From positions 1 to 49,722 of the forward strand of contig DAOUSL010000007.1 in assembly GCA_030627235.1 (NCBI GenBank): a stretch of 49,722 nt of DNA. Reading direction: 5' to 3'. The DNA is from Thioploca sp. (GTDB lineage Bacteria > Pseudomonadota > Gammaproteobacteria > Beggiatoales > Beggiatoaceae). This document shows positions 1 through 49,722 of the stretch, one piece after another (position 1 is the first letter of the stretch; each line of letters opens with the position of its first letter). The position numbers and the translations under genes were made by a program. Under the pieces are notes generated by a model. It made no database searches. It had not been told where the DNA came from and saw only the letters and a program-made list of their open reading frames with translations.

Positions 1-190
1 CCCCATAGGCATCAACTTAAGGAAAATTATTAATTTTCAATTAGTTATTGAATAATATTTTCTGATGGTGTCTCTGACAAATTGTCTAACAGAACACTTA
101 CGCACATTTTGGGATTGGCTAAAACACACATAATAAATATTTTATAACTTATTGTTTATATTATGATTGCTTAAGTTAATGCCTATGCGG
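1..190. mobile_element. MITE-like element bounded by 21-bp inverted repeats
   Basis: Bases 1-21 and 170-190 are inverted copies differing at two positions (core CATAGGCATCAACTTAAG versus the complement of CTTAAGTTAATGCCTATG). The 148 bp between them is AT-rich and has no ORF of useful length. The form fits a non-autonomous mobile element or the trimmed ends of an insertion sequence. The left end touches the window edge, so its true boundary and any target duplication cannot be seen. Bases 189-218 then resemble a motif near the other end of the window (GGTTACGCTT...CGACC(C)TACA). Confidence 0.55.
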
Positions 191-211
191 TTACGCTTTG
201 CTTCATCGACC

Positions 212-370
212 CTACAATTCTGTAGTTAATGGCTTAAAACAATAATCTCCTGACTCAAGTTTTGCGGCTAATGCTTCTAAATCAGGTTGTGGACATTCGG
301 ATTGCAACCAAGTGGCTGCGGTTTGTAATATTTTAAGTGAGCTTAATTTTTTTAGTAATTTTTGAATCAT
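212..370 (-). CDS. Small hypothetical protein, 52 aa
   Basis: A 52-codon reading frame runs from an ATG at 370 to a TAG at 212. The product starts MIQKLLKKLSSLKIL and ends FKPLTTEL. It has a basic amphipathic N-terminal helix (about residues 3-16), one Trp (W21) and two Cys (C26, C44). A GGA-type Shine-Dalgarno lies about 10 nt before the ATG on the minus strand. Codon use is ordinary for the window. I do not recognise the family. Its last codons lie in a stretch (189-218) that also looks like dispersed repeat, so it may be a remnant of mobile DNA rather than a working gene. Confidence 0.4.
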   Translation of the reverse strand: MIQKLLKKLSSLKILQTAATWLQSECPQPDLEALAAKLESGDYCFKPLTTEL

Positions 371-455
371 GATTTTATTTCCATAATTTAGGTAAAAATC
401 TCACACTATTTATTATAGCTAATTATATATTTATTTTCAATAAGTTAAATAAAAA

Positions 456-508
456 TAGGAGTACAAGGTTCCCTTGTTCCAATTTGCAAGGAGACCTTGA
501 GACTCCTA
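456..508. repeat. Three-way-junction inverted repeat with two 3-nt-loop hairpins
   Basis: An outer 7-bp stem (TAGGAGT at 456-462, ACTCCTA at 502-508) encloses two similar hairpins: CAAGG-TTC-CCTTG (464-476) and CAAGG-AGA-CCTTG (487-499). The layout is a compact three-way junction. There is no T-tract, so it is not a standard terminator. It starts a run of hairpins that continues to about 701. Confidence 0.6.
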
Positions 509-539
509 CCCATATATTAAGATTCCTTTAAACTTGACG

Positions 540-586
540 TTGGTGCGTCACAGAATGCATTCCCAACGAAGCCGTTGGGAACGAGA
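540..586. repeat. Dispersed GTTCCCAA-type hairpin repeat (variant copy)
   Basis: A 9-bp perfect stem, TTCCCAACG (560-568) / CGTTGGGAA (573-581), has loop AAGC. It is preceded by TTGGTGCGTCAC and followed by CGAGA. The same scaffold (TTGGNNNTGYGTTA, then a hairpin ending GGGAAC) appears at 15268-15319 and 49621-49672 and, inverted, near 15032 and 49536. This is the most diverged copy. Confidence 0.55.
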
Positions 587-600
587 AAATCGTCAATAAG

Positions 601-703
601 TTCCACCGATTTCATCGGTGGCTATTCATATTTAACCTCTGCGAGGTTGATTACCCCCACCAACGTGGTGTAACATAAATAGCCATAGGTAAAACCTATG
701 GAA
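601..703. repeat. Array of four hairpins, each with a 3-nt loop
   Basis: Four perfect stems follow one another: CCACCGAT-TTC-ATCGGTGG (603-621), AACCTC-TGC-GAGGTT (634-648), CACCA-ACG-TGGTG (658-670) and CCATAGGT-AAA-ACCTATGG (683-701). Spacers are AT-rich and 9-12 nt long. All four loops are exactly three bases, but stem sequences differ, so this is repetition of form rather than sequence. No ORF covers it. It lies just upstream of the promoter proposed for the gene at 827. Confidence 0.65.
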
Positions 704-759
704 TTATGGAATTGATCTTATTTAGATTTATTGGGTTAAATTTTATGATAAAAGACTAT

Positions 760-788
760 TTGTTCATAATATAAAAATATGCTATATT
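760..788 (+). promoter_or_regulatory. Candidate sigma70-type promoter for the gene at 827
   Basis: TTGTTC (760-765), a 17-nt spacer and TATATT (783-788) match the sigma70 layout; the -10 is 5/6 and the -35 is 3/6. Transcription would start near 795, leaving a leader of about 30 nt with an AGGTAGGTG ribosome site before the ATG. The surrounding AT richness makes chance matches common. Confidence 0.35.
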
Positions 789-826
789 TAAGAAATTACA
801 TTGATATTTAAACAGGTAGGTGTTTA

Positions 827-1711
827 ATGAACAAAAAGTACGCTATGAGAAAAATACTCTTAGGAATTATATTGTCCTTATGGAATATTAACCTGCTGGC
901 TGTTGATGCCGGTTGGATTAATAGTTTTACTGGTAATTCAGATGGTTATACTATTGAACGAGGCAATGAAATAGTATCAACAACAGTTTTTTCAATTTTA
1001 CAAGTTAATGATATTATTTCTATTAATAATGCTCAAGATTCTATTGAAATATATTTAAATGGTGGAGAGCAATCAGTCCAAATTAATCAACAAAATTCTC
1101 CTTTTAAAATTACAGAAAATGCTAAAGTATCAGCAACTGACTTGTGGATATGGATGAAACAAAATTTTCATGATTGGCAACAACTTACCCAATTATATAC
1201 CATAAATTCACAAGATATAAATATGCCGTTATTAAGTAATATTGTTGAACCAGTTGCTTTGATTGCTCAAGATCGGAATTTATATTTACAATGGCAAGGT
1301 GGTCAGCCTCCATATACAATAGAAGTTCAGAAGCGGTTAGATTCTATAAGCAGTAAAAATAGTTCCATTACAATGGTTAAAATGGACAAGATTAGATTTG
1401 AAACTAACTCATCATATCGGGTTAAAATACTTGATAGTGAAGGCCAGTCATTTATAGGTGGGTTTAGAACAGTAGAAGCTACACAAATACCTGTTTATCA
1501 AGCTATATTAAATAGTAAATTGCCAATTGAAATTATTAAAACTTTTAAAACTTTGGAAGCTGTTTGGTTGACTAAACAAAATAATGGTGAATGGATTTTC
1601 GAAGCTTATCAGCAAATTGCTCCATTTAATACTTATCAACCAGCTAAATTATTACAAGATTCTTTAGCACATGGACAAAATACCCATATTCGACGTGGTA
1701 TTAGAGGATAA
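827..1711 (+). CDS. Putative secreted protein with FecR-like N-terminal region
   Basis: 294 aa. The N-terminus is basic, followed by a hydrophobic stretch (about residues 9-25, LLGIILSLWNINLLA) ending before AVDAG, which reads as a Sec signal peptide with cleavage near residue 25. Residues about 40-95 (alternating beta-like segments around LQVNDIISINNAQDSIEIYLNGG) resemble the FecR-type beta domain seen in secreted sensory or scaffold proteins; this is a weak resemblance. The rest has scattered Trp and Gln, no Cys and no catalytic motif I recognise. The ATG at 827 has a good ribosome site (AGGTAGG); a second ATG at 845 is possible. It stands alone, with tsaC 142 bp downstream. Function unknown; probably a periplasmic or surface protein. 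Confidence 0.7.
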   Translation: MNKKYAMRKILLGIILSLWNINLLAVDAGWINSFTGNSDGYTIERGNEIVSTTVFSILQVNDIISINNAQDSIEIYLNGGEQSVQINQQNSPFKITENAKVSATDLWIWMKQNFHDWQQLTQLYTINSQDINMPLLSNIVEPVALIAQDRNLYLQWQGGQPPYTIEVQKRLDSISSKNSSITMVKMDKIRFETNSSYRVKILDSEGQSFIGGFRTVEATQIPVYQAILNSKLPIEIIKTFKTLEAVWLTKQNNGEWIFEAYQQIAPFNTYQPAKLLQDSLAHGQNTHIRRGIRG

Positions 1712-1719
1712 TTTTAGTT

Positions 1720-1815
1720 TTTCGATTGGATATATAAATATGGAAAAATTGATTTCTAATTGGATAAACTACAGCAATATAAGTAATTTATTTTGAATTT
1801 AATTAAGAATTAAGC
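1720..1815. repeat. Copy of an ~85-bp AT-rich dispersed repeat
   Basis: This stretch contains TTTTTCGATTGGATA, then GGATAAACTACAGCAATATA and GAATTTAATTAAGAATT (1795-1811). The same blocks recur, mostly inverted, at 27697-27747 and 36801-36881, with partial copies near 30841, 32168, 35980 and 36060. Here the GATTGGATA part is duplicated. Full copies end in weak inverted repeats (TATAGCAATT / AAATACTATA), which suggests a small non-autonomous element. Confidence 0.5.
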
Positions 1816-1853
1816 ATTCATAATTAAGAATTGATATTTATCTGGGTCAAAAT

Positions 1854-2408
1854 ATGTGGGATGATGATGTCAAACAGGCAGTACAGTATTTGCGATATGG
1901 AAAAATTATTGCCTATCCAACTGAAGCTGTATATGGATTTGGTTGTGATCCTTATAATGAAACAGCATTAAAAAATTTATTAGAATTAAAACAACGCTCT
2001 TGGGAAAAGGGTTTAATTTTAATTGCTGCTGATTACACTCAATTACAACCATTCTTACAACCATTGACTTCTAAATTAGAAACCAAGCTATTTGCTAGTT
2101 GGCCTGGTGCTATAACTTGGTTATTGCCAGCTAAAGCAGAAGTGTCTCATTATTTACGAGGTAATTCGGACAAGTTGGCAGTTCGAGTTACATCCCATCC
2201 ACAAACTGTTGATTTATGTAGACAATGGGGTAAAGCTTTGGTTTCTACTAGTGCTAATACCAATGCAATACCACCGGCCACTACAGCACTAGAAATAGAA
2301 GATAAATTTGATAAGGAAATGATTTATATTTTACCCGGTCAAGTTGGTGATCGACAACGTCCTAGCGAAATCAGAGACGCTTTGACTGATGAAATATTGC
2401 GAAGCTAA
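1854..2408 (+). CDS. tsaC: L-threonylcarbamoyladenylate synthase TsaC (YrdC/Sua5 fold)
   Basis: 184 aa, close to E. coli TsaC (about 190 aa). It condenses threonine, bicarbonate and ATP to threonylcarbamoyl-AMP, the first step of t6A synthesis at position 37 of ANN-decoding tRNAs; acts in the cytoplasm. Family motifs visible are PTEAVYGFGCDP (residues 22-33), LELKQR followed by KGLILIA, WPGAITWLLPA, LAVRVTSHP and LVSTSAN, and the C-terminal PSEIRDALTDEILR typical of the short TsaC form. It lacks the extra C-terminal domain of Sua5. It converges on nadK and their stop codons overlap by two bases (TAA at 2406-2408, the complementary TAG at 2405-2407). No strong ribosome site precedes the ATG. 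Confidence 0.95.
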   Translation: MWDDDVKQAVQYLRYGKIIAYPTEAVYGFGCDPYNETALKNLLELKQRSWEKGLILIAADYTQLQPFLQPLTSKLETKLFASWPGAITWLLPAKAEVSHYLRGNSDKLAVRVTSHPQTVDLCRQWGKALVSTSANTNAIPPATTALEIEDKFDKEMIYILPGQVGDRQRPSEIRDALTDEILRS

Positions 2409-3259
2409 CTCCAAGCTAATTTAGCTCTTAGAGTGGCATAATGTTCATGGGTTTTAGGATGGATTAAAGTAATATGTTGATGTTTTGCAATTAAAATATT
2501 ATCACCAGATACTAATTTTTGCCGAAATATGCCATCACCACTTAATTGGGCATGGCCTATTTTATCATTACAAATAGTGACTTGTAACCTACTATCACCA
2601 TCAACAACTAATGGTCGATTGCTTAAAGTATGAGGACAAATAGTTACCAGAACCAGTGCATTTAAAGCTGGATGTATAATTGGACCACCGGCAGATAAAG
2701 CATAAGCAGTTGAACCAGTTGGAGTAGATATTATTAATCCATCAGCTCTCTGTCGATTGACAAAATGACCTTCAATTGTAGTTTCAAAGGATAACATATG
2801 TGGTATATCACAACGATGAATAACTATATCATTCAAAGCATTACAACTAGATAAAAGTAAGTCCTCTCTGTATACCTTAGCTTCAATCAAAAATCGTTCT
2901 TCTTCTATAAATTTTCCATCTAAAATTTTGCCTAAATGTTTTTCAATTTCCATTGGAGATAAATCAGTCAAAAATCCTAGTCGGCCTAAATTAATGCCTA
3001 ATAAATATACATTATGTTTAGCTAGTGAACGGGCTGCTTGTAATAATGTACCATCCCCGCCAATTACTATAACTAAATCACACTGTTCTCCTAATTTTGC
3101 AGTTTCAGTAACCGTATTTAATTTACTATTATATATAGCACTAGAAGCATCTATTAATAGATTAATTTGGCGTTTTAATAAAAAATTGACTAGAAGTTGT
3201 AAGCATTCATTTACCCGCTGATTATCCCTTTTAGCAATAATTCCTATATTTTTAAACAT
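2405..3259 (-). CDS. nadK: NAD kinase
   Basis: 284 aa, normal length for bacterial NAD kinase. It phosphorylates NAD to NADP with ATP in the cytoplasm and is the main source of NADP. Visible motifs: GGDGT (residues 67-71, ATP/metal site), NDIVIHR (143-149, the conserved NE/D segment), TPTGSTAYALSAGGP (179-193) and a C-terminal SGDG. The ATG at 3259 has an AGGA ribosome site 7 nt upstream. It is divergent from the cyclase gene at 3367 (107-bp gap) and tail-to-tail with tsaC. Confidence 0.95.
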   Translation of the reverse strand: MFKNIGIIAKRDNQRVNECLQLLVNFLLKRQINLLIDASSAIYNSKLNTVTETAKLGEQCDLVIVIGGDGTLLQAARSLAKHNVYLLGINLGRLGFLTDLSPMEIEKHLGKILDGKFIEEERFLIEAKVYREDLLLSSCNALNDIVIHRCDIPHMLSFETTIEGHFVNRQRADGLIISTPTGSTAYALSAGGPIIHPALNALVLVTICPHTLSNRPLVVDGDSRLQVTICNDKIGHAQLSGDGIFRQKLVSGDNILIAKHQHITLIHPKTHEHYATLRAKLAWS

Positions 3260-3366
3260 AAATCATCCTGCTCTAAATAATTACTAATTATAACAAATTT
3301 AATCATAGTAGCAATTTATAATTAAATGGAGTATAAATAAGAAGAATTAAATATAGGTATTTTAAA

Positions 3367-4791
3367 ATGAATATATCCACAACAATTCCATTTCCTATCC
3401 GTTTAAAATTACATTTAATTGTGTTATTTACTGTAATATTTCTAGTAATTTACGCTAAAATTGTCTGTCCATTTATTGATACTTTAACTACCACTCAATT
3501 AGCAACCAGTCTTGGAATTGTTACAATAGCTCATTTACTATTAAGAGAACTATTGTTTCATGCTCCATATAAACAAAAAATTTCTTTGGCACGCTTTGGT
3601 TTTTATCTTTCTATCATTTCTTGGTTAATAGCTGGCGTTATAGCAATGTTAGTGCATCATTTTATGTACCCAGATTTTCCATTATCTAGCCATTTTAAAT
3701 TAATGCTTGGTTATTGGGCTTTAGGAGCAGGAATGTTAGCTCAATTAGAATATGCTATATTTGAAAGATATGTGCGACGTTTTAACTTAAAACAATATAC
3801 TTCTGATAGATTAGCAAAACGTTTATTAGAAAGTTTTATGGTATTTACCATTGTACCAAGTATGGCAATGTTGCTATTAGTTATGCGTTATATCTATGAG
3901 GAACTTATTACTCCAGGAATTGCTGTGGAAATTTTATTTTTATCGTTATTTTTAGTTTGCATAGCCTTAATAGTAGCATGGTATTGGGGCAAAACTTTGC
4001 AAGAAGATACCGATAATATTTTACAAGGTTTACATGATATTGGAGCTGGGCAGTTTGATACTACTTTAAATGTTAAACGTGCTGATGAACTAGGTCAAGT
4101 TGCCTATTATGTCAATGACATGGCACATGGTTTAGGATTAAGAGAAAAAATTAAAGAAGCTTTCGGACGTTTTGTATCCCCGGAAGTTGCGGAACGTTTT
4201 ATTAAAGAATATGTGCAAGATGGCAAAGCAGTTAAATTAGGTGGTGAACGAACTGAACTTACTATTTTAATGTGTGATTTGAGAGATTTCACTCAACTGT
4301 CTGAAAGCCTTGAACCGGAACAGTTGACGGAACTATTAAATTCTTATTTTAGTGAAATGGTACAGGCAATTCGTACTAATAATGGTATGGTAGATAAATT
4401 TATTGGTGATGCAGTTATGGCTGTATTTGGAATGAATAAAACTGAAGAAAATCATTGTGCATTAGCAGTACAAGCAGCTATTGATATGCGAAAAAGATTA
4501 GAACAGTTTAATGCTACTCGGACAAATTTACCTCCATTACGCAATGGTATTGGAATTCATGTTGGTGAAGTTGTAGCTGGTTATATTGGTAGCATAGATA
4601 GATTAGAATTTACAGTAATTGGTAGAGCAGTTAATGTTGCAGCTCGTTTAGAAGCTCAAACTAAACCACCAAATCCACCTATTTTGTTTAGCCAAGAAGT
4701 AGCTGATAAATTAGATATCCCGAATATTAAAGTTGGTATGGCGAAACTGAAAGGTATAGAACAAGAGGTAGCTTTATATAGTGTAGGTTAA
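3367..4791 (+). CDS. Membrane-bound class III adenylate/guanylate cyclase with HAMP
   Basis: 474 aa. The N-terminal half has about six membrane segments (roughly residues 14-34, 47-62, 77-97, 112-128, 158-178, 187-207). A HAMP-like linker (about 210-265) and a C-terminal class III cyclase domain (about 290-474) follow. Metal-binding aspartates are D304 (LMCDLRDFT) and D348 (DKFIGDAVM), with K344 at the base-contacting position; N423 and R427 fill the transition-state positions. The base-contacting Asp usual in the TVIGDxVN motif is Arg here (VIGRAVN), so purine choice is uncertain. The product would be cAMP or cGMP made on the cytoplasmic face in response to membrane or periplasmic input. It is the first of three cyclase genes; the next is convergent across a large inverted repeat (4803-4892). 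Confidence 0.9.
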   Translation: MNISTTIPFPIRLKLHLIVLFTVIFLVIYAKIVCPFIDTLTTTQLATSLGIVTIAHLLLRELLFHAPYKQKISLARFGFYLSIISWLIAGVIAMLVHHFMYPDFPLSSHFKLMLGYWALGAGMLAQLEYAIFERYVRRFNLKQYTSDRLAKRLLESFMVFTIVPSMAMLLLVMRYIYEELITPGIAVEILFLSLFLVCIALIVAWYWGKTLQEDTDNILQGLHDIGAGQFDTTLNVKRADELGQVAYYVNDMAHGLGLREKIKEAFGRFVSPEVAERFIKEYVQDGKAVKLGGERTELTILMCDLRDFTQLSESLEPEQLTELLNSYFSEMVQAIRTNNGMVDKFIGDAVMAVFGMNKTEENHCALAVQAAIDMRKRLEQFNATRTNLPPLRNGIGIHVGEVVAGYIGSIDRLEFTVIGRAVNVAARLEAQTKPPNPPILFSQEVADKLDIPNIKVGMAKLKGIEQEVALYSVG

Positions 4792-4802
4792 TATTTATCT
4801 TT

Positions 4803-4892
4803 GATAGTCCTGAACGAAGTAGTGATGACTCCAAAAAACTTGTTAGGTCTCAAAGACCTGACAGGTTTGCCACTACTTTATGCAGGACTACC
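4803..4892. repeat. Nested inverted repeat between convergent genes (possible bidirectional terminator or MITE)
   Basis: A 22-bp outer inverted repeat (4803-4824 with 4871-4892, four mismatches, core TAGTCCTG...AGTAGTG) encloses a 14-bp inner hairpin (4837-4850 / 4854-4867, loop CAA, core TTAGGTCT/AGACCTGA). Its right end abuts the last base of the stop codon of the minus-strand cyclase. There is no T-run, so Rho-independent termination is doubtful. The nested architecture looks like a small mobile element settled between 3' ends. Confidence 0.6.
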
Positions 4893-6815
4893 TTACCTTT
4901 TAATATATCGATATTCATCGGCTTTTTTAATATACCATTGAGCTTTTTGTTGTAAATGACTCAAATGTAGATGAGTTTTAATGCGTACTAAAACCTCTTC
5001 TTTTTGAAATGGTTTAGTAATATAATCAATAGCTCCTAACTTAAAACCTTTAATTTTATCTTCTGCTTCTGTCAATGCAGTTATAAATATTACTGGGATA
5101 TTTTCAGTTTTAGGATTAGCTTTCAAACGTTCACACACTTCAAATCCACTCATTTTTGGCATCATTATATCTAATAAAATTAAATGGGGAGTGATTAAAT
5201 CAACGGTTTTCAGTGCATCTTTACCATTTTTAGCTATTAAAACCTTAAATTGCTTACCAGTTAAAAACCTAGATAATACTTTTATATTTTCAGAAATATC
5301 ATCTACTATTAAAATAGTTAGACTTTCAGGCATAGTCATACTTAAAATTCTTTCACAATCCTCTAAATGAACTTTAGCTGCTTTATCATTTGGATTAACT
5401 GTTAATACTTTTTCAAACAAAACTTTAGCATCAGCAATAGCTTCAGACTTATATAATACAAATCCTGGTTCAAAATCTTCAATAGTAGAATTTTTTAATT
5501 CTCTACTTTCTTGTGAATCAGCATCAAATACTTCATAAACTGTAATTTCTTCAGATTTACCCTGAACTTTAGTTGCATCAATTATCCGCATTAGATATTT
5601 AGTAGGATCAACTAACTTTTCATAAGTATGTTCCGTAATTAACAATGGAGTACCATAAATTTTAGTTAAACCTTCAACTCTAGATGCTACATTAACTGCA
5701 TCCGAAATTACTGTGCCATCCATCCTGTTTCTACCACCTACCGTACCAATCATTAATGCCCCAGTGTTTAATCCAATACCTATTTTAATCGCTTCATGTC
5801 CATCCTGAATTCTTCCTTGATTATAATCAATTAATGTTTTTAACATAGCTATTGCACCACACACAGCATCATCCGCATTATGAAACAATGCCATGATCGC
5901 ATCCCCAATATATTTATCAATAAAACCATTATTTGCATGAATTACATCATCCATTTGGCTTAAGTAAGTATTGATAAAATTGAAATTTTCTTGTGGAGTT
6001 AGCTTTTCTGATAATGAAGTAAAATCACGGATATCAGCAAATAAAATGGTCATTTCTTTTTCAACATGTTCTCCCAATTTAATATCAACAATACTTTTTT
6101 TGGCTAATAGACTTAAAAATTGACGTGGTACAAATCTTTCGTAAGCTAGATTTAGTTTAGCAAGCTCTCCTGTAAATCTAAGACGTTCTTCTTCAGCTTT
6201 TTTACGTTCAGTAATATCTTGGAACGCTGTCATTGCATAGATCAATTCTTCACATTCATTAAAAATTGGAGTACCCCAAACTTCAATAGGAACTATTTTT
6301 ATGCCTTTATGAATTTCCATATCATCAACAGTGGTAAAATTACCTTGTAATGCTTGAATGATTGGTCGAGATTTATTTAAATATATTTTATTAGAACCAG
6401 CAGTATAAGCTCGATAAATTTCTGGTAATCCTTCAGTCATTGAAATTTCATCACCAAGAATTTCTTTAGCTTTTTGATTAGCATAATAAAAATGTCCTTT
6501 AGCATCTAATACAAACACTCCTATTGACACTGCATCTAAAAATTGGGCTAATTTTTCTTCATTAGCTTTTATCGCATGTTCTGCTTCATTTTGTAATTGA
6601 ACATTGCTAAATTGTAAATTTTCGGTCATTGTAGTTAATTGATTTTGCTGTTTATCATTCATTCTGACCAAAAATTTTGTTTGTTTTAACAGTTTTTTAT
6701 ACTGTTTAGATAATTTTGTAAATTCTTCAAGCGATACTTTTGACTCTTTACATTGTTGTATAATTTCTGTATTTTTTATTAAAATTTTTTCTTCTTCTTC
6801 AAATATTGTTGACAT
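4893..6815 (-). CDS. PAS - class III cyclase - REC signalling protein
   Basis: 640 aa, no membrane segment. Order: charged coiled coil (about 1-85); PAS domain (about 86-205, ending in a PIEVWGTPI beta segment and ITERKKAEEE helix); class III cyclase (about 225-430) with metal aspartates D261 (LFADIRDFT) and D305 (DKYIGDAIM), Lys K301 and a retained Asp in VISDAVNVASR, an adenylate-cyclase-like signature; a short TPR-like helical hairpin (about 445-490); and a C-terminal receiver with phospho-acceptor D549 (LLDIMMP). The receiver implies kinase control of cyclase output. Its cyclase plus TPR block is clearly homologous to the next gene, and its PAS matches the PAS in the kinase at 45149-46879. 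It is 99 bp downstream of the 918-aa cyclase on the same strand and may share its transcript. Confidence 0.9.
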   Translation of the reverse strand: MSTIFEEEEKILIKNTEIIQQCKESKVSLEEFTKLSKQYKKLLKQTKFLVRMNDKQQNQLTTMTENLQFSNVQLQNEAEHAIKANEEKLAQFLDAVSIGVFVLDAKGHFYYANQKAKEILGDEISMTEGLPEIYRAYTAGSNKIYLNKSRPIIQALQGNFTTVDDMEIHKGIKIVPIEVWGTPIFNECEELIYAMTAFQDITERKKAEEERLRFTGELAKLNLAYERFVPRQFLSLLAKKSIVDIKLGEHVEKEMTILFADIRDFTSLSEKLTPQENFNFINTYLSQMDDVIHANNGFIDKYIGDAIMALFHNADDAVCGAIAMLKTLIDYNQGRIQDGHEAIKIGIGLNTGALMIGTVGGRNRMDGTVISDAVNVASRVEGLTKIYGTPLLITEHTYEKLVDPTKYLMRIIDATKVQGKSEEITVYEVFDADSQESRELKNSTIEDFEPGFVLYKSEAIADAKVLFEKVLTVNPNDKAAKVHLEDCERILSMTMPESLTILIVDDISENIKVLSRFLTGKQFKVLIAKNGKDALKTVDLITPHLILLDIMMPKMSGFEVCERLKANPKTENIPVIFITALTEAEDKIKGFKLGAIDYITKPFQKEEVLVRIKTHLHLSHLQQKAQWYIKKADEYRYIKR

Positions 6816-6914
6816 AATAATGTTTTAGATTCTTAAAATTAAGAATTTGCTCCTAATTGCTGGACATACTTACAATTTAAGTATTTTAAATTAGCACAAA
6901 GTTGGTAGAAAAAA

Positions 6915-9671
6915 TCACTCTTTATTTCGCAATAATAATGCTAATTTTTGATCCATTTTTTTAATATGATGTACAAACCAATCAAATAACTCATCTTGAA
7001 TTCGCATAGTTAAATATAGTGAACCACCATTTTTTAAATAATATTTCTTAATTTGACGAAAATTACTATTAAATTGTTGATGAGCAGATTTATGTTTAGG
7101 ATAATTAGGATCGTTATATTGTTTCATATATCCTTCTTCTGTTGCAAAATGAATAATTATATACTCTTCTAAAAATTCAATTACCAAACCAGTTTCTTCT
7201 GCTGTTTGTTCATTACCTATAGATACTATTAATTCTCTGATTCTACTAAATAACTCTTGGTGTTGCTCATCAATAATTGGATAATTTACTGATATACTTG
7301 GAGTCCATGTTACTACTTTAGCAATTTTTTCCCAATCTTCACTATTTTCAATTTTTAGAAAGTTTTGACAGCGTTGAATATAAATATTAGCAACTTTATC
7401 ATCTGGATTTTTACGTAAACATTCTTGCATTAATTGTTGTACTTGTGCAAATTTATATTCTTGATACAATTTAACTGCCAATTCAAAAGTATCAATATTT
7501 TCTAGTTTGCGTAGCTTAATCGTTTCTGGATCATCAGCATTAAAAATTTCATAAATCTTAATATCTTTTGAACGTCCTTTAACTTTAATTTTATCTAAAA
7601 ATCGTTTAGCATATTGAGATGGATTATCTAATACATCTAAAGTATTTTTACTAATAATTAATGGAGAATCATAAGTTTTAGTGGCATTTTCTAATCGTGA
7701 AGCTAAATTTACTGCATCACTAATAACAGTACATTGCAATCGATGCTCTTCTCCAATAACTCCAAACATCAATCTACCAGTATTAATTCCAATTCCAATT
7801 TTAACCTTCCTAACTTCGATTTTATTAAGTTCAATCAATACGTTTAACATTGCTATGCCAGCGTTAATAGCATCATTAGGATTACTAAATAAAGCCATAA
7901 TAGCATCTCCAATATATTTATCAATTATTCCATTATTATTTCTTATAACAGGTCCCATTTTTTTCAAATAATTGTTGATAAAATCAAAATTTTCTTGGGG
8001 AGACATTTTCTCAGACATAGAAGTAAAAGAACGAATATCAGCAAATAAAATTGTCATATTCATTTCTAAATGATGACCCATTTTAATTTCTGTAATATCC
8101 TTTTTGCCTAATAAATATAGACATTCATTGGGTACAAACCTAGCATAAGCTTTACTAGTATTTTTTAGCATTAATTCTGAATGACCAATCGATTCTGACA
8201 TTTGACACATGGCTTTTGATAACTTACCAGTTTCATCTTTAGAATCAATTTTGATTTTTAAATTTCGTTTGCCAGCAGAAATTTGGTTCGCCATATAAAC
8301 TAATTTTTTTAATGGCTGTGTAATAGATAACGCAAATATATAGGATATGATAAAAGTACTTGTCATCACCAGCCACATAATTCCTAACGCAATATAAAAG
8401 GTAATTTTAGCATTCTTTTTTAGTAGATTAGTGGAGGAACTTAAATTATCCGTAATTTGATTTTCTATTTCTCTAAATAAATTAATTCTATCAGTTGATA
8501 ATTTCCACCAATAATTAGGAGATATACCCATATTACCACCTTTTAGTAAGAAATTTAATGCTCCAGCTGCCAATTTATCATCAATTTTTACAACACTATC
8601 AATTTCATCAGCTGTTTTAAGCTGTTGTTTTAGTTGAATCGCAATTACTAAATTTTGTTTATATTTATCAAATATTTTTTTAATAATTTCAATATTTTTA
8701 ATATCTTCAACTGAAACCTCGAATATATTACTATAGTTGTTAAAAATTATATTTATTTCCTGATATTTAATTTTAAATGTATCTATATTATTCTGCTCAC
8801 CGCGTAAAATAAAATTTTTAAATTGATGAATCAATCCATCATAGCCAATTTGAGCTTGTAATTCAGCTGCTAATTGCAATTTTATTCTTTGAGTAAATGC
8901 GATTTTTCTAATGTTATTAAATTTTTTAAGTAAATCTTTATTTTTATCAATAACATCTTGATAAATTTGTTTTTGTAATTTGGTAGCAAAAAAGAAAAAA
9001 TCTTTAATATAGTTATTTTGAGCCCCTGTCATCAGAATAAATCTTTCATACATACCAACTGCAAAAACTCCTTTACTAAACACATTATTTAAAATTGCTC
9101 GTTCAATGCCAGCCTTTTCTTTGATTTGCAGTAAATTTACATAAGAAACAATTTGGTTTGATAGTTTAGCATCGTTAAATAAAGTAGAAAAATGGCTAAT
9201 ATTCATTAATAATGAGTCAATAATCTTTGTATAAAATTCTAGTTCTTCATTTAATGATAGTTCTAATTTATCTATTAATTTTCTGGTTAGAATAATTTCA
9301 TTTAATTCTACAACAGTTATATCCAAGCGATTTTTAAGATTATTATCAAATATATACAAATGAAAATCTTGTAAAAATATATTTAATTCTATAATTAACC
9401 TATCAGTTATAATTCTCTGTTGTGTCAATTCGGTTTTAAATTTAGTAGCTTGGCTACCAATTAATCCAGCAGATAAGCCTCGTTCTTTTTGTAATTCATG
9501 CACTAACGAACTAGATTTAATAGCTAATTCTACTAATTCTTGGGATAAATTAATTTGATGAACTATTTCTTGTTTTTCCCAAGTAATACCTATACTAAAG
9601 TATAATAAACCAAGCATTGGAATTGTCAGCATTAATGTTAATTTATTACTAATTTTGATATTTTTTAACAT
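6915..9671 (-). CDS. NIT - HAMP - class III cyclase - hemerythrin sensor protein
   Basis: 918 aa. A signal-anchor helix (about 9-27) is followed by a large helical periplasmic domain of the NIT type (about 45-380) carrying the VHELQKERGLSAGLIG signature of nitrate/nitrite sensors. A second membrane helix (about 424-450), HAMP (about 450-505) and class III cyclase (about 530-715; metal Asp D545 in LFADIRSFT and D589 in DKYIGDAIM, K585, VISDAVNLASR) come next. A TPR-like linker (about 735-780) precedes a C-terminal bacteriohemerythrin domain (about 790-918) with the full ligand set H804, H841, E845, H860, H864, H902, D907. The product should make cyclic nucleotide under joint periplasmic (nitrate-like) and cytoplasmic (O2 or similar, di-iron) control. 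The ligands themselves are inferred from family knowledge. Confidence 0.9.
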   Translation of the reverse strand: MLKNIKISNKLTLMLTIPMLGLLYFSIGITWEKQEIVHQINLSQELVELAIKSSSLVHELQKERGLSAGLIGSQATKFKTELTQQRIITDRLIIELNIFLQDFHLYIFDNNLKNRLDITVVELNEIILTRKLIDKLELSLNEELEFYTKIIDSLLMNISHFSTLFNDAKLSNQIVSYVNLLQIKEKAGIERAILNNVFSKGVFAVGMYERFILMTGAQNNYIKDFFFFATKLQKQIYQDVIDKNKDLLKKFNNIRKIAFTQRIKLQLAAELQAQIGYDGLIHQFKNFILRGEQNNIDTFKIKYQEINIIFNNYSNIFEVSVEDIKNIEIIKKIFDKYKQNLVIAIQLKQQLKTADEIDSVVKIDDKLAAGALNFLLKGGNMGISPNYWWKLSTDRINLFREIENQITDNLSSSTNLLKKNAKITFYIALGIMWLVMTSTFIISYIFALSITQPLKKLVYMANQISAGKRNLKIKIDSKDETGKLSKAMCQMSESIGHSELMLKNTSKAYARFVPNECLYLLGKKDITEIKMGHHLEMNMTILFADIRSFTSMSEKMSPQENFDFINNYLKKMGPVIRNNNGIIDKYIGDAIMALFSNPNDAINAGIAMLNVLIELNKIEVRKVKIGIGINTGRLMFGVIGEEHRLQCTVISDAVNLASRLENATKTYDSPLIISKNTLDVLDNPSQYAKRFLDKIKVKGRSKDIKIYEIFNADDPETIKLRKLENIDTFELAVKLYQEYKFAQVQQLMQECLRKNPDDKVANIYIQRCQNFLKIENSEDWEKIAKVVTWTPSISVNYPIIDEQHQELFSRIRELIVSIGNEQTAEETGLVIEFLEEYIIIHFATEEGYMKQYNDPNYPKHKSAHQQFNSNFRQIKKYYLKNGGSLYLTMRIQDELFDWFVHHIKKMDQKLALLLRNKE

Positions 9672-10005
9672 GTTTATCCACTAATAGATCATTCTATTGT
9701 TTCTGAAAATTTAAATAAATTATTTATCTGGTATATATAAACAAAAATTAATTAGAATTGTACACAGAGTTATTGGATGAAAGCCTAACTTATTTGCTCT
9801 TATCAAACTAAGAATATACATTAAAAAACTTGTAGAAACAAGTAAAACCATAGTATTACACTTTATAATATATCTTACCCACTATATTTAAGAATCTAAG
9901 TCAAAAGTAAACTTTCACCATAAATTTACTCATTTCAATTAGATTGAATTATCTCTATTACATTCCATTAATATGGATTAGAATAAAAATTCAGCCCAAC
10001 CAAAA
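9672..10005. other. Divergent intergenic region, little recognisable
   Basis: 334 bp between the divergent starts of the 918-aa cyclase and ilvA. It must hold both promoters, but the sequence is so AT-rich that several -10-like boxes fit and none stands out. The only structure noted is a weak 6-bp hairpin (ACTTGT-AGAA-ACAAGT near 9829-9844). No clear ribosome site precedes the ilvA ATG. No leader peptide rich in Ile, Leu or Val codons was found. Confidence 0.4.
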
Positions 10006-11526
10006 ATGAATATAGAAAGTGTCTACATAAAAAAAATTCTCCAAGCTCGTGTATATGATGTTGCTGAAAAAACTCGACTTGATTATGCTTCTAACCTATC
10101 CGGCCGTTTTGATAATAATATTTGGATTAAACGTGAAGATATGCAACCAGTATTTTCCTTCAAATTACGCGGTGCTTATAACAAAATTTCTAGTTTACCG
10201 AAAGAGATATTAGCCAAAGGAGTAATAGCTGCGTCAGCTGGCAATCATGCTCAAGGAGTGGCACTAGCAGCAATGAAATTAGGTATTCCAGCAACCATTG
10301 TAATGCCTAAAACCACACCAGAAATTAAAATATTAGCAGTCCAACATCGACAAGCTGAAGTTATATTACATGGCACAACTTATGATGATGCTAGTAAATA
10401 TGCTCAACAATTGGTCAAACAAAGAGGAATGAGTTATATACATCCTTATGATGATGAGGAAGTAATTGCTGGCCAAGGTACTATTGGCATGGAAATTTTA
10501 CAACAGCATACAGGAAAAATAGGTTCTATCTTTGTTCCAGTTGGAGGTGGTGGATTAATCGCTGGGATAGCTGCTTATGTGAAATATTTGCGGCCAGAAG
10601 TTAAAATTATCGGAGTAGAACCAGAAGATGCTGCTTGTTTACATTCTGCAATGCAAGCTGGTGAAAGAGTTATTTTGGATCAAGTAGGTATTTTTGCTGA
10701 TGGAGTGGCAGTAAGACAGGTTGGTAAGTTACCATTTGAAATAGCCCGTAAATATGTTGATGAAGTATTGTTGGTTAGTACGGATGAAATTTGTGCGGCG
10801 ATTAGAGATATTTTTGACGAAACTCGTACTGTTGCCGAACCTGCTGGAGCGCTAGGATTAGCTGGCTTAAAACAGTATATTACTAGAGAAAAATGCAGTG
10901 GTTGTAATTTGGTTACCATTACTAGTGGTGCAAATATGAACCTTGACCGCTTAGGGTATGTGGTAGAACGAGCTGAAATAGGAGAACAACGTGAAGCTTT
11001 GATAGCAGTTGCTATTCCTGAACAGCCAGGTAGCTTCCGCCAGTTTTGTCGTTCCATTGGGCAACATTTTATTACTGAATTTAATTATCGCTATGATAAT
11101 AGTAATGAAGCTCATGTTTTTGCTGGATTACGTTTATCTAAAGGTTCTGTCGAAAAGGATAAACTAGTTGCAAAATTACGTGATAAAAATTATTCTGTAG
11201 TCGATATGACTGATAATGAAATGGCAAAAACTCATGTTCGGCATTTAGTTGGTGGTCATGCACCATTATTGGCTGATGAACGTTTATATCGCTTTGAATT
11301 CCCAGAACGACCAGGAGCATTATCACATTTTTTAACCAATATAGGTGAACGCTGGAATATTAGTTTATTTCATTATCGCAATCATGGTTCTGCTTATGGG
11401 AGAGTGTTGGTCGGTATTCAAGTTCCTGATATGCAATTAGATGAATTTCAAAACTTTTTAGATAATCTTGGCTATCAATATTGGAATGAAAATGATAATC
11501 TTGCTTATAAATTATTTTTAAATTAA
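10006..11526 (+). CDS. ilvA: Threonine ammonia-lyase, biosynthetic (threonine deaminase)
   Basis: 506 aa, close to E. coli IlvA (514). It converts L-threonine to 2-oxobutanoate and ammonia, the committed step to isoleucine, in the cytoplasm. The catalytic PLP domain (about 1-320) has the Schiff-base lysine K53 in FSFKLRGAY, the SAGNHAQGVA phosphate-site loop, and VPVGGGGLIAG. Two C-terminal ACT-like regulatory repeats follow (starting near EALIAVAIPEQPGSF and YRFEFPERPGALSHF), the form that is feedback-inhibited by isoleucine. It stands alone, without ilvGMED, so the rest of the pathway is elsewhere. The ATG fits the family N-terminus though no Shine-Dalgarno is visible. A MITE-like element follows its stop. 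Confidence 0.96.
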   Translation: MNIESVYIKKILQARVYDVAEKTRLDYASNLSGRFDNNIWIKREDMQPVFSFKLRGAYNKISSLPKEILAKGVIAASAGNHAQGVALAAMKLGIPATIVMPKTTPEIKILAVQHRQAEVILHGTTYDDASKYAQQLVKQRGMSYIHPYDDEEVIAGQGTIGMEILQQHTGKIGSIFVPVGGGGLIAGIAAYVKYLRPEVKIIGVEPEDAACLHSAMQAGERVILDQVGIFADGVAVRQVGKLPFEIARKYVDEVLLVSTDEICAAIRDIFDETRTVAEPAGALGLAGLKQYITREKCSGCNLVTITSGANMNLDRLGYVVERAEIGEQREALIAVAIPEQPGSFRQFCRSIGQHFITEFNYRYDNSNEAHVFAGLRLSKGSVEKDKLVAKLRDKNYSVVDMTDNEMAKTHVRHLVGGHAPLLADERLYRFEFPERPGALSHFLTNIGERWNISLFHYRNHGSAYGRVLVGIQVPDMQLDEFQNFLDNLGYQYWNENDNLAYKLFLN

Positions 11527-11576
11527 AGAGCTTTGTCAGGACAAAAAATATAACGCAGTTATTTGTAATAGTTAAA

Positions 11577-11673
11577 TGTAGGATGTAATGAATTTACGAA
11601 TTACATCTTGATGCAATTCCCTTCGGTCATTGCATCCTACATTTATTTAACCTTCATTTAGGAAAGATGTCTA
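11577..11673. mobile_element. MITE-like element copy 1 (65-bp double-hairpin core, one terminal repeat)
   Basis: A 65-bp core (11577-11641), bounded by TGTAGGATG...CATCCTACA, contains two hairpins (GATGTAAT/ATTACATC and GATGCAAT/ATTGCATC). It is the inverted orientation of cores at 21035-21099 and 24452-24516, about 62 of 65 identical to the latter by eye. The right terminal repeat CATTTAGGAAAGATGTCTA (11655-11673) matches the family; the left one is missing or decayed. It lies between the convergent genes ilvA and hldD. Confidence 0.7.
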
Positions 11674-11687
11674 ATGAATTCAGATTA

Positions 11688-12653
11688 TTAAATTTTTCCA
11701 TTTGCTTTATCAGTCATCCAATCTAAATAGTTTTTAACTCCTTCTTCAACAACTCGGAAAGAACGATTATAACCAATATCCAATAAATTAGAAATATCAG
11801 CTTGAGTGAAACTTTGATAACGGCCTTTTAAATGATCAGGGAAAGGAATGTATTTAATTCTGCCTTTTTTATGCCAAGCAATAACAGCTTTAGCAATATC
11901 ATTAAATGGTTGACTACGGCCAGTTCCAACATTAAAAATACCGGTTTTATCTGGATTATCCATAAACCATAAATTAACGTTAACTACGTCATCTACATAG
12001 ATAAAATCTCGACGTTGCTCTCCATGAGCATAACCATCACAGCCTTCAAATAACTGTATTTCTTCATTACCAGCTAATAATTGTTGATGCAAATGATAGG
12101 CAACGCTGGCCATACTACCTTTATGTTGTTCTCTAGGGCCATAAACATTAAAATACCGTAAACCTATTACCTGAGAGGTAGCAGTAGACAAAATTTGTCG
12201 TACATATTGGTCGAATAAAAATTTAGAATAGCCATACATATTTAAAGGATTTTCAAGATTACGAGATTCTCTGAATATTTTACCTTCACCATAAACTGAG
12301 GCACTAGAAGCATAAAACAATGGAATATGTTTGGATAAACAGTAATGTAGTATAGTTTTAGAATATTCATAATTATTTGACATCATGTAATGTCCATCCC
12401 ATTCAGTAGTGCTGGAACAAGCCCCTTGATGAAATATTGCATCTATATATGGTGAAAAATATTCTTTAGCAATCAATCGTTTTAAAAAAGATTCTTTATC
12501 TTGATAATCATAAATTTCACAATCTGTCAAATTCTTAAATTTCTCACCATTCTTAAGATTGTCTACCACCAAAATTTTAGTATAGCCACGTTTATTAAGT
12601 GCTTTGACAATATTACTACCGATAAATCCGGCTCCTCCAGTGACAATAATCAT
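11688..12653 (-). CDS. hldD: ADP-L-glycero-D-manno-heptose 6-epimerase
   Basis: 321 aa, close to the E. coli enzyme (310). It epimerises ADP-D-glycero-D-manno-heptose to the L-glycero form, the last step in making the inner-core LPS heptose donor. Extended SDR features: GGAGFIGSN (residues 6-14) for dinucleotide, and YxxxK as Y140-G-Y-S-K144, the numbering seen in E. coli. Also present are [10 protein letters not shown] and the substrate-side [10 protein letters not shown] region. Its ATG overlaps the hldE stop in an ATGA, so the two are translationally coupled, hldE first. Highly confident. Confidence 0.97.
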
Positions 12654-14065
12654 AGTTCTTTCCGTAAAGTTTTAATAATATTGCTAGTAGAACAACCTGC
12701 TAAAAAATCTAAAGTTAATACCTGTCCACCTTGATTTAATACACAATCACTACCGGCAATTGCTGATATTTGGTAATCACTGCCTTTTACTAAAATATCT
12801 GGTAAAATACTACAAATTAAATCTTTAGGGGTTTCGTCTCCAAAAGGAATTACCCAATCTACGGATTCTAAAGCATTTAATACTGCCATACGCTGTTCCA
12901 ATGAGTTTACTGGCCGTTTATCACCTTTTAAACGACGTACTGAATTATCATCATTTATTGCGACAATCAGTCGATCACCAAGTTGTTTAGCTTGAGTTAA
13001 ATATTGAACATGACCAGCATGTAAGATATCAAAACAGCCATTTGTCATCACAATGGTTTCCCCATTATTTTGAGCCGCTTTAACCGCTGTTTGTAAAGTT
13101 TCTAGGTTATGAATTCTCATGTTGGTATGCAGAGCATGTTCAAGTTCAGTTATAGTAATCGTGGTTGTACCAAGTTTAGTGACTACTAATCCAGCTGCTA
13201 AATTGGCTAATGCAGTAGCACTTTCCCAATCTTGACCAGCCGCTATGGCAGTAGCTAATACACTGATTACAGTATCACCAGCTCCAGTTACGTCAAATAC
13301 TTCGTGGGAATGGGCTGGTAGATGTAATGGTGGTTGTTCAGCTCTGATTAAAGTCATGCCATCTTGACTGCGAGTGATTAGCAATGCTTCCAAACCTAAT
13401 TCTTTTCGTAAATTCTGTCCTTTTTCAACTAGTTGTATTTGATCAATACAAGAACCAACTACTGCTTCAAATTCTGATAAGTTGGGAGTTATAGCTGTTG
13501 CTTTTTTATATTTGTTGAAATCACTACCTTTCGGATCGATAAAAACTGGTTTGTTAGCGGATCGTGCAATATGAATTAAATTTTGTGGATCAACCAAAGT
13601 TCCTTTGCCATAATCAGATAAAACAACAATATCAACATCTTGTAAGTGATATTGCATTTGTTGGGCTATCATTTGACTATCTAAATTGATAAATCCATCT
13701 TCAAAGTCTAAGCGTATTAATTGTTGATGACGGCTCATAACCCTTAGTTTAGTAACTGTTGATACATTCGTTAATTGAATAAATGCACAATGTATGCCTT
13801 TTTCGGTTAGTTGGGTTTTTATGGTATTTGCGGCATCATCTTGACCAATTACACCAATAACAGTTACTTGTCCGCCTAATGCTCGTATATTAAATGCAAC
13901 GTTTCCAGCTCCTCCAGGGCATTCTTGTTGATGTTTGACATGAACTATTGGTACAGGAGCTTCTGGAGATATGCGTGATGTAACACCATGTAAATATCGG
14001 TCTAACATGATGTCGCCTATTATTAGGACATGAGCTGATTGAAATGTTGGAATATTGAGATTCAT
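12650..14065 (-). CDS. hldE: Bifunctional heptose-7-phosphate kinase / heptose-1-phosphate adenylyltransferase
   Basis: 471 aa from the ATG at 14065; E. coli HldE is 477. The N-terminal ribokinase-type domain (about 1-320; [43 protein letters not shown] with its anion hole) makes heptose-1,7-bisphosphate. The C-terminal nucleotidyltransferase (about 335-471; [16 protein letters not shown]) adds AMP to heptose-1-phosphate. A TTG at 14083 would add six residues, but the ATG start (MNLNIPTF) matches the family N-terminus, so I use it. It overlaps hldD by four bases. Both steps serve LPS inner-core synthesis in the cytoplasm. Confidence 0.96.
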
Positions 14066-14134
14066 ACTATGAATTAAAGACAATTTTTAAGTCAATTTTT
14101 AAACTATGAGTTATTGGATTTATAGAACTAAATT

Positions 14135-14833
14135 TTAGCTTAGTTTTATTGATTTAGTTATATTTTCTTGTAATTTTATAAATGCTTGTTTATAATTTTC
14201 AGTTTTGGTAAGAATATTTTTTATTTCGAATTCGTCGTAGATATGTGAGCTAATATTTCTTTGGTCGATCATATTTAACCAAATTGCTTCATCTTCAAGC
14301 AAATTTTGCAGATAAGCTTCTTTAAAAACCATTCTCGGATTTTTAGCTTCAATACCTAAAAAACTTAAAGTTCTTTTTAATGCTTTCCAAGCCATTTCAT
14401 AAGTAAATTCAAAGCGTTTAACGACAATGTCTAGGTAGACATCGGCAAATCCTTGTTGATCAAATTCTACTTTTCTATCTACAATATTGATAAATTTATC
14501 TAGTGCATTGGTAAAATTATACAGTCCATCTTCAGCTCTTAAGATTTTAGTGGCACTATATAATACTTTTCCAGTTGATTTAACTCGATTTTTAAATCTG
14601 TCTTCAGTGAAAGCTATATTTTTTATATCTATTTTTAATAGAGTTTTTATATCGTCAGCTTGCTCTTTTATAAGGTAATTATCTTTAAAATCTTTGTCAT
14701 CGTAGGCTATATCAATATCACTGGTTAGATCAGCTTCTCCATTTGCCATAGAACCATATAGATAGATTCTCTCTGGATTTGCATATTTGAGAATAATTTT
14801 AATTACTTCTTTGATTATTATGGTTGTGTTCAT
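14135..14833 (-). CDS. Fused MNT nucleotidyltransferase - HEPN (HI0074-like) protein; candidate single-chain type VII TA
   Basis: 232 aa. Residues about 1-95 are a minimal nucleotidyltransferase with the exact GSX10DXD pattern: G27-S28, D39, D41, plus a third acidic residue D69. Residues about 105-232 match the HI0074/HepT helical family and carry RX4HXY as R192-N-I-S-S-H197-I-Y199, the HEPN nuclease motif. In known HepT/MntA pairs the MNT antitoxin modifies the Tyr of this motif and silences the HEPN RNase; here both are in one continuous frame with no stop or frameshift. It lies on the same strand as hldE (70-bp gap, probably unrelated) and downstream of repeat-rich DNA and a restriction-like gene, which suggests a small defence/accessory island. 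Function is inferred from motifs. Confidence 0.85.
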   Translation of the reverse strand: MNTTIIIKEVIKIILKYANPERIYLYGSMANGEADLTSDIDIAYDDKDFKDNYLIKEQADDIKTLLKIDIKNIAFTEDRFKNRVKSTGKVLYSATKILRAEDGLYNFTNALDKFINIVDRKVEFDQQGFADVYLDIVVKRFEFTYEMAWKALKRTLSFLGIEAKNPRMVFKEAYLQNLLEDEAIWLNMIDQRNISSHIYDEFEIKNILTKTENYKQAFIKLQENITKSIKLS

Positions 14834-14963
14834 TTAAAATATATAGTTTTGAACATGATTTAACGGATTTTAAAGATAAAAGATGATTAAATCAAAATAC
14901 ATAGTTTTAAAATTATGATCATACTTTAATCTATTAAATCTAATTAAGGGCATTGATTAGGGA

Positions 14964-15030
14964 GGGTAACCACAAGGGATTACCCCTACGAATCATCATG
15001 TTATGTAGGGGCAATCCTTTATGGTTGCCC
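14964..15030. repeat. 26-bp-armed inverted repeat (GGGNAACC...GGTTNCCC)
   Basis: Arms 14964-14989 and 15005-15030 pair over 26 bp with four mismatches, all of which would be G-U pairs in one transcript orientation. The loop is 15 nt. Key words are GGGTAACCACAAGGGATT and GTAGGGGCAATCC. An alternative outer pairing exists (TTAAGGGC near 14944 with GCCCTTAA near 15027). No ORF crosses it. It reads as a small dispersed structural repeat. Confidence 0.6.
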
Positions 15031-15031
15031 T

Positions 15032-15074
15032 TAACTCCAGTTTGGTAACGCAATGTTTAGAAGCCCCGCTTCGA
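15032..15074. repeat. Dispersed GAAGC / CCAAAC repeat, inverted copy
   Basis: Read on the minus strand this is a GAAGC-GGG-GCTTC hairpin, then a spacer, GCGTTACCAAACTGGAGTT, matching the scaffold of the copies at 15268-15319 and 49621-49672. The copy stops before the GGGAAC end. Confidence 0.5.
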
Positions 15075-15087
15075 GTTAAAAAAGATA

Positions 15088-15235
15088 GTAGTGTTATATA
15101 AGTAATGCTCAAGTCTTCATAATGTAAAAATAATATCGTAGTGATTTCATTGAAATGGTCGGTTTCACTTCGTTACACCGACCCTACCTGATAATTACTA
15201 CCAATTTATAGATAGCATTTCGTTTATAACACTAC
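15088..15235. repeat. 148-bp element bounded by 22-bp inverted repeats, with an internal GGTCGG hairpin
   Basis: GTAGTGTTATATAAGTAATG (from 15088) and the segment ending at 15235 (AGCATTTCGTTTATAACAC...) are inverted copies with about four mismatches. Inside is GGTCGGT (15157-15163) / ACCGACC (15177-15183). The bounded, non-coding form fits a MITE. It sits inside the repeat cluster between the MNT-HEPN gene and the GmrSD-like gene. Confidence 0.55.
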
Positions 15236-15267
15236 CAAAAAGTTATTATGGTATCTCATAATTTGTA

Positions 15268-15319
15268 ACGAAGCAGAGCTTCTTGGCAGTGTGTTACCAA
15301 ACAATAGTTTGGGAACAAT
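15268..15319. repeat. Dispersed GAAGC / CCAAAC repeat, 52 bp
   Basis: Contains hairpin GAAGC-AGA-GCTTC (15270-15282) and palindrome CCAAAC-AATA-GTTTGG, ending GGGAACAAT. About 44 of 52 positions match the copy at 49621-49672 by eye. It ends 19 bp before the stop of the GmrSD-like gene. Confidence 0.6.
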
Positions 15320-15337
15320 TGAAAATACTCTAATCTA

Positions 15338-17356
15338 TTACTTTTTCCGTAATTCTTCAATAGTTTTTTCCTGTCCTTGTTCGTCAGTAAATTTCCAAAA
15401 TATCCAACCATTTTTCTTATTTTCTTTACCAGAAATATCTTTTGTAACTTCTATTGCAGCCCCATAAGGAGTGTATCTTTTACCTTGATATAATATTTCT
15501 TCTGTTTGCGGATAAAATTCTGCATATATTTTTTTCTTATAATAAGTAGCAAATACTTTCTTTTTTCTTGTTAATTTAATCTTTTTTGGTTTTTGATAAA
15601 ATTCTTTCTTAATATTGTTACTTACATTAATAACATTTTCTTTAATCAGATTAAATATTTTTTCTGCTCTTTCTTTAAGAAATTCTTGATATTCATCATC
15701 ATAGTATCCTTCAATAAGTTCAATAGTAATCAAATGACTTTCTAAAGATTTTTTCAGTTTTGAATTTCTTTCTTGAAGTTCACTTAAATATTTACTTGGG
15801 GTTTTTTTACCAATCTTGATATTGGTGATTTTAGGAATAAGTGTTCTATTAACTACGCTATCAGTTAATGATAAAATATCTCTATTATCCTTATATTGTG
15901 TTGTAATATATCCTCTTGGAAAAATATGATGATCGTCAAATTTACCTGTTTTAAATGAAAGACTACTAGTGTTGTTCCAATTGAGTAAACCTTTCGCTTG
16001 ATAATTGATTAAATTTAATACACCTTTATATACAGCACTTGCTTTTCTGGTATATAAATTTAATTCATCAGCATTATTTACTTGTGAACGTAATTTATAA
16101 AAATAATTACTATCTGTAATTTTTTCATTTTTTGCTATCTTTATTAACATTTGAGAATCTTGGATAATAACATCATGAGAAGATGCAGTGTATTTTTGTG
16201 CAAAAATAGTTGTCCAATACCAATATTTTATGAATTTATCTTGTGATTCAGATATTTGAGAAAATTCTCCACCTATTTCTTTCAAAAACATTATTAAGGG
16301 AATAAGCATATTTTCATAAGGCATCCATGATTGTGCTAAAACCATATGATTCTCATAAAGAAAATCTAAAGAATTTTTATACCAACTACATACTAATTCC
16401 CAATATTCATTAAAATGTTCTGGGGTTAAACTTTTCAAGATTCCTGACCGAGAAATATCTTGTTTTAACACAATAAAAGCAATTGAACGTACAATAATTT
16501 CTTTATTAAGTTTATAATGTTCTTTATTATGTTCGTCTTCAAAAGCATTAACATGATTTCTAAGATTAAATCCTTTATATAATTTAGCCGCTAAAATATC
16601 AATAAAATTTAGCTGCATTCCTTTGCTATTACTTCGTTCAAAAAATAAGGCAAATTTTTCCAAAGTTGTATCAAGTAAATAATACGATAAAAGTTTTTCT
16701 GATTTAAATAAATCATGTAGTTTATTTTTGATAGCTAAATAATTATTAAAAGCTATTTCATAATCCTTACCGTTAATATTTTTAGTATATTTTGCTTTAT
16801 CAAAGAAATTTTCTCTAATCTCTTTTTCACGGTAATTACTTTGCATCATCTCAAATACATCTGAAATTTTAATAGATAAGTTCTTACTTGATTGGTATCC
16901 TGAGAATTCAACTAATAGTTCTTCCAAAGTTAATTTACTTATATTTTCATCTTTGTCAATATTTCGTGCAATAAACCAAACTTCGTCAATACCGTGTAAT
17001 GCTCGATATAAAGAAGTTATTCTTTGTTGCCCATCAAGCAATAAACGAAAGCTATTACCAGCATTCAGTTTTTGATTAATTTCATTTTCTTCATATGATA
17101 TAGCAGTTAATTTTCTTCGGCTACCAGCACCATTTCTTGGTCTTTTATCTATTTCACGAGTTGTTATCGCAAATGACGGAACTCCGTAAATCATAGAACC
17201 AATAAAGATATTTTTGACAAGAGAATCAAATAAATCATAAGTTTTACTTACTTCCCATACAAAATTTCTTTGAAATTCTGGAAGCGTTATATTTTCTTTT
17301 TCAACATCATCTATCAATCTAATAATAGATACAGTATTACTTTCAACACTATTCAT
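15338..17356 (-). CDS. GmrSD-like DUF262/DUF1524 nuclease with C-terminal RAMA-like domain
   Basis: 672 aa. Residues about 8-300 are a DUF262 (ParB/Srx-like NTPase) domain with LPEFQRNFVWE (30-40) and the DGQQR motif at 108-112. The DUF1524 His-Me finger region follows, with DDHHIFPRGY (H476, H477) and downstream conserved Asn and Lys residues. Residues about 605-672 (YQGKRYTPYGAAIEVT then NGWIFW) resemble the RAMA module associated with modified-base recognition in restriction and methylase proteins. The GmrSD family comprises type IV restriction enzymes that cleave modified phage DNA; the RAMA-like tail would suit target recognition. It is very AT-rich, stands alone between repeats, and has no methylase partner, consistent with a horizontally acquired type IV system. 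Substrate unknown. Confidence 0.85.
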   Translation of the reverse strand: MNSVESNTVSIIRLIDDVEKENITLPEFQRNFVWEVSKTYDLFDSLVKNIFIGSMIYGVPSFAITTREIDKRPRNGAGSRRKLTAISYEENEINQKLNAGNSFRLLLDGQQRITSLYRALHGIDEVWFIARNIDKDENISKLTLEELLVEFSGYQSSKNLSIKISDVFEMMQSNYREKEIRENFFDKAKYTKNINGKDYEIAFNNYLAIKNKLHDLFKSEKLLSYYLLDTTLEKFALFFERSNSKGMQLNFIDILAAKLYKGFNLRNHVNAFEDEHNKEHYKLNKEIIVRSIAFIVLKQDISRSGILKSLTPEHFNEYWELVCSWYKNSLDFLYENHMVLAQSWMPYENMLIPLIMFLKEIGGEFSQISESQDKFIKYWYWTTIFAQKYTASSHDVIIQDSQMLIKIAKNEKITDSNYFYKLRSQVNNADELNLYTRKASAVYKGVLNLINYQAKGLLNWNNTSSLSFKTGKFDDHHIFPRGYITTQYKDNRDILSLTDSVVNRTLIPKITNIKIGKKTPSKYLSELQERNSKLKKSLESHLITIELIEGYYDDEYQEFLKERAEKIFNLIKENVINVSNNIKKEFYQKPKKIKLTRKKKVFATYYKKKIYAEFYPQTEEILYQGKRYTPYGAAIEVTKDISGKENKKNGWIFWKFTDEQGQEKTIEELRKK

Positions 17357-17440
17357 TTATATTCTCTATTTACTATCAAAATACTCCACTCCGACCCGAC
17401 TAATAATTTTTATTAGCATTAAAACAGCATATTAACCAAC

Positions 17441-20400
17441 CTAATCCTTCCCTTCCTTCAACCCAAAAAAGTTCTCAATCTTATTTAAAAATCTCTTATA
17501 AACCGCATCTCTTTCAGTCTCAACATTATGCTGTACGTGCATCTGAGAACGAGTCAACATCTGTCTTTGGGTCAAAACCCTACTAACCATCTTCGACACT
17601 TCCGGTTGCTCTTCTATCAAAGGCCGAATATCAGCTTTCGTCAACTTAAATACATCAGTATCAACCAACGCAATCACAGTTGCCGTCCTACTTTCACCTG
17701 TCAACAACGCCATCTCTCCAAAGAAATCACCAGCTCCTAATCTAGCTACCTCTTTAGTCCTACCATCATCAGTCTCAACCTGAACTCCAACCACACCTTC
17801 CACCACAATAAACAAAGAATCACCCTGATCACCTTGCTTAACAATAACATCACCCTGACTAAAATGATAACGCTGAATTCTCTCACTAAGAAAAGTCTTA
17901 GCTTCCATAGAGAAATGTTTAAATATATCAATTTCCTGCAATAGAGTAATCGGTCTGGTAGCTTCCTTACCACCTCTCTCCTTAACTCCCTTAAACATAT
18001 AAATTTCTTGCCGTTGTACTGCTGGAGTGATGCCAGCCCGATTCAGATGGAACCAAACACGAGTCCAAACATCCTCTAAAATATAATTCTTATCTGCATA
18101 ATCATCAGCACAAAATGCAATCCAATAACTAGCCGCCCACTCATTAATTCCGGTAAATAAAACCACTGGTGCTGGTTCTCTCAATACTTTATCAGCCGAT
18201 AGTAACGCATCTAATAATATTTTTCTCACTCTATTTGGCGGATGCATCGGATGCACATACACCGTTGGCCATAACCAATACACATCATCCGGAAAGCAAA
18301 AATTCAAAATTGGTGATTCCGAAGCCATACTATTAGGAATACTTAAAATACACTCAGCCCTAGTTTTAATCCTAGTAGTCCGCCAAGTTATATCGATAAT
18401 TTCCCCTTCATCAAACTCACCAATTTGAACCCAATCTCCAATCCGAAAAGGTCGTTCTATATTGATCGCAATCCCAGAGAAAATGTTAGAAATATTAATC
18501 TGAATTGCCAAACCAATAATCATTGCAATAACACCAGAAGTAGCTAAAATACTGGTTAATTGTTGATCGTAAACGAAGGCTACAATTCCTACTAATGAGA
18601 AAAAATAAACCAAAAATGCTAAAAATATTCGTACTACATTGGGAATTAAGCGACCTGATTTTGCTTCTAATGGAGACCAAATAAAACTTTCAGAAGCTAA
18701 ATTAATCATGAAAGCTGGAGTTAACCACCACAAAATATCAAATATTCGGATAATAACTTCCATCTTATAAGTTTCAATATTACCAAAATTTACTAGAACA
18801 ATTTCCCCAGATAATAATAGTAAAAATGCTAAACTAGTTTGGAAAAACCAAATTAACTTTGACAAACTACGAAATTTCTTCGAAGCAACATTAAGTAATA
18901 TAATAAAAATAACACTTAATACAATGATGTTTTGAGCATAGCTATAAGACAATTTACCCCGTAAAGTAAATTCATTCTTTTTAACCAAAATAGTAGCACT
19001 AAACCTAGAATAATCAATAGTTCCACCTTGCACATTAAGATATTCTGGATCACCTAAGGAAAACTTTTTAGCTACATCTTGAAAGAACCTAACCTGTTCT
19101 GGACTCCAACCACTAACAGGGCTAAGAACTTGATCATCTTGTATTTTTTTCAATACAGTCTTAGCTTTACCCATACCTAATACATCAGTAACATAAATTA
19201 AATTATTTCTAGTTAAATATTTATGGTGAAAACTAATCCCAATAATATGTTGTTTATACGCAAAATTGCTCGCCAAAAAATCAGCTTTAAATTTACCTTT
19301 AATTTTATATACACTATAAGTAATTTGGTCTTTGGTTTTAGGCCCTTCAATCGGATTTTCTAATTGATCTTCCAACTCTTTTGGGTTTACTGCATTTAAG
19401 AATTCAATCTGCTGAGGTTTAAAATTACCTTGAGAACGAAACCATAAATTAAAATCTAACATTACAGTTAAATTATTAAAATCTGGATCACTAATTTCAT
19501 TAATTTTAATACCTGTATAAACAACATTGGTTTTATACATTGGTTTATCACCAATCATCAATATCTGTTCATTGTTTTCAGCTGCTTTTAAATCAGAAAT
19601 TTCATTTAAATTACGAATTACCCGGAATTGAGTTAGAGCAGAAACAATATTTTTATTTTTGTATACTCCAATAGCTACTGGCTTTTGGGCATCACGATTA
19701 TCATCAAAATAGTTAAAACCGGTTGCTCCTTCTATAGCCTGATTAATATCATTAAAACTTGCTAAAGCATCCCGTAATTTAGCTCGATCCTCTTTAATAT
19801 TTTCTATATCACCATCTATATTGGCTTTTTTAATTGCTTCTACTAATACCATGACAGTATCATAAGCATAAGCTGCTGACCAATCTATCTCCTCAGTAGT
19901 TGGATATTTTTCCTTATATTGTTCTTGAAATTTTTGGGCTTTTTCATTAGCCGTATCAAATATTAAAGGAGTAGCAACATAAATATCATTAGTATAATAA
20001 CCAGGATTAATTTTTTCCTGAGGATATTTATCAAACCCTTCTTGAAAGGTTCGTTCAGAAAAACTAGAACCACCTAAAATAGCATTTGGTATATTCTTAT
20101 CTTTGATTAATTTAACTATTTTTACTGCATCAGTGGCTTGAACAGCTAATAAAATAGCTCCTGCTTGGTCTTTATTTTGTTCAAGTTTTTTAACAATATT
20201 TTCAAATTCTTGAACTTTATTTTTATCATCCTTCTTAAATTTATACTTGGTAATCTTCATCCCTAATTCTACGCTAGCATTTTCAAACATTTCTGCTAAG
20301 TAAGAACCATAGCCACTACTATCGTCAATAATTGTAACCTGGTTAAATTTAAATACTTGCTTAACGTAATGAGCTAGAAATTGTCCAGAAGCACTACCTT

Positions 20401-20842
20401 TATAAATATTCCTAAAATACCATTCATTATCTTTAGTTACTTTTACACTTACTGAACCAGGAGTTATAGCTGGGATTCCATATTTTTTATATATTTTTCC
20501 ACCAGTTATAGAACAACTACTATACCAATGCCCGATAACTGCAATAGCTTGATTTTCTTCAACTATTCTGGTAGCTTCACTATAAGCAGCTCCTTTTCCT
20601 TCACATTCATTTTTATCATCAAATTCTAGTAGTTTTAATTTTTTATTATCTGGTAATATTTTATTTTCATTAACTTGATCTATATATAATTTAATTGCAT
20701 TAGTCATTGTTTTCCCAGCACCTTCCATAGGACCGGCAAAAGCAATATATATAGTCTCTCCATCTTCTTTTATAATATCTTGGGAAAACCAAATAACAAC
20801 AAATAGGATGATAGTGGCCATCAAGAAAATATTAATTTTCAT
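17441..20842 (-). CDS. Periplasmic-binding domain - beta domain - MscS channel - cNMP-binding domain fusion
   Basis: 1133 aa. Order: signal anchor (about 5-21); LIVBP-type periplasmic-binding domain (about 28-410; VIGHWYSSCSITGGKIYKKY and GIPAITPGS); a beta-rich region (about 436-632) whose landmarks parallel the extracellular domain of pentameric ligand-gated channels (TGI start, FNLWFR, IEFLNAV, a Q at the FPFDxQ position, SGW, and a strand running into the first helix); five hydrophobic segments (about 635-790); the MscS pore helix and beta domain (ATSGVIAMIIGLAIQ, ERPFRIGDWVQIG near 795-807); and a cyclic-nucleotide-binding domain (about 985-1110) with GEMALLTGESRTATV, E1043 and R1052 in place. 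It should be an inner-membrane channel with periplasmic ligand input and cytoplasmic cNMP input. It has a paralogue upstream. Transport of ions versus solutes is unknown. Confidence 0.88.
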   Translation of the reverse strand: MKINIFLMATIILFVVIWFSQDIIKEDGETIYIAFAGPMEGAGKTMTNAIKLYIDQVNENKILPDNKKLKLLEFDDKNECEGKGAAYSEATRIVEENQAIAVIGHWYSSCSITGGKIYKKYGIPAITPGSVSVKVTKDNEWYFRNIYKGSASGQFLAHYVKQVFKFNQVTIIDDSSGYGSYLAEMFENASVELGMKITKYKFKKDDKNKVQEFENIVKKLEQNKDQAGAILLAVQATDAVKIVKLIKDKNIPNAILGGSSFSERTFQEGFDKYPQEKINPGYYTNDIYVATPLIFDTANEKAQKFQEQYKEKYPTTEEIDWSAAYAYDTVMVLVEAIKKANIDGDIENIKEDRAKLRDALASFNDINQAIEGATGFNYFDDNRDAQKPVAIGVYKNKNIVSALTQFRVIRNLNEISDLKAAENNEQILMIGDKPMYKTNVVYTGIKINEISDPDFNNLTVMLDFNLWFRSQGNFKPQQIEFLNAVNPKELEDQLENPIEGPKTKDQITYSVYKIKGKFKADFLASNFAYKQHIIGISFHHKYLTRNNLIYVTDVLGMGKAKTVLKKIQDDQVLSPVSGWSPEQVRFFQDVAKKFSLGDPEYLNVQGGTIDYSRFSATILVKKNEFTLRGKLSYSYAQNIIVLSVIFIILLNVASKKFRSLSKLIWFFQTSLAFLLLLSGEIVLVNFGNIETYKMEVIIRIFDILWWLTPAFMINLASESFIWSPLEAKSGRLIPNVVRIFLAFLVYFFSLVGIVAFVYDQQLTSILATSGVIAMIIGLAIQINISNIFSGIAINIERPFRIGDWVQIGEFDEGEIIDITWRTTRIKTRAECILSIPNSMASESPILNFCFPDDVYWLWPTVYVHPMHPPNRVRKILLDALLSADKVLREPAPVVLFTGINEWAASYWIAFCADDYADKNYILEDVWTRVWFHLNRAGITPAVQRQEIYMFKGVKERGGKEATRPITLLQEIDIFKHFSMEAKTFLSERIQRYHFSQGDVIVKQGDQGDSLFIVVEGVVGVQVETDDGRTKEVARLGAGDFFGEMALLTGESRTATVIALVDTDVFKLTKADIRPLIEEQPEVSKMVSRVLTQRQMLTRSQMHVQHNVETERDAVYKRFLNKIENFFGLKEGKD

Positions 20843-21007
20843 GTTTTTATTTACTCTAAAAAGAATTCTTTATGTTGATAGATTAATATAAATTTTTTGT
20901 TAATAGTCATGATATATCTATAATTATATCAAATTATTATTATATGTAATATTTATCTTACAAGTATTGTTTATAAATAAGGACATAATATCAATACTTA
21001 ATGATAA

Positions 21008-21193
21008 TAGACATAATTCCTAAATAAGGATATATGTAGGATGCAATGAACGAAGGAAATTGCATCAAGATATAATTCGTAAACTCATTACATCCTACAA
21101 AAAGTTCGTAATTAACTGTATAGCTTTAGTCAATTTCACGTCGGTAATACAATCATACTTAGCTATGATTACTTATTTAGGAAACTCTGTCTA
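21008..21193. mobile_element. MITE-like element copy 2, full length (186 bp), abutting a stop codon
   Basis: Terminal repeats TAGACATAATTCCTAAATAA (21008-21027) and TTATTTAGG...GTCTA (21173-21193) start and end with TA. The 65-bp core at 21035-21099 has two hairpins and is about 62/65 identical to the core at 24452-24516. Its right edge is directly adjacent to the TAA of the 979-aa channel gene (21194-21196). TA-flanked inverted repeats suggest mobilisation by an IS630/Tc1-type transposase, none of which is in the window. The remaining gap to the 1133-aa gene (20843-21007) shows nothing. Confidence 0.72.
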
Positions 21194-24133
21194 TTAACGT
21201 CTTGGTCTATGATCTTTCTGATCTGGTAATAATACATCGACCTCAGTTACAGTCGGAATCTTTTTATCACCTTTAAAAACATGTACTTCTTGTCGCATTA
21301 CTGCTGGTTCAATATTAGCATTATCAAGATAAACCCAAACTTTATTCCATACATCTTCTAAAATAAAATTCTTATCACCGTAATTATCTGCACAAAAAGC
21401 AATCCAATAAGATGCTGACCATTCGTTAATACCAACAAATAACACCATTGGTTCCGGTTTTTTTAAAACTTTGTCTGAGGTCAATAAAGCATCTAATAAT
21501 AGTTGTTTTATTTTTTCTGGATGGTGACGTGGATGAACATATACTGTTGGCCAAAGCCAATATGTTTCATCAGGGTAATGGAAATTAAGAATTACTGATT
21601 CTGAAGCTATACTATTAGGAATGCTTAATGTGCAGCCAGACCTATTTCTGATTCTAGTAGCTCGCCAGTTAATGTCTACTACTTCACCTTCTTCAAGCCC
21701 TGCTATTTGTACCCAATCACCGATTCTAAATGGCCGTTCCATATTAATCACAATCCCAGAAAATACGTTAGAAATATTAACTTGAATTGCTAAACCTATA
21801 ATCATAGCTAACATACCTGAAGTAGCTAATAAAGAAGTGAATTCTTTTTCATAAACAAATACAATAATACAGGTAATAGCCATTATATAGACTGCCATTG
21901 CAAAAAAATTGCGGATGATATTAGGAATAGGCCCAGTTTTTTCTTCTAATGGAGTCCAGATAAAACGTTCTGCTGCTACATTGATTAAAGCTGCTGGTAT
22001 CATCCACCATAATATGCCAAAAATTCTAACAATAAGTTCCATTTGATGGATATTACTGCTTTCTGATAACCAATCTGAAAATATGATAACTTCAGCTGAT
22101 AGTAAAAACATAAAAGCTAACAGCACTTGAAAAAACCAAACTACTTGGGAAAATCTTTGTTTCTTGTTAGTAACAATTGCTAATAATAAAAATAATAAAC
22201 CGCTAATTATGGCTAAATGATATGAGAATTTATAAGGCACCATGCCTCGTAAAGTGAACTGTCCCATTTTTATTTGAATTACTGAGTTAAACCTAGAATA
22301 TTCAATTAATCCATCTGAGGAATTAAGATGGTCTGGATCGCCACCAGAATATTCTCTAGTAATTTGGGAAAAAAACCAGGTTCTAGTCATCAACCAACCA
22401 GAAATTGGATTTATTATCTTATTTTTTGTTAACCGCTGAATTAATTCTTTTTCACTGGTTAGCCCCATTCCTAATATGTCTGTAACATATACTAAGTTAT
22501 TACGAGTTAAAGAATGATGCCGAAAACTTATCCCTAAAATATGTTGTCTAAATAAATAATAATCTGAAATAAAATCAGTTTTAAATTTTGCTTTGATTCT
22601 ATACACTTTATAGGTAATATTAGTTTTAGTTTTAGTTTTAGTTTCAATTGGTTTTTTAAGTTGTTCAGCAATCTTATCTGGTTCAATTGTATTAGAAAAT
22701 TCTATATCTGCTGGATTAAAATCACCTTGAAATCTAAACCATAATTTAAACTCTAAAGTGGCTAATAAATTTTTTACATCGATATCAGTTATATTGAAAA
22801 ACTCAACTCCAGTATAAACAACATTGGTTTTATACATATATTTATTATCAATACTAATGATACGATCTTCTTTACGTGCTTGATTTAAATCAGATATTTC
22901 ATTAAGACTGCGTATTGGCTTTAATTGTGTTAATGCAGAAACTGATCTTTTATTTTTATATACCCCCAATGATACTGGTTTTTGAGCATCTCTTGTGTCA
23001 TCAAAATAATTTAAACCGGTAACACCCTTGATTCCAGCATAAACATTATTAAAACTTGCTAAAATATCTCGAACTTTTTGTCGTTTTTCTGTAATAGTTT
23101 GTTCAACAATTCCAATTTTAGCTTTTTTAATAGCTTCTACCACTAGCATAGCGCTATCATAAGCATAAGCAGCTGACCAATCAGCATCTTCTTGGTATTT
23201 TGTCTGATAATCTTCTTTAAATTTTTGGGCTTTTTCGTTAGCAGTATCAAAGATTAGTGGAGTTGCGACGTAAATATCATTTATATAAAAACCAGGATAT
23301 TCTTTTTCGATTGGAAAATGTTCAAAACCATCTAGGAAGGTTTGTTCAGATAATGAAGATGCCCCTATAATGGTATTACGAATCCCGGCATCTTTAATTA
23401 ATTTAACTAATTCAACTCCTTCAGTTGCTTGCACTGCTAATAAAATTATTCCAGCATCTTTATCCTTTAATTCATTAATAATTTTGATAAATTTATTAGA
23501 TAAGTCTTTATCGTTATTGTCATATTGCCAATCATTTTTTACCACTATATCTAACTTTTTAGATTCTTGTTTAAAAATCTCTGCTAAATAAGAACCATAG
23601 GCAGCTTTTTCACGAATAATTGTAACATTGTTTTGTTTAAATACATTTTTAACATAATTAGCTAAAAATTTACCAGAAGCAGTTGCGTTGTAAATATTTC
23701 TAAAATACCATTCGTTATCTTGAGTTACCGCTAAATTAGTTGATCCTGGAGTAATAGCAGGAATTTTATATTCTTTATATACTTTCCCTGCACTTATTGA
23801 AGCTGAACTATACCAATGTCCAATAACAGCTATTGCTTTATTTTGTTCTATTATTTTAATAGCCTGCTGTTTAGCTACTTCAGCATTATTTTTATCATCA
23901 AAGGTATCTAATACAATTTTTTTGCCATTTATGCCACCTTTCTTATTAATTTCATCAAAATATAGTTGAATAGCTTGGCTCATCAACTTACCGGCAGTAG
24001 CACCATCACCAGATAAAGGGCCTGCAAAAGCAACATGTATAGATTTTCCGTATGTTTTTTGCACATATGAATATGTCAACCAAATTGCGGCAAGTAAAAT
24101 AATTATCCCTACCAGAAAAGCTTTTACTTTCAT
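21194..24133 (-). CDS. Periplasmic-binding domain - beta domain - MscS channel fusion (no cNMP domain)
   Basis: 979 aa, paralogue of the downstream 1133-aa protein along its whole length up to the end of MscS. Signal anchor (about 7-24), LIVBP-type domain (about 30-410, VIGHWYSSASISAGKVYKEY), pLGIC-extracellular-like beta region (about 434-640: TGVEFF, FKLWFRFQGDF, IEFSNTI, FRQHILGISF, SGW), five membrane segments, then MscS (ATSGMLAMIIGLAIQ, ERPFRIGDWVQIAG near 798-811). It ends 20-odd residues after the point where the paralogue enters its cyclic-nucleotide domain, with a MITE immediately behind the stop. It may therefore be a naturally shorter form or one trimmed by that insertion. The pair could form mixed oligomers; this is inference. 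Confidence 0.87.
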   Translation of the reverse strand: MKVKAFLVGIIILLAAIWLTYSYVQKTYGKSIHVAFAGPLSGDGATAGKLMSQAIQLYFDEINKKGGINGKKIVLDTFDDKNNAEVAKQQAIKIIEQNKAIAVIGHWYSSASISAGKVYKEYKIPAITPGSTNLAVTQDNEWYFRNIYNATASGKFLANYVKNVFKQNNVTIIREKAAYGSYLAEIFKQESKKLDIVVKNDWQYDNNDKDLSNKFIKIINELKDKDAGIILLAVQATEGVELVKLIKDAGIRNTIIGASSLSEQTFLDGFEHFPIEKEYPGFYINDIYVATPLIFDTANEKAQKFKEDYQTKYQEDADWSAAYAYDSAMLVVEAIKKAKIGIVEQTITEKRQKVRDILASFNNVYAGIKGVTGLNYFDDTRDAQKPVSLGVYKNKRSVSALTQLKPIRSLNEISDLNQARKEDRIISIDNKYMYKTNVVYTGVEFFNITDIDVKNLLATLEFKLWFRFQGDFNPADIEFSNTIEPDKIAEQLKKPIETKTKTKTNITYKVYRIKAKFKTDFISDYYLFRQHILGISFRHHSLTRNNLVYVTDILGMGLTSEKELIQRLTKNKIINPISGWLMTRTWFFSQITREYSGGDPDHLNSSDGLIEYSRFNSVIQIKMGQFTLRGMVPYKFSYHLAIISGLLFLLLAIVTNKKQRFSQVVWFFQVLLAFMFLLSAEVIIFSDWLSESSNIHQMELIVRIFGILWWMIPAALINVAAERFIWTPLEEKTGPIPNIIRNFFAMAVYIMAITCIIVFVYEKEFTSLLATSGMLAMIIGLAIQVNISNVFSGIVINMERPFRIGDWVQIAGLEEGEVVDINWRATRIRNRSGCTLSIPNSIASESVILNFHYPDETYWLWPTVYVHPRHHPEKIKQLLLDALLTSDKVLKKPEPMVLFVGINEWSASYWIAFCADNYGDKNFILEDVWNKVWVYLDNANIEPAVMRQEVHVFKGDKKIPTVTEVDVLLPDQKDHRPRR

Positions 24134-24420
24134 AGATGTTGCTCAAACCAACATTTTAAATAAATTATAAATTTTTGATAGTTATGCAGCTTGTATCAAT
24201 GCTAGTATATAGTCAGATATAAATTATAAATCATATTATTCTACCTGACTATAAAGTTAAAAACCATTTTTATTTATAGTTATTCTGAAATCTAACTTTG
24301 AATTAATTTAATATTTATAACTTGTTAGTATGTTTTAATATTATTAATTGAACTCGTTTATAAGCTCATCACATCATACTATATAAAAAATAATTAAATA
24401 TTTTAAAGAAGTATCAATAT
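24134..24420. other. Intergenic DNA upstream of the 979-aa channel gene
   Basis: Very AT-rich, with no ORF. The only structure seen is a 9-bp inverted repeat, TATAGTCAG (24208-24216) / CTGACTATA (24245-24253), with a 28-nt loop. It could be an operator-like site for the channel gene, whose promoter must lie here, but nothing in the sequence proves that. Confidence 0.3.
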
Positions 24421-24555
24421 TAGACATCTATCCTAAATAAGGTTAAATAAATGTAGGATGCAATGAACGAAGTGAATTGCATCAAGATGTAATTCGTAAA
24501 CTCATTACATCCTACATAAAGTACATAATTATTCGTTATTTAGGAAAGATATCTA
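24421..24555. mobile_element. MITE-like element copy 3, full length (135 bp)
   Basis: Terminal repeats TAGACATCTATCCTAAATAA (24421-24440) and TTATTTAGGAAAGATATCTA (24536-24555) match at 18 of 20 positions and carry TA at both ends. The core (24452-24516) forms GATGCAAT/ATTGCATC and GATGTAAT/ATTACATC hairpins inside an outer TGTAGG/CCTACA stem. It has the same orientation as the copy at 21008-21193, so the two bracket the 979-aa channel gene in direct orientation. Confidence 0.75.
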
Positions 24556-24583
24556 TATATATGTAAGCTTCTAATTTTGCCAA

Positions 24584-25351
24584 TTAGTCATATTTATGGC
24601 GTAAATACTGCACCATCATACGTTCATCTTGACTCATAGGTTTACAATTGATTAGCATAGGGCTATTTAGTTTAGTAAAACGTTCTTTATCGTTAATTAC
24701 TAAAACCATATTGACAAGAGTGGTTGGTGAATGAGGATAGGAAAATGGAGAACTAATGGTATAGAAACCTAATTTTCTAAAAAAAGCTCCACCGAAACCA
24801 TTTGGATCGGTAGTTATAAATACAATTTTAACTCCTTTACTTTGCAAGTGTGCAACTGATTTTACTAAAATTAGCTCTCCAATGGTAATTCCTTTATTCC
24901 AAATTTTTACCCCACGATATTCTTTCTTTATTGCAACCGCATTAAGAGTTGCTAATTTATTTTGGAAAGATTGGATTGGTTTTGATCGTAAAATTGGTTC
25001 AAAAAATTCCTTATGAGGAAATTTATCTTGGATTTTTATAACTCTGGTGACTCCAACAACTTTATCACCATCTTTGGCAATTATAAAATCAGCTATTACA
25101 TCATAAGGATCAGGATACACAATTTCATCTTCCGTAGAATGAGGCAGTTTTACCCAGCCTAATTCTTTAACAAAGACATCGTATTTAATTTTTAGATAAG
25201 CAAGATACAGACTTGGATTATCTTTTACGGAAAAATTTAATAAAGTAAATTGAAATTCTGACAGATTATTGGTAGACTGAGTTATTGTAGTAAAAATATC
25301 CAATCCAAAGATTTCTATAAACTTAACAAGCTGAATTACGCATACAGACAT
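24584..25351 (-). CDS. GNAT-fold acyltransferase resembling LuxI / FeeM autoinducer synthases
   Basis: 255 aa. Residues about 36-190 show an N-acyl-amino-acid / acyl-homoserine-lactone synthase pattern: KIKYDVFVKELGW (54-66; F60 and W66 spaced as in LuxI F28 and W34, with K56 where LuxI has R24), DPYD (D81, D84, like LuxI D45 and D48), then VVGVTRV (R103 near LuxI R69). The later LNAVAIKKEYRG and NGFGGAFFRKLGF segments are typical of GNAT acyltransferases. It probably transfers an acyl group from acyl-ACP or acyl-CoA to a small amine; a signal molecule is possible but unproven. No LuxR-type regulator is adjacent. It follows the 315-aa membrane-protein gene on the same strand (143-bp gap). The N-terminal 30 residues are unusual and the start could be internal. 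Confidence 0.6.
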   Translation of the reverse strand: MSVCVIQLVKFIEIFGLDIFTTITQSTNNLSEFQFTLLNFSVKDNPSLYLAYLKIKYDVFVKELGWVKLPHSTEDEIVYPDPYDVIADFIIAKDGDKVVGVTRVIKIQDKFPHKEFFEPILRSKPIQSFQNKLATLNAVAIKKEYRGVKIWNKGITIGELILVKSVAHLQSKGVKIVFITTDPNGFGGAFFRKLGFYTISSPFSYPHSPTTLVNMVLVINDKERFTKLNSPMLINCKPMSQDERMMVQYLRHKYD

Positions 25352-25494
25352 AATTTTGAGTCAATTCTCAAAAAATATAACGAAAATGATTTAATTTATA
25401 AATACAGTTTTGTACGATAAGCTAAATATCTCGTTAATATTTGTCTGGTAACAGCAATTAACCAAGTATATACTAATCAGAATTTCTACTTAAA

Positions 25495-26442
25495 CTATCT
25501 TGGATACATGATTGCGTTAGCAATGACTATATTTTCACCATTAAGCATTAACTTAGGATGCCTTAACACTCCAATGAAGTCCATTTTTTCTTTATAAAAA
25601 GTAATTTCAAATTCATAACCTTTCCTCTCACTACAACTAGTTAAATCTGTTGAACCAAATTGAGGAGAACAATATAATCTTTTTTTCTGGGAAAATAATA
25701 AAGTACGTTCCTTACCACTAACTTTTTTACCAGACATGGAAAAAGCCGACTCAACTACATCTTTCGGAAATTTATACGACATAATTCCATTAAATCTTAA
25801 ATTTTTATCATTATAAGATAAGAACATTAATCCTCTACCAGTACCTCCAACAGCATCTGTTTGAGCAATGTAATTACCTACTGACATATTATTAAAACAT
25901 CTATCAGTTTCTTGCATTGGCAATTTATTAGTTTTTATATATTCATCTACACACTGTCTATCAATAGGATTTTCTAGGGTTTGTTTCCATTCATTTAAAT
26001 AATTAACATATTGTAATTCAAATCCCCATTCTTCAGCTTGATTATATGAAATTCCTGGTAGGGTCATATAGCTTTGTATAACTGCTCCAACTAATTCTAC
26101 TAATAAAGCACCGGATAATAATTTAGTATATTTGTCATCAACACTTGCAAAAATTCCAACTTTTAACATGGCTCCTAAAGCCACCACTGCTGTTCCAAGA
26201 AAAATACTAATAAAAACCAAATGATATAAAACATAGAGATTATTCATTATATTGCTCATAGTGGCCAGAAAAATAAAAACTGATCCAACTAATGCAACTA
26301 ATAAAAAAGCAAATAATGTTTTAGTATATTTATCTTCAATCTTTGAAAAAATACCAATGTTTAATATTGCACCTATAGCAAGGATAGAAACACTTAAGAA
26401 TACAGATATAAAAATAGCGTGATAAACACTAAAGCTTCCCAA
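25495..26442 (-). CDS. Membrane protein with an internally duplicated two-helix unit; function unknown
   Basis: 315 aa. Residues 7-62 and 72-127 are two copies of one unit offset by 65 residues, sharing IFIS-FL, the LAIGA-L / VALGA-L helix, GIF, DKYTK and LLV-LVG. Each unit gives two membrane helices, so there are four in total (about 8-30, 42-62, 73-97, 108-124). A soluble domain follows (about 130-315) with four Cys (C139-type spacing in VDEYIK and CFNNM, then CSPQF and CSERK), probably periplasmic or cytoplasmic depending on topology. I do not recognise the family. It is 93-142 bp from its neighbours and divergent from the MoxR gene. The intergenic 26443-26720 shows no clear element beyond AT-rich DNA. 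Confidence 0.75.
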   Translation of the reverse strand: MGSFSVYHAIFISVFLSVSILAIGAILNIGIFSKIEDKYTKTLFAFLLVALVGSVFIFLATMSNIMNNLYVLYHLVFISIFLGTAVVALGAMLKVGIFASVDDKYTKLLSGALLVELVGAVIQSYMTLPGISYNQAEEWGFELQYVNYLNEWKQTLENPIDRQCVDEYIKTNKLPMQETDRCFNNMSVGNYIAQTDAVGGTGRGLMFLSYNDKNLRFNGIMSYKFPKDVVESAFSMSGKKVSGKERTLLFSQKKRLYCSPQFGSTDLTSCSERKGYEFEITFYKEKMDFIGVLRHPKLMLNGENIVIANAIMYPR

Positions 26443-26720
26443 AATAATTTCCCCAGATAGTTTGAAATAAATAGTTATAGTTTATGATTAAATTTAGAGC
26501 TATAATATTATCCAATATTTTGAAATATTAATTATGAATTGTCAACTATTAATAATGGATATATGAAACAAGCTATTTGTAATTATAAGATATTGCTCTT
26601 ATAAATATCATTTCTATACAGCTTATATCTTAAATTTATAGCCAAAAGCAACATAATGGTATAATAACACAACTTTTGATATAATTTTCACCATTTTTTT
26701 AATAGGAATAATTAAGTATT

Positions 26721-27689
26721 GTGGATGCAACTTATTTTGACAATTTTCGCCAATATTTAAGTAAACATATTATAGGCCAACATCAATTAATTGATAGCAT
26801 GTTAATTTGTTTATTAAGTGATGGACATATTTTAGTTGAAGGAATGCCAGGTTTGGCTAAAACAACTGCGGTAAAAAGCTTGGCAGAAGCTATTGAAGGA
26901 GATTTTCATCGAATTCAATTTACTCCTGATTTATTACCAGCTGATCTAATAGGTACAGATATTTATCAACATGAACGAGGAGAGTTTGAATTTAGAGAAG
27001 GCCCATTGTTTCATAATGTTATATTGGCTGATGAAATTAATCGGGCTCCACCTAAAGTACAATCGGCTTTGTTAGAAGCAATGGCAGAGCGTCAAATTAC
27101 AGTAGGTCAGAACACTTATAAATTAGCTAATTTATTTATGGTGCTTGCTACCCAAAATCCGGTAGAACATGAAGGCACTTATACTTTACCAGAAGCTCAA
27201 TTGGATCGTTTTTTGCTATATGTTAAAGTTGATTACCCAAATAAACAAGAAGAGTTACAAATACTTGAATTAATGGAAAATCAACAATTAGAAGGTTTTT
27301 CCAAAACAAAACCAACAGTTGAATGCCATCTTAGCCAAGCTGAAGTATTAGAGGCTCGTAAAGCAGTAATGCAATTATATTTAGACCCAAAATTGAAAGA
27401 ATATATAATTGATATTGTACAGGCATCACGTTATCCAGCTAAATTTGATAAGGATTTACAACGTTGGCAAAGATTTGGTGCTTCACCAAGAGCTAGTATT
27501 GCTTTAAGCCGTTGTGCTCGTGCATTAGCATGGTTACAAGGAGAACAGTATGTCTCTCCAGAACATATTCAAGCTATAGCTCCCGATATTTTACGGCATC
27601 GAATTTTATTATCATTTGAAGCAGAAGCAGAGGGAATTACTACAGAAGATTTTATCCAAAAATTATTACAAGTAGTTGCAATTCCATAA
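26721..27689 (+). CDS. MoxR-family AAA+ ATPase
   Basis: 322 aa, standard MoxR length. AAA+ features are Walker A GMPGLAKT (residues 41-48, K47), Walker B ILADEINRAPP (D104, E105), sensor 1 TQNPVEHEGTYTLPEAQLDRF, and the C-terminal lid with GASPRASIAL. MoxR proteins act as chaperones that activate metalloenzymes or surface complexes and are usually encoded with DUF58 and VWA genes. None is present here; three unknown helical-repeat genes follow on the same strand. The start is GTG at 26721; no in-frame ATG lies nearby and the N-terminus fits the family. The ribosome site is weak. Confidence 0.93.
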   Translation: MDATYFDNFRQYLSKHIIGQHQLIDSMLICLLSDGHILVEGMPGLAKTTAVKSLAEAIEGDFHRIQFTPDLLPADLIGTDIYQHERGEFEFREGPLFHNVILADEINRAPPKVQSALLEAMAERQITVGQNTYKLANLFMVLATQNPVEHEGTYTLPEAQLDRFLLYVKVDYPNKQEELQILELMENQQLEGFSKTKPTVECHLSQAEVLEARKAVMQLYLDPKLKEYIIDIVQASRYPAKFDKDLQRWQRFGASPRASIALSRCARALAWLQGEQYVSPEHIQAIAPDILRHRILLSFEAEAEGITTEDFIQKLLQVVAIP

Positions 27690-27696
27690 AATTTAA

Positions 27697-27747
27697 TATC
27701 AATTACTTATATTGCTGTAGTTTATCCAATCGAAAAATGCTATATAA
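27697..27747. repeat. Copy of the AT-rich dispersed repeat (51-bp block)
   Basis: 48 of 51 bases match 36831-36881 by eye, including TTTATCCAATCGAAAAAT. It begins 8 bp after the MoxR stop. The AATTCTTAATTAAATTC block found in fuller copies is absent. Confidence 0.6.
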
Positions 27748-27919
27748 CATATACTTTTTATTTCACTAATTATCTTATGAAATCTTGATTATAATATTTA
27801 TCTAAAATAATTGTGCTAATATTAAAGTATATTAATATATTTAAATTATAAAATTGAAATTTTATATAAATTCAACTATTAGCTAAATTTTAGGTATTTT
27901 AACTGAATTTATTTTACTA

Positions 27920-28534
27920 ATGTCAAATTTTCTGGCTAGAATAGATACTTCCAAACAAGAACGGTTATTACATTTAACAGATGTTGCATTAAATATAGCC
28001 AAAGAAACATTAATTGATGAAGAAATTCCAATTAGTTTTCGCTTAGATATAGCATTTGATTTTTTTGAGTCATGTAACTCTTCTATATCAGACATGGCAT
28101 TAAATGTAATTAAAACTATACTGATTGATAATGAAGTTTCAGTAAATATTCGTTTAAGTGCAGTATTTAGGATTTTTGGTTCTGATAAAATATTTACTAT
28201 AGAAAATATAGCATTAGATGTGGTTAAATCAATCTTAATGGATATGGATATTCCAACCAGTATTCGTTTGGATACTGCGATTAGAATTTTTGAAAAACGC
28301 TATACTATTCCTTCTATAGAACAAGATGCTTTAAAAGTAATTGAAACCATATTAATCGATATTGAAGTTCCTATAGATACTCGTTTGAGTGCTGCATTTA
28401 AAATTTTTACACCTTGCAAAAATTATCCTATAGCAATTATTGCTTTAGATGTGATTGAAACTATATTAATCGACACAGAAGTATCAAAAAATGTTAGGTC
28501 AGACATAGTATTTAAACTATTAGAACTACGATAA
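27920..28534 (+). CDS. Five-repeat helical (HEAT-like) protein, function unknown
   Basis: 204 aa made almost wholly of five repeats of 37-39 residues. The unit reads AL-V--TILID-E-P---RL-AAF-IF; its invariant Arg falls at residues 41, 78, 116, 155 and 193. Each unit predicts two helices. The same unit occurs once in each of the next two genes. By eye it resembles the short 'ALxxLxxIMxDxxAPxxxRxxAAxxIL' helical motif of small terminase-like and related proteins; that is a pattern match only. There is no signal peptide or membrane segment. It follows moxR on the same strand after a 230-bp gap. It may be a scaffold or partner for MoxR; that is speculation from position. Confidence 0.7.
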   Translation: MSNFLARIDTSKQERLLHLTDVALNIAKETLIDEEIPISFRLDIAFDFFESCNSSISDMALNVIKTILIDNEVSVNIRLSAVFRIFGSDKIFTIENIALDVVKSILMDMDIPTSIRLDTAIRIFEKRYTIPSIEQDALKVIETILIDIEVPIDTRLSAAFKIFTPCKNYPIAIIALDVIETILIDTEVSKNVRSDIVFKLLELR

Positions 28535-28702
28535 TTAATTTACTATGATTTATCTTGTTATTTGTGAATAGATTTTGTATGATAGACAATACTTTGCTAA
28601 TTTAAAATTATACCAAGTAATTTCAGATTGTATCAAAGCATAAGGTTTGGCCTTTCAAAAAAGGTATTATAATGAAAAAAACTAATAGTATAATTTTTAA
28701 TT

Positions 28703-29050
28703 ATGATAACTAAATCAGAAAATTTAAAAATTGAGTCGGTTTGTGAAGAACGGTTACAACATTTAGCAGATATTGCGTTAGATGTAGTTGAAAGCATCTT
28801 AACAGATATGGAAGCTCCTATTACTTTACGATTAGAAGCAGCATTCAGGATTTTTGAATTATGTAATATGTCTCCTAAAAACAATGATGATGTTGGCCAA
28901 TCAATTGTAAAAGGTATTGAAAAAAATGCCAATGAACTTGCATACCTTGAAGCACTCTTGAAAGCTAAAGGGGCAAATCAAACTTATAGCAAAACTATTG
29001 GAATTGAAAATAATGCTAGTGGTGGTGATAGTTGCCCTACTTTCCTCTAA
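28703..29050 (+). CDS. Small protein with one helical repeat unit, paralogue A
   Basis: 115 aa. Residues about 1-90 are strongly similar (roughly four in five residues) to the gene at 29139-29447: both have ESVCEE(R/K)LQ, then ALDVVE-I-TDMEAPITLRL-AAFRIFELCN-SP and GIEKNANELAYLE. The central unit is the one tandemly repeated in the 204-aa protein upstream. The C-terminal tail (about 91-115) is unique and ends CPTFL. No membrane segment or catalytic motif. Tandem duplication is evident. Confidence 0.65.
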   Translation: MITKSENLKIESVCEERLQHLADIALDVVESILTDMEAPITLRLEAAFRIFELCNMSPKNNDDVGQSIVKGIEKNANELAYLEALLKAKGANQTYSKTIGIENNASGGDSCPTFL

Positions 29051-29138
29051 TATATTATATTTTATAAAAGCAGATTATCTGCCCTATTTATAAATTGGCA
29101 CAATATTCTATTAGAAATGATAAAGTTATGTAATAAAT

Positions 29139-29447
29139 ATGATAAATAAACCAGAAAAATTAAAAGTAGAATCTGTTTGTGAAGAAAAGTTACAACGCTT
29201 AGCAAATGTTGCATTAGATGTAGTAGAAACCATAGTAACAGATATGGAAGCACCAATTACTTTAAGACTAAATGCAGCTTTTAGAATTTTTGAACTTTGC
29301 AATAAATCTCCCCAAGCTACAGATGATGTTAGTCAAGCTATCGTAAGGGGTATTGAAAAAAATGCTAATGAGCTTGCATATCTTGAATCACTAATGAAAG
29401 CTAAAGAAGTCAATAGTACTAATAAAACTATTGATATTGATCAATAA
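29139..29447 (+). CDS. Small protein with one helical repeat unit, paralogue B
   Basis: 102 aa, the second tandem copy of the preceding gene. It keeps VALDVVETIVTDMEAP and RLNAAFRIFELCNKSP and the GIEKNANELAYLESLMKAK helix; the tail is shorter and ends IDIDQ. The ATG lies in AT-rich DNA without a clear ribosome site, as for its sister. Soluble, function unknown. Retention of both copies in frame argues that these are real genes. Confidence 0.65.
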   Translation: MINKPEKLKVESVCEEKLQRLANVALDVVETIVTDMEAPITLRLNAAFRIFELCNKSPQATDDVSQAIVRGIEKNANELAYLESLMKAKEVNSTNKTIDIDQ

Positions 29448-29463
29448 CGTTTATTCAATCAAT

Positions 29464-29502
29464 TGTCATTTCGATTAAATTATAATTTTTTTCGAGATGA
29501 CA
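29464..29502. terminator. Hairpin between convergent genes, possible bidirectional terminator
   Basis: TGTCATTTCGA (29464-29474) pairs with TCGAGATGACA (29492-29502) over 11 bp with one mismatch. A T-run lies in the loop rather than after the stem. It separates the last helical-repeat gene from the hemerythrin-like gene that runs the other way. Confidence 0.4.
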
Positions 29503-29506
29503 TTAT

Positions 29507-29839
29507 TTAATCTGTTTTTAACCATTGCACCACTTGTTCATCTAAATAATCACATAAGTCACAATCATGGCAAGCTGGAGTATTTCTTGCGTCTAAAGGC
29601 AATTCCATAACTAATAAATCTTGTATCTCTTTGAATTGGACAGTATCTATTTCTTTTTCCTGCAACATAACTTCTGTAAGTTCACTAATACGTTTATGCA
29701 AATCTGATAAGTCTTGACAATGTTCTAATTGATTTGCTTTAATAACTAAATCATTTAAAATATTAAGCAGATTTTTATTATGGCCATCTACTTTTGAAAT
29801 TCCACTTGAGTATTTTGATTTCCATCTTACCCGCTTCAT
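29507..29839 (-). CDS. Small degenerate hemerythrin-like protein with C-terminal Cys cluster
   Basis: 110 aa from the ATG at 29839. The N-terminus (W-SKYSSGISKVDGHNKNLLNILNDLV) has the opening pattern of bacteriohemerythrin (W..YS.GI..ID..H..L), but HxxxE, HxxxH and HxxxxD are absent, so a normal di-iron site is unlikely. A CHDCDLC cluster near the C-terminus could bind metal instead. An upstream in-frame ATG at 29851 exists, but a GAGGA ribosome site lies between the two, 5 nt before the 29839 ATG, which decides the start. It is just downstream of folP on the same strand. Possibly a relic or a redox/metal sensor. Confidence 0.6.
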   Translation of the reverse strand: MKRVRWKSKYSSGISKVDGHNKNLLNILNDLVIKANQLEHCQDLSDLHKRISELTEVMLQEKEIDTVQFKEIQDLLVMELPLDARNTPACHDCDLCDYLDEQVVQWLKTD

Positions 29840-29862
29840 TTGAGTCCTCATTATTAAAACTA

Positions 29863-30663
29863 TTAAATTACTGCTTGGGTTATTTTTATGGCATCAACTG
29901 TTGTTGCCACATCATGGGTGCGAATTATTTCAGCCCCTCTCTCGACAGCTAATACTGCTAAAGCTATCCCACCAGATAAGCGTTCTGTAACTGGCTTATT
30001 TAATATTTCACCAAGCATAGATTTACGTGATACTCCTACTAATACAGGATAACCAATCTTGGTAAATTCGACTAAATACCGCATTAAAGTTAAATTATTC
30101 TCCAAAGTTTTACCAAACCCAAAGCCTGGGTCTATTATAATTCTATCTTCAGTAATATCAATATCTATACAAGCTTTCACTCTTTCTAATAAAAATGTTT
30201 TTACTTCTCCTACTACATCATTATAATTTGGATTAGTTTGCATAGTTTTTGGTTTGCCTTGCATATGCATTAAACAGACTTTTACCTTAGAATTAGCAAC
30301 AACGGCCAAACTATTTTCACCTTGTAATGCCATAATATCATTAATTATATCAGCACCAGCTTTAATAGCTTCACACATAACAGCAGATTTACTAGTATCA
30401 ACAGAAATAGAAATAGGAAATTCAGTTCGGATTTGTTCTATTATTGGAATAACTCGATCAATCTCTTCTTGGATTGATACTGGTTTAGCACCTGGTCTGC
30501 TTGATTCTCCTCCGATATCAATGATATCAGCACCTTCTTCAAATATTATACGAGCTTGTTCAAAAGCAGATTTGGAAGAAAAAAAATTTCCTCCATCAGA
30601 AAATGAATCTGGGGTAATATTTAAAATCCCCATTACTTTGGGTAAATTATCTTGAGAGAGCAT
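29863..30663 (-). CDS. folP: Dihydropteroate synthase
   Basis: 266 aa, typical. It joins p-aminobenzoate to hydroxymethyl-dihydropterin diphosphate to form dihydropteroate in folate synthesis; the sulfonamide target. Motifs: MGILNITPDSFSDGG (residues 11-25), DIIDIGGESSRPGA (about 50-63), SVDT for the central strand, DPGFGFGKT and GVSRKSMLG. No glmM or ftsH neighbour, unlike E. coli. pabB, which supplies the p-aminobenzoate precursor, lies in the same window at 37300. Confidence 0.96.
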   Translation of the reverse strand: MLSQDNLPKVMGILNITPDSFSDGGNFFSSKSAFEQARIIFEEGADIIDIGGESSRPGAKPVSIQEEIDRVIPIIEQIRTEFPISISVDTSKSAVMCEAIKAGADIINDIMALQGENSLAVVANSKVKVCLMHMQGKPKTMQTNPNYNDVVGEVKTFLLERVKACIDIDITEDRIIIDPGFGFGKTLENNLTLMRYLVEFTKIGYPVLVGVSRKSMLGEILNKPVTERLSGGIALAVLAVERGAEIIRTHDVATTVDAIKITQAVI

Positions 30664-30840
30664 ATCTAATTTGAGTTAACTAAAAATTGATTATTAGTGA
30701 TTAATGTTACGCAGACTTATTTCAAATATATATAGTATTTAGTAAATACATTATATCTTACCTTAAACTTATTTTAAATATTTTTTGCGTAACTTCAATT
30801 ATATAGTAAAAATAGGATATACTACAATTTATCTAAACAA

Positions 30841-30881
30841 TAGCAATTCTTAATCAATATATATTACTATAGCTTATCCAA
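30841..30881. repeat. Partial copy of the AT-rich dispersed repeat
   Basis: TAGCAATTCTTAAT (30841-30854) and CTATAGCTTATCC (30868-30880) match the two ends of the family, with the middle shortened. It lies directly upstream of the HlyD-type gene and may overlap its promoter or leader. Confidence 0.4.
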
Positions 30882-30886
30882 ATAAT

Positions 30887-32152
30887 ATGCACGAATATAA
30901 AATAAATAATAAATCACATGCCATTTTGTGGATAACTGTAATATTCACTATAACTGCTATTACTTGGGCTAATTATGCAATGTTAGATGAAGTAAATCGT
31001 GGTTTGGGTAAAGTTATTCCTTCTCAGAAAATACAAGTTATTCAAAATTTAGAAGGCGGTATAGTTGCAGAAATTTTGGTTAAGGAAGGAGAAATTGTAG
31101 AACAAGGACAAGTATTATTACGAATTGATGATACCAGATTTGCAGTTTCAGTACGAGAAAATCAAGTTACTTCGGCGACAATAAAAGCCAAGATTGCTCG
31201 TTTAACTGCGGAAGCTAAAGGTAATCAGTTTAAATTATCTCGTAGATTAAGAAAACAAGAAATTTATATAAATGAACAATCTTTAGCTAAATTACGACAA
31301 CAGAAATTACAAGCTAATATTGATATATTAATTCAACAAAAAAAACAGAAAAAACATGAAATTAAAGAGCTAAATTCTAAACAACAACAATTTCAGCATA
31401 GTTATAATTTGGCTAAAAAAGAATTGAAAATTATCAGACCTTTGGTTAAAAAAGGTATTATATCAGAAGTTGATTTATTACGTTTACAACGAGAAATAAG
31501 TGATTTAAAAGCAGAATTAGATGGTATTAAATTACGAATTCCACGAACTAAAGCCGCAATTGTTGAATCAGAACGTAAAATAACTGAAATAAAAATTACC
31601 TTCCGTACTAATGCTTTGACAGAGCTTAATGAAATTAAAGCAAAATTATTATTTATTTCTGAATCAAAATTAACGCTTGAAGATCGGGTAACTCGTACAG
31701 CGGTTCGTTCACCAGTAAAAGGTACTGTTAAGCAAATTAAAATTAATACTATTGGTGGAATAGTGCAACCAGGTATGGATTTGATGGAAATAGTACCTTT
31801 GGAAGATTATTTGCTAATTGAAGCTCAAATTCGTCCTTCTAATATTGCATTTTTACATCCTGGTCAAACGGCAATGATAAAATTTACTGCTTATGATTTT
31901 TCTATTTTTGGGGGATTACAAGCAACTCTTCAACATATCAGTGCAGATAGCATTATGGACAAACGTGGTGAAGATTTTTTTTTAATCCGATTACGAACCG
32001 ATAAAAACTATTTAGGAACGGAAGCTAAACCTTTACCAATCATATCTGGAATGACTGTTGAGGTGGATATTTTAACCGGTAAAAAAAGCTTATTATCTTA
32101 TCTGCTAAAACCGATTAAAAAAGCCCAGCAACAGGCTTTACGAGAACGTTGA
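30887..32152 (+). CDS. HlyD-family periplasmic adaptor (type I secretion membrane-fusion protein)
   Basis: 421 aa. One membrane helix near the N-terminus (about 13-33), a half lipoyl domain (about 42-85, QVIQNLEGGIVAEILVKEGE), a long alpha-hairpin coiled coil (about 90-265), the second lipoyl half (AVRSPVKGTVKQIKINTIGGIV) and a C-terminal beta-barrel (about 300-400). This is the layout of LapC/HlyD-type adaptors that link an ABC exporter to a TolC-like channel for large repeat-containing substrates. The ABC exporter and outer-membrane partner are not adjacent, so the set is split or the rest lies elsewhere. The ATG has no strong ribosome site. Confidence 0.9.
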   Translation: MHEYKINNKSHAILWITVIFTITAITWANYAMLDEVNRGLGKVIPSQKIQVIQNLEGGIVAEILVKEGEIVEQGQVLLRIDDTRFAVSVRENQVTSATIKAKIARLTAEAKGNQFKLSRRLRKQEIYINEQSLAKLRQQKLQANIDILIQQKKQKKHEIKELNSKQQQFQHSYNLAKKELKIIRPLVKKGIISEVDLLRLQREISDLKAELDGIKLRIPRTKAAIVESERKITEIKITFRTNALTELNEIKAKLLFISESKLTLEDRVTRTAVRSPVKGTVKQIKINTIGGIVQPGMDLMEIVPLEDYLLIEAQIRPSNIAFLHPGQTAMIKFTAYDFSIFGGLQATLQHISADSIMDKRGEDFFLIRLRTDKNYLGTEAKPLPIISGMTVEVDILTGKKSLLSYLLKPIKKAQQQALRER

Positions 32153-32159
32153 TAATTCT

Positions 32160-32185
32160 TAATTCTTAATTCTTAATTAAATTCA
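32160..32185. repeat. TAATTCT tandem plus dispersed-repeat core
   Basis: TAATTCT-type units occur three times in a row from about 32153, running into AATTCTTAATTAAATTC (32168-32184), the exact complement of the family core at 1795-1811. It fills the short gap between the HlyD-type gene and the convergent SDR gene. Confidence 0.45.
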
Positions 32186-32192
32186 AAGACAT

Positions 32193-32933
32193 TTAGTCTA
32201 CAGTTAATGCTTGACCATTTACATCGTTACTATCTTGTCCCATCAAATATAAGTATATTGGCATAATGTCATCTGGATTTGGTAAAGCTGTATAATCTTC
32301 ACCTGGATAAGCATCGGTTCGCATTTTGGTATGTACAGCTCCTGGATCAATACTATTAACTCTAATGTTAGTGTTAGTTTCTAATTCATCAGCCAAAGTT
32401 TGCATCAGGCCTTCCACACCAAAATAAGCAGAGGCGTAAGCACCCCAATAAGCTTTACCTTTACGACCTACATTGGCAGAAGTAAAAATAATAGAACCAT
32501 TCGGAGCTTGTCGCATCGCTGTTAAACACGCTTTAGTTAATAAAAATGGAGCATTAAGATTGACTTGCATAACTTTATTCCACTGTTCAGCATTATAATG
32601 TTCTATTGGAGTAAGGCTTCCTAATATGCCAGCATTATGCAATAGTCCATCTAATCTACCAAAATTTTTTATTAAAACTTCAGCTAGATTGTTATAATCA
32701 TTAGGAGTTGCACCTTCCAGATTCATGGGATAAATTGCTGGCTGAGGATGACCTGCTTGTTCAATTTCATCGTACACTGCTTCTAATTTTGTAGTAGTAC
32801 GTCCCAACAATATAACAGTTGCTCCATGAGCTGCAAAACTTTTTGCTGCGGCTTTGCCAATTCCGTCACCAGCTCCAGTAACTAGAATAATACGGTCGGT
32901 AAGTAATGTATTAGATGGTTTGTAATCAAGCAT
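32193..32933 (-). CDS. YciK-like short-chain dehydrogenase lacking the catalytic lysine
   Basis: 246 aa. It aligns along its length with the YciK family: PSNTLLTDRIILVTGAGDGIG (dinucleotide motif), LHNAGILG, FTSANVGR (Ser position) and the C-terminal DIMPIYLYLMGQDS. The active-site motif, YAASK in relatives, reads Y166-A-S-A-Y170, so the Lys that lowers the Tyr pKa is Tyr. The bases at this spot are TAC GCC TCT GCT TAT on the coding strand, so this is not an alignment slip. Catalysis may be lost or altered. It is convergent with the HlyD-type gene. E. coli YciK itself has no firm physiological role. Confidence 0.88.
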   Translation of the reverse strand: MLDYKPSNTLLTDRIILVTGAGDGIGKAAAKSFAAHGATVILLGRTTTKLEAVYDEIEQAGHPQPAIYPMNLEGATPNDYNNLAEVLIKNFGRLDGLLHNAGILGSLTPIEHYNAEQWNKVMQVNLNAPFLLTKACLTAMRQAPNGSIIFTSANVGRKGKAYWGAYASAYFGVEGLMQTLADELETNTNIRVNSIDPGAVHTKMRTDAYPGEDYTALPNPDDIMPIYLYLMGQDSNDVNGQALTVD

Positions 32934-33004
32934 ATTTGATTCCTTTTGGTATTTAAGTTGTATTCATATTTATGAATGATGATTTAATAATCTCCAAAAT
33001 TTTC

Positions 33005-33037
33005 AAACCTTCCAGGTTTTAAAAACCTGGAAGGTTT
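33005..33037. repeat. Near-perfect palindrome with 16-bp arms
   Basis: AAACCTTCCAGGTTTT (33005-33020) and its exact complement (33022-33037) are separated by one base. The arms contain the nested word CCTGGAAGG. It resembles the inner hairpin at 4837-4867 in style (AGGTNN...ACCT). It lies between miaB and the SDR gene on the same strand, so it could also act as a processing or termination structure for miaB. Confidence 0.6.
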
Positions 33038-33131
33038 AGTTTCGGGTTTTATTAAATACTTATTCCTTAGTGAGATGAATAACTTGTTTTTTTATCAATT
33101 AATATTACGCAATCCTTTGATAAGGAACTGA

Positions 33132-34454
33132 TTATAATAATTCTCCTCGTAAGGAATTAGGTAAAGCTTTAGTAATTTTAACTTTAACAAATTGACCTAA
33201 TAAATCTGCATTACCCATAAAATTAACTACTCTATTATTTTCAGTTCGACCAGATAATTCTTGTTTATTTTTCCGAGAAGGTTGTTCAACTAAAATAGTT
33301 TGGAATGTTCCAACCATAGCTTGACTAATAGCTGTAGTCTGTTCATTAATTAATGTTTGTAATTGAGTAAGACGTTGTTTTTTTATAGTAATTGGAATAT
33401 CATCATCAATATCAGCAGCTGGTGTACCTGGTCGTGGACTATAAATAAAACTAAACGAATGATCAAAACCAATTTCTGCAATTAAATTCATAGTTTTCTT
33501 AAAATCAGCTTCTGTTTCACCTGGAAAGCCTATTATAAAATCGGAAGATAAACTTAAGTCTGGGCGTATTTGTTTTAAATGTCTAACTTTTTGTTTATAT
33601 TCCAAAATAGTATGGCCACGTTTCATCAGGCTTAAAATTCTATCTGAACCACTCTGTACTGGCAAATGTAAATGACTAACTAATTTGGGTATTTCTGCAT
33701 AAACTTGGATTAAGCTGTCTGATAATTCTAATGGATGCGATGTGGTATAACGTATTCTATCAATTCCATCAATGGCAGCAACATAAGATATTAATATAGC
33801 TAAATCAGCAATCTCTCCATCAACCATTTTGCCTCGATAACCATTAACATTTTGTCCCAAAAGAGTTATTTCACGTACTCCTTGTTCTGCTAATATCGAA
33901 ATTTCTGCAATTACATCATCAAATGGCCGACTAACTTCCTCACCACGAGTATATGGCACTACACAGAAAGTACAGTAATGGCTACAACCTTCCATAATCG
34001 ATACAAATGCCGTTACCCCTTTAGCTTGCGGATCAGGTAAGCAATCAAACTTTTCAATTTCTGGAAAAGATATGTCAATCATTGGTTTGTGTGACTTTTG
34101 TACTTCTGTCAACATTGCTGGTAAACGATGTAAAGTCTGAGGGCCAAAAATTAAATCTACATAAGGAGCTCTACGTCGAATTAACTTTCCTTCTTGACTA
34201 GCAACACAACCTCCAACTCCAAGCACAATTTCTGGTCGTTTTTCTTTTAATAATCGCCATTTACCTAAATAGGAAAAAACTTTTTCTTGGGGTTTTTCAC
34301 GTACTGAACAGGTATTAAGCAATAACACGTCAGCTGTTAATGGATCATCGATGAGTTCTAGGCCATGAGAAGCTTTTAAAGCATCTGCTATACGAGCAGA
34401 ATCATACTCATTCATTTGGCAACCAAAGGTTTTTATATATAATTTTTGCATCAT
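33132..34454 (-). CDS. miaB: tRNA-2-methylthio-N6-dimethylallyladenosine synthase
   Basis: 440 aa from the ATG at 34454. It adds the methylthio group to i6A37 of tRNAs reading codons that start with U. Cluster-1 ligands of the UPF0004 domain are C12, C49 and C83; the radical-SAM CxxxCxxC is C157, C161, C164 (CSHYCTFC). A C-terminal TRAM-type domain follows. A TTG at 34484 would extend the frame by ten residues into the upstream gene, but [19 protein letters not shown] is the family start, so I take the first ATG of the ATGATG pair. It lies 17 bp downstream of the AAA ATPase gene on the same strand. Confidence 0.96.
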
Positions 34455-34471
34455 AAATTTAGATTTTAAAA

Positions 34472-35806
34472 TTAATCTTCCCAACCTAAGTCTTTGACAT
34501 TTTTTACAAAAGGAATTGCCCCAAACCTACCGCTCAAATAACCATTAACTATATTTAAAGCATCAACATCTGCATTGGCTAAAGAATATAACACTGATTC
34601 ACCAGATTGATTTTTTTCTACAAACCAAACTTCATCTTTACGAAATGTATCTTTAATATCAAGTAGATGAACTTCATGGGTGGAAGCTATCAATTGGCTT
34701 TTTGCATCAGTAAATATACTATGATTTAGAACTAATTCAAATAATTTTTTAGTTAGTAAGGCATGTAGACTTCTTTCTATTTCATCGATTACAAAAACTT
34801 TTTCTTTGGACAAACCAATTAACATTGGAATAAAATCCATAAGTCTTTGAGTTCCTTCTGATTCTTCTGAAATTTCAAAAGAGATATCATTCCCAGCTTC
34901 ATCTTGTCTAATGGTAAGTAATTTTAAGGCTTTTAAGCTACCGTTAGAATTTTCTTCAATCACATAATTACGAGAAGCTATTGATACAAATTGTACTGTT
35001 TCCTGTCCATATGGGAATTCTGCCTTAATTTCATCCTTCATCATAGATGGTATATCATTAGTATTTTCAAAATCTATTTCTTCAACTTCTAACCTACTAA
35101 TTCCAAAATCAAAAAAGTCTATTATTTTATTAAAAAATCCTAAATTTAGTTTAGCTAGAGAGGTAAGAGCTTGATGTTTTGAGGTAGTAAATACTATAAT
35201 AAGAGTTTCTGCAAACCATTTATATAAAAAGTGAAATTGCTGAATGTTACGATCTTGACAATTAGTTAAGAATAATAAATTATTTCTAGTGCTATGAGCT
35301 TCATAACCTATTCTTTGTTTTTCTTCTTCAGTAGAATCGGCAAAAATTGGATGTTCAAAATTAAAGGAAATAACCTCTCCAACTCTTTCAAATACTGGAT
35401 TTTCTAACTGATGCCCCATTTCAAATAACCATTCTTCATGAACTTGAGTTTTATCAACACTAAAACCATAGGCATATTGTCGGTTCTGACATTTAAATTC
35501 AAACTCAAATCGAGATGGTTTATTACTACAACTAGTATCTAATTTAAAAGGTTTAACGTTAATATTACGATTTTTACCAACTCCGTGGACAATAAAATCT
35601 TTAGCGAATCCCATTGATTTAATTAAATTAGACTTTCCAGAGCCATTAGCTCCATAAAGAATAGAGGTCTTTAATAAGTTAATATCTTTTTGATTATCGC
35701 TATTAATAATATGATGCCTATTATTGTCTTCTTCGGAAGCAATCATATTAAAATCAATCATTTCATTGAAAGATAAAAAGTTTTCCACGGTAAATCTAAT
35801 TAACAT
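34472..35806 (-). CDS. AAA15-type ATPase (abortive-infection / OLD-like)
   Basis: 444 aa. The N-terminus [15 protein letters not shown] leads into Walker A GANGSGKS (residues 52-59). The ABC-like signature region ([14 protein letters not shown]), Walker [12 protein letters not shown] (D341, E342) and a switch His in ASTHEVHLL follow. This is the AAA15/21 group that includes AbiL- and RloA-like ATPases, often partnered with a small nuclease such as RloB. No such partner is adjacent; miaB follows directly. It could be a stand-alone defence ATPase or a cargo gene. The ATG at 35806 has a GG-rich ribosome site just upstream. Confidence 0.85.
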
Positions 35807-36163
35807 ATCCCGACCTCAGTTTTAAGAATTAGTACAGTATAACATAAAATTTTATATGCACTGAAAATCACTGTATAATCAATTGATTTTAAATCTTATT
35901 TCCTAAATTTAAGCTTTGTGATTTTAAGTTATATATCAATCTATCTCATTAATAAATGGGAACGAATTTCTCACTGTTTGAATTTAATTAAGAATTTCTA
36001 TAGTTTTTTATTGACCATATTATAATGAATTTGATAAAGTATTATAGTATTTCACAATCGAATAGATTACAGCAAGTAATTACTATTAAAGTTAATTAAG
36101 AATTGCTATATACTAATAACTAATTTTAAGCAGTTGTCATCATAAACCATCATATAAATTTAA
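35807..36163. other. Intergenic region with two partial dispersed repeats
   Basis: 357 bp between divergent genes. GAATTTAATTAAGAATT (35980-35996) is an exact core of the AT-rich dispersed family. A second partial copy at 36060-36112 has GATTACAGCAAGTAATT and TTAATTAAGAATTGCTATA. The remaining DNA is AT-rich with no ORF. Promoters for the AAA gene and the sugar transferase should lie here, but none is distinct. Confidence 0.5.
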
Positions 36164-36754
36164 ATGAAAAAACGCATATTTGACATGTGTTGTGTTGTTC
36201 CAAGTTTAATCTTATTATTACCATTGTTTGCAATAATCGCTATATGGATAAAACTGGATAGTAGAGGGCCAATATTTTTTTTCCAAACTAGAATTGGCCA
36301 ATTTGCAAAACCATTCAAAATAATTAAATTTCGTACTATGTATGCACATACTAAAGGACTAAACTTAACTATAGGTTATGATTCACGTATAACTAGCTGT
36401 GGATATTTTTTACGCAAATTTAAATTAGATGAATTACCACAGTTAATAAATGTTATTCGGGGTGAAATGAGTGTTGTTGGGCCACGTCCAGAAGTTCCTG
36501 AATATGTAGAATTATATCCGGATGAGATTAAAGCATATGTATTATCAGTACCTGTTGGTATTACTGACTATGCCTCAATAGAATTTCGGAACGAAAGTGA
36601 TATGTTAGCAAATTCGCAACAACCAGAGATGGATTATGTTGAAAAAATATTACCTTTAAAATTAGCATATCATCAACAATATGTTAAAAATCATTCAATT
36701 TATTTAGATATAACATTAATTTTTAGAACCTTAAAAAGAATATTATTTTCATGA
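36164..36754 (+). CDS. Initiating sugar-1-phosphate transferase (WcaJ/PglC-type, small form)
   Basis: 196 aa, the size of the minimal monotopic phosphoglycosyl transferases. It moves a sugar phosphate from a UDP-sugar to undecaprenyl phosphate, starting a surface glycan, on the cytoplasmic face of the inner membrane. Visible are the N-terminal re-entrant hydrophobic helix (about 8-30), FQTRIG, FKIIKFRTMY, LRKFKLDELPQLINVI, and RGEMSVVGPRPEVPEY with the acidic pair typical of the family. The exact sugar cannot be told. No other glycan genes are adjacent. Confidence 0.93.
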   Translation: MKKRIFDMCCVVPSLILLLPLFAIIAIWIKLDSRGPIFFFQTRIGQFAKPFKIIKFRTMYAHTKGLNLTIGYDSRITSCGYFLRKFKLDELPQLINVIRGEMSVVGPRPEVPEYVELYPDEIKAYVLSVPVGITDYASIEFRNESDMLANSQQPEMDYVEKILPLKLAYHQQYVKNHSIYLDITLIFRTLKRILFS

Positions 36755-36800
36755 TGTTAATAGAAAAGCTAAATTTATTATTATCTATAAATGGATACGC

Positions 36801-36881
36801 TATAGCAATTCTTAATTAAATTCAAATAAATATCAATTATTTATATTTCTGTAGTTTATCCAATCGAAAAATACTATATAA
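36801..36881. repeat. Fullest copy of the AT-rich dispersed repeat (81 bp)
   Basis: It starts TATAGCAATTCTTAATTAAA, contains TATCAATTATTTATATT and TTTATCCAATCGAAAAAT, and ends near ACTATATAA. The ends are weak inverted repeats of each other. It sits 13 bp before the hisI ATG, so it must overlap the hisI promoter or leader. Confidence 0.6.
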
Positions 36882-36893
36882 TACTTTATTAAA

Positions 36894-37280
36894 ATGCAAA
36901 TAAACTGGTTAGATCAAATCATTTGGAATGAACAAGGTTTAGTTCCAACTATTTCTCAAGATATTGAAACTAAAAAAGTTTTAATGTTAGCTTGGATGAA
37001 TAGAGAAGCATTACAATTGACAGTGCAACAACAAATAGCTGTTTATTGGTCTCGTTCCAGAAAAAAATTATGGTTTAAAGGTGAAGAATCTGGGCAAATT
37101 CAATATGTTAAAGATATTAGGCTTGATTGTGATAGTGATGTGATACTGTTGTTAGTTGAACAGATAGGAGTAGCTTGTCACACTGGTCGGCATAACTGTT
37201 TTTTTCAACAATATCAAGATGGACAATGGGTAACTGTAGAATCAGTGATAACAGACCCAGCAGATTTATATTCTAAATGA
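36894..37280 (+). CDS. hisI: Phosphoribosyl-AMP cyclohydrolase
   Basis: 128 aa, the single-domain HisI without the HisE pyrophosphohydrolase. It opens the adenine ring of phosphoribosyl-AMP in histidine synthesis. [26 protein letters not shown], the Mg-binding D78-C-D80-x-D82, and zinc Cys C79, C95 and C102 ([11 protein letters not shown]) are all present. It is separated from other his genes. It converges on pabB with a 19-bp gap. Confidence 0.96.
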
Positions 37281-37299
37281 ATTTTTATGGCTTAGGAAC

Positions 37300-38253
37300 T
37301 TAAATTGGAATGTAAACTTTATCTAACATTTCTTGATATTCAGTTTCTAAGTCACTATCAATCGTAATTCCACCACCGCTCTTATAAATCAATTGGTCAT
37401 CTGTTTTTTCGATAAAACGAATCATTATTGCACTATCTAATTTATTACCATCAAAATAACCAAATACGCCGGTAAAAAAACCTCGCTGATAACCTTCAAC
37501 TGTTTTAATAATTTCAATTGTTGTTTTTTTAGGAGTTCCAGAAATTGAACCTGCTGGTAATAAAGATAATAAAATATCACCAATTTTAGATTGCCAATTA
37601 TATTCTAAAATTCCACTAATTTCAGAGCTTACTTGTAATAATGTTTTAGAACCAGCAACTATTTCATTTACATATCTAAATTTATTAACCTGAACTTTAT
37701 TAGCTACAATAGATAAGTCATTTCTAAGTAAATCCACCACCATATTATGTTCGGCTTGTTCTTTTTCATTAGCTAAAATTTTTTCTTTCGCATTTGGCAC
37801 TAAAGCGTCAATCGTACCTTTCATTGGATAAGTTGTAATTATATTATTTTCAATTTTAATAAATCTTTCCGGGGAAAAAACCGTAAATTTATCTTGAAAA
37901 TACAATTTGAATTTAGCCTTACTACTAAAAAAAATCTCTGATAATGATAAATCAGTTTCTATTAAGGTCGGAAAGGTTAAATTGAGCAGATAAGTATTAC
38001 CTACTCTTATTTCCTGAATAACTTGTTCAAAAGCTGACTGGTATTTTGCAAAGCTAACTGGTATTTTTTTAATTATTGAATTATCAGTTTTATAACTATG
38101 TTTAAAATTAGAAAATTTATCAATTGAAAAGAATATGTTGGGTTCTAATGTTGCTAAAGGAGCTATATAAAAATTATTTACTTCAAAATCAATAATAAAT
38201 AAAAAAGGTATTTTATTACTACCTAAATCATTTAATTTACTTATATAATCAAT
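37300..38253 (-). CDS. pabB: Aminodeoxychorismate synthase component I, with a non-standard start
   Basis: 317 aa if translation begins at an ATT at 38253. The frame is open from a TAA at 38266-38268 to the stop at 37300, but its N-terminal 130 codons hold no ATG or GTG; the first TTG is at 37905, which would remove a third of the protein. The upstream part reads as a proper PabB N-terminus (KLNDLGSNKIPFLFIIDFE, then IRVGNTYLLNLTFPT), so it belongs to the gene. An AAGGA ribosome site lies 9 nt before the ATT. The core has PMKGTI with the PabB Lys, EHNMVVDLLRNDLS, SLLPAGSISGTPKK and YKSGGGITIDSD. It makes 4-amino-4-deoxychorismate from chorismate with a PabA glutaminase encoded elsewhere. Alternative starts are a nearby ATA or a start lost to mutation. 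Confidence 0.85.
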   Translation of the reverse strand: MDYISKLNDLGSNKIPFLFIIDFEVNNFYIAPLATLEPNIFFSIDKFSNFKHSYKTDNSIIKKIPVSFAKYQSAFEQVIQEIRVGNTYLLNLTFPTLIETDLSLSEIFFSSKAKFKLYFQDKFTVFSPERFIKIENNIITTYPMKGTIDALVPNAKEKILANEKEQAEHNMVVDLLRNDLSIVANKVQVNKFRYVNEIVAGSKTLLQVSSEISGILEYNWQSKIGDILLSLLPAGSISGTPKKTTIEIIKTVEGYQRGFFTGVFGYFDGNKLDSAIMIRFIEKTDDQLIYKSGGGITIDSDLETEYQEMLDKVYIPI

Positions 38254-38331
38254 AGTTATAAGTCCTTAATGTAGAATATTTAAAACCTAAAATTTGGTTT
38301 TTAGATAAGTGAAGTAGTATATATTAAGCAA

Positions 38332-38577
38332 TTAATCCACAATTATTAATAATACTAAATACGGAACAATATTAAATATAAAAATCATTATTTTAAAAAA
38401 AGCTATACCAATATAATGAATGGAGTCAAACTTTTCAACTGGTAAATTAAACAACTTGGTATGTAATCGATAAATGAGGTCATGAGCAAATATGAAAAAT
38501 AAAACCCACCATAACAATAATCCCATGTTAATAATGGAACACCAGCCTAAAAATTCACGTACAATATCAATTGTCAT
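38332..38577 (-). CDS. Small two-helix inner-membrane protein, DUF6868-like
   Basis: 81 aa. Two hydrophobic helices (about 13-34 and 57-80) flank a short polar loop (YRLHTKLFNLPVEKFD). The pattern MTID-VREFLGWCSIINMGLLLWW...HDLIYRLH matches what I recall of the DUF6868 small membrane proteins; no function is known. Its ATG overlaps the map stop (ATGA), so it is translationally coupled to methionine aminopeptidase. Confidence 0.75.
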   Translation of the reverse strand: MTIDIVREFLGWCSIINMGLLLWWVLFFIFAHDLIYRLHTKLFNLPVEKFDSIHYIGIAFFKIMIFIFNIVPYLVLLIIVD

Positions 38578-39368
38578 TTAATACCTTTCTGAAAATTAAA
38601 TTGTTCATCATCAGCCAATGTTAATACTTCAACTCCAGTTTCAGTAACCACAATAGTATGCTCCCATTGAGCAGATAAACTGTGATCTTTAGTAACTACA
38701 GTCCATTTATCTGGTAAGACTTTAATCTCTCGTTTACCAGCGTTAATCATTGGTTCAATAGTAAAAGTCATGCCAGGTTGTAATAATATATCTTCTGCTT
38801 GTGGACTAAAATAATGTAGAACCTGTGGTTCTTCGTGAAATTTCCGCCCAATTCCATGCCCACAATATTCTTGAACTACTGAACAATTTTTAGATTCTGC
38901 ATAATTTTGAATTGCAGATCCAACATCTCTATTTAAATAAGCTCCTGGTCGCACTGCATTAATTCCAATCCATAAACATTCATAAGCAATTTTTACTAAC
39001 CGACTTGCCTTAATACTTGGTTTACCAATCATAAACATGCGGCTGGTATCACCATGATATTCATCTTTAATAGTAGTAATATCAAGATTAATAATATCAC
39101 CATTTTTTAATTTTTTAGTACTAGGAATACCGTGACAAACTTGATGGTTTACTGAAGTACAAATAGATTTAGGAAAGCCCTTATAATTCAAAGGTGCTGG
39201 GATTGCTTTTTGTACATCAACAGTATAATCATGACATATCTTATCTAGTTCATCAGTTGATATACCAACTTTAACATAAGGAGTTATCATATCTAAAGTA
39301 TCTTTTGCTAATTGTCCAGCAATCCGCATTTTTTCAATTTCTGCCTTGGTTTTTATAAATATTGCCAT
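38574..39368 (-). CDS. map: Type I methionine aminopeptidase
   Basis: 264 aa, the E. coli length. It removes the N-terminal Met from nascent proteins. The five metal ligands are in place: D96, D107, H171, E205, E236, with H79 as the substrate-side His. CGHGIGRKFHEEP and TFTIEPMIN are typical. It is divergent from rpsB, the usual gammaproteobacterial arrangement, with their promoters in 39369-39509. Confidence 0.97.
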   Translation of the reverse strand: MAIFIKTKAEIEKMRIAGQLAKDTLDMITPYVKVGISTDELDKICHDYTVDVQKAIPAPLNYKGFPKSICTSVNHQVCHGIPSTKKLKNGDIINLDITTIKDEYHGDTSRMFMIGKPSIKASRLVKIAYECLWIGINAVRPGAYLNRDVGSAIQNYAESKNCSVVQEYCGHGIGRKFHEEPQVLHYFSPQAEDILLQPGMTFTIEPMINAGKREIKVLPDKWTVVTKDHSLSAQWEHTIVVTETGVEVLTLADDEQFNFQKGIK

Positions 39369-39446
39369 TTTTTAATATCAATTTTTTCAATTTTGAGGTA
39401 GAATACATAGTTTTAATATTATATCACACACATGCCGTCACATAAA

Positions 39447-39500
39447 TTGGGTGCTCTATGTTGAGTCAGTTTATGGGGTATGTGGAGGTCTAACCCAACT
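39447..39500 (+). promoter_or_regulatory. rpsB leader, probable S2 autoregulatory site
   Basis: The leader holds TTGGGT (39447-39452), which can pair with ACCCAA (39493-39498), around a conserved-looking GTGGAGGTCTAACCC segment. In E. coli the rpsB-tsf leader is a target of S2 autogenous control, and the segment resembles that leader from memory. The ribosome site AGGA follows at 39501, then the ATG at 39510. Confidence 0.5.
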
Positions 39501-39509
39501 AGGAATTTT

Positions 39510-40274
39510 ATGACAGACGTAACTATGCGCCAGATGTTAGAAGCTGGTGTACATTTTGGACATCAAGCTCGTTATTGGAATCCACAGATGGCTCCGTATC
39601 TTTTTGGAGTTCGTAATAAGATTCATATTATCAATCTTGAGCATACATTGCCAATGTTCAATGATGCGGCTAACTTTTTAGGTAAATTAGCTAATAGAAA
39701 AGGTAAAATTTTATTTGTAGGAACTAAACGTGCTTCCCAAACAATTATCAAAGAAGCAGCGATTCGTTGTGGTATGCCATATGTAAACCGACGTTGGTTA
39801 GGTGGAATGTTGACTAATTATAAAACAGTTAAAGCATCCATTAAGCGACTAAAGGATTTAGAAATTATTAGTACAGATGGTACATTAAATCGGGTAATCA
39901 AAAAAGAAGCATTATCTTTAACCCGTGAGTTGGAAAAGTTAGAACGTAGTTTGGGTGGAATTAAGGATATGAATGGTCTTCCAGATGCACTGTTTATTGT
40001 TGATGTAGGGCATGAACGAAATGCAGTGAAAGAATCGGTTAAATTGAACATTCCAATTGTAGGAGTGGTTGATTCTAATAATAGCCCTACTCATATTGAT
40101 TATGTTATACCTGGTAATGATGATGCTATCCGTTCTATTCACTTATATGTTAATGGTGTTGCAGATGCAATCATTAATAGCAAAGAAGCTAGTTTACAAC
40201 CACCGACGGAAGAAGATTTTGTAGAAGAACGCTCTGAATCTGCTGAGAAAGATAAAGTAGTTGCTGAGAAATAA
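39510..40274 (+). CDS. rpsB: 30S ribosomal protein S2
   Basis: 254 aa from the ATG at 39510 ([19 protein letters not shown]). The frame is open upstream to 39480, but that stretch is the leader, and AGGA 5 nt before 39510 decides the start. S2-specific segments: [68 protein letters not shown]. It binds late in 30S assembly near S1. First gene of rpsB-tsf-pyrH-frr. Confidence 0.98.
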
Positions 40275-40283
40275 TTTTTAATT

Positions 40284-40309
40284 AAGTTTCGGGGATATTC
40301 TCGAAACTT
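40284..40309 (+). terminator. Attenuator-like hairpin between rpsB and tsf
   Basis: AAGTTTCG (40284-40291) and CGAAACTT (40302-40309) form an 8-bp stem with a 10-nt loop. A second small hairpin, AGAGG-TTAT-CCTCT (about 40351-40364), follows. There is no strong T-run, so partial termination or RNA processing is more likely than a full stop. Confidence 0.45.
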
Positions 40310-40388
40310 TAAATAACAAGGTGAATCTAATTTACCTATCGAATACTTTTAGAGGTTATCCTCTACCAAATTACGAGGTTTTATAAAA

Positions 40389-41264
40389 ATGAAGATTTCC
40401 GCAGCATTGGTTAAAGAACTGCGTGAACGTACCGGTGCTGGTATGATGGAATGTAAAAAGGCATTGACTGAAAATAATGCTGATATAGAAGCTTCCATTG
40501 AAGCAATGCGTAAATCTGGACAAGCTAAAGCAGATAAGAAAGCCGGAAGAATTGCAGCTGAAGGTGCGATTGTGATTCAACAAGATGATAATAATGTTGT
40601 GATGGTTGAAGTTAATTCTGAAACAGATTTTGTATCTAAAGGCGATGATTTTAAAGATTTTTGTAATGGAGTAGCTGCTACAGCATTAACTACTAAACCA
40701 ACCGATTTAGAAGCATTATTAGCTGCAAATGTAAATGGTAGTGAAAAAACTGTTGAAAAATCTCGCCAAGACCTAATTGCTAAAATTGGGGAAAATATTA
40801 ATGTACGTCGATTTGTCATTACAAGTAAATCCGATAGCAATGTTGGGGCTTATTTACATGGAATTAAAATTGGGGTATTAACTAATGTAGAAGGTGGCAA
40901 TCTAGATTTAGCTAAAGACCTTGCAATGCATATTGCTGCCAGCCGACCATTATGTATTTCTCCAGAACAAGTTCCAGCAGAAGTAATTGCTAAAGAAAAA
41001 GATATTTATACCGCTCAAGCTGCTGATTCTGGTAAACCTGCCAACATCGTTGAAAAGATGGTTGAAGGTAAATTAAACAAATTCTTGCGTGAAGTTACCT
41101 TGCTTGGTCAACCATTTATTAAAGATACTGATAAAACTATCGAACAATTACTAAAAGAAGCTAATGCAACAATAGTAAATTTTGAACGATTTGAGGTTGG
41201 TGAAGGTATCGAAAAGAAAACTGATAATTTTGTTGATGAAGTTATGCAACAAGCACAAAAATAA
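40389..41264 (+). CDS. tsf: Translation elongation factor Ts
   Basis: 291 aa (E. coli 283). It is the GDP-exchange factor for EF-Tu. The N-terminal UBA-like region has LRERTGAGMMECKKAL; the core carries VEVNSETDFVSK and the AMHIAASRPLCISPEQVP coiled region. ATG at 40389 with GAGG upstream. It lies 114 bp after rpsB and 6 bp before pyrH. Confidence 0.98.
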   Translation: MKISAALVKELRERTGAGMMECKKALTENNADIEASIEAMRKSGQAKADKKAGRIAAEGAIVIQQDDNNVVMVEVNSETDFVSKGDDFKDFCNGVAATALTTKPTDLEALLAANVNGSEKTVEKSRQDLIAKIGENINVRRFVITSKSDSNVGAYLHGIKIGVLTNVEGGNLDLAKDLAMHIAASRPLCISPEQVPAEVIAKEKDIYTAQAADSGKPANIVEKMVEGKLNKFLREVTLLGQPFIKDTDKTIEQLLKEANATIVNFERFEVGEGIEKKTDNFVDEVMQQAQK

Positions 41265-41270
41265 GAACAA

Positions 41271-42008
41271 ATGCCTAACATTTCCCCGGTTTATCAACGT
41301 GTATTACTAAAATTAAGTGGTGAAGCCTTATTAGGTGGAACTAAATTTGGAATCGAATCACAAGGCCTAATTAGTTTAGCTCAAAAAATCCAAGCAGTTG
41401 TTAAACTTGGAGTACAATTAGGTTTGGTCATTGGTGGGGGGAATATTTTTCGAGGCATGAATTTGACTTCTGCTGGTGTTGCTAGAGTTTCAGCCGATCA
41501 AATTGGTATGTTAGCAACGGTAATGAATGGTTTAGCTGTACAAGATGCTTTACAAAAAATATCCATAGAAGCTCGAGTTATGTCGGCTTTTCAAATTGGT
41601 GCTATCTGTGAATCTTATAATCAACGAGATGCAATCAACCATTTAGAAGCTGGTCGAGTGGTTATTTTTGTAGCTGGTACTGGCAATCCATTTTTTACGA
41701 CTGATTCTGCTGCTAGTTTACGTGCGGTTGAGATCGGAGCAGATTTAATGATAAAAGCCACTAAAGTTGACGGTGTTTATGCTTCCGATCCAAAACTTGA
41801 TCCGACTGCAGAAAGATTTACTCGTTTGACTTATAATAAAGTAGTTGAATTAGGTTTAGGTGTTATGGATACTACTGCTATTGTAATCAGTCGGGATAAT
41901 AACTTACCACTTCGAGTACTAGATATGGAACAGCCAAATGCATTGGTTGATGTCATAACTGGTCAGGATATTGGTACATTAATTCATACGGAAAATGATA
42001 ATGAATGA
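41271..42008 (+). CDS. pyrH: UMP kinase
   Basis: 245 aa. It phosphorylates UMP to UDP; bacterial hexameric amino-acid-kinase type. LLKLSGEALLGG, VIGGGNIFRGMN, VSADQIGMLATVMNGLA, GTGNPFFTTDSAA and KVDGVYASDP are diagnostic. The start is 6 bp after the tsf stop. The end overlaps possible frr start codons, giving tight coupling. Confidence 0.98.
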   Translation: MPNISPVYQRVLLKLSGEALLGGTKFGIESQGLISLAQKIQAVVKLGVQLGLVIGGGNIFRGMNLTSAGVARVSADQIGMLATVMNGLAVQDALQKISIEARVMSAFQIGAICESYNQRDAINHLEAGRVVIFVAGTGNPFFTTDSAASLRAVEIGADLMIKATKVDGVYASDPKLDPTAERFTRLTYNKVVELGLGVMDTTAIVISRDNNLPLRVLDMEQPNALVDVITGQDIGTLIHTENDNE

Positions 42009-42009
42009 A

Positions 42010-42567
42010 ATGATTGATATGGTTAATTCCGACGCTAAAGAACGAATGCAAAAAAGTGTCGATACCTTAAAGGCAGACTATGTGAAAATTCGTACTGGAC
42101 GAGCTCATACTAGTTTGCTTGAACATGTTATGGTTCCATATTATGGTTCTGATGTGCCAATTACCCAAGTTGCCAATATAAATGTGATAGACCCTCGTAC
42201 TTTGGGAGTTGTACCATTTGAAAAACCAATGATGAGTACAGTAGAAAAAAGTATCCGAAATTCTGATTTGGGACTAAACCCTACTAATGTTGGTACAATC
42301 TTACGAGTTCCGTTGCCACCTATGACTGAGGAACGAAGACGTGACTTGGTAAAGGTAGTTAAACATGAAGCTGAAAATGCTAAAGTTGCGGTACGTAATA
42401 TTCGTAGAGATGCTAATCATGATCTGAAAACTATGTTGAAAGATAGTGATATCTCTAAGGATGAAGAGCATAATGCTGAGGAAGATATTCAGAAGTTAAC
42501 GAATGATAGTATTAGTAAAATTGATAAGATTTTAGCTAATAAAGAAACTGAGTTGATGGAAATTTAA
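42010..42567 (+). CDS. frr: Ribosome recycling factor
   Basis: 185 aa from the ATG at 42010, exactly the E. coli length. With EF-G it splits post-termination ribosomes. Signatures: IRTGRAHTSLLEHVMVPYYG, DLGLNPTNVGTILRVPLPPMTEERRRDLVK, AVRNIRRDAN. In-frame ATGs at 41995 and 42001 overlap pyrH; the one at 42010 lies one base after the pyrH TGA and best fits the family N-terminus (MIDMVNSDAKERM), though 42001 cannot be excluded. Confidence 0.96.
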   Translation: MIDMVNSDAKERMQKSVDTLKADYVKIRTGRAHTSLLEHVMVPYYGSDVPITQVANINVIDPRTLGVVPFEKPMMSTVEKSIRNSDLGLNPTNVGTILRVPLPPMTEERRRDLVKVVKHEAENAKVAVRNIRRDANHDLKTMLKDSDISKDEEHNAEEDIQKLTNDSISKIDKILANKETELMEI

Positions 42568-42590
42568 CTTCCTTTTTTAAAGTTTAGACA

Positions 42591-42622
42591 AGCCCAATTT
42601 ATCTATTCAGATTAGTTGGGCT
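42591..42622. terminator. Hairpin between convergent frr and gyrB
   Basis: AGCCCAA (42591-42597) pairs with TTGGGCT (42616-42622), with an inner ATCT-ATTC-AGAT stem. The two stems together make a long, slightly interrupted hairpin. No T-run follows on either strand, so strength is uncertain. Its position between two 3' ends supports a bidirectional terminator. Confidence 0.5.
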
Positions 42623-42643
42623 ACGCTAAAATAATTAATTTAA

Positions 42644-45043
<2,400 letters not shown>

Positions 45044-45148
45044 TTATCAATCCTTCCGTTTAGCCAACTTTAAAGCCATATTATAGCAAAATTTGATGCT
45101 TAAGTAAAATCAACTTTTAATAACCATAACGTAATGAAGCAACTTTAA

Positions 45149-46879
45149 TCATAATGTTTTAAATTCTATAATAAAAGTAGCACCTTGACCTAATTTACTT
45201 TCGCACCAAACTTTAGCATTCATCGCTTCGACTAGTTTTTTGACAATAAATAATCCCAAACCATTAGAATGTTCTTTACCAGTTGGTTTAGTGCTTAAAC
45301 GATTAAATTTACCAAATAATTTTTTCTGATCAGCTTCACTTAAACCTTCTCCTTCATCTTTAACTTCACACCGAATTCCATCTTTATCTGCAATTAATTT
45401 AACATAAATACTTTTAGCTAAAGGTGAATATTTAACTGCATTGGAAATAATATTTTCCAAAATTTGTCCAGTTGCATCAGCATCTAAATATGAATGAAAA
45501 TTGTTTCCTTCATGTGAAAAGTTTATATTAATATTCTTTTCTTTAGCTACTTTCGTATAATCTTGCACTATATTTTCGACAATCGGCAAAATATTTATAT
45601 TAGCTAAACTTAATTTGATTTTACCAGATTCAATTTGATTGACATCTAATAAATTTATAATCAAAGTAGACATTTTTGTCGATGCTTGCTTAATTAAACC
45701 TGATAACTCGGTAATCTCTTCTTTTGACATTTCATTACAATTTTCCTCAATCTCTTCAGCATAACCCATAATTGCAGATAACGGATTTTTTAAATCATGA
45801 GCTGCAATGCCAAGAAATTCATTTTTATCTTGGTTTAATTTAATTAAATCAATATTTTTAGCTTCAATTTCTTTACTATAATGAAGTGCTGCATTTTTAG
45901 CTTCACTCTCTTGAACCATCTGAATTTTAGTGGCTTCTGCTTGTTTACGCTCAGTAATATTTTGAAAAGTTGTCAAACCATAAATGATTTTGGTCTTATC
46001 ATAAATTGGAGTACCCCAGCTTTCAATAGGAATATTTTGGCCATTTTGCCTAATTTCGATGTCATCAACATAGGTTGTTTCCCCATTTAAGGCACGCACC
46101 ATAGGTAATTTTTCGTAAGAATACAGTTGAGAAGTACCAGCAATATAGAATTTATACATATCTACAATATTATCAATCGAGATATCTTTCTCAATCCGAT
46201 CCCTAAAAATTTTCTGAGCTTCTTTATTGATATATTTAGGTTTTATAGAATGTGCATCCAATACACAGATTCCTATTGGAATTGCTTCCAAAGTTTGCTT
46301 AAGTGCTGTTTTATTAGTCTCTATAAGCATTAGATCATAATAAGCTCTTAACCCTGCAATTGTAGTGACAAATAATTTACGCCGCGTCAATTCTGCCTTA
46401 TGCTTGTAATCATTGATGTCATAATTGATAATGGTTTTTTCTTCTGGTGCTTCACCTGGTTGTCCAGTACGGAGAATAATTCTAATAAATTGATTTTGTA
46501 AGGTTTCACGAATGTATTTTACAACTTGTAAACCACTATCATTTTCTTCCATAACTACATCTAAAAATATGATAGCAGTATCAGGATGTTCTTTCAGTAA
46601 TATCTTTGCTTGTTCACCAGAATAGGCTGAGATAAAACTAATTGGTTTATCTTTAAACGTAAATCCATCTAAGGCAATCTTGGTAACATCGTGGATTTCT
46701 TGTTCATCATCCACAATCATTATTTTCCAAGTTTTTGAATATGGATCGATAACAGGTATCTGCTGATTATTGGATTCAATCTGATTTTCAGGTGGTGGTA
46801 TAACTTCATCTTCGTCAGCCAATAACAGTAAATCATCTTCATCAGCTAAAATAAGTAAATCATCAGTTGGATTTGGCAT
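45149..46879 (-). CDS. Soluble REC - PAS - histidine kinase with a duplicated acidic N-terminal motif
   Basis: 576 aa, no membrane helix. Residues 6-14 and 15-23 are a tandem nonapeptide, DDLLILADE / DDLLLLADE. Then a receiver (about 50-180; D107 in FLDVVME, followed by RTGQPGEAPEE and YDINDYKHKAELT, the subtype common in large multi-sensor bacteria), a PAS domain (about 195-320, with PIESWGTPI and ITERKQAEA), HisKA (H361 in AAHDLKNPL) and HATPase_c (NAVKYSP, DEGEGLSEAD, GLGLFIVKKL). It lies 89 bp behind the membrane kinase at 46969-49104 and probably receives phosphate from it. Its PAS is close kin of the one in the cyclase at 4893-6815. Output partner not seen. Confidence 0.9.
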   Translation of the reverse strand: MPNPTDDLLILADEDDLLLLADEDEVIPPPENQIESNNQQIPVIDPYSKTWKIMIVDDEQEIHDVTKIALDGFTFKDKPISFISAYSGEQAKILLKEHPDTAIIFLDVVMEENDSGLQVVKYIRETLQNQFIRIILRTGQPGEAPEEKTIINYDINDYKHKAELTRRKLFVTTIAGLRAYYDLMLIETNKTALKQTLEAIPIGICVLDAHSIKPKYINKEAQKIFRDRIEKDISIDNIVDMYKFYIAGTSQLYSYEKLPMVRALNGETTYVDDIEIRQNGQNIPIESWGTPIYDKTKIIYGLTTFQNITERKQAEATKIQMVQESEAKNAALHYSKEIEAKNIDLIKLNQDKNEFLGIAAHDLKNPLSAIMGYAEEIEENCNEMSKEEITELSGLIKQASTKMSTLIINLLDVNQIESGKIKLSLANINILPIVENIVQDYTKVAKEKNININFSHEGNNFHSYLDADATGQILENIISNAVKYSPLAKSIYVKLIADKDGIRCEVKDEGEGLSEADQKKLFGKFNRLSTKPTGKEHSNGLGLFIVKKLVEAMNAKVWCESKLGQGATFIIEFKTL

Positions 46880-46968
46880 AAATTATATTGAGTTGTTTGA
46901 AATGTATAAAATTATGGTTAATTAATTGTGAATGATCAATATTTAATAATTGCTTTATTATACTAGTA

Positions 46969-49104
46969 TTATATATTATTAGATAATGGTAAATTCAAAA
47001 TAAACGTAGTACCAATCCCAACTTCACTTTGTACATTAATCGTACCATTTAGTTTCTGAGTTATTAAATTAAATACGATATGTAATCCTAAGCCAGTTCC
47101 ACCCTCCATACGAGCTGTAGTAAAAAATGGTTCAAATATCTTTTCTAAATTTTCTGGAGGAATACCACAACCATCATCGCTATATTCGACTATTAAACGT
47201 TCTTCATTCAATTTAATTTCAAATGATAAATTACCAGATTTTTCAATCTTATACGCATGATTTACTGAATTCATCACTAAATTAGTAATGATTTGAGAAA
47301 ATGAACCAGGATGACTATTTATTTCAATCTGTTCGTCACCATTAATTGTGATTATATGCGGTGTTTTTTTCAGATGGGGTTTTAAATTAAGCAAGCTATC
47401 TTCAATATATTTCTTCACAACAAAGGTACGATTATCCAAATTACTTTGATCAACTGCGACTTGTTTAAAACTTTGAATCAATTCAGCGGCTCGAGTTAAA
47501 TTATTTAAAATCAAATTACTACTAGTTTGAGCCATATTAAAATAAGCGGTTAAAGCAGAACCTTTTAATTGTTTATCATTATACATAATTACTGTTTCAG
47601 AAGTTCGATCTGCTAAAGTAGATGCGGCTGTAACTCCAATCCCAATCGGTGTATTAATTTCATGAGCAACCCCAGCGACTAATCCACCCAAAGAAGCCAT
47701 TTTTTCTGCTTCTATTAATTCTTTGCGAGTTTGCATTAATTCTGCAATTTTATCATCTAATTGTGCTGTTCTTGTAATCACTTTAGCATCTAAGGTATTA
47801 AATGAGGTTTGTAATTGTCCAGCCATGCTATTAAATGAATTAGCAAGTTCACCAATTTCGTCATCACGAGCTAACGGCAAATCTTGAGTTGCTTCAACAT
47901 TAAAATTCCCTGCTGCAATTTGTTTAGTTGCATTCAAAAATTTTTGCAAAGGTAGTGCAATTTGTTTGCGTAGCACTAAAAATAACAAGGTAATTTCAAT
48001 CAGCAAGGAAATAATGCCTAAAAACAAAATAAAACTAGCGGTGCTGAATGCCAAGTGTGCCAATAGAGATTTGGGATAAACGGTGACAAAGTACCAGTCT
48101 GGTCCGGAAATTTTTGTCACAGCTAAATAATTATTACCTTCAACATCATCAATAACAGTTTGTTTAGAACTCATTTCTTTTGCAAGTTCAAAAATGCGAA
48201 TAAGGGATTTATCAGTTGATTGCAAAATATCAAATAGCCCAGCTTTTTCTTGAATATCGACCATTTTTTCGTGATGAACAATGAGACGGGCATCATCTCT
48301 AAAAATCATATTATAACTTCCTTCAATACGATCATTGATTGTGCGTTCTAACAATTCATTTAATAATATATCAGCTCCAACAGTTAATACATGTTGTCCT
48401 TCCACATCAATTGGTGTTTCACAAGATACCATCCATGCCTTACTGACCAGGTCGTAAAGAGTACCAGTCCAAACTGTTTCTCTGCTTGGATTGTGCATGA
48501 CATCTGCAATATAAACATATTCTTCTTTCGTTATATCGAAATCGCTTGGTGCATCTAATCCCCATGCAACTCCCGGAAAGTAAACAATGCTAGTGTTTGT
48601 CGGGGTTGTCGTATAGAGATCAGGAAAGCGGTTACCCCATACTGGCCCAAAAGTACTAACCATGTCATAGGCAATCATGTGTTGCTTAATGAATTCTGGA
48701 GTAATGGTTAAGTTTTGCGGAATAAATGAAGTCATTTCTTTGATAATAGAGCCATTACTTTGCTTGACACCATGAAAAAATTCCGGTTGCAGTCTGGTTG
48801 TACCATCATCACGTTTAGTAAATAATTGTTCAAATCGTTCCAGAAAATTTTCATTCTTTGCCACTTTTAGGCGAGCAAGATATTCTTGTTTGAAAAGTGT
48901 TTGATTGTCTTCAGCCAGTTTAAATAAATTACTGTCACGTTGTCCTCGTTCAGTGATGTATTTGTCAAGTTGCTCAATTACTTGTAATTCCAAATTGGAC
49001 ATTACATGCCAGTAACTAAGCAATGTCACGGCAATGAAAATGATTGCTATCCGTATACCCATCTTGATAATAGTAGTATGGGTAATAGAGTTTTTTAAAT
49101 ACAT
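46969..49104 (-). CDS. dCACHE-type membrane histidine kinase
   Basis: 711 aa. A first membrane helix (about 15-33), a large periplasmic double-CACHE-like sensor (about 35-350; [19 protein letters not shown] and VVSCET-type central segment, [13 protein letters not shown] near the end), a second helix (about 357-380), HAMP (about 380-435), a coiled coil, HisKA with H481 ([11 protein letters not shown]) and HATPase_c ([35 protein letters not shown]). It is a transmitter without its own receiver; the following gene supplies REC. The ligand of the CACHE domain is unknown; such domains often bind small acids or amino acids. Confidence 0.92.
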
Positions 49105-49150
49105 AATAATTTTAATGTTAAATAGTACAGATATGTTAAGTCCAAATTAA

Positions 49151-49207
49151 CTATTGACAAGGTATTTTAATATAAAACGTAGTATCAAATCCCAACTTCA
49201 TTTTATA
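49151..49207 (-). pseudogene. Remnant of a histidine-kinase C-terminus
   Basis: On the minus strand this reads KMKLGFDTTFYIKIPCQ then stop, matching the last residues of the intact kinase next door ([15 protein letters not shown]). The DNA also matches (AACGTAGTA followed by CCCAACTTCA in both). Only the G2-box end survives; upstream sequence does not continue the domain. It is a decayed duplicate or the stump of a lost kinase gene. Confidence 0.6.
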
Positions 49208-49210
49208 ATT

Positions 49211-49256
49211 AAATGGCAGAGCCATTTGGAATGAATGCCAAGGTAGAATCTTGGCA
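49211..49256. repeat. Two adjacent hairpins, one with a 3-nt loop
   Basis: AAATGGC-AGA-GCCATTT (49211-49227) and TGCCAAG-GTAGAAT-CTTGGCA (49236-49256). The first uses the same AGA loop as hairpins at 487-499, 15270-15282 and 49623-49635. No ORF. Confidence 0.5.
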
Positions 49257-49374
49257 CTAGTAAAAATACATGCAGAACAGATTGCCTTTGATTTACTTGG
49301 TAAGCGTCTCCACCAATGGCAATGAAATAGATTTATGTTTTTCTATTGACTCAATAGTATTTTGAGGTAAATAT

Positions 49375-49465
49375 GGTTAGCGAAGCGTAATCCGAAATTC
49401 CAAGATAGAACATTAATTTTTGTCTGGTTACGTTACTACGCTTAATAATCTAACCCGACCTACAT
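49375..49465. repeat. Degenerate GGTTAGCGAAGCGTAA-type inverted element
   Basis: GGTTAGCGAAGCGTAA at 49375-49390 is loosely inverted in TTACG...CGCTT...CTAACCCGACCTAC at 49429-49462; the outer 6 bp (GGTTAG/CTAACC) pair exactly. The right half resembles 189-218 at the other end of the window. Confidence 0.35.
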
Positions 49466-49535
49466 TTTCTGACTACTTTCTTTAGAACTACCAAATTAAG
49501 ATAAGACGTGTCATCAATTAAGGTATTTCTTTAAT

Positions 49536-49575
49536 ATTGTTCCCAAACTCTAGTTTAGTAACACAATGCTCTAAA
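49536..49575. repeat. Dispersed CCAAAC repeat, inverted copy
   Basis: ATTGTTCCCAAACTCTAG followed by TTTAGTAACACAATG. Its complement (CATTGTGTTACTAAAC then TAGAGTTTGGGAACAAT) matches the 15268 and 49621 copies without the GAAGC hairpin. It lies in opposite orientation to the copy 46 bp downstream. Confidence 0.5.
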
Positions 49576-49620
49576 AACTTTGAATTGGTATAATGTTGGT
49601 ATTTTAAGGTAATTGGGAAG

Positions 49621-49672
49621 ACGAAGCAGAGCTTCTTGGTGGTGCGTTAACAAACTGGAGTTTGGGAACGAT
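49621..49672. repeat. Dispersed GAAGC / CCAAAC repeat, 52 bp
   Basis: GAAGC-AGA-GCTTC (49623-49635), TTGGTGGTGCGTTAA and the palindrome CAAACT-GG-AGTTTG (49651-49664), ending GGGAACGAT. About 44 of 52 positions match 15268-15319 by eye. Bases 49105-49150, 49257-49374 and 49466-49535 hold no gene I can support. Confidence 0.6.
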
Positions 49673-49722
49673 AAAATATTGACACCAAAAGTAATTTTAA
49701 ATCTGAGTTTTACATCTTACAA

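Follow-up and report, generated by a model that had tools for sequence, protein, structure and literature searches.

The window analysed here, a 49,722-nucleotide stretch of DNA from the large sulfur bacterium Thioploca sp., carries two neighbouring open reading frames on its minus strand, both of which an ORF check of the window found intact and at the positions given by an earlier sequence-only reading. The gene for a 979-aa protein (24133-21194) is transcribed first and is followed, after a gap of 351 bases, by the gene for a 1133-aa protein (20842-17441). Each protein combines a periplasmic binding protein (PBP) domain, an ectodomain of the pentameric ligand-gated channel (pLGIC) type, five transmembrane (TM) helices and an MscS core, laid out as follows.

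17441..20842, minus strand: gene for the 1133-aa protein (anchor, PBP, pLGIC-type ectodomain, five TM helices, MscS core and cNMP domain)
20771..20839, minus strand: N-terminal hydrophobic helix, signal peptide or anchor, residues 2-24 of the 1133-aa protein (AF2, hydropathy)
19658..20740, minus strand: Peripla_BP_6 / LivJ-like binding domain, residues 35-395 of the 1133-aa protein (Pfam E 8.6e-30; Foldseek LivJ 4gnr E 7.9e-21)
18953..19540, minus strand: pLGIC-type (Cys-loop receptor) ectodomain, residues 435-630 of the 1133-aa protein (AF2, fold comparison, homology to own-genome pLGICs)
19247..19264, minus strand: site of the lost Pro-loop motif, residues 527-532 of the 1133-aa protein, FAYKQH against YPFDxQ (alignment)
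18572..18946, minus strand: TM helices 1-4, residues 633-757 of the 1133-aa protein (AF2, hydropathy)
18455..18559, minus strand: TM5, the MscS pore helix (SILATSGVIAMIIGLAIQINISNIFSGIAINIE), residues 762-796 of the 1133-aa protein (Pfam, AF2)
18029..18454, minus strand: MscS beta and alpha/beta vestibule domains, residues 797-938 of the 1133-aa protein (PF00924 4e-17; PF21082 20.7 bits, cut-off 21)
17609..17866, minus strand: cyclic-nucleotide-binding (cNMP) domain, residues 993-1078 of the 1133-aa protein, with phosphate-binding cassette FGEMALLTGESRTAT (PF00027 1.5e-25)
21194..24133, minus strand: gene for the 979-aa protein (PBP, pLGIC-type ectodomain, five TM helices and MscS core, without a cNMP domain)
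22970..24040, minus strand: Peripla_BP_6 domain, residues 32-388 of the 979-aa protein (Pfam E 6.2e-45; PDB LivJ-type matches)
22244..22837, minus strand: pLGIC-type ectodomain, residues 433-630 of the 979-aa protein (identity to the ectodomain of the 1133-aa protein and to own-genome pLGICs)
21785..22228, minus strand: five TM helices, residues 636-783 of the 979-aa protein (hydropathy, alignment)
21308..21775, minus strand: MscS beta and alpha/beta domains, residues 787-942 of the 979-aa protein (PF00924 7.6e-18)

A GmrSD_N (DUF262)-type restriction endonuclease subunit (15338-17356, minus strand) lies directly downstream of the channel pair. Furthermore, a dispersed repeat of about 63 bp with palindromic ends (GTAGGATGCAATGA...CATCCTAC) occurs in three copies in the window, where none is expected; two of them (21036-21098 and 24453-24515) flank the 979-aa gene and the third lies on the minus strand at 11578-11640.

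The sequence-only reading had called a LIVBP-type binding domain and an MscS core in both proteins, five helices ahead of that core and a cNMP domain in one protein, and all of these calls were borne out by the matches listed above. The binding domain of the 1133-aa protein has the two-lobe LivJ fold (TM-score on the target 4gnr of 0.88). MscS-superfamily homology extends over the pore helix and upper vestibule in both proteins, with PF00924 and the MscS and MscK models matching, and ERPFRIGDWVQI is common to the two. Pfam found a cNMP domain in the 1133-aa protein and none in the 979-aa protein, and the bCNG-type layout of an MscS pore with a C-terminal cNMP domain and its binding cassette is thus confined to the former; within this domain E1043 and R1052 are more than 90% conserved among 33 relatives. 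The AF2 model of the full 1133-aa protein (pLDDT 80.8, pTM 0.58) begins with an N-terminal helix and the PBP, to which an all-beta domain is attached at 427-622. Membrane helices follow at 633-656, 658-684, 691-729, 735-757 and 762-796, and the chain ends in the MscS cage and then the cNMP domain; hydropathy likewise indicated five helices between ectodomain and MscS core. With a full-length pTM of 0.58, we do not trust the packing of the domains in this model. As the number of TM helices is odd, the PBP and ectodomain are predicted to be periplasmic and the MscS cage and cNMP domain cytoplasmic. The matches listed by Foldseek for the full-length model were all binding proteins, of the LivJ type together with the related GABA-B and mGluR ectodomains, which the binding domain also resembles, and this search is therefore uninformative on the other parts of the protein.

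The middle domain of about 195 residues received no Pfam or NCBIfam call in either protein. We predicted its structure with AF2 from residues 429-634 of the 1133-aa protein, using an alignment (n=77) in which every sequence came from an MscS-core protein, so that no pLGIC could steer the predicted fold. The resulting model (mean pLDDT 88.6, pTM 0.83) is a beta-sandwich of the kind that forms the ligand-binding ectodomain of the pLGIC superfamily: the best 50 Foldseek rows were acetylcholine-binding protein (AChBP), nicotinic and GABA-A receptors and ELIC, with E down to 1.3e-8, and structure comparison gave Z of 14.3-14.9 (GABA-A 8g5f 14.9, ELIC 8twv 14.7, sTeLIC 6fvs 14.5) over about 160-172 aligned residues, with Z at least 8 for all 1000 chains compared. 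In contrast, the sequence profile of the MscS-type ectodomains found no pLGIC in the PDB, and the link to GLIC consequently runs through intermediates and structure, not sequence alone. The ectodomains of the two window proteins are 49-50% identical.

Such intermediates are present in the same genome. In its 4.58 Mb (471 contigs) we found 12 loci with the ectodomain, seven of them on an MscS pore (two with a cNMP domain) and five on a pLGIC-type four-helix pore, and the latter five carry the same PBP before the ectodomain. MscS-type and pLGIC-type ectodomains of this genome are 31-37% identical (31-36% for the 979-aa protein); BLAST of the window ectodomain against the own-genome pLGICs reached E 4.9e-22, and hhalign of the two kinds of ectodomain profile reached E 2.5e-46 over 183 columns. 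Among the own-genome pLGIC-type proteins, L020 has matches to GLIC structures at about 1e-10 over its second half. A related pLGIC-type protein, L117, matches Neur_chan_memb at 32.4 bits (cut-off 28.1), and others match Neur_chan_LBD when the whole frame is searched. Together, structure, the same-genome sequence bridge and the rooted phylogeny described below support the assignment of the middle domain as a pLGIC-type ectodomain, and the likeness to GLIC that had been seen by eye over about 200 residues holds up. The MscS domains are likewise present at about residues 750-930, where they had been placed.

Several of these pLGIC-type proteins have features of their own. L016 and L018 of the same genome are close siblings, and L018 (contig C282) is broken by an in-frame TAA inside the ectodomain; it is probably either decaying or affected by a sequencing error. 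L016 (2630-6142, minus strand) and L117 (4618-8253, plus strand) are PBP-fused pLGICs with an additional C-terminal SBP_bac_1 domain beyond the last membrane helix. If pLGIC topology applies, this domain would be periplasmic, and each of these pLGICs would carry two different binding proteins. The own-genome PBP-pLGIC genes L020 and L021 each lie just downstream of a gene for an OppA-like peptide-binding protein, an arrangement similar to the pLGIC / PBP-II neighbourhoods that were described in 2004.

Within the window's own family, 27 of the 37 genomes searched contained the ectodomain. Among relatives overall it was found in 29 of 58, the two outside the family being PBP-less pLGICs, and in the phylum in 43 of 398 sampled genomes. 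The best matches to the window ectodomain were Halobeggiatoa and Thioploca records (92%), from which the host is probably a bacterium similar to Halobeggiatoa. Among named genomes, the PBP-ectodomain-MscS chimera is present in those of Halobeggiatoa, Thioploca, Parabeggiatoa and Thiomargarita and, beyond these Beggiatoa-type bacteria, in members of the Desulfobacterota, Magnetococcales and Rhodospirillales (one being the named strain Magnetospirillum moscoviense BB-1), of SAR324 and the Gallionellaceae, and in others. L042:1402-2196 (minus strand) encodes 265 aa with the ectodomain, a TM helix and possibly a signal peptide, but no PBP; it may be a stand-alone ectodomain protein or a fragment. 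In Candidatus Parabeggiatoa HSG14, the same PBP and ectodomain are followed by about 2-3 hydrophobic helices and a P-loop NTPase-like domain (L088:4621-7995, plus strand; GESGLGKT, weak AAA_22 match); this protein has no channel and is nested in the MscS-type clade, and the sensor unit seems to have moved again, to an NTPase-like output.

When the ectodomain tree was rooted with PBP-less pLGICs, the 96 MscS-type and derived rows formed one clade (SH-aLRT 99.7) with the pLGIC-type rows outside it. The unrooted tree gave the same grouping (support 99), and the nearest neighbours of the clade include Beggiatoa-type PBP-pLGICs. Since all MscS chimeras thus fall in one clade nested among pLGICs, the phylogeny points to a single pore swap, apparently an ancient replacement of the pLGIC pore by an MscS pore. 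The PBP tree, on the other hand, has long branches and no clean split, with Beggiatoa-type pLGIC clamps placed among MscS-type ones, and the clamp may therefore have been exchanged; we make no claim that clamp and ectodomain always moved together.

An acidic Cys-loop residue and a basic residue before the membrane have been described as universal in the superfamily and probably related to gating (Tasneem et al. 2004, PMC549065), and the loop proline as its only absolutely conserved residue (Jaiteh et al. 2016, PMC4795631). The P, D and Q of the Pro-loop (PxDxQ) and the pre-M1 Arg were all present in 19 of 19 pLGIC-type sequences. In the MscS-type set, however, none of 91 sequences had the Pro-loop motif; the Asp was retained in 3 of 91 and the pre-M1 Arg in 2 of 91 (Lys in 41 of 91), so that the acidic/basic pair is gone as a pair. 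The 1133-aa protein has A528 at the proline, K530 at the acidic position and K622 at the pre-M1 site. The sequence-only reading had seen a Q where FPFDxQ sits; Q531 does exist, but the Q column aligns with His532, and the P and D are gone. Residues kept in both kinds form a core of G444, W467, F468, R469, D553, W579 and S612, whereas G535 (0.98), F538 (0.99) and H540 (0.95), and also L555-G556, are near-invariant in the MscS-type set instead. Moreover, YKTNVVY, which joins the PBP to the ectodomain, is conserved in this set to about 90% or higher at every residue. The new loop pattern and the junction suggest selection on coupling, and such turnover of coupling residues would be expected of an ectodomain that has come to act on another pore. 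No Neur_chan_memb match was found in the window proteins, which have five TM helices and an MscS core in place of the four-TM pore. Lacking both Pro-loop and four-TM pore, they are not pLGICs but rather MscS-superfamily channels with a pLGIC ectodomain.

We consider it probable that these proteins are chimeric channels of natural origin, with a five-TM MscS pore, acquired in one pore swap, that bears a LivJ-like clamp and a pLGIC-type ectodomain, and that they are ligand-gated. Their anatomy and origin we regard as nearly certain, while ligand gating of the MscS pore is a good deal less so, albeit still the likelier outcome. That the middle domain is an unrelated beta-sandwich merely resembling a pLGIC ectodomain, as the missing Pfam match and the profile without a PDB sequence match might suggest, is contradicted by its direct homology to same-genome pLGICs, the matching fold and the rooted tree, and is improbable in the extreme. 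Alternatively, the ectodomain could be a passive spacer or assembly ring on a pore that is gated by tension as in MscS, with the clamp tuning tension sensitivity. The canonical MscS pore helix and cage (Pfam) and the disappearance of the pLGIC coupling residues fit such a role, but the lost loop has been replaced by the conserved G535, F538 and H540, the junction is conserved as well, and some MscS-superfamily members with large added domains lack tension gating (PMC4560390); we hold this alternative to be unlikely. Far less likely still is a non-channel receptor whose pore is a transduction scaffold and whose output is the cNMP domain or another cytoplasmic part. The NTPase-like protein of Candidatus Parabeggiatoa HSG14 indicates that the same PBP-ectodomain sensor can serve other outputs, yet in many MscS chimeras nothing else cytoplasmic follows the MscS part, and the Gly, Ala and Asn positions of the pore helix are invariant or nearly so.

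For the ligand-gated chimera that we favour, the origin and working can be pictured as follows. On a single occasion, the ectodomain of a PBP-fused pLGIC would have parted from its own four-helix pore and become joined to an MscS pore. The clamp, more likely the primary sensor than the ectodomain, would bind a small periplasmic solute (an amino acid, an amide or a related acid), and its closure would pass via the conserved junction to the ectodomain and move it. Through the short linker to TM1 the ectodomain would then open or close the MscS pore, and opening would release ions or solutes or depolarise the cell. A cyclic nucleotide bound through the canonical cassette FGEMALLTGESRTAT may modulate the 1133-aa subunit from the cytoplasm.

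The order of the two genes is conserved. All 13 other loci at which a chimera without and a chimera with a cNMP domain adjoin keep the window's order (the one without first) and strand, with gaps of 26-1350 bases, and at a fourteenth locus, L098, two chimeras without a cNMP domain adjoin. In the unrooted ectodomain tree one clade (98) gathers most of the upstream members, and the downstream orthologues belong to the same clade of 26 rows. That an old duplication has kept its order suggests that the pair functions jointly, and the two proteins may co-assemble as a heteromer. MscS is a heptamer, whereas the ectodomains of pLGICs are pentameric, so one of the two parts must depart from its usual ring.

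PBP-I-fused bacterial pLGICs are known, for example from Magnetospirillum and Bradyrhizobium (Tasneem et al. 2004, PMC549065). Like the chimeras, they have an N-terminal type-I binding protein followed by a pLGIC ligand-binding domain; unlike them, they keep the ligand-binding domain and four-TM core (PMC549065), where the chimeras have an MscS pore and neither Pro-loop nor pre-M1 Arg. DeCLIC (PMC9897478) similarly has a pLGIC ectodomain with an additional periplasmic N-terminal domain, but its extra lobes are jelly rolls, unlike a PBP, and it retains a genuine pLGIC pore. AChBP, to which the best Foldseek matches belong, is also a pLGIC ectodomain apart from a pLGIC pore; it is soluble and pore-less, however, while the chimera ectodomain is joined to another channel. 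On the pore side, the chimeras share the pore helix, beta-domain and alpha/beta cage with the MscS / YnaI / MscK family, and their five TM helices with YnaI, but add a periplasmic sensor unit of about 600 residues. MscS proteins with ligand-binding or cNMP domains are known subfamilies according to PMC4560390, which also presents bCNG channels as MscS-superfamily members with a C-terminal cNMP domain (Caldwell et al. 2010, cited in PMC4560390). The 1133-aa protein shares with the bCNGs the MscS pore and cytoplasmic cNMP domain. To our knowledge, bCNGs have neither a PBP nor a pLGIC ectodomain, unlike this protein. PBP-MscS fusions as such may already be listed in MscS-superfamily reviews, but in the open-licence literature we found no description of an MscS protein with a pLGIC ectodomain.

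If true, this would be a ligand-gated channel design that we have not found described. Tentatively, the chimeras may represent a separate class of ligand-gated channel, in which evolution has re-wired a pLGIC ectodomain to a pore that is unrelated and normally heptameric. As many as three signals (a periplasmic solute, membrane tension and a cytoplasmic cyclic nucleotide) would act on such a channel, the two tandem subunits would form a heteromer, and either the ectodomain ring would not be pentameric or the MscS pore not heptameric. Chimeras of pLGICs have been made in laboratories to probe the coupling between binding domain and pore. Here, evolution would have replaced the pore by an unrelated one, keeping the ectodomain fold, dropping two supposedly universal coupling elements and gaining new conserved residues. 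The minimal rules of ectodomain-pore coupling would thereby become directly testable, and a question of symmetry arises, since the sensor family is fivefold and the pore family sevenfold. Moreover, these proteins would offer a natural template for ligand-gated large-conductance valves.
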